Source: Rhabdophis nuchalis (taxonomy: Eukaryota > Chordata > Lepidosauria > Squamata > Natricidae). Taken from it: 64,000 nt of DNA. The notes under the pieces are model-generated. The model was not told the origin of the DNA, ran no database searches, and saw only the letters and a program-made list of their open reading frames with translations. The position numbers and the translations under genes are program-made. The stretch covers positions 139,360,962 to 139,424,961 of the forward strand of contig CM077644.1 in the NCBI GenBank assembly GCA_039707465.1. Reading direction: 5' to 3'. Numbering within the stretch: the stretch's first letter is position 1; each line of letters begins with the position of its first letter. Below, one piece after another: positions 1-64,000 of the stretch.

Positions 1-39
1 TCAAGAAAGTGAAGTAATAGGCATACTATAGTCACCAGA

Positions 40-125
40 GTAAAAATAAATAAATCACTGGGTCCAGATGGTATCCACTCAATGTTTTTATTTCAAGGTG
101 AATTTGCTAATTTTCTAACAAAACA
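40..125 (+). repeat. Decayed LINE reverse-transcriptase fragment
   Basis: A short stretch translates to a motif like N-K-S-x-G-P-D-G-I-H, the conserved start of the reverse-transcriptase core in CR1-like LINEs. No open frame continues on either side. A CR1 3' end follows from about 389, so this may be part of the same old insertion. Confidence 0.4.
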
Positions 126-388
126 AAAAAAAGCATTGCTTCGCCTTAAATCAGCATCTGAGGACTGGAAAAATGATAGAAAAAAGGGATACAGGCAATT
201 TTAAACAGCCTAAAGTCTGTTCTACTACAATGATAACTATTATTATTAAAGTGAAAAATGATAATATACATGTCCAATAGAAGACCTGTAAGCAATTCTT
301 GTCATCATCTAGATGTTTTAAAGTTTTCAGCAATTATGTAGATTGTATAAACTGGTAAATACTGTATATTTAAATATTTTTAAAACTG

Positions 389-750
389 TTTTCAAGAAAA
401 GATTGGACAGCCATTTGTCCAGGATAGCAATAGCACTAGCACTTAGACTTAGATATTGCTTCTCTGTGCTTTTACAGCCCTCTCTAAGAGGTTTATAGAG
501 TCATCATATTGCCCCCAACAATCTGGGTCCTCATTTTACCCACCTCGGAAGGATGGAAGGCTGAGCCAACCTTGAGCCTGGTGAGATTCAATCTGCCAAA
601 TTGCAGGCAGCTGGTAGTCAGCAGAATTAGCCTGCAGTACTGTATTCTAACCACTAGGCCACCATAACTCCAGGATAGTATCTGCTTTGAGCATTGGTTG
701 GACTAGAAGACCTCTAAGTTCCTTCTATGATAACTGGTTAAAGAAGAAGT
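389..750 (+). repeat. CR1-family LINE 3' end, interrupted by a SINE
   Basis: The sequence matches the usual CR1 3' end: 'ttggacagccatttgtc' on the left, then 'ggttggactagaagacct' and 'ttcct' on the right. A SINE at 428-668 splits it, flanked by a duplicated 'tccaggatag' (418-427 and 669-678). The CR1 copy is therefore older than the SINE. Confidence 0.7.
428..668 (-). repeat. Sauria-type tRNA-derived SINE
   Basis: Read on the minus strand this starts with a tRNA-like head (ggtggcctagtggttagaat, with degenerate A and B boxes). A conserved body follows, with the 'ctcggaaggatggaaggctg' segment and the 'acaatctgggtcctcatttt' segment (both given as on the + strand). It ends in the Sauria-SINE tail 'aagtctaagtgctattgc'. 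A 10-bp target-site duplication, tccaggatag, flanks it. This SINE family is characteristic of lepidosaurs and is the best single clue to the host group. Confidence 0.75.
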
Positions 751-1099
751 AGAGAGTAGACAAAATGGACAATTTCCACAGCTGAGTTCTCTAAGTGCTG
801 GTGTTGGGACTAATACTTTTTCATATAAATTAAAGATGAAGAATGATATGGGTAGTTTGTTGATGACATTGAATTCTCCAAAGTGGCAAAATCAATAAGA
901 GATTACTCAGAGTTCTAAAAGATGCCTCTAAATTGAGCAGAGATGCTAAAAAAGGATCTTAATATAAGCAAATGCAAAATAATATACTACTTGTACAGTA
1001 GTTGGTACAAACAATCTTATAAAAAATGCATTAATGAGATCTAAGCTGGTAAAGATTTATCACGAAAGTGATGCTGGATCATGGTAAATATCCCTCTTA

Positions 1100-1180
1100 A
1101 AAATAGTATGAGCTGGCTTTTAAATAGCCATTTTTCTGAAACGGTATAGGGCTTCCTGCCTAGGCAGGGTGTTGGATTAT
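1100..1180 (+). repeat. CR1 3' end fragment
   Basis: It contains the terminal CR1 pieces 'atagccatttttctgaaac' and 'ttcctgcctaggcaggg', followed by an interrupted 'ttgga'. An AT-rich low-complexity stretch (1184-1275) follows. Confidence 0.55.
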
Positions 1181-1259
1181 TTTATTTTTTATATATTTTA
1201 TTAATATTGTATTATTTTATTTTTGTATTATTGTATTATTGTATTATTTTATTTTTTAT

Positions 1260-1955
1260 ATATTTTATTAAATTTATACCCCGCCCTCCTCCTAAGAAAG
1301 GACCCAGGGCTGCGCACAGGCATCATTAAAATCATACAAAAAATACAAAAATACAAAATTGTTAAAAACTAATTAAATATTCCCTGTGCTAAAATTAATA
1401 AAACTCTAAAATTTAAAAATTATCCCTATAAAAATTATCCCTATAAAAGTCAGAACAGGGGTTATGCTAGGCCGGCTTGTTGAAATAAATGGGTTTTAAG
1501 ACGTTGGCGGAAAAGGCGGAGGTCCACGATGGTGCGTAGATCGGGGGGTAGGTCATTCCAGAGGGCAGGGCCTGCCACAGAGAAGGCTCTTCCCCTGGGC
1601 ACCGCCAACTGGCATTGCCCAGCCGACGGTACCCTGAGAAGGCCCTCTCTGTGAGAGCGGATCGGTCGAAGGGATGTATGGGGCAGGAGGCGGTCGCGAA
1701 TATAGCTAGGCTCCGAGCCATGAAGCACTTTGAAGATGGTCGTCAGCACCTTGAAGCGCACCCGAAAGGCCACAGGTAGCCAGTGCAGCTCGCGCAGGAA
1801 AGGTGTTATGTGGGATTGCCTTGAGGCACCCATAATTACCCGCGCGGCCGCATTCTGGACCAACTGCAACCTTCGAGTGCACCTCAAGGGGAGCCCCATG
1901 TAGAGAGCTTTACAGTAGTCCAGCCGGGATGTCACCAATGCCTGAGTGACATTGT
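1260..1955 (-). repeat. L2-clade LINE, 3' fragment (copy A)
   Basis: On the minus strand, 1462-1955 encodes the C-terminal part of an L2-type ORF2 protein: 'LVTSRLDYCKALYMGLPLR', then 'LRELHWLPV', and 'VAGPALWNDLPPDLR' near the end. The protein ends in a QQAGLA-type terminus and is followed by the 3' UTR (cgccctcctcctaagaaagg). The endonuclease and catalytic RT motifs are absent, so this is a 5'-truncated dead copy. The open frame runs a little further (to 2058) only by chance. Confidence 0.8.
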
Positions 1956-2059
1956 ATTGTATTAAATAAATAACTTCTGCAGTTGGGAAATTAGGAAGGG
2001 GGCTAAAAGTAAAGCTGTTAATGTAATAACAACTTTGCATACATGTACAGTTGAACATA

Positions 2060-2400
2060 TTTGGATCTGTTCAACGTTCTGGTTCCTGAGTTTGAAAGAG
2101 GCATTACAATCTGAAAAAAGTGCAGAAAAGGGCAACCAAGATGTGTATGAAGCTAGAAGAAAACGTTAGAATTTTTTTATTCTTTAGCAAGTAAGAAGAG
2201 ATGTGATCAAGCGTTATACTATGGAAAATGTAGACAAAGATAAATAATTATCCCCTTTTTATATTAAAAATGAGATAGTGTACTGAATGTGAAGAGATTC
2301 AATATCTATAAAAGAAAATGCTTATTTACATAATTTGTAAATTATTATATTTTCTTGCATTTGGATGTGATAAGGGATACCAATTTAAATGGTTTTAAAA
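2060..2400. other. No gene; short CR1-like remnant
   Basis: Around 2119-2150 the text 'gtgcagaaaagggcaacc' resembles the interior of CR1 LINEs. The rest is AT-rich and unassigned. Confidence 0.35.
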
Positions 2401-2429
2401 GAAGGTAAGCCACAATTCTTAAAGCATCT

Positions 2430-5400
2430 AATCCTCCCGGTTGAGGGCACAGAACCGTTGGTTACATACGGTGAAGTGCCACAACCCCCGCTTGCTAGGT
2501 GGTCGGGAAGTACAGAGCCAGGGCTTGAGGCTGATGTTTTGCAATGCCAGGTCCGTGGTCAACAAAGCCCCCCTCGTACATGACCTTGTGTCAGAGGAGG
2601 GGCCGGACCTGGCAGGAATAGCGGAAACCTGGTTGGGCCACGAGGGTGGACTCCCCCTCGTCGAAATGTGCCCACCAGGCTACCGTGCTTTTCATCAGCC
2701 TCGGGCCCTTGGCAGGGGCGGTGGGGTAGCGGTTATTGTAAAGGAAAGTCTTGAGCTGAGAGAGACCACTGTGCCACAGACTACCGGTTGTGAGTCCCTC
2801 TGCGTGAAGTGGGGCCTAGGGAGGCAGTTGGGCGTGCTGGTTATATACCTGGCTCCCCGCTATGTAGCAGCAGCCCTGCCCGAGCTCCTGGAGGTGATCG
2901 CTACGGTGGCAGTGGAGACCCCCAGACTTTTAGTCATGGGGGACTTTAATCTGCCATCGGTGGGCGAATCATCCGAGGCAGCTCGGGAGTTCATGGCTTC
3001 CATGACGGCCATGGACCTGACCCAACTAATTTTAGGCCCCACCCACGAGGGTGGACATACACCGGATCTCATCTTTGTCTCCGGCCAGTGGAAGAGTGAT
3101 CTGGGTTTAGGGGACATAGTCATCACGCCCTTGTCATGGTCAGACCACTCACTTCTCCGGCTCGACTTTCCAACCACCACCACCCTCCGCGGGGAGGCGG
3201 AACCCGTGTCTCCAATTTGGTTCCGCCCCAGGCGCCTGATGGACCCGGATGGGTTCCAGACGGCGCTTGGGCCATTTCCTGTACCCCCGACCCGCGCCCC
3301 GATCGAGGACCTTGTGGTCGCATGGAATATTGCGGCCACGGGAGCCTTGGATCGGGTCGCGCCCTTGCGGCCTCTCTTGCGGCGGCGAGTCACCACGGCT
3401 CCCTGGTTTACCGAGGAGCTGAGGGTGATGAAACGCCGCAAGAGATGCCTAGAGAGAAGATGGAGGTCTACCCGTTCTGAATCTGACCGAACACAGGTAA
3501 GAGCCCATTTATGGACTTACATTGTGGCGCTGAGAGTGGCCAAACGTCATCATTGTGCCACCCTCATAGCATCCGCAGAAAACCGCCCTGCCGCCCTGTT
3601 TAGGGTGACCCGCTCCCTCCTTCAACAGAGGGTGCGGGAAGCCCCGCTACAGGGTAGAGCAGAGGAATTTGTGATTTTTCTGCAGGACAAAATCGCTCAG
3701 ATACAGAACGAGTTAGCCCCCATTCATGGCCCAGTGGGATGCCACGAGACAGATCTTGTTTGGGAGGAGTTTGACTCCGTTACTTCCGAGGATATGGACA
3801 GGTTACGTGGGCGACTGCGAGCCACCACATGTTTATTGGACCCGTGTCCCTCCTGGCTTGTACTGGCATCCTGGGAGGTGACACGAGGCTGGCTCCAAGA
3901 GGTTATCAACGCATCCTTGAGTGAGGGTTCCTTGCCTGCCTCCCTAAAAGAGGCTATGGTGAGGCCCCTCCTCAAGAAGCCCTCTTTGGATCCAGCTCTT
4001 TTGAACAACTATCGTCCAGTCTCCAACCTTCCCTTCTTGGCGAAGGTTGTTGAGAGTGTGATGGCACAACAGTTTCCCCGTCACCTGGAGGAAGTTGAGT
4101 ATCTAGATCCGCGCCAGTCCGGCTTTCGGCCCGGGCATAGCACCGAGACAGCATTGGTCGCGTTGGTTGATGATCTCTGGAGGGCCAGGGATGGGGGTTG
4201 TTCCTCCATCCTGGTCCTATTAGACCTCTCGGCGGCTTTCGATACCATCGACCATGGTATCCTATTGCATCGGTTGGGGGGGTTGGGGGTGGGAGGCACC
4301 GTTTTACGGTGGTTCTCCTCCTACCTCTCTGGCCGATCGCAATTTGTGTTGGCAGGAGAGCAGAGGTCGACCTCGAGACCCCTCACATGTGGGGTGCCTC
4401 AGGGGTCGGTCCTCTCGCCTCTCCTGTTCAACACATATATGAAGCCGCTGGGTGAGATCATCCGTGGTTTTGGGGTAGAGTATCATCTCTACGCTGATGA
4501 TACGCAGCTGTATATATCTACCCCAAACCACCCCAACGATGCCGTAGCGGTGATGTGCCAGTGCCTGGAAGCCGTACGGATCTGGATGGGAAGTAACGGA
4601 CTCAGACTCAACCCGACCAAGACCGAGTGGCTGTGGTTTCCGGCTGCCCGATTCAACCAGCTAACTCCATCGCTGGCCATAGGGGGCGAACATCTTGCCC
4701 CTGTGGATGGGGCGCGCAACTTGGGTGTCCTCCTAGATGCCCGGCTGTCCATGGAAGATCAAGTGACAGCCGTGGCTAGGAGGGCGTTTTACCAGGTTCG
4801 CCTGGTTCGCCAGTTGCGCCCCCTATTGGATCGGGACGCCCTTCGCACAGTCACTCATGCTCTCGTGACATCCCGACTGGACTATTGTAACTCTCTCTAC
4901 ATGGGGCTTCCCTTGAGGTGCACCCGGAGACTGCAGATGGTCCAGAACGCAGCCGCGCGGGCAATTCTGGGTACCTCTAGGTTTACCCATGTAACACCTC
5001 TCCTGCGCGAGCTGCACTGGCTGCCTGTCGTCTTCCGGGTGCGCTTCAAGGTACTAATTATCATCTTTAAAGCGCTCCATGGCTCGGGACCTAGCTACTT
5101 GCGGGATCGGATCCTGCCCCATACTTCCTCACGGCCGATTCGCTCCCACAGAGAGGGACTTCTCCGGGTGCCGTCCACTAGACTTTGTCAGCGGGCGACG
5201 CCCAGGGGAAGGGCTCTCTCTGTGGCGGGCCCTGCCCTCTGGAATGACCTTCCCCCCGACATTAGAACGACCACGGACCTCCGCTCTTTCCGTCTGAAAT
5301 TAAAAACATATTTTTTCTGCTTGGCCGGCCTGGGGTAGTCTCTCTCTATGGGGTTTTAGCTGTATAGTGGGAATTTTAGCTTAGATTGGGTATTTTAGCA

Positions 5401-5536
5401 CAGGTACTATTTAATGTGTTTTTAAGATGTCTTTGATTGTATATTTATGGTTTTAGTTTCCCTGTGCACCGCTCCGAGTCCCTACGGGGAGAGGAGCGGT
5501 CAAGAAATTAAACTATTATTATTATTATTATTATTA
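2430..5536 (+). mobile_element. L2-clade LINE, near-complete (copy B)
   Basis: The element comprises an intact ORF2 (2441-5338), a short 3' UTR, and an (ATT)n tail at about 5512-5536, which is how this family ends. No ORF1 is visible upstream and the 5' boundary near 2430 is abrupt, so the copy is probably 5'-truncated, just before or within the start of ORF2. Four shorter relatives (1260-1955, 5700-6753, 10918-11457, 14481-15991) all lie on the opposite strand. Confidence 0.8.
2441..5338 (+). CDS. L2 LINE ORF2: endonuclease and reverse transcriptase
   Basis: This is an uninterrupted 965-residue reading frame. The N-terminal third is an apurinic-type endonuclease: MFCNARSVVNK near residue 32, an AETWL segment, GDFNLP near residue 167, and SDHSLLRLDF near residue 237. 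The reverse transcriptase follows, with NNYRPVSNLPFL, SGFRPGHSTETALV, LLDLSAAFDTIDHG (motif A aspartate), CGVPQGSVLSPLLF (motif B) and YADDTQLYIS (the catalytic YADD). The C-terminal segment SRLDYCNSLYMGLPLR ... LRELHWLPVVFR is typical of the L2/Maui clade. Such proteins nick the target site and copy the element's RNA into DNA. The true start may lie upstream, because the 5' end of the element looks truncated. L2 is favoured over CR1 because of the C-terminal motif and the ATT tail. Confidence 0.8.
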   Translation: MRAQNRWLHTVKCHNPRLLGGREVQSQGLRLMFCNARSVVNKAPLVHDLVSEEGPDLAGIAETWLGHEGGLPLVEMCPPGYRAFHQPRALGRGGGVAVIVKESLELRETTVPQTTGCESLCVKWGLGRQLGVLVIYLAPRYVAAALPELLEVIATVAVETPRLLVMGDFNLPSVGESSEAAREFMASMTAMDLTQLILGPTHEGGHTPDLIFVSGQWKSDLGLGDIVITPLSWSDHSLLRLDFPTTTTLRGEAEPVSPIWFRPRRLMDPDGFQTALGPFPVPPTRAPIEDLVVAWNIAATGALDRVAPLRPLLRRRVTTAPWFTEELRVMKRRKRCLERRWRSTRSESDRTQVRAHLWTYIVALRVAKRHHCATLIASAENRPAALFRVTRSLLQQRVREAPLQGRAEEFVIFLQDKIAQIQNELAPIHGPVGCHETDLVWEEFDSVTSEDMDRLRGRLRATTCLLDPCPSWLVLASWEVTRGWLQEVINASLSEGSLPASLKEAMVRPLLKKPSLDPALLNNYRPVSNLPFLAKVVESVMAQQFPRHLEEVEYLDPRQSGFRPGHSTETALVALVDDLWRARDGGCSSILVLLDLSAAFDTIDHGILLHRLGGLGVGGTVLRWFSSYLSGRSQFVLAGEQRSTSRPLTCGVPQGSVLSPLLFNTYMKPLGEIIRGFGVEYHLYADDTQLYISTPNHPNDAVAVMCQCLEAVRIWMGSNGLRLNPTKTEWLWFPAARFNQLTPSLAIGGEHLAPVDGARNLGVLLDARLSMEDQVTAVARRAFYQVRLVRQLRPLLDRDALRTVTHALVTSRLDYCNSLYMGLPLRCTRRLQMVQNAAARAILGTSRFTHVTPLLRELHWLPVVFRVRFKVLIIIFKALHGSGPSYLRDRILPHTSSRPIRSHREGLLRVPSTRLCQRATPRGRALSVAGPALWNDLPPDIRTTTDLRSFRLKLKTYFFCLAGLG

Positions 5537-5615
5537 AGGTTAAACTTGATCAGTTCTTGAATAAGAGGCCACTAACAAATCTGAGGGGAAAACTCAGGAA
5601 AAAACTAGGAAGTGA

Positions 5616-5700
5616 GTAAAATGGAGACAGTTTGGTCCAATGGTTAAAGCCAGAGGTTATTGGGTTCTAGTGCCACCTTAACCCATGAAAGCTAGCTTTT
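5616..5700 (+). repeat. Possible tRNA-SINE head fragment
   Basis: The text 'agtttggtccaatggttaaa' followed by 'gggttctagtgccacctta' has the look of a tRNA-derived SINE head (A-box-like and B-box-like pieces), as found in squamate SINEs. It is cut short by the L2 fragment that follows. It is not a tRNA gene. Confidence 0.4.
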
Positions 5701-6753
5701 CATTTCATTTTTTTCATTTTTTTCGATTTATATACCGCCCTATTTTCACCTAAAAGGGACAAGATAAAAAGATAAAAACCCAACAATACATACAAAATAT
5801 AAAAGACAATTAAATTATTAAATCTGTGCTAAAATTTAGATAATATAAAATTAAAACCAATAAATATCAAAATTTAAAATTATACCCTTAGTCTATGTCA
5901 GGCCGGCTAGATGAAAGAAATGTGCTTTTAGCATCCGACGGAAGAGGCGTAGGTCCGTGATGGTACGGATATCGGGGGGCAGTTTGTTCCAGAGTGTTGG
6001 ACCCGCCACAGAGAAGGCTCTTCCCCTGGGAGTCGCCAGCCGTCATTGACCGGCTGACGGCACCCTAAGGAGGCCCACTCTGTGGGAGCGGAGAGGTCGA
6101 AGGGAGGTATGTGGTAGGAGGCAGTCTCTCAAGTAACCAGGACCCGTGCCATGGAGCGCTTTGAAGATGGTGACTAACACCTTGAAGCACACCCGGAAGA
6201 CCACAGGCAGCCAGTGCAGCTCGCGCAGGAGAGGTGTTACATGGGAGTAACGAGAGACTCCCAAAATCCCCTGCGTGGCCACATTCTGCACTAGCTGGAG
6301 TCTCTGGGTGTACCTCAAGGGGAGCCCCATGTAGAGGGCGTTACAGTAGTCCAGGTGGGAAATAACGAGGGCTTGAGTGACCGTGCGTAGGGCAGCCCGA
6401 TATAGAAAGGGGCGCAACTGGCGTATCAGGTAAACCTGATAGAAAGTCCCCCTGGCCACGGCCGTCACATGGTCGTCCAAGGACAGCCATGAATCCAGGA
6501 GGACGCCCAAGTTGCGAGTCCTTTCCGTGGGGGCCAATGACTCGCCCCCGATAGCCAGCGATGGAATTAACTGGCTATATCGAGATGCCGGAAACCATAG
6601 CCACTCGGTCTTGGACGGGTTGAGTCTGAGTTTGTTGCTCCCCATCCAGACCCGCACGGCCTCCAGACACCGAGACAGCACTTCCACGGCATCGTTGGGG
6701 TGGCCAGGGGTAGAAATGTACAGCTGAGTGTCATCAGCGTACTGATGACACAA
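5700..6753 (-). repeat. L2-clade LINE fragment (copy C)
   Basis: On the minus strand, 6043-6753 encodes the RT region from 'YADDTQLYISTPGHPNDAV' through 'NLGVLLDSWLSLDDHVTAV' to 'RSHRVGLLRVPSAGQ', where a stop breaks the frame; the normal C-terminus lies beyond it. The 3' UTR extends to about 5700. The endonuclease and RT motifs A and B are missing. A MITE abuts the 5' break. Confidence 0.8.
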
Positions 6754-6771
6754 GCTGGATGTCCTTGGTTC

Positions 6772-7042
6772 ATTGGTGGGTTTCTACCAGTTCAGACCGG
6801 TTTGGCCGAACTGGTAGTGGTTTGGCGGCCCTGGTCACTGGAGCCGGCAGCAACCCAGGTCTGTCATGTCCCCAAACTGGTTCTCCTAGCGGCACCATAA
6901 GCAGCGCCATCTTGTTTTTTGCTTCTGCACATGTGCAGAACAATTTTAATTATACTGCACATGCGCATGCAACACACATAAAGCGCGTGGGGCGCGCACA
7001 TGAGCGAACCGGCAGTAGTGCCTATCTGAACCCACCCCCTAA
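6772..7042. mobile_element. Palindromic-end MITE, hAT-like (family 1)
   Basis: It begins 'tggtgggtttctaccagttc' and ends in a rough inverse, 'tctgaacccaccccc'. The interior is shared with the copy at 13046-13310 (ctggtcactggagccgg, tggttctcct, cttgttttttgcttctg, gcacatgcgcatgc). No open frame is supported, so it is non-autonomous. Confidence 0.55.
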
Positions 7043-8487
7043 TCCAGTCACTTTCTCGGCCTCAGGTTTCTTGTGGTGGGGAAAATAAGAAGAGGAAGGT
7101 ATTTTGGATATGTTCACCGACTTGAGCTTTTTGTAAAAAATAATTACTGGATACAAATGAATAAATATAAAACATTGGAAAGGAGGCAATGGCAAACCTC
7201 TCTGCACCATATCGCTAGCAAGAAAACTTCATGGATATGCCCATCAATTCCATGATAGGCTCCAGAAGTCAAACCCCACTCAATAAATTTTTATCTTAGA
7301 CAAATTCATGGAGGAGAGATATTTATTGCTGTAAGGTATGATAGCTGCACATAGTCAACATTGGTTAAATGGCAGCTCTGTGGGAATAGTAATAAAAGAC
7401 AGCTATCATTCTCTCACTTTGCTTCTGAGATTTTTGGGTGTATTGGTTTCCTGTTAATGAGCCTTTGGCCTCTTATTGTGTTCTCAATTATTCTTAGTTG
7501 CCTTAATTGGAAAATGAAGTCCAGACTAGAAAATGTTCTTAAACACTGTGATGGAAGATAAGTTGGAAGAGCATTGTTTGAACTAAGCTCTTCTGTTTAA
7601 GGCTTAGTAGGTTAAGGTTTGCAACTTTAATTGTAATCAGAAAAAAACAGTAAAGGCACCCATACATTAGCACACAGATTTAAATGCTGCCCTCCCTTTA
7701 GACACATTAAGGACTTGTTGATAAGTCCTGCTTGTATGAGGACAGTATGAGGACAGCCAATTTCTCAAGGACAAGAATGTACACTGTCCATTCTCGGTCT
7801 GTTCCAATCCACTGTGAAGCTACCCTCTTCACTGTCTTTCTTGCTTTCTATTCAAGGTAGTGTTTTACAATTTCTACCAGCCTAAGATGCCTGTGCTTAA
7901 TTTCATGGCAGGTAGTCCCTTGACTTCTGCCAAGTTCCCCTTCCAACTCAAGTGACAGAAAGAATGGCAAAAGTACTATATGTTATTTCATTCCCAGGAG
8001 AGGGAGATGGGCATGCTGGGCCCATTCCAAAGGAAAGTGATTAGCTCTTGCTTTGCCAGTACAGGTGAGCATTACATACATACAGATGATGCTAAAAAAA
8101 AGAAAAAACACCAATCCATCTAACTACTCTCTGGGCAGAATATCTAGCCAGCATCATTGTCAAAACTGTAAACTGAAATCCAAACAGCAGTTTCTTAAAC
8201 CAGCTTTATGTTCAGCCAGTTTCAGCACGGGAGCCAAGCTGCTTAAGGCTGCCATGCAGAATAACCCCATAAGAACATAATTGTGTAGACTGAGATTAGC
8301 TCTCTGGAAAAAGTCTGAATTCATGAAAATAAACCTGCATTTCAAATTATAGCGGTATAATGAAGTAATGCTAGATAGGTAAAATCGAGCTAACTTAATA
8401 TTGAACCCCATCCTTAATATTTAAACTCTGACTCGTATTAAAGTAACCAAAAGAGCTTTGGGCACAAATGAGGGAGAAAGTCAATTA
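7043..8487. other. No gene found
   Basis: Around 7168-7300 the text 'ggaggcaatggcaaacctct' and 'ttcatggatatgcccatca' resembles a squamate interspersed repeat body. From 7300 to 8487 I see no gene, no recognisable repeat and only short chance frames. Confidence 0.4.
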
Positions 8488-9057
8488 GAGGTAGTCCTTG
8501 ACTTACAACCTTTCATTTAGTGACCCTTCAAAGTTACAACAGCTTTGAAAAAACTGACTTATGACTGTTTTTCACACTTACGACAGCTGCAGCAACCATA
8601 CAGTGTCACGATCAAAATTCAGATGCTTGGCAACTGGCACAGATTTATGACGGTTGCAGTGTTCTAGACTCATGCGATCACATTTTGCAACCTTCTGACA
8701 AGCAAAGTCAATGGCAAAGCCAAGTTCACTTAATAACTGTGTCACTAACTCAGAGGTCTTCAAACGTGTCAACTTTAAGACTTGTGGACTTCAACTCCCA
8801 GCTTTCTCCAGCCAGCAGAGCTGGCTGGAGAATGCTGGGAGTTGAAGTCCACAAGTCTTAAAATTGCCAAGTTTGGGGATCCCTGGGAGTTCTGGGAGTT
8901 GAAGTCCACAAGTCTTGAAGTTGCCAAGTTTGGGAACCCCTGCACTAACTTAACAACTGCAGTGATTTACTTAACAACTGTAGCAAGAAAGGTAATAAAA
9001 TGGAGAAAACAACAGACATTTTGGGCTCAATTGTGGCTGTAAGTCTAGGATTACCTG
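8488..9057. mobile_element. TA-flanked MITE (aggtagtcc family), interrupted
   Basis: It starts 'gaggtagtccttgacttac' after TA (8486-8487) and ends 'ctaggattacctg' before TA (9058-9059). Ends of about 12-15 bp are inverted repeats. The same family is at 23819-24217. The TA target points to a Tc1/mariner-type source. A hAT-like MITE (8751-8942) sits inside it. Confidence 0.65.
8751..8942. mobile_element. hAT-like palindromic MITE with 8-bp TSD
   Basis: The arms repeat 'cttgtggacttcaactcccag' in both orientations, with an extra partial right arm. Perfect 8-bp duplications CACTAACT flank it (8743-8750 and 8943-8950), the length made by hAT transposases. It is nested in the older TA-flanked MITE. 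Confidence 0.75.
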
Positions 9058-9131
9058 TAAAATACTACCAATCAGATTTTAAAAATGTATTTTTAACAAG
9101 AGAAAATGGAGAGAGAGAGAGTGCTTTAGAT

Positions 9132-9253
9132 CAGTGTTTCTCAACCTTGGCAACTTGAAGAAGTCCGGACTTCAACTCCCAGAATTCGCTGGCTGGGAAA
9201 TTCTGGGAATTGAAGTCCAGAGATCTTCAAGTTGCCAAGGTTGAGAAACACTG
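9132..9253. mobile_element. hAT-like palindromic MITE with 8-bp TSD
   Basis: The ends are 'cagtgtttctcaaccttgg' and 'ccaaggttgagaaacactg', perfect inverted repeats. Duplications CTTTAGAT lie at 9124-9131 and 9254-9261. The arms include 'ttcaactcccagaattc', linking it to the other palindromic MITEs here. Confidence 0.8.
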
Positions 9254-9454
9254 CTTTAGATTAACAATATGGAATATTTTTGTTTCAAGCAGAAAAGTAA
9301 AGTGGCAAGAAGAGCCATGAGCTGGCCCAGCCAAGGCCCAAGGTTTCATGCTCAGGGGAAGCTGAAAGCAAGGCCCAGCCCCAGCCCCAGGAAATGTCTC
9401 CAACCAAGCTGGCTTAGCTGGCTGGGGTTGGCCCATGGGTCATGCCTCTGGCAC

Positions 9455-9639
9455 TATTATGGGATTGGGAGGCTTTTCGTCACAGAGGAAAGCAAATACA
9501 TATTATGGGATGGCACAGCAGCAAAACCAAATGTGACTAGAAAAGAGGGAGGAGGGAGAAGTGGGTGGCTGAGAGTACTATGGGATGTGGTAGCTGCTGC
9601 TGCTGCTGCAGCTGGTGAGAATATTATGGGATGGCGTGC

Positions 9640-9675
<36 letters not shown>

Positions 9676-10187
9676 TGGGACTATTATGGGATAGATAACA
9701 AGCAAAAGAAAAATCCACTGAGCAGAGGGGGTGTGGTGTAAGACTGAGGATTCAGTGAGTATTATGGGCTATCTCAGTATTCAGTCAACACGCACAATTG
9801 GAAGAAACATTATGGGATATAGCTGGTCTTTCTGAATTATTATGGCGTGCTGTGGACAAGAGGGAGGAGAGCAGATTATTATGGGATGTCAGCACACAGA
9901 CAGCATGTCTGGCTGCGTCTGTTGGGACTCTGTCCAAGAGGCTGCTGCGTTTTTCTCCCTCTCCCTCTCCCTCTCTAGTCCAGCCAGTTCCAGCGTGCCC
10001 CCTCCCCTTTATCAACCGCCCTTTTGCCACCCACCCAGGCCGGCCCCCTCCGCCACTTAATCTCCTCCTTTCAATTGTCAGAACCTGTAAAGCAGGCAAA
10101 CTATTATGGGATGGCTGCTAGCAGGATGGGGGTGGGGATAGTTGCTATGCTGCAAGCAACATCTCCTCTCAGCAATACTATGGGATG
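9455..10187 (+). promoter_or_regulatory. Distal ZNF410-type motif cluster upstream of CHD4
   Basis: The motif TATTATGGGATG (reverse complement CATCCCATAATA) recurs on the + strand. Exact copies start at 9501, 9622, 9877 and 10102. One-mismatch copies start at 9455, 9576, 9682 and 10176. Weaker copies start at 9760, 9808 and 9838. DNA between the copies is unrelated, so this is not a tandem repeat. CATCCCATAATA is the published ZNF410 site. In human and mouse two clusters of it, one at the CHD4 promoter and one several kb upstream, account for nearly all strong ZNF410 binding in the genome. This cluster lies about 10 kb upstream of CHD4 exon 1 and would be the enhancer counterpart. That role is inferred. 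A (CA)n tract (9645-9672) lies inside. Confidence 0.85.
9645..9672. repeat. (CA)n microsatellite
   Basis: A run of about 14 CA units, sitting between two ZNF410-type motifs (9622 and 9682). Confidence 0.9.
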
Positions 10188-10189
10188 AG

Positions 10190-10555
10190 CCTAATTTGGT
10201 TGGGTGCGGCTGTTTGTCCAGGGACCTTCAGAGCATGTGTCTCTTGCTACAGGAGAAAAAAGGCTTCGAGGGAAAAGAAGTCGAGATGCTCAAAACATAA
10301 AGATTGTTGCTTTCAGTTGGTTTTTATTCCGGGCAAGTGCTCCATCTTCCAACTCTATCTGTGTGAGGAAAAAAGGAATAATAACAGTTTGGAGGTTATC
10401 CCTGATCCTGATCAGAAATGCACCATTTCCATTTAACTGGGAACAGAGCATCTTCTGAATGTCGAGAACACCTCAAGCTGCTTCTAGTTTGGGGTGTTTA
10501 CTTCCAGAAACTGCCAAACAGGCTCAGAAACCTCATGGTGGGGATGACAGTAGAC
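10190..10555. other. No gene found
   Basis: Unassigned sequence after the distal motif cluster, with short chance frames only. Confidence 0.4.
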
Positions 10556-10690
10556 CAGGGATGTCCAAACTTGGGAACTTTAAGACTTGTGGACTTCAAC
10601 TCCCAGAATTCCCCAGCCAGCTATGCTGGCTGGGGAATTCTGGGAGTTGAAGTCCACAAGTCTTAAAGTTCCCAAGTTTGGACATCCCTG
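10556..10690. mobile_element. hAT-like palindromic MITE with 8-bp TSD
   Basis: A near-perfect palindrome of two arms of about 65 bp: 'cagggatgtccaaacttggg' to 'cccaagtttggacatccctg'. Duplications CAGTAGAC flank it (10548-10555 and 10691-10698). The little-diverged arms suggest a fairly recent insertion. Confidence 0.85.
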
Positions 10691-10917
10691 CAGTAGACAC
10701 AGCATAGAGGAAAGTGGAATGTCCTGGAGTTCTCCAGAACCCTCTGTTTTCAAATCAACTGATTCCCCAAGTCTTTCCTAATACACACTTAACAACTTGA
10801 TATGCAACGATCAACAATGGTAAAGCATAACAAGAAGTGATAGGGAAAAATGTTTAATTACTGCATGTTGTGTCATGCACGTTAAAAACAAAAAGACAGG
10901 ACCACAAACAAAGCCCA

Positions 10918-11457
10918 ATAATAATAATAATAATAATAATAATAATTTAATTTATAACCCGCTCTCTCTCCCAGAAGGGACTCGAGGCGGGGCACAGGGA
11001 ATTTAAAATACATATAAAATACAAACAGTATACAATAATAAAATGAAATTAAACTAACTAACCCTGCGCTAAAATCCCATATTAAAACTAACCCCAATCT
11101 AAAAAGAGACTACCCTAGGCCGGCCAAGCGAAACAGATGTGTCTTTAATTTTAGGCGGAAGGAGCGGAGGTCTGTGGTTGTCCTGATATCGGGGGGAAGG
11201 TCGTTCCAGAGGGCTGGGCCCGCCACAGAGAAGGCCCTTCCCCTGGGCGTCACCCGCTGACAAAGTCTAGTGGACGGCACCCGGAGAAGTCCCTCTCTGT
11301 GGGAGCGAATCGGCCGTGAGGATGTATGGGGCAGGATCCGATCCCGCAGATAGCTAGGTCCCGAGCCATGGAGCGCTTTGAAGATGATGACTAACACCTT
11401 GAAGCGCACCCGGAAGACGACAGGTAGCCAGTGCAGCTCGCGCAAGAGCGGTGTTAC
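10918..11457 (-). repeat. L2-clade LINE, 3' fragment (copy E) with (ATA)n tail
   Basis: On the minus strand 11110-11457 encodes the last 115 or so residues of L2 ORF2 ('TPLLRELHWLPVVFRVRFKV' onward, ending FRLAGLG). The 3' UTR and an (ATT/AAT)n tail at 10918-10946 follow. It is very close to copy B and is 5'-truncated. Confidence 0.8.
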
Positions 11458-12039
11458 AAAACAGCAATCTTTCACCTATTCAACCCTTAACACTTCCAGT
11501 GTGATCTAGTATTGTAGCTAGAGTATGAGTGACATTTCGCTGCTCATTCAAGAAGCATCTTCAGTTCTGACCCCATTGGATAATGTACTCAGCAGCTTCA
11601 AGCACGGGTGGCCATTCGGCTTCTCATATCATACTGGATGGACATACTGGATTCATACAGTATTTCCATGGCATCCTGGATGAGGTGGCTTTGTTGATTC
11701 CACAATGTTGCAAGACTTCCAGCATGGCTCCTGCTCCAGAGAAAACATTGCAGACAACATTGCATTGCATTTCCTCTGAAGCTTCAGGACAGGTAATTTC
11801 CATTAGTAGCACTTCACATCTTATCCTGCCTATTCCTTCCTGGGATTCCTCTGCACCCTCACCTGTCTTCTAGTCCACAGTTGCTCCAAGGGCTGATTTT
11901 GCCATTCTCTCTCCAATTGGTTAGTTGTGTTTTAAAAAAAACTTGCCCTGAAAAGAAACTAAAAGAACAAGGAAGGGAGCAGAGCACTGAATATGTGGTG
12001 CTTTTAATATTCCTTAGTTTAATAATGCTTTTAATATTC
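11458..12039. other. No gene; small MITE scrap
   Basis: Around 11530-11573 'cattcaagaagcatcttcagttctgac' resembles the arm of the palindromic element at 31061-31253. The rest is unassigned. Confidence 0.35.
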
Positions 12040-12478
12040 CTTAGTTAGCCATATGTTAGCCAGTTTTAGACTGGAGACTAAAACATATGAAGAACGGTTG
12101 CAGGAGCTGGGTATGTCTAGTCTGATGAAGAGAAGGACCAGGGGAGACATGATAGCAGTGTTCCGATATCTCAGAGGGTGCCACAAAGAAGAGGGAGTCA
12201 AACTATTCTCCAAGGCACCTGGGGGCAGGACAAGAAGCAATGGGTGGAAACTAATCAAGGAGAGAAGCAACTTAGAACTAAGGAGAAATTTCCTGACAGT
12301 TAGAACAATTAACCTCTGGAACAGCTTGCCTCCAGAAGTTGTGAATGCCCCAACCCTGGAAGTCTTTAAAAAGATGTTAGATAGCCATTTGACTGAAATG
12401 ATATAAGGTTCCTGCCCACGTAGGGGGTTGGACTAGAAGACCTACAAGGTCCCTTCCAACTCTGCTATTGTATTAAAG
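12040..12478 (+). repeat. CR1-family LINE, 3' end
   Basis: 12053-12406 encodes the C-terminal part of a CR1 ORF2 protein (RRTRGDMIAVFRYLRG, then FLTVRTINLWNSLPPEVVNA, ending LDSHLTEMI). The standard 3' end 'gttggactagaagacctaca' and 'cccttccaactctg' follows. It is 5'-truncated and not a host gene. Confidence 0.85.
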
Positions 12479-13045
12479 TGTATATATACAGAGAATTGGC
12501 CAATGCATGAGAAGATGAAAGCGTTATATGAGGAAATAGATGGTCTTCAAGATGCTTAACAATTTTTATATTCTATGATTTGTTGAACACTGTAAAAATG
12601 TTGCCATGCAATGCCCCAATTTCTCCCTTTGAAGGATGAAAAAAAAATATGAAATTCAGAAATACTTTGTATTGCATGTTAAAATAAAAAGGGACCAAAT
12701 TAATTAATTGGGGCATAAACTTTCATAAGCAAGAGTTTATTTTTACTGATTGATAAAGTATCCAATGAAGTCAGCAGACCTGATGAATGCAAAAGCTAAG
12801 TATGGAGATAAATTATGATTGTCAAATACTTGTGTACTACATTAGACTTGGAAGATAATAAAAACTACTGGTGAATATTAAGAATTCAATCTGCATTTGT
12901 AGTTTGGGTGTGGCAAAACCTATTTTAGTTAAAGAAGAAAATGTTCACATGACATGAATAGTAGAATTAGTGCTTTTGAGCTGGTCTCCAGAGAAAAGTT
13001 TCCCCATAAACTTATTTATTAATGACCCCCATGTACTACACATAT
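12479..13045. other. No gene found
   Basis: AT-rich unassigned DNA between a CR1 fragment and a MITE. Confidence 0.4.
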
Positions 13046-13310
13046 TAGTGGTAGGTTCCTACCGGCTCGGACTAGTTCAGCTGAACTGGTAGTAGATTGG
13101 AGGCCTGGGTCACTGGAACCGGAAGTGACCCAGGCTTGCCACATCACCGAACTGGTTCTCCTGGTGGTGCCATCTTGCTTTTTTGCTTCTGTGCATGCGC
13201 AGAGCAATTTTAGTTGTACTGTGCATGCATATGCAGTGCGCATCAAGTGTGTGTGTGCACAGTGCATCCCGGAGCAAACCGGCAGTAGTCTCTGCCGGAC
13301 CCCACCACTG
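13046..13310. mobile_element. hAT-like MITE (family 1) with 8-bp TSD
   Basis: Its ends are 'tagtggtaggttcctaccgg' and 'tgccggaccccaccactg', inverted repeats. Flanks are ACACATAT (13038-13045) and ACACATAC (13311-13318), an 8-bp duplication with one mismatch. The interior matches the copy at 6772-7042. Confidence 0.7.
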
Positions 13311-13318
13311 ACACATAC

Positions 13319-14296
13319 ACATTATTCTTGAAACTTTTTAGGTGGCTGTGGTCCAATCATCATTTCTTTGCCTATCTCAAGACAGTATTCTGAGTACAAA
13401 ACGGGGGAATATGTACCTTTATACCACTTTGAACACTTTCCAGAGATAATGAGATAGAATTTGTGCATTTAAATGCACTCTATATGGGAAAGTGTCTTAT
13501 ACCTAATGAGACATTATTGCAAAGTGTAGTGCAACTAAAATTCACCCAACATTCCCTTAATTAAGAATTATACTGAATAGACAGACCATATGGCCCCACT
13601 ATGTTCACAGTCAAGGAATTAGTGTAGTTTATTTGAAACCTATAACTTGAGCAAAAAGTGGAGATTATCACAGTAAAAATATTGAAAGGTGCAGCTGTCC
13701 ATTTTCTCTCCAATACATTAACATACTGAACGTTGGCTTCTAGGAATTGCTAAACAATTAATGAAAACTTCATATTTTGTTTAATAAGCAAGCCAGGAAT
13801 CCTCAGGTTTATTAATCTCTTAACAAACCAAAACTGGGAAGCAAAAATAAACCTTGGCTTTTAAAGTTGGTTTCCTAGGAAGGGAAAAGTCAGAAAGTCT
13901 TGTTTGCACATTGTAGTCAATAAAACACAAAGGAGTTTCAGTTTGTTTAACCCCCATTAATAGGAAGAAGAAAGCCATGTATGAAGTTTATCCACTTGAT
14001 ACAGGATTCTTCAGTAGTCATACCAGCAGTGACTTGTGAACTATTAGGTGACATTGCCTGCTGACATTGTAGCTTAAATAACATACTTTCCCTAGTCTGG
14101 TGCATTTCAGATGCATTGCGACTAAGGGATGTCTATATCTCCAGATGTTTCCATTTCCCCAATTCCTTAAAAGTAATTTGAAGACTGGTATAAGAATGCT
14201 GAAAAAAAAGAGCAATGAATAACTGCTCTTTCCAAAGCACTGCAGGTCATGGAGAATCACATTTTTTTCACTCCTGCTTTTTTTTACAAAAGGGAA
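13319..14296. other. No gene found
   Basis: Unassigned AT-rich sequence. No coding or repeat family is recognised. Confidence 0.4.
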
Positions 14297-15991
<1,695 letters not shown>

Positions 15992-16088
15992 CAAATGGCT
16001 TGCAGCATCTCATATGCCCCTATTTCAAATGTGTGTATTTGTATGGTTGTTGGCAAAATAATTTGAGTAATTCTTATACAATATACAA

Positions 16089-16440
16089 TACAATAGCAGA
16101 GTTGGAAGGGACCTTGGAGGTCTTCTAGTCCAACCCCCTGCCTAGGCAGGAAACCCTATACCGTTTCAGACAAATGGCTATCCAACATCTTCTTAAAGAC
16201 TTCCAGTGTTGGGGCATTCACAACTTCTGGAGGCAAGCTGTTCCACTGATTAATTGTTCTAACTGTCAGGAAATTTCCCCTCAGTTCTAAGTTGCTTCTC
16301 TCCTTGATGAGTTTCCATCCATTGCTTCTTGTTCTGCCCTCGGGTGCCTTGAAGAATAGTTTGACTCCCTCTTCTTTGTGGCAACCCCTGAGATACTGGA
16401 ACACTGCTATCATTTCTCTCCTAGTCCTTCTTTTCATTAT
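16089..16440 (-). repeat. CR1-family LINE, 3' end
   Basis: On the minus strand it encodes the CR1 ORF2 C-terminus (MKRRTRREMIAVFQYLRG ... NSLPPEVVNAPTLEVFKK) and the 3' end 'gttggactagaagacct'. It is closely related to the copy at 12040-12478 in the other orientation. Confidence 0.85.
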
Positions 16441-17704
16441 GAGGATATGGCTATCAGAGCTGGGCTGCAAAACTCCAGATAACCAAAAGATAGCAGTCAA
16501 TGGATATAACACTTTGACTCTTTGTCTCTATCTACTAGTAATCTATTTTTTTTATTAGCTCAGACCTTAAAGTAAAGGGAGCTGCAAATGCAGCTGAATC
16601 CCAGAAGTCAGAATATGGAAAGAATTTCTGATGTGGAAATAGATCGCCCGTAATGCCACAGAGTTTTACAATTTTAACAAAATATTAGATTTATTAAGGC
16701 TTTCAAACACATTGTAGCTAAGCCAGAAATAAATAATATCTTTGTCTGAATACTGCTTATGTCATGGGATCACTGATATGTGAAGCTAGTTTTGACCTGG
16801 TGCACAATTCTCTAATGGGAACGCTTATATATTTCCGAGAATTCCTTAAAAAAATAATTTAGCCAAATACCTTGTCCCACAGAATTCTAGCATCCTGGAT
16901 ATTTGTTAGCTAACAGAAAAATACATGTACATAGATCTTAATGATTAAAACAGAAATGCTGGCAATTCCACATAAACACCACTAGACTCACACCGATCCC
17001 TGTTGGTGAATGTATATCCCTTGTGCTCTGAAGTAGGAGTTGGGTTGGCTTTACCACTTCACTGGTTAAAGAGCTGCCTGTGAGGAGTCCAAAGGAGTGT
17101 AATAAACAGCTAAGAAACAATGCTGCTACCTAGATATTCTATTACCTAGTCCTAGGTTCTCTCTCTCCCTGAAGCCTAAACAGAGAGCTAATGGGGCTGC
17201 AGTAAATGTGTATTCTGCTCCAGGGAGCCTGAGCAAAGTAAAAGTGATCCTTAGGTTTAGCCCCTCTGATTAATCTGAACTGCCTTGCGTTTACCAATAA
17301 AGACTTTAACTGCTTCTGGAGGTTCATGATCACCAGCTCTCCTCTCTTCTATCATCTGAGCTGTTTTGGCTCTGGCAGCTTTCATTGCAGGAATGGAGAG
17401 GGAGTTACCGACGGGTGTTTAAGTATGAAGATTTTAGTGTTTAAATTTAAGTATGAAATCTAGCAGCAAAATAGCTATAACGATTATAAGACAAAAACTA
17501 TTAGGACTTTATTCTACTATATTTGTTACAGGGATGGGAGGTTGCACATGCTTCCCTTTGGTACAAAGTGACTATTCTCAATTCCATTGCAACATTCCCT
17601 ACTTGTATGCTCATGTGTATATCAGATATAGCCCTTTCACACACACTATAAGCTTAATAGGACCCCTGTCTAAACCTTACAATGTATAAACAGGATCCAA
17701 TCTG
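16441..17704. other. No gene found
   Basis: Unassigned. Around 17150-17345 a more GC-rich stretch with an 'aataaag' could be an old mobile-element piece, but no family is recognised. Confidence 0.35.
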
Positions 17705-17975
17705 GATTGATCACCGGGACCAGAGGTTTAGTCTTCCGAGCTTTTGGACTCATGCAGAGTCCATCCTCAGGGAAATTCTCTCCTCCCCCCACTCTGATCA
17801 TTCTTAACATAAATATTTAAAAATAATTTAAATGTTAAATATATTAAATACTACACATAGAATAGCCCAAAGGCAAAGCGTACATTCTGGTAGAGAGAAA
17901 TTTCCTGAGGATGGGCTCCAGCACAAGTCCAAAAGCTCGGAACAGTAAACTTCTGGTTCTGAAACATTATCCTGA
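17705..17975. mobile_element. Palindromic MITE-like repeat
   Basis: The left part 'cttccgagcttttggact' and 'ccatcctcagggaaatt' recurs inverted as 'aatttcctgaggatggg' and 'agtccaaaagctcggaa'. The outer ends 'gaccagaggttta' and 'taaacttctggttc' are also inverted. An AT-rich core lies between. No coding capacity. Confidence 0.6.
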
Positions 17976-18069
17976 GACACATATATTTGCCTTCAATGTA
18001 TGTTCAGATATGGGAGAGCGGCAAGAACAGGGTGATGGGGTGGGATTGGTAGTGGTGGTAGGGACAATG

Positions 18070-18204
18070 CAGGGGTGGGCAAACTTTGCAACTTTAAGTC
18101 TGAAGGACTTCAGCTCCCAGAATTCTCCAGCCAGCAAAGTTGGCTGGAGAAGTCTGGGAGCTGAAGTCCTTCAGACTTAAAGTTACAAAGTTTGCCCACC
18201 CCTG
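18070..18204. mobile_element. hAT-like palindromic MITE with 8-bp TSD
   Basis: The ends are 'caggggtgggcaaacttt' and 'aaagtttgcccacccctg', with arms of about 65 bp. Perfect duplications GGACAATG flank it (18062-18069 and 18205-18212). Confidence 0.85.
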
Positions 18205-18212
18205 GGACAATG

Positions 18213-19189
18213 TATTTTTGTTGCCAGAAATGCTAAAAGCATGATCTCAGGCCAGAAATTGCCCCAGTGGTACTGACATTATCCAGTTTTCAGATTTCTA
18301 TTCATCTTAAATCTGCTATCCTATTTACATATTTTGGAGGATAAATGGAACATGCTATTAACAGTAATTTTAATGTCAATGTGCTATATTAAATTTAATA
18401 ATTCAATATGTTCTTTTAAAAATATATCACCAGTATATCTGGTATAGTGTAAATTTATAGACTTAAGAAAAAAGGGCAGGAAAGAAACAAGTTCCTTTAA
18501 GTCAGGGAGTAAATGGATATAATGAGCAAAGCTGCTATCCGTTTAACAATGTTATCAATTTTCTTTTTTTAATAGCACTAAAATGCATAGCAACAATAGA
18601 GATTTTTGTATCTAGCTTTCCATGCATGTTAAATATCAACAGGGTATGGGGCATTTTGAAAGATAACAAAAACATTGGGGGTCAATAAGGAGACCTCTGT
18701 CACATTTAAGAAAAGACTTTGTATTTAAATTTCAATAGTTTCTTGGAATACTTGTATGGACATTTATACAAGATAATAAGAATATCTGACAAGTGTCTAT
18801 AAAATAGTATGCTTAAAATGCTGTCGTGGGATGTGTCTTGTGTACATAGAAATAATAATGAACAATTTTTATTTAGCCACTTGCAATAAAGTTTTAAAAC
18901 TGAAGTGAACCAATTTTTTCCCCCACGACTAGACATAGAATGAATAGAATGAGTATCCAAGAAATATTCCTATGGGTGTCTGTGACTGAAGATTATTTTA
19001 GATTGATACTGTATTTGCATTTACAGTAATCATTACATATAGAGTTATCCCTGTGTACTTTCTCCATATCCTTGTGCTATCAAATTGTCAGAAACAATTG
19101 TGGAAAGGTGAAATCTGTCTTGAGGCCTTATAGTAGTCAGACAATAAGGTGTAACTTCACATGTCCCTACTGTATAGCAGTCTATGAAA
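18213..19189. other. No gene found
   Basis: AT-rich unassigned sequence upstream of the proximal ZNF410-type cluster. Confidence 0.4.
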
Positions 19190-20245
19190 GATTATGGGAT
19201 GTGCAGAGTCTGCATCATTTGAAGGAGGAATGGAGATTCCTGGCAGGCTTTGCTAGAGTATTATGGGATAGGCTATTGGCCCTATGCCCCCAGTGGTTAT
19301 TATGGTCTATGTGTTCAGTAGGGGGATGGGATACATTGATAACACATTTGCCAAGTGGTTTGGGGGTTGCTGTCTGTAGGAAGGTGCTGGTCCAGAGGGG
19401 TCCCTGGGTGCCTTAGACTCTGGAGCAGGGTCTTCTTTTCCTGCTGCTTTTACTTGTCAGGAGAAGAACAGTGTGACAGTGATTATTATGGGCTGCAGGA
19501 AAGGAGAGTGAGATGCAGTAAGTGCAAGCAAGCATTGTAGGCTGTGGCTAAGAGTTGCTGGTAGTATTATGGGATGTCTCACTGGCCAGAGACTATTATG
19601 GGATGCCTGGCTAAGGGGGAGGAGAGAGAGGTGAAAACGGTTGATATTATGGGATGTCCTGGGTGTGCCTATTATGGGATGCCATGGGGGCTCCCTGAAT
19701 ATTTCAGTGAGGCAGGGCTGGATGCAAAAGGGAGGGCTTGTTCTGGGATACCAGACTTGGCAGCCAGCATGCACTTATTATGGGATATGCCAGGGAAGGA
19801 GTGAGTGGGGAGAGATTGCTGTGGGTGGGTTGGAAGAGCCAGGCAAGGGGATGAGGGTAGGTAGTGGGGAATATTATGGGATGTTCAGAGCAGTGAGACG
19901 GTGCCTGTGGGAGGAGGGGGGGGGAGAAAGAAGAGAATGTGACTATTATGGGATGCCTCCATGGGGGGAAGGGTGACTATTGTGGTGTGTATGAGTAAGG
20001 GCGAGTATTATGGGATGTTTCCGCATGGGGGGAGCGTGTATTACTGGACGGTCCCCCCCGCAGGGACTATTATGGGATGTTTTGGAAAGGGGAGGGGAGT
20101 GGTTATTATGGGATGCAGAGCCGGGTTCCGAGCGGGTACTTTGGTGGGCAGAGAAGTATTATGGGATGCCTCAGTTGAGGGGGGGGTTACTGAGGTGACG
20201 GAGGTGGGACCCGTCTCCAAGGCACCGGGGGCATATTATGGGATG
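19190..20245 (+). promoter_or_regulatory. Proximal ZNF410-type motif cluster at the CHD4 promoter
   Basis: Exact TATTATGGGATG copies start at 19565, 19594, 19645, 19670, 19872, 19944, 20006, 20068, 20104, 20157 and 20234 (eleven). One-mismatch copies start at 19190, 19259, 19484 and 19776. Decayed copies start at 19298, 19978 and 20039. All are on the + strand, 25-190 bp apart, with unrelated spacers. The array ends about 140 bp before the inferred exon 1 donor. The reverse complement is the ZNF410 site CATCCCATAATA, and ZNF410 activates CHD4 in mammals through clustered sites at the promoter. Conservation of dense, same-strand sites in a reptile supports the same regulation here; binding itself is inferred. 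Confidence 0.9.
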
Positions 20246-20900
20246 GAGGCGGGAGTGCGTGGGGGGGGGACAGGGGGAGGAGCTTGGCTGGGGCTTTTTT
20301 TTTCCCCTTTAAGAGGCGGCGCTGGAGCCGGAGCCATTTTCCCTTCAGCGGCGTCGAGAAATAAGAAGCCGGGGCGCCCGGAGTCGGGTGAGGGCGGGAT
20401 GGAAGGAGAGGCCGGGGGCGGGCGGACGAACGGACAGACACCGGACAGGCGCGGGGGAGGGCAGGGCGAACGGCAGCCCCCCCCCCCCCCCAGGCTGGTC
20501 TGCCGCGCTTCCCCCGGGAGACCGCCGCCTGGCGCGCCCGAGGGAGGCGGGGTGCCTCGCCTCGGCTGCACGCCCCACCGCGAGCCCCCCTCGTGGCCCC
20601 GAACCGGCCTGGGGGGCGAGGGGGGGCCACCGCGCTGTCTACCGCGCGACCCCGGGCGGCGCACGTGTCCGGAGAGCCCTTTGGGGCTCCGCTGCTCCCC
20701 AGCCGCGCTTCCCCCTCCGCGTCCCGAGCCGGGAAAGCGGCCTTTCCTCGCCATCTCCCAGACCTGGCCTTGATTCCCGTCCCCGCCTCCCTCCCTCCCC
20801 CCGTCTCTCTCCCTCCCCCTCTCCCCGCTTCCCCCGCTTGGTTTCTGCCTCCGTGCCCACCCCCATTTCCCAGGGGGAAGCAAGTTTGCCTTGCTTCCCT
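20230..20900 (+). promoter_or_regulatory. CHD4: CHD4 core promoter and CpG island
   Basis: The sequence changes abruptly to very GC- and CpG-rich DNA, with runs of C and G. A YY1-like GCCATTTTC lies at 20333-20341, typical of downstream positions in TATA-less promoters. The last ZNF410-type motif is at 20234. Long frames across this island in several readings are compositional artefacts. The start site is not fixed by sequence and probably lies around 20290-20340. Confidence 0.7.
20310..20387 (+). other. CHD4: CHD4 non-coding exon 1 (inferred)
   Basis: A donor of good quality (gagtcgg|gtgagg) follows 20387, just downstream of the YY1-like site. Known CHD4 genes begin with a short non-coding first exon before the ATG exon. 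The 5' boundary is a guess. Exon 2 probably starts at 21391 after 'cttcatgtag' and carries the last of the 5' UTR. Confidence 0.5.
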
Positions 20901-21462
20901 TTGAGCTGACTGTGTGCCTTTTGTTTGCTATTTTCCTTAAAAACGATCCCTTGGTGTATATTTTTCCTGCAGCTGGGCTACTTAACTGGTCGCCCCCGAA
21001 ATGTAAAATCTTAGGCAGGTCTTTTCTTTTTAAGTTAGCAAGGAAGGAAGCCCTTCAGATAGTTTTTTATCTTTTGGAAAGTGTAGCCAGGTTATTCCAG
21101 ACCTTCGCCTTCCTTCCCCCACAGGCTCCATCCGAAAAAGAACTGGGAGACCCAAAGTCGAAGTTCCTGTCAATCTACTTAGAATGAAATAATTGCCTTG
21201 AATTAATTTAGCATTGCCCTCAGGACCACTTGGGATTGGTGCTTGGGCCAAGTTGTTGACTTCTTTGGCTTTCCCCGGTGCTGCCTTTTTCTTGCTATTC
21301 TATGGAGTCAATTTGGGCAGTCTTGACAACTTAGTATAAAAGATGTTGGGACTTTTAAGTCTTATCGCTTGCTCTTCTTTCTTCATGTAGCACGTCACTG
21401 CCATTATTAATACAAAAGTGCCAAGATAGCACAAGCTGCTTGAATCCCAGAAGCCCTCTTAA

Positions 21463-49338
<27,876 letters not shown>

Positions 49339-49825
49339 AATACCTGACTGGTGCCATCAATCCAGTGATTCAGCTAAAGTGACACGTATACCCTTGTTTC
49401 AGTTCTGGCCCCATCCCCATCCCCTCCGTCTGGCACTCCTAATCAGATGATGTCCTCTCAGATGGAGGATATGACTGGAGAAAGGAGGAAGTGCAATCTT
49501 CCATAAGCTGCCAGTTGCACTTAGATTGCACTTGGGTGAAAAGGAACATTGGATGGACTCTGTATATAGTGACTGGAGGCTGCAGCGTCACATCTGTTAC
49601 ACAGACCTGGCTGCAATGCTCATCACCTTGGCCCACTCTTCCTTTGATTTTAATTTTATTTTTAGTTTGTTTACCAAGATGAGTGCAAGCAAACGTCAGG
49701 ACAGACACAGCTACCTCCATCAAGATCCTTTTAATACAAAAACTGACTGGACTTGTCCTCTGAAACAGCTGGAAAAAAGACAAATCTTGATAAAGTTAAA
49801 AATAAAGGTTTCCTTGTATTTTATT
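49339..49825 (+). other. CHD4: CHD4 3' UTR (inferred)
   Basis: Follows the TGA at 49336-49338. The first good polyadenylation signal, AATAAA, is at 49801-49806, giving a 3' UTR near 490 bases, followed by TTGT-rich DNA. A second AATAAA at 50016-50021, with a GT-rich region behind it, could give a longer form. Confidence 0.6.
49801..49806 (+). terminator. CHD4 poly(A) signal AATAAA
   Basis: Canonical hexamer with downstream 'ttgtattttatttg'. It is the most likely end of CHD4 transcription; an alternative lies at 50016-50021. Confidence 0.6.
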
Positions 49826-50029
49826 TGCTTTGGGCAAAATATATGGGGATGTAACAGCTTCTTTATTAAAATTTTAATGTGACTTGTGATCTTGATAGAA
49901 AAGTGTACATGTGCAAACAAGATGTACACTTCCAGCTTTACCCAAGATAGGGAGATTCCAGGCTGTCCTAGATAATTTTTCCAGTTGATAAACTTTAAAA
50001 GGCTTTGTAATAGAAAATAAAATGTGCTG

Positions 50030-51346
50030 CAATGTGCAATTACAGGCAGCACCTACATGACAGTGTCACATTTTGTCTGAATTTATCTAAACTATAGGCT
50101 CAGTACACTTTGAATCTGTTCCTTTTATATCACAAATCATGGGTTTGTACCTTGGAATGTCACACAGTACACGCAAGCAACTTACAAGCTCATTCATGCA
50201 ATTTGTTGGCCCATGAATTGGGTTACTAAGTATCATGGTTGGATTCATTACTTTATTGCTTAGCACAATGTGTGAACCCAGCCATTGTTACTCTTTCCAA
50301 CAACCTCACATGGGATTGTAAAAAGATTGCAATTAAAATATATTATGGAGTTTTTCTGAGTAAACCCCAAGCTGTTGTTTTGAGAAATGCTTTATTTTCA
50401 GAGTGGTAATCAACAAGCCAGACATGATTTACATTGGGACATGATGCTGACACTTGCAGAAGCTGTTGTCACAGGGGCAGTGTTTGACAATGTTTTAATC
50501 TAAGATATTTTCTATAAAAGACATGCACCTCATGCGTTTTTGATAGGGCCTAAATGATAGTTCTCTGCAAGTATTTTTCTACATAGAAATTGTAGACAGA
50601 TAAGCAGCAAGCACCTTTCATTCATGTCCAGCTGACATCAAAAGCTAGGTGATCAGATTTCATTAGTGCTTGCATAGGCTACCACCAGGAAGTCCCAGGG
50701 CTGTAAGTATATTTGGAATACTTGCATTGATTGATGGCATTTTAAAAGAATAATAATTGTCACAGAACCAAATACATAGAACTGCCTTGAGTCATATGTC
50801 CTCTCCAAATAGCTGAAATCCAAAATACCTTTTGTAGATGCAGCAATGGGGGGAAAAACGCACAATCCAATTAATTACTTATGATAGTGTTTCTAAACTT
50901 CAGCATAACTAATTCTGGGAGTTGAAAGACACACATCTTAAAAGTTGCCCTGGTTGAGAAACACGCGTGTTATGGAATGATTCTAATCCTGGCTGCAGAT
51001 CTCTTGTCTTCTATCTCAACACTTCTTTTGGATAAATCATTTTCCAAGTCCAGTTGGCTGGTAGAAGACCAAGAAAGGATACCTAACACATGCTCCACCT
51101 TTTTATGGAGAAACATCGAATCGAAAAGAGCTTCAGATTGTAAAACACTCCTGGAATAAGCAAGTCTTTTGACTCCCTCTGAAAAGTTCACCGTCTAATA
51201 AGAGAATTGGCAGAATTATGCGGAAGGCAGAGGCTGCAGGAAGCATAGATTGCTGAAACGGCGTGGCTCCTATTTCCCCTTTCGGCGTCTTTTCCTGCGG
51301 GCTAGAAGCATGGACCCCTGTTGGAATCAACATTTACATTCTGGAG
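50030..51346. other. CHD4-NOP2 intergenic DNA
   Basis: No gene seen. 50886-50967 is a decayed piece of the hAT-like palindromic MITE family ('gtgtttctaaact', 'ttctgggagttgaa', 'ggttgagaaacac'). Confidence 0.5.
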
Positions 51347-51507
51347 CAGTGGTGGGTTTCAAATTTTTTAGAACCTACTCTAGGTGTGGCCTATTTTGTG
51401 GGCGTGACTTGGCAGTCGTGACGGTGGGAGTTGCCACCTTTTAAAATGTGGTGAAACTCATTTAACAACGCTCTTGCTTAGCAACCAAAATTTTGGACTC
51501 AATTGTG

Positions 51508-51594
<87 letters not shown>

Positions 51595-51764
51595 TTCCTT
51601 CCTTCCTTCCTTCCTTCCTTCCTTTCCTTTCCTTTCCTTTCCTTTCCGTTGGGTCACTGGCAGCGGCGGGCCAGATTTACTTCCAGGTACGCCTCTCACC
51701 GGTTCTCTAAATTTCACCAACCGGCTCTCACGAGTAGGTGCGAGCCTGCAGAAACCCACCACTG
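51347..51764. mobile_element. hAT-like MITE with 8-bp TSD and internal (CTTT)n
   Basis: Ends 'cagtggtgggtttc' and 'gaaacccaccactg' are perfect inverted repeats, and TTCTGGAG is duplicated on both sides (51339-51346 and 51765-51772). Inside, a CTTT tract (about 51509-51590) grades into CCTT and CCTTT units up to about 51646. The frames across that tract are artefacts. Confidence 0.85.
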
Positions 51765-52044
51765 TTCTGGAGGTAGCTGCGATGAAGCAGAAGCTCGTCT
51801 CCCCAACTGGGAGGGTGGCATCGACCATTAGAGGCTCTTCTTTTTTGTAACTGGTTTCGTAAAAACAAACAAACACTGTTTTCTGCACAAAATAGAAGGC
51901 GATGGAGAGATTAAACTGGATGAATAAACCAGATCCCGCTTTGGACTCTCCCCCATTTATTTCTGCGGACCAGTCTTCCCTCACCCCTTGCTGTACTGTA
52001 AGTGTAAGAGAAAAGGCAGAGAAAGAGCAACGCATCCCACCAAA

Positions 52045-52200
52045 GCAGGGGTCTCCAACCTTGGCAACTTTAAGGCTTGTGGACTTCAATTCCCAGAGTT
52101 CCTCAGCCAGCTGTTCACAAGTCTTAAAGCAGTGTTTCTTCAACCTTGGCAACTTGAAGATGTCCGGACTTCAACTCCCAGAATTCCCCAGCCAGCATTC
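52045..52200. repeat. Two joined partial hAT-like MITEs
   Basis: First 'caggggtctccaaccttgg' to 'cacaagtcttaaag', then 'cagtgtttcttcaaccttgg' to 'cagaattccccagccagc'. They represent two subfamilies end to end, each lacking part of its right arm. They sit just upstream of the NOP2 promoter. Confidence 0.7.
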
Positions 52201-52239
52201 GCACTCACAAACTATGAATCAAAGAAAGCGGCAACCAAC

Positions 52240-52397
52240 TAACCAATCACAAGGCCGCAGAAGTAAGCGGAGGCGGGAGAAAAGAACGGCCAATGCAGCT
52301 TGCCCGAAAACGGAAGGAAGTCGGGATGTTCACGGAGGGGGCGGAGCTTACCCACGTGTCCCACTCCACGCCAAAGCGGAGGCCTTCTCGGTAAACC
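52240..52397 (+). promoter_or_regulatory. NOP2: NOP2 promoter
   Basis: CCAAT boxes at 52243-52247 and 52290-52294, a GC box (GGGGCGGAG, 52337-52346), an ETS-like cggaagg near 52312 and a perfect E-box CACGTG at 52353-52358 precede the ATG at 52398 in CpG-rich DNA. An E-box fits the known control of NOP2 by MYC-type factors; the link here is inferred. Confidence 0.65.
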
Positions 52398-55300
52398 ATG
52401 GGGCGCAAGTTGGACCCGACCCGGCAGGTAAAGCGGGGGCCAGGTCGGAAGGCCCGCAAGCAGCGTGGGGCGGAGGAGGAGCTCGCCCGCTTTTTGCCGC
52501 CCGGTAAGTCCCTCTGCCAGAATTTCGTGCCGGTGGACAACGTAGGCATTAGCCTAGGATGGTTAAAAACGATTTAGTCTGGTGGCACCTTTTCCGACTA
52601 ACCCATTTTATTCGAAGGCATCAGCTTTCGTGACATGCGATTCATCTTTCCCATGAATGAAGTGGCTGGACTCATATAGGGTTAGGGTGGGGAATTAGGG
52701 TTAGGGCAGGGGTCTGCAAAGCTGGCTCTTATAAGACTGGTGGACTTCAACTCCCAGAATTCGCCATCCTGGCTGGCTGGGGAATTCTGGGAGTTGAAGT
52801 CCACCAGTCTTAAAAGAGCCAACTTTGCAGACCCCTGGATTAGGTGGAGATCGGCTTGTTATAAAGATGGGGGTTACAGAGAGAGATTACAATCATCTTC
52901 AGAGATTAGCAATTGTATTGGGTTAAATCCCTTTGCGTTTTTTGCAGCCTTCTGAGATAGACTAAACGCCTCTGATATGGAGTCCATAGTGCTCCCTGAG
53001 CTTACTTAATTTTCCTGTGGACATTTCGTTCCCCAACCAGGTAACCTCTTCAAAGCACTTCCCATGTGGTGTATGGTGGCAGCCTGGGTGGTAACCAAAC
53101 TTCCACAAAAAAACCCCAACCAAGCTCAGGAGTAACAAGGACTCCACAATTCAACCCTGAGCTACATAGATCCTTTTCTATTGAAATCCCATAGTTTCCT
53201 AGTGGATGTTGCGTTCAAAGTCCTTTTCAAAAACAATCACTTTGAGATTTGCTGCAGAGTGACCTGGGAGCTGAGATACCCTGATATTAATTTGTCCTTG
53301 TTTTGTGATGTCTAAGAATTTATAGGCACACATTTGAGATCTTGGCTCAAAACAAGGTCAAGGTAAATATTAGGCAGGGCATCTCAGCCCATCTATAGCA
53401 GGTCTCAAAGTTACTGTTTTGAAAAAAGCAAGATTAACGTCGTTGTTTAGAAAAGAAAATGTTGAATTTATATACATCAAATGAGCTTAGCCTTTCTGTG
53501 CATTGGTTGAAGTGAGCTACAACTCACAAAGTTAATTTTTTTCCTAAAATTTATTAGTTGGAAAAACTGCTAGCAAACTCCTGGATTTTCTCTCAGGGCT
53601 GGGCACATAGATGAAACAAAATAGGTTTCAGTTCTTCCCCCTGGCCTCCAGTTTTTAGGAATGAAGATTGAATTGGATTGCTTTTTGGTGGATAGTGCAT
53701 TACAGTACATTGAAGCACAGCCTTTTTTTGCTATGGTGCCATTCCAGCACTCCACCAGCAAGTTGATTTTATGAGCTCTTTTTTCCTGTATTTGATTTAG
53801 GTAATTGAGTATTCAGAATTTTGCCTGTTGGTGTGCTTAGTCAGAAGTCAGGTTCATGTTCCTAATATTGTTCCATACCTGCTAAGGACATAACTTTGTT
53901 CAAATCTGTTATCTCAAGTGCAGGGTTGGCTTTGGGTAGGGCACTACAGTTCAAACACTGTACCGTGCTTCCCTGAAAATAAGACAGGGTCTTATTTTCT
54001 TTTGACCCACAAAATATGGCTCAGGCCTTATTATCAGGGGAGGGCTTATTGTTTGGGGTTACCGGGTGGCTGCTCTCTTACGAGCAGGCTCCCGAAGAGC
54101 CGGGCACAACCCCAGGGTCGAACGGCTGTGTTGCCATGAAGTGACCACGCTCATGAGCAGCCACCTGACAAACCCCCTTTCCAGCCGGGCACAGCGCCAT
54201 TCACTGACCTAGGGGTATCACCAAGCCGCATGAGCGTCTGTTTGCTCCCCCCCACCTCTGGCTTGGCGCCTTTGGAATGCCCCTAGGTCAGTGAATGGGG
54301 CTCTACATGCCTGGAGAGGGAGGTTGCGCAAGCGGCTGTTCCGCTCCCTGATCGCGCGTCTCCCAGCCTCATGATGCTTTTGCCCAACTCTCCCTGAAGA
54401 GCCAGGGCACCTCCGCTGCCGCCGCCATCCCAGCATGGCTTTTCCTGCGGCTTCCAAACCATGGAGGTAGGATGCCGAGTCTTCCGGCAATGGCCGCTCT
54501 GGGAATACGCTCTATGATTGTGGGCCATCTGCCGGCAGAACGTACTCCCAGAGCGTACTTATTTTCAGGACATGTCATATTTTTGGGAAAACACTTGGTA
54601 TTTCATGTAACTAAGCAATGTCTCTGCTTTCCTTTTAAGGCTAGTTGTAAGAATTCTAAGGCTGCTTGTAGTACAGTACTTGAAAACATTTGTTGACATA
54701 TTTCTATTGAGAATGAGATAAACTTCTTGCTTGCTTTCTTTGTATTTGTGTGGAACCAGAATTCTCTTGAACAAAAGTGCCAATTTTTGTTAATGTAAAA
54801 ACAGGCCATTCAAAAAGTTATGAGGGAAAGTGTTTTCTGTTGTATGTCTGCATATTTAATGTTGTGCTGGGAAGGGAAGAGATATGGAAATCAAACTGTT
54901 ATTTACTAAAAACATGTATCTTACCAAATCAGTAGCAAGATACTTCATTTTCTTGCTGTAAACTAGGAGATATTATTTGATGCACATTTTTTTCTTCATA
55001 AAAATCAGTTTTCAGTATTTAATCAATTACATGACAACCGCACTAAACGCAAATGCCATATACCGTATTTTTCGGAGTATAAGATGCACCTTTTTTCCTG
55101 GGTGCGTCTTATACATTGAATTCAGCATTTTTTGCTTGCTGAAACCCTGCCCCTTCATCAAAATGGCCACGCGCATACCCTTATGGAGGCTTTCAGAGAG
55201 CTCCTGGGGGCTGGGGAGGGCAGAAATGAGCAAAAAACAGGGCATTTTGCCCCCCCCCTCCAGCCCCCAGCAGCACTCTATAAGCCTCCATAAGACTATG

Positions 55301-56782
55301 CATGCAATTTATTTGACCAAAAAACGGCCAGTTTTCACAAAAAAACGGGCTGGTTTTTTTTCTCCCCCCCCCCCCCACCCAGGAGCACTCTGCAAGCCCT
55401 CCCCCCCAAGCTAGTCATGCTTTTTATTTGGAAAAAGTGGGCCTGGTTTCATGAAAAACGGGCCGTTTGGGGGAGGTTTGCACAGTGCAAAAAGGTTTTC
55501 CCTCCCCTTTTGGAGAGCTGTTTAGTTAGAGTGATTGATGAGAATTACGTTGGTCAAGTACTGTGCCTGCAGAAACAAAGATTTGTTCCAAAGGTGGTCA
55601 GTGATTTCCTTCTCCAGCACATGGGTAAATACACCTGGAAACATCTACCTACCTATCTACTCTCTCCCTCCCTCTCTCCCTACCTATCTACTGTATTTCT
55701 ATCTCTCTCTCTCTATTTCTCTCTCTCTATCCCTCTACCTACCTATCTACACTCTCTCTTCCTACCTATCTACTGTATTTCTTCCCCCACTCCTCTATAT
55801 ACCTACCTACCTACTCTCTCTCTCTCCCTATCTTATCTACTGTATCCCCCCTTCTATATACCTACCTACCTACTCTCTCTCCCTACCTACCTACTGTATC
55901 CCCCCCTCTATATACCTACCTACCTTTTCTCTCTCTCTCTCTCCCTCTCTATCCCTCTATCTACCTACCTACTTTTTAAAAAAAATTGCCTCTTCAAAAC
56001 CTGGGTGCGTCTTATATTCCGGTGCATCTTATACTCCGAAAAATACGGAAGCCTTCATTATGAAAGTTCCCAATATTTTGAATAGAAATCATCTCAGAGA
56101 AGACTCTGGGACTTTTGCAGATATTTTCAATTTTATGTGGCGGACTTGAGGCAATAGGACCTTTTGGTTCTATTTTTCCATAGATGTGCATTTTGTAGTT
56201 TGACAATTTTTTAAAAAAAGTTTGCTGTTTTTGGCATTAAAAGTCTCACTTCATTGTTCTATCAAATTAATATTTGTTTATATCAGCTTTCCCATAAGAT
56301 CTGAAAACTTTGTGGGTTGTAGATTATCTACAAAAGTTTATAATCTGAGAGATTTATTGGTCTTTAAATGTCATGAAGGTTTTTGTATTTCTTACAAAGA
56401 TTTTCCCTTCTTGAAATGTTGTGATTTGGTTTTTTTTCTCCCAGCACTTGATGACAATGCGGCAAAACTTTCCAGTCATGCCCGAAGAAGGTTAGTTTAC
56501 ATTAAAACCTATTTCACAGTGTCTTTTTTAATATGCCTGCCTTTTGGTAAAATATTTTCAGTTGATAATTGGATTTATTATACTGGTAATTCTTAGTATT
56601 TTTAAATTACCATATTGTGCATTGATATCCATAGGCTGTGATGGCGAACCTATGGCAGGCATGCCTGAAGTGGCACATGGAGCCATGTTGCCTGGAATGC
56701 GCAGCACCGCCCATTCCTCTTCCGGGTTTCTGATGCGCATGCAACTATCAGCTGGCCTTTGTATGTGCGGCAGTGCCGGAAA

Positions 56783-56828
<46 letters not shown>

Positions 56829-59800
56829 TGAGTTCCCTCCCCCATGCCCCCATTCTGCTGAAGCAGGTAGACTGACCAGCACAGACACTCTTTAACGGGC
56901 GACCATCCCAGCATTCCATATCCAGCTCTTTGACAAATCTTAACGGCTTCTACAGCTGGCTGGTTTAATCAAATTCTGGCCTTTCAAGACCATGTTGATG
57001 TGAGCCAGGAGCCAGGTTAGTTTACTTTGCTCCGCCCACTTCCTCAGCACAGGGAAGGAGGCTTTTTTCTAGGCGGGACAAAAGCCTTCTTCACATGAAA
57101 GTGTGGAATATCATAAAATGCAGTATGAAGGGTTTCATCAACCCTGAGGTGCATTTGGTTGTAGCCAAAAGAACCCCCAATGTAAGAAGATACTAAGATA
57201 CTTTGAAGATATTAAAACATGTAAATATTTACAATTTAGTGCACAACATCTAACACTTATTGCTAGGGCATTTTCAATGAGATATCATTTAGAATTGTTT
57301 TTTTAATGCTAAGTTTAAATCCCGATGTTAGTTGTCCCTGAATCATAGTTCCTATTTTTCCTAAAGTGTGTAGATCTCTTTGCACTTCTACCATCAGGCA
57401 GGCGATATCAAAGTATAGCTAGCCGAACAAACAGGTTTAAAGATAGCTTCTATCCTTGGGCTGTGGATAGCTTCTATCCTTAACCGCAATCACTCCATGC
57501 ACATGCTAGTTTTTTGTTTTTTCTTTTCTCTCTTTTTTTTGTTTCTATTATAATTTTACACCAGTGAAGTTAAAACCAATTTCATTCTAATTTTAGTACA
57601 ATGACTAAAGATTATTATTATTATTATTAGATTAGCATTTGAAATTAATGCTAAGTTACTACATACTTAGCAGCACATCCTCTAGCTATCAGGTAGTGAT
57701 TGATCAGTGCTTAGAGCAAACCATAAGATTAAATGTGATCTTTTATGCCAGGGGTGTCAAATTGCGGTGTCACATGACATATCATGGCTTTTTCCCCCTT
57801 TGCTAAAATGGGGGTGGACATGGCTAGCGTGTGTTACAAGTTTGACACCCCTGTTTTATGCTATTCAATTTTATATAGTTTTGTGATACATGTATCTGCA
57901 GTTTAACAGGGGCTTTTGTAGTTTTACAGGTAACTTCGACATTATTAGGAAAGCATATTATATATAAGCTGTGATATAAGGGTTGAATGAAAAGTAATGC
58001 CTTCATCTCTATAACTTTACATGGGAGTATTTTAATAAAGGAAGCAGGAAAATAATCTTTGCAATCTTTAGGGGTTTTTGTCATCTATTTTTATTTCTGC
58101 TTTTAATTACCATTTGCTGCACATTTCTCTTCCTATGAAATGTGACAGCCATTTGTCTTTGAATCATCTATTGTCCTTAATCAACTTCACCTTTATTAAC
58201 TTTTTCATGTGAAACTCATCAGTTCCTTCCACAAGTTGTCTCCTTTGTTCTTGATCACACAAATCAGTTCTTATTGGTTCACCATGTTTATATTTTTGGT
58301 CAGGTAAAGTATTATGGACAAGCTTCTTAAAACTGTCAGGAAAGAGCTCCATACTTTGTCTCTTCAACCAGGTCCTGACAGTCCTTTCCACCTCTTTTGA
58401 GTCAAACAGATATCCACCAAGGTATTCCTTTAATTTTGGGAAAAGGTGGAAGTCACATGTGCTAGTCTAGTCTGTACAGCTGATGAAGTAAGATGGTCAG
58501 ATTTAATTTTGCCATTGCCTCTTGGGTGGCTTATGAGGTCTAAGGTTTATGTTGCAGCAAAATATCCTTTTTCTGCTTACAAATTATGCTTAATTGTTAT
58601 TTCAAAGTTTTCAGTATTGCAACTTGGCATTCTAGTTGATAGTAGCGCAAAGTTCAAGGAAATAAAAGTGATTATCATCAGAAGCATGAACTTTCCTGCC
58701 AATGCCTGGATTTTGAATTTTTTCCCCTCAGATGAAGCATTTTGACTATATTCATAGACTAATGTTTCATTTCTGGGTCATAATTATGAGCTGGTGTTTC
58801 ATTGCATTCACAGTGCAATGAAGAAATTCTTCATGATGTGACAGCCATTGCAGAAAGAGTCTGCAATTCAGAGTGTGATGAGAATTGCTTGAAAATTTAA
58901 ACTCTTGAAGGTTTCATTTTTCACCAGCACGCAAAGAACCCATCTTGCATCAACCTCCTGATATTGAAAAGCATCATATAATGTGATACAAACCGTCTTG
59001 TGAAATACCAAATTTAGCAGCAACTTCCTTTGAGTGATCTGCCAGCTCACCTTCATCAATTCATCAGCCTTTCTCATGTAAAACCTATTGGTTTCTATCA
59101 CAAACCATCCCTTTTGTTCTTGATCATACAAATCAGGTCTCTTTAGATCACCATCTTTAGATTTTATTTTTGCCATTAATGCACAGTACTCATGCCAGAA
59201 TAGTTATCATGAGAAACAACCTGTATATAGTTGTAGAATTTTAGTTGGAGACTTTTTTGGTAGTCAAAAATTCAATCACGGTGCATTGCACTGTCAAGTA
59301 TTCATTGCAGATTTCCATTTCACAAACCATAGCCACTTAACATTTCCCCACAGCAACTTCCCAACAAATGAAGTGAAAGAATTGATGCTATTTTAAAAAA
59401 ACACATCAGAGATTGCAACACATCAATGCTGCCATCTACTGATGACCTATAATATTGGAGATGTTGCTTTTCATTCAACCCAGTTTTTTAATTATGTTTT
59501 TTAGCAATAGTTGACACAATTTTCCTGGAATAAGTACCTCCATCTATTTATAGTAAATGTGAAGAATTTAAAACGGCAATAAAGGAAGAACCAACATTTT
59601 TTGTTCTCAAACTGTTGTTTTGCTAATTAATCATTTTAAATGTACAGTATTTACTCAAAGTGTTACATCCACGTTCCTGGTTTTTACTGTCTTGGACGTG
59701 GTAGCTTTTTATTCACTTTTCTATTTCATTTTAGAGCTGCAAAAAGACGGGTTAAATCTGAGCAAATGCAGAAGAACAAGAATGCCCCCAATCACCAAAA

Positions 59801-62320
59801 TGTGACAGGTACATTGATAGAATAAAAAATTAATTAATTAAGTTTATTTAGGCAGGTTAGTTGGAGCTGTTATTCTTCAGGATTTACAATTGATGGATAT
59901 AGAGCAGCAATGTGCTTTCCCAACTTTGTATCATCCTAATTCAGGAGACTAGGAAGGATATTCTACGTCAGACACTGGCTAGTATTCAGAAGCTGGGTTC
60001 TAGTGGGACCGTGTAGGCAGAATGGGGATGGGATCTGTCCTTTTCTTCTCCAGGCCAACATCAGCTTATTGTGGTCTGTTCATGTCAGTCCTTGGACCCC
60101 AGGAACTCAAAGGCTTATTCTATGTCATTTTTAAATCTTTTTAGAAAACTTTCCTTTTCCCACCCGATAAGAATAACCGAGTGTTAGATACAAAAAGATT
60201 AACAAACCAATGTTAACAAATTGTATAGTGATCTACATTCTTGGATGTAAGTTTGGTAAATGAAAGCTATTTTTTGTGCCACTTTGGTGCTCCTATTCAT
60301 TTACCACCTGTAAAGATTATTTAGCAATTCTATTCAACTAATCAGAAGAACTTTAGCAAGATTGATCACTTGACATATATAATCTTAGTCCAAATGAAAG
60401 TTCTGTGACATGCATTAAGCAGGGCATAACAGTTGCTAGTGAAAGATGGATCAGGATTCCTCAGTTAAAAGACAAAAATAGGAATGGTTGAGAAGTAGTC
60501 GAATTGGGATTCAGTTACTGCCCTGCTGGCTTTGATTTTGATTTGCTTGGAAATGTGACCACATCACATAGCGATGGCAATCCCAGTATTCTCTGTTGCC
60601 ATCGTTAACTGAATCCCGCTAGTTATTTGGCGAGGACCCAGTTCAATCTATGTCCTGGCTTGGTCCCTCTCAGACCCGAGCTTCAGTAAGATATGGGACA
60701 AAATGTCTCTTCCTCAACTCCCTTCATCTGCCTATGCCCTATGTCCGTGATGGCGAACCACGGCATGGGTGCCCAAAATGGCACCCATGCCATAGGTGCC
60801 TGGCATGCATGAAGTCATCCATTCCTCTTCTGGGTTTCTGGCGTATATGCATGCATGACGATCAGCTGGACTTGAAGACTACCGAGTTGGCACACATGTG
60901 CATGCTGGAAACAGGAAGTTAATTTTCCAGCGCACACATGCCCGCCGAGCAGGTCCCTTTCCAGGTTGCATCACTGACAAACGCGGGCGCCGTCACTTCC
61001 CTATGTCCTCTGCCACACGTCCCCCTTCATCTTTCTCCTGCCTTCTGACAGCACAGCTACCCTGCCTTCATTGGCCCCGCCAACCTCATTTGACTTTCAT
61101 CATCTTTCCCCTTTCATTATTCACCAGCTACATGAGGTGAAGGACTGTGCTCTAAAGAATGCAGACAATTCATTGCAGTTGTTTCACAGTGTTCTATTGT
61201 CCTTCTTGGCAGCTAATAAGAAAACACTCAAAAATGCAAAGAAGGGGAAAAGTTCCCCAGAGGACAACCCAACTAACGGCAGCACTGATGTGGCCATGCA
61301 GCTCGCTTCCCCTGCCTTAAGGAAGAAAAGATCCAGAACCGAAGAGAGTGAAAAAGACAAAGAAGATAGCCTGGCTTTCAGTGATGAAGATGATCTAAGT
61401 GAGGAGGAGATTATGGATGACTATGGAGTTGCTTCCTCTAGTGATGAAGAGGTAATATTTGGCAATAATGCTTTTTGGTGGCTGTTACTCAGATAGATGG
61501 AAATATTCCTTATTTATTAAGGTGAAAGTTTTTGTGTCATTGTTCCTTATTTTAAATTTGTGTCTCTGCTCTGTCTCTTGGGCCATTTTGTCCCTGATTT
61601 AGGATCCCATATTCTGTGTTGGGATGCACTGTAATCTAACATTTCAAAGCAACTGGGCTATCAATACAAACAGAGTATGCTAGGAGACTTGTATGTTTTT
61701 CATTTAACTTAGTTACTAAAACCAACTCTGGGGATCTGCCTGAATGACCAAGAACACCTGAAAGGCTGAAGATGATGTTTGTCTCGTGCCCAGGACTTTG
61801 TTTCTGAGCAGAAACTGTCAATTTTGAGTGTTGTGCAAGAGATATCATGGTGGCTTTCCAAGGGTGGTGGGAAGTTTGTTTTATTTATTTGCCTCCTAGC
61901 TTTTCCAAAGGTTTGCTTTGAGCCTTGCTGATTAATAATGAAAAATAATGGTCACGTAAATCTTGCTCCTTCCTTCCTCTCTACTTCCACCTCCATACAT
62001 TCCCCAGTATTATCGTCCTGGGGGAAAGCTCTTCCACTGAAATAGGATGGTCGTCTGCAACAACCTGAAGTGAAGCTTAATGAAATTATTTTTATAAGGA
62101 TCTCCTACTCCTATTTTGTTATGGGGGTTTTTGTGACTGGTTTCTACTCTGTTCTAGTGTCGTCATTGCAGTTTATAAAAACGTAGCTGCGTTCACAGAA
62201 TGAATACATATTTTATATATTTTTTAAAACCCACAGATAGGATTTTCTAAGGCAATGGTCTCCAAGCTTTCAGGCACCAGGGACTGGATCTGTGGAAAAC
62301 AATTTTCCCACAAACCTGAG

Positions 62321-62358
<38 letters not shown>

Positions 62359-64000
62359 TTTCACATGCTACCTCGATCCCGTGCATGTGCAGATGAAGCT
62401 TCACTCACTTGCGTGGCTTGTTTCCTAACGGGCCACAGCTTGGGGGTTGGGTTAGATCCCTGCCCTAAGACCACCCAGATTCGGGAAGCCTTCTCGATCT
62501 AATTAAATGAAGTTGATGTTAATATACTTTCCCTTCCCATTCCTTATATTGTAGATCTACATTATTCAGAGTGGGTGGGGAGAGGATACTCCTGGCCTTT
62601 GATTAAGTGGTTCTTTGTGTGCTTTTACATTCAGCTTCTGCCCATAGAACGAGCTGCTCGAAAACAAAAGATGGAAGGGTGAGTAATCCAGAATATTTAA
62701 TTTGGGGGAATTGCTGAGCCTTCTCTCCTTACAATGGATCCAATTTTTCTCCTACTCTATGAGTCCCCTTGCAAAATGGTTTTCTTCTGGGTTGCAGGCA
62801 GGACATCAGTGAGGATGACAGTGAGGATGAGACACCACCATCCAAGCAGAGGGTAGAGCAAAAAGAAGAAAAGGACGCAGACCTGCAGCTCAACATGGAG
62901 GCAGAGGAGTGCTTCGTGCTTCCCAGTGGGCAGGAGATAGAGAAAGAAGATATCCTTATCATGGTGGACCCAGAATATTAAGGGGGTTGTCCAGAGTAGC
63001 TCTGTGCCTCTTCCTGAGTCTTTCCCTAGAGCAGTGCTTGTCAACCTTCCCAATGCCGTGACCCTTTAATACAGTTCCCCATGTTGTGGTGACCCCCAAC
63101 CATAAAATTGGTGTCTCGGTTCCGAAGACCATTGAAAATACGTGTTTCCCAAAGGGGTCGCGACCTACAGGTTGAGAACCGCTGCCCTAGAGATCCCTTT
63201 GTATGGCACAACTTTGTTATAGGCAAGGTTTCCCAACCGTGGCAACTTTAAAATGCATGAACTTCAGCTCCCAGAATTCCCCCAGCATGGCTGGATGGGG
63301 AATTCTGGGAGTTGAAGTCCACGTGTCAAAGGAAACCCTTGATTATAGTGTCTGTATGGTGAATTCATATAGACCCCATAATACTCCGTTAAACTTTCAA
63401 TAAAAGGATGGCAGTCCTGAATTGCTTTTTTGGAAGACAGCTTGGGTATCAATACCATTTCAGTTCATTGCCATTTTAGGACTGTTTTTAAATGAGATAA
63501 ATATGTAATAAGTAAATGAATGTGGTGTGATTACAGTGTGACACACTTTCGCAACCAGTTTGTATTTTGGATGGTAGAATATGAAGGTTCAAAGTGCAAA
63601 TTAAGCTTCACCCCCCAATATTGCCTTTTTGGGATTCAAAGTACTTTGCTTGTAACTTTTATATTTGTGCAAGGGGACCAAACTAAGTACTGGGATTACC
63701 AAATCTGGACTGCAAAAGAATATTTTTGCTGTCAACTAATAGTCTTGGTTTGGATTTGTGTAATCCTAACTAGTGGTCCCTTGTTTGTAGGTTCCAGCTA
63801 TTCTTTTGTGCCCCCGCTGTGGCGGCATGAAGAAGTTGCTGATGGAATCAATAATCTCTGGAGTCTGTTCTGCAAAAGGCTGAGTAAGCTATTAGTAAAA
63901 TAGCTTGGTATTTTATCTGACTTGGTATAAGACAGTTTCATTTGTGGTTGTTCCTTAATTCCTTTTCACCTGCTCAGCCTCCTGATCTCCAACTCATTCA
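52398..64000 (+). CDS. NOP2: NOP2 nucleolar rRNA m5C methyltransferase, 5' part
   Basis: Exons 52398-52503, 56445-56490, 59735-59808, 61213-61451, 62635-62678, 62798-62949 and 63970 to beyond 64000. Phases join without a break into about 230 residues. The start MGRKLDPTRQ, then GPGRKARKQRGAEEELARFL, is the conserved NOP2/p120 N-terminus, followed by SSHARRRAAKRR, an acidic stretch (SDEDDLSEEEIMDDYG), LLPIERAARKQKMEG, ECFVLPSGQEIEKE and AAQPPDLQLI. NOP2 methylates a cytosine in the large-subunit rRNA and is needed for 60S assembly in the nucleolus. The catalytic RCM1 domain lies beyond the window. Introns 1-5 are GT-AG. The intron after exon 6 is AT-AC (see separate entry). Confidence 0.93.
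52679..52709. repeat. Short telomere-like TTAGGG repeats
   Basis: The stretch holds 'agggttaggg', 'aattagggttaggg', about three TTAGGG-like units, next to a hAT-like MITE in NOP2 intron 1. It is too short to call a real interstitial telomere. Confidence 0.5.
52707..52837. mobile_element. hAT-like palindromic MITE in NOP2 intron 1
   Basis: Ends 'caggggtctgcaaagctggc' and 'ccaactttgcagacccctg', arms of about 60 bp. Flanks GGTTAGGG and GATTAGGT are an 8-bp duplication with two mismatches. Confidence 0.75.
52850..53960. other. NOP2 intron 1, unassigned part
   Basis: No recognised repeat or gene. Confidence 0.4.
53963..54598. mobile_element. TA-flanked MITE in NOP2 intron 1
   Basis: Starts 'ccgtgcttccctgaaaataa' after TA (53961-53962) and ends 'ttttgggaaaacacttgg' before TA (54599-54600). 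Inner inverted pieces such as 'cttattttc' recur. GC-rich centre. No transposase frame, so non-autonomous, of Tc1/mariner type by target site. Confidence 0.7.
55063..56048. mobile_element. 1-kb TA-type MITE in NOP2 intron 1, inverted copy
   Basis: Ends 'ccgtatttttcggagtataa' and 'tatactccgaaaaatacgg' are perfect inverted repeats. The left flank is TA; the right flank reads AA. Its interior is the reverse of 34656-35647: it shares 'gattgatgagaattacgttg', the 'tggtcagtgatttccttct' segment and CTAC-rich low-complexity DNA, inverted. Confidence 0.8.
56632..56935. repeat. hAT-like repeat fragment with (AC)n
   Basis: 'gtgatggcgaacctatggca' is the start of a squamate repeat family also seen at 60744 and loosely at 48456. 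(AC)n lies at 56788-56824. The right boundary is unclear. Confidence 0.5.
56936..57748. other. NOP2 intron 2; LINE 3' remnant
   Basis: 57380-57600 translates in one frame to SIASRTNRFKDSFYPWAVDS, like the C-terminus of non-LTR ORF2 proteins, followed by (ATT)n at 57613-57629. The rest is unassigned. Confidence 0.4.
57749..57853. mobile_element. Short hAT-like MITE with perfect 8-bp TSD
   Basis: 'caggggtgtcaaattg' and 'aagtttgacacccctg' are inverted ends. TTTTATGC is duplicated at 57741-57748 and 57854-57861. Confidence 0.8.
57980..59481 (-). mobile_element. Mariner-type transposon, decayed
   Basis: The ends 'gggttgaatgaaaag' and 'gcttttcattcaaccc' are inverted repeats. On the minus strand 58868-59176 resembles the mariner helix-turn-helix region (FHKTVCITLYDAFQYQEVDA, then RWVL), and 58164-58391 resembles the C-terminus (VRTWLKRQSMELFPDSFKKL). 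Many stops break it, so it is inactive. Confidence 0.7.
59820..60740. other. NOP2 intron 3, unassigned part
   Basis: No gene or recognised repeat. Confidence 0.4.
60744..61000. repeat. hAT-like repeat fragment
   Basis: 'tccgtgatggcgaaccacgg' opens it, with GCATGC-rich text after; same family as 56632. No clear right end or duplication. Confidence 0.5.
61452..62252. other. NOP2 intron 4, unassigned part
   Basis: Donor gaag|gtaata type. No recognised repeat or gene. Confidence 0.4.
62253..62470. repeat. Old hAT-like repeat with (GT)n in NOP2 intron 4
   Basis: 'caatggtctccaagctttca' with 'ggcaccagggactgga' resembles a widespread amniote DNA-transposon relic. (GT)n occupies about 62323-62357. 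The end 'ttagatccctg' may be the other terminus. Confidence 0.5.
63032..63184. mobile_element. hAT-like MITE with perfect 8-bp TSD inside the AT-AC intron
   Basis: Ends 'cagtgcttgtcaacc' and 'ggttgagaaccgctg' are inverted, and CCCTAGAG is duplicated (63024-63031 and 63185-63192). Confidence 0.8.
63229..63341. repeat. Palindromic MITE fragment in the AT-AC intron
   Basis: Arms 'cttcagctcccagaattccc' and 'ggggaattctgggagttgaa' with outer 'ggtttcccaacc' and 'ggaaaccc'. Same superfamily as the other palindromic MITEs. The duplication is not clear. Confidence 0.6.

Follow-up and report, generated by a model that had tools for sequence, protein, structure and literature searches.

Organization of the CHD4 locus

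The window analyzed here is a 64-kb stretch of the genome of the snake Rhabdophis nuchalis (C2:139360962-139424961 in a 1.918-Gb assembly), and it contains the gene encoding CHD4. Using a human CHD4 sequence as the tblastn query, we placed the CHD4 coding exons on the + strand at 21472..49155, from the start codon at 21472 to the last exon detected; two of these exons encode PHD and SNF2 domains. The joined protein is 91% identical to the human sequence over 1686 of 1912 residues, with intron sequence at the ends of some of the joined pieces. Its closest relative among the best 120 of 2787 matches (E up to 0.001) is CHD4 of the corn snake, Pantherophis guttatus, and these 120 matches are all either named CHD4 or entered as unnamed, hypothetical, uncharacterized, or plain helicase proteins. 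A probable non-coding exon 1 lies at 20313..20387 on the + strand, with an approximate 5' end and a donor, GTGAGG, read by eye at 20388. A CpG-rich region spans 20250..20900, and its two parts have CpG observed/expected ratios of 0.78 and 0.82.

The first coding exon of NOP2, the only exon of that gene detected, follows at 52398..52499 on the same (+) strand as CHD4. Upstream of the window, a 376-aa open frame corresponds to LPAR5 (361.8 bits, against 228.6 for the next distinct receptor). The local gene order is therefore LPAR5-CHD4-NOP2, which is the human order as well. Traces of mobile elements are also present: two LINE-type reverse transcriptase frames (RVT_1) lie upstream of CHD4, at 2432-5335 (+), where the frame remains open for 968 aa and also encodes an endonuclease domain, and at 15081-16019 (−). 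A Tc1/Sleeping Beauty-type transposase fragment occupies 44828-45232, in the large intron that precedes the final CHD4 exon detected.

Two one-way arrays of a ZNF410-type word lie upstream of CHD4

Immediately upstream of CHD4, at 19190..20245 on the + strand, are 15 copies of TATTATGGGATG with a median spacing of 65.5 bp. Eleven are exact and four carry one mismatch, a recount identical to that of the original prediction. About 140 bp separate the end of the array from the exon 1 donor (20387/20388), and the CpG-rich region starts where the array stops; the CpG observed/expected ratio, which is 0.22 in each array stretch, rises directly after this proximal array and so marks the promoter. The 12-mer is presumably the ZNF410 motif recorded in JASPAR and obtained by HT-SELEX; in the literature searched, the letters of the motif were not found printed beside the name of ZNF410. 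With 15 copies within 1056 bp of the CHD4 promoter, the locus has the dense cluster characteristic of ZNF410-bound elements.

A second array, absent from the original prediction, lies farther upstream, about 10 kb from CHD4 exon 1, at 9455..10187 on the + strand. Its 11 copies of TATTATGGGATG comprise four exact, four one-mismatch, and three two-mismatch sites, and they provide the other feature of ZNF410-bound CHD4 elements, a distal upstream cluster. A 144-aa open frame overlapping part of this array was without a Pfam match and was discarded. Palindromic elements with arms of 60–66 nt occur on both sides of the array (8751-8885, 9127-9258, and 10556-10690), and none interrupts it; the arms of the element at 10556-10690 are 100% complementary, so that it looks like a recent insertion.

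Across the window, searching both strands and allowing up to two mismatches, we found 33 matches to TATTATGGGATG, compared with a mean of 7.99 in shuffled sequence; none of 100 shuffles reached 33. The two arrays hold 26 of these matches, and the seven outside are close to the number expected by chance. The 23 window copies that are exact or carry one mismatch all fall inside the arrays and on the + strand, with none on the − strand. A weight matrix trained on either array also recovered the other. Trained on the proximal array, the matrix found 22 places (15 proximal, seven distal, and none outside), and trained on the distal array it found 25 (nine distal, 15 proximal, and one outside, at 37655). 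These numbers depend on a lenient cut-off, placed 3 bits under the highest score reached in 10 first-order Markov shuffles, which the shuffles' own top score exceeded in three of 10 cases for the proximal matrix and at least six of 10 for the distal one.

The least expected feature of the arrays is their strict single orientation. If orientations were independent and random, the two-sided probability that all 26 copies would lie on the + strand is 3e-8.

The copies are conserved as words within unrelated surroundings

Flanking sequences of different copies are on average 0.273 identical, compared with 0.262 for pairs of random places in the arrays, and the largest identity for any single pair is 0.50, against a 99.9th percentile of 0.48. 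Spacing between copies is irregular, ranging from 25 to 225 bp, and at six periods from 10.0 to 11.0 we detected no helical phasing of the sites (smallest p about 0.13). Tandem Repeats Finder reported a motif-holding unit in neither array; its output was limited to three short microsatellites, all in the distal array. Of the 12 direct-repeat families in the two arrays, 10 include the 12-mer or a sequence close to it. The two that lack it, a 20-nt pair and a run of CA, are both in the distal array. One 18-nt inverted pair was also seen near the proximal array. Retention of the 12-mer with loss of its surroundings is what selection acting on individual sites would be expected to produce. Single orientation combined with unrelated flanks points either to an ancient tandem duplication whose spacers have been randomized or to an orientation that is itself functional.

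One preference extends beyond the core. An A occupies the position two bases 5' of it in 20 of 26 array copies, compared with 211 of 557 exact copies in the genomic background (Fisher p about 9e-5); the exact array copies taken alone have it in 10 of 15 cases (p 0.025). The HT-SELEX motif of ZNF410 reportedly has the matching T at this position.

Close pairs of the word across the genome concentrate at CHD4

The word itself is not rare: CATCCCATAATA has 572 exact copies on both strands of the 1.918-Gb assembly, compared with 66 for a reversed-word control. This asymmetry is larger than expected and may be explained by composition or repeats. Fifteen of the 572 copies are in the CHD4 arrays, leaving 557 elsewhere. 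The genome search leaves out simple repeats and very common words, so satellites are possibly undercounted in these figures and in those that follow.

What distinguishes CHD4 is close pairing. All five same-orientation pairs of the exact 12-mer separated by gaps of 13–43 bases genome-wide are at CHD4, as are six of the seven with gaps of 44–74 bases, the seventh belonging to a satellite on C1. These two scans detect the proximal array alone because exact copies in the distal array are further apart. Pairing the 10-base core ATTATGGGAT in the same orientation, at gaps of 35–65 bases, recovered both arrays: nine of 10 pairs are at CHD4 (three distal and six proximal) and one is on C12. The reversed control gave two such pairs, and opposite-orientation core pairs are absent from CHD4, their one genomic locus being an inverted repeat on C1. 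The 37 distinct background sites that we inspected (38 loci, the first listed, all on C1) are each solitary in about 3 kb. Likewise, no copy with at most one mismatch lies in six further stretches, which cover about 30 kb on the flanks of the window and about 30 kb surrounding ZNF410.

The satellite, at C1:402006087-402007202, consists of units of 32/37 bp with shared flanks and is built on TATTATGGAATG, a word one base from that of ZNF410. In about 1 kb it holds 17 copies that differ from the motif by at most one base, two of them exact, so one-mismatch density by itself is not unique to CHD4. The base changed in the satellite word is a G in 25 of the 26 CHD4 array copies. Similar motif density at many other loci had been named in advance as grounds for abandoning the original prediction; in the gap ranges scanned, close same-orientation pairs proved to be nearly all at CHD4, with the C1 satellite and one pair on C12 as the exceptions.

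The C12 pair, at C12:5954497, consists of one exact and one one-mismatch copy in the same orientation, 54 bases apart, with a two-mismatch copy 131 bases further on. A CpG-rich stretch lies about 1 kb before the pair, and an open frame of some 900 codons, which has a DUF4819 match, starts about 3 kb after it. A search of the PDB found no relative of this large frame, which appears similar to the sizeable first coding exon of Capicua (CIC) in its long isoform. Its position beside a CpG-rich region and a CIC-like gene makes the pair a possible second ZNF410 target, and it is the sole candidate that we found; it may also be a product of chance, and we treat it as a lead. A single pair is near the chance yield, given the two pairs of the reversed control and the one locus of the opposite-orientation scan, and neither of the two copies has an A two bases before the core.

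The snake ZNF410 retains nearly all base-reading residues

The ZNF410 gene is on C1 at about 75.75 Mb, in nine coding pieces that together encode all five fingers. The finger region is identical at 133 of 148 positions to that of the crystallized protein (6wmi_A). Of the 35 residues that the five fingers have at helix positions −7 to −1, one differs, an Ala to Thr change at ZF1 −5. An orthologue with conserved DNA-contact residues, on which the original prediction depended, is thus present with this one change. The residues singled out for ZNF410 in a structural review (PMC12264921), namely Val −7, Val −1, and Gln −5 of ZF2 and Lys −1 of ZF4, are all found in the ZNF410 of this genome.

Among the best 120 of 3306 relatives (E up to 0.001), 34 have no difference at the 35 positions, 55 have at least one, and in the remaining 31 a finger helix is partly missing from the alignment. 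Positions −7, −5, −4, and −1 of ZF2 to ZF4 are unchanged in 86 of the 89 listed relatives with five fingers, and this conservation extends to lungfish, coelacanth, and ray-finned fish. Candoia and Euleptes show no change at any of the 35 positions; the ZF1 Thr is common to Crotalus, Erythrolamprus, Laticauda, and Naja; the Anolis protein has one change in ZF1; and the frog protein has changes in ZF1 and at the last helix position of ZF5. Overall identity to the ZNF410 described here is 455/480 in both Crotalus and Laticauda, 426/493 in the boa Candoia, and 324/344 in both Erythrolamprus and Naja (seven pieces), values that indicate a probable caenophidian snake. The ZNF410 query had 297 matches in the genome, most of those listed being on C4 at about 3.5–31 Mb, where they form a dense set that, by similarity, apparently consists of C2H2 zinc-finger genes.

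Discussion

Two ZNF410-bound elements at CHD4 have reportedly been described in human and mouse by Lan et al. (Mol Cell, 2021) and Vinjamur et al. (Nat Genet, 2021). The abstract of Vinjamur et al. reportedly gives 27 human motifs in total, a number close to the 26 of the snake. The human distal cluster is about 6 kb upstream of CHD4, compared with about 10 kb for the distal array in the snake. Two reports likewise describe two ZNF410-bound elements at human CHD4, one clustered at the promoter and the other distally upstream (PMC9181152, PMC9426921). The snake arrays resemble the human and mouse elements in belonging to the same gene, in forming promoter and distal clusters of more than 10 copies each (counted here with up to two mismatches), and in containing almost every close pair of the word found genome-wide. 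As to orientation, every one of the 26 putative snake sites points the same way. A homotypic cluster of binding sites also occurs at the KMT2A promoter, where the sites are those of ZFP64; that case is similar in that a single site recurs many times close to a promoter, and different in its factor and gene.

We consider it very probable that these arrays correspond in the snake to the promoter and distal ZNF410-bound elements of mammalian CHD4. The original reading of the promoter-proximal region as a ZNF410-type array was borne out, with no tested point against it, and it would carry with it ZNF410 binding, an ancient origin, and near-exclusivity. We infer common ancestry with the mammalian elements, and draw this homology from layout rather than from alignment. 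Mechanistically, the five zinc fingers of ZNF410 would recognize each 12-base copy, and many close copies would ensure strong occupancy at CHD4, with solitary copies elsewhere little occupied. Bound ZNF410 would in turn raise CHD4 transcription and set the dose of the NuRD remodeller. Binding, activation, and dose control would each be expected to operate in the snake, and the near-exclusivity of ZNF410 for CHD4 may hold there too, judging from the motif side of the relationship.

Could the arrays instead be a minisatellite, the product of recent head-to-tail duplication of a unit that includes the 12-mer, without selected function? Duplication would yield the single orientation found in all 26 copies, and the genome does contain a true satellite with the related word TATTATGGAATG. 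In that satellite, however, the units are 32/37 bp long and share their flanks, whereas the array copies are irregularly spaced at 25–225 bp, their flanks are no more alike than those of random places (0.273 versus 0.262), and Tandem Repeats Finder identified no motif-holding unit in either array. On these three grounds we rejected a recent minisatellite origin, and we regard functionless duplication as highly improbable. Had the duplication been ancient enough for its flanks to be saturated, selection must have kept the 12-mers. Slightly less probable still is that the word is read by another zinc-finger protein, for example a snake-specific one, and resembles that of ZNF410 incidentally. The genome does encode many finger genes of unassigned specificity (the 297 matches, mostly on C4 among those listed); against this stand the nearly unchanged base-reading positions of the snake ZNF410 and the same two-element layout reported at human CHD4 in PMC9181152 and PMC9426921.

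Of greater weight, though we still think it unlikely, is the alternative that the sites are genuine ZNF410 sites and that ZNF410 in snakes has further target genes, reached through paired or solitary sites, in which case the one-target wiring would fail there. There are 557 exact copies outside the arrays, a same-orientation pair lies about 3 kb before the CIC-like coding exon on C12, and PMC9426921 cites human data from an erythroleukaemia line in which ZNF410 peaks number in the thousands. A turtle gonad network, according to PMC13419201, includes ZNF410 among its regulators and does not treat it as a one-gene factor. In PMC9181152, ZNF410 is presented as one of very few mammalian exceptions to the rule that transcription factors serve many genes. 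Within the snake genome, the 37 distinct background copies are solitary, a single chance pair is unsurprising beside the two of the reversed control and the one opposite-orientation locus, and both C12 copies are without the A that the arrays prefer.

We return to the reading of the arrays as counterparts of the mammalian elements. By parsimony, not by alignment, the arrangement in two clusters, the shared gene order, and the conservation of the fingers suggest that this wiring predates the split of reptiles and mammals, as originally proposed. With the same parts in the same places in snake and mammals, a circuit already in place in their common ancestor is the simplest account that we can infer from one new species together with published statements on mammals. 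Among the literature matches listed, no title or opening of an abstract mentions a CHD4 array in a non-mammal, which does not imply that such arrays are unpublished.

More tentatively, and with somewhat less than an even chance in our estimation, the polar array may be an amniote-wide or older dosage device. Its sites would be obligatorily one-way with respect to transcription and would have been kept singly for ~300 million years as the intervening DNA turned over and the recognition residues of ZNF410 were frozen by their lock to this locus. Retention of the ZF2–ZF4 residues in lungfish, coelacanth, and ray-finned fish would place the origin at the bony vertebrates. Frogs, however, have changes at helix positions of ZF1 and ZF5.

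Knock-down of ZNF410 has been used in work on raising fetal haemoglobin, according to PMC11091523, and a conserved role for the factor bears on its other actions. A snake with both arrays and near-identical fingers suggests that a circuit of one factor and one target can persist through amniote history, and its CHD4 locus offers a system for asking why the circuit has been kept, when it arose, and whether the orientation of its sites matters.
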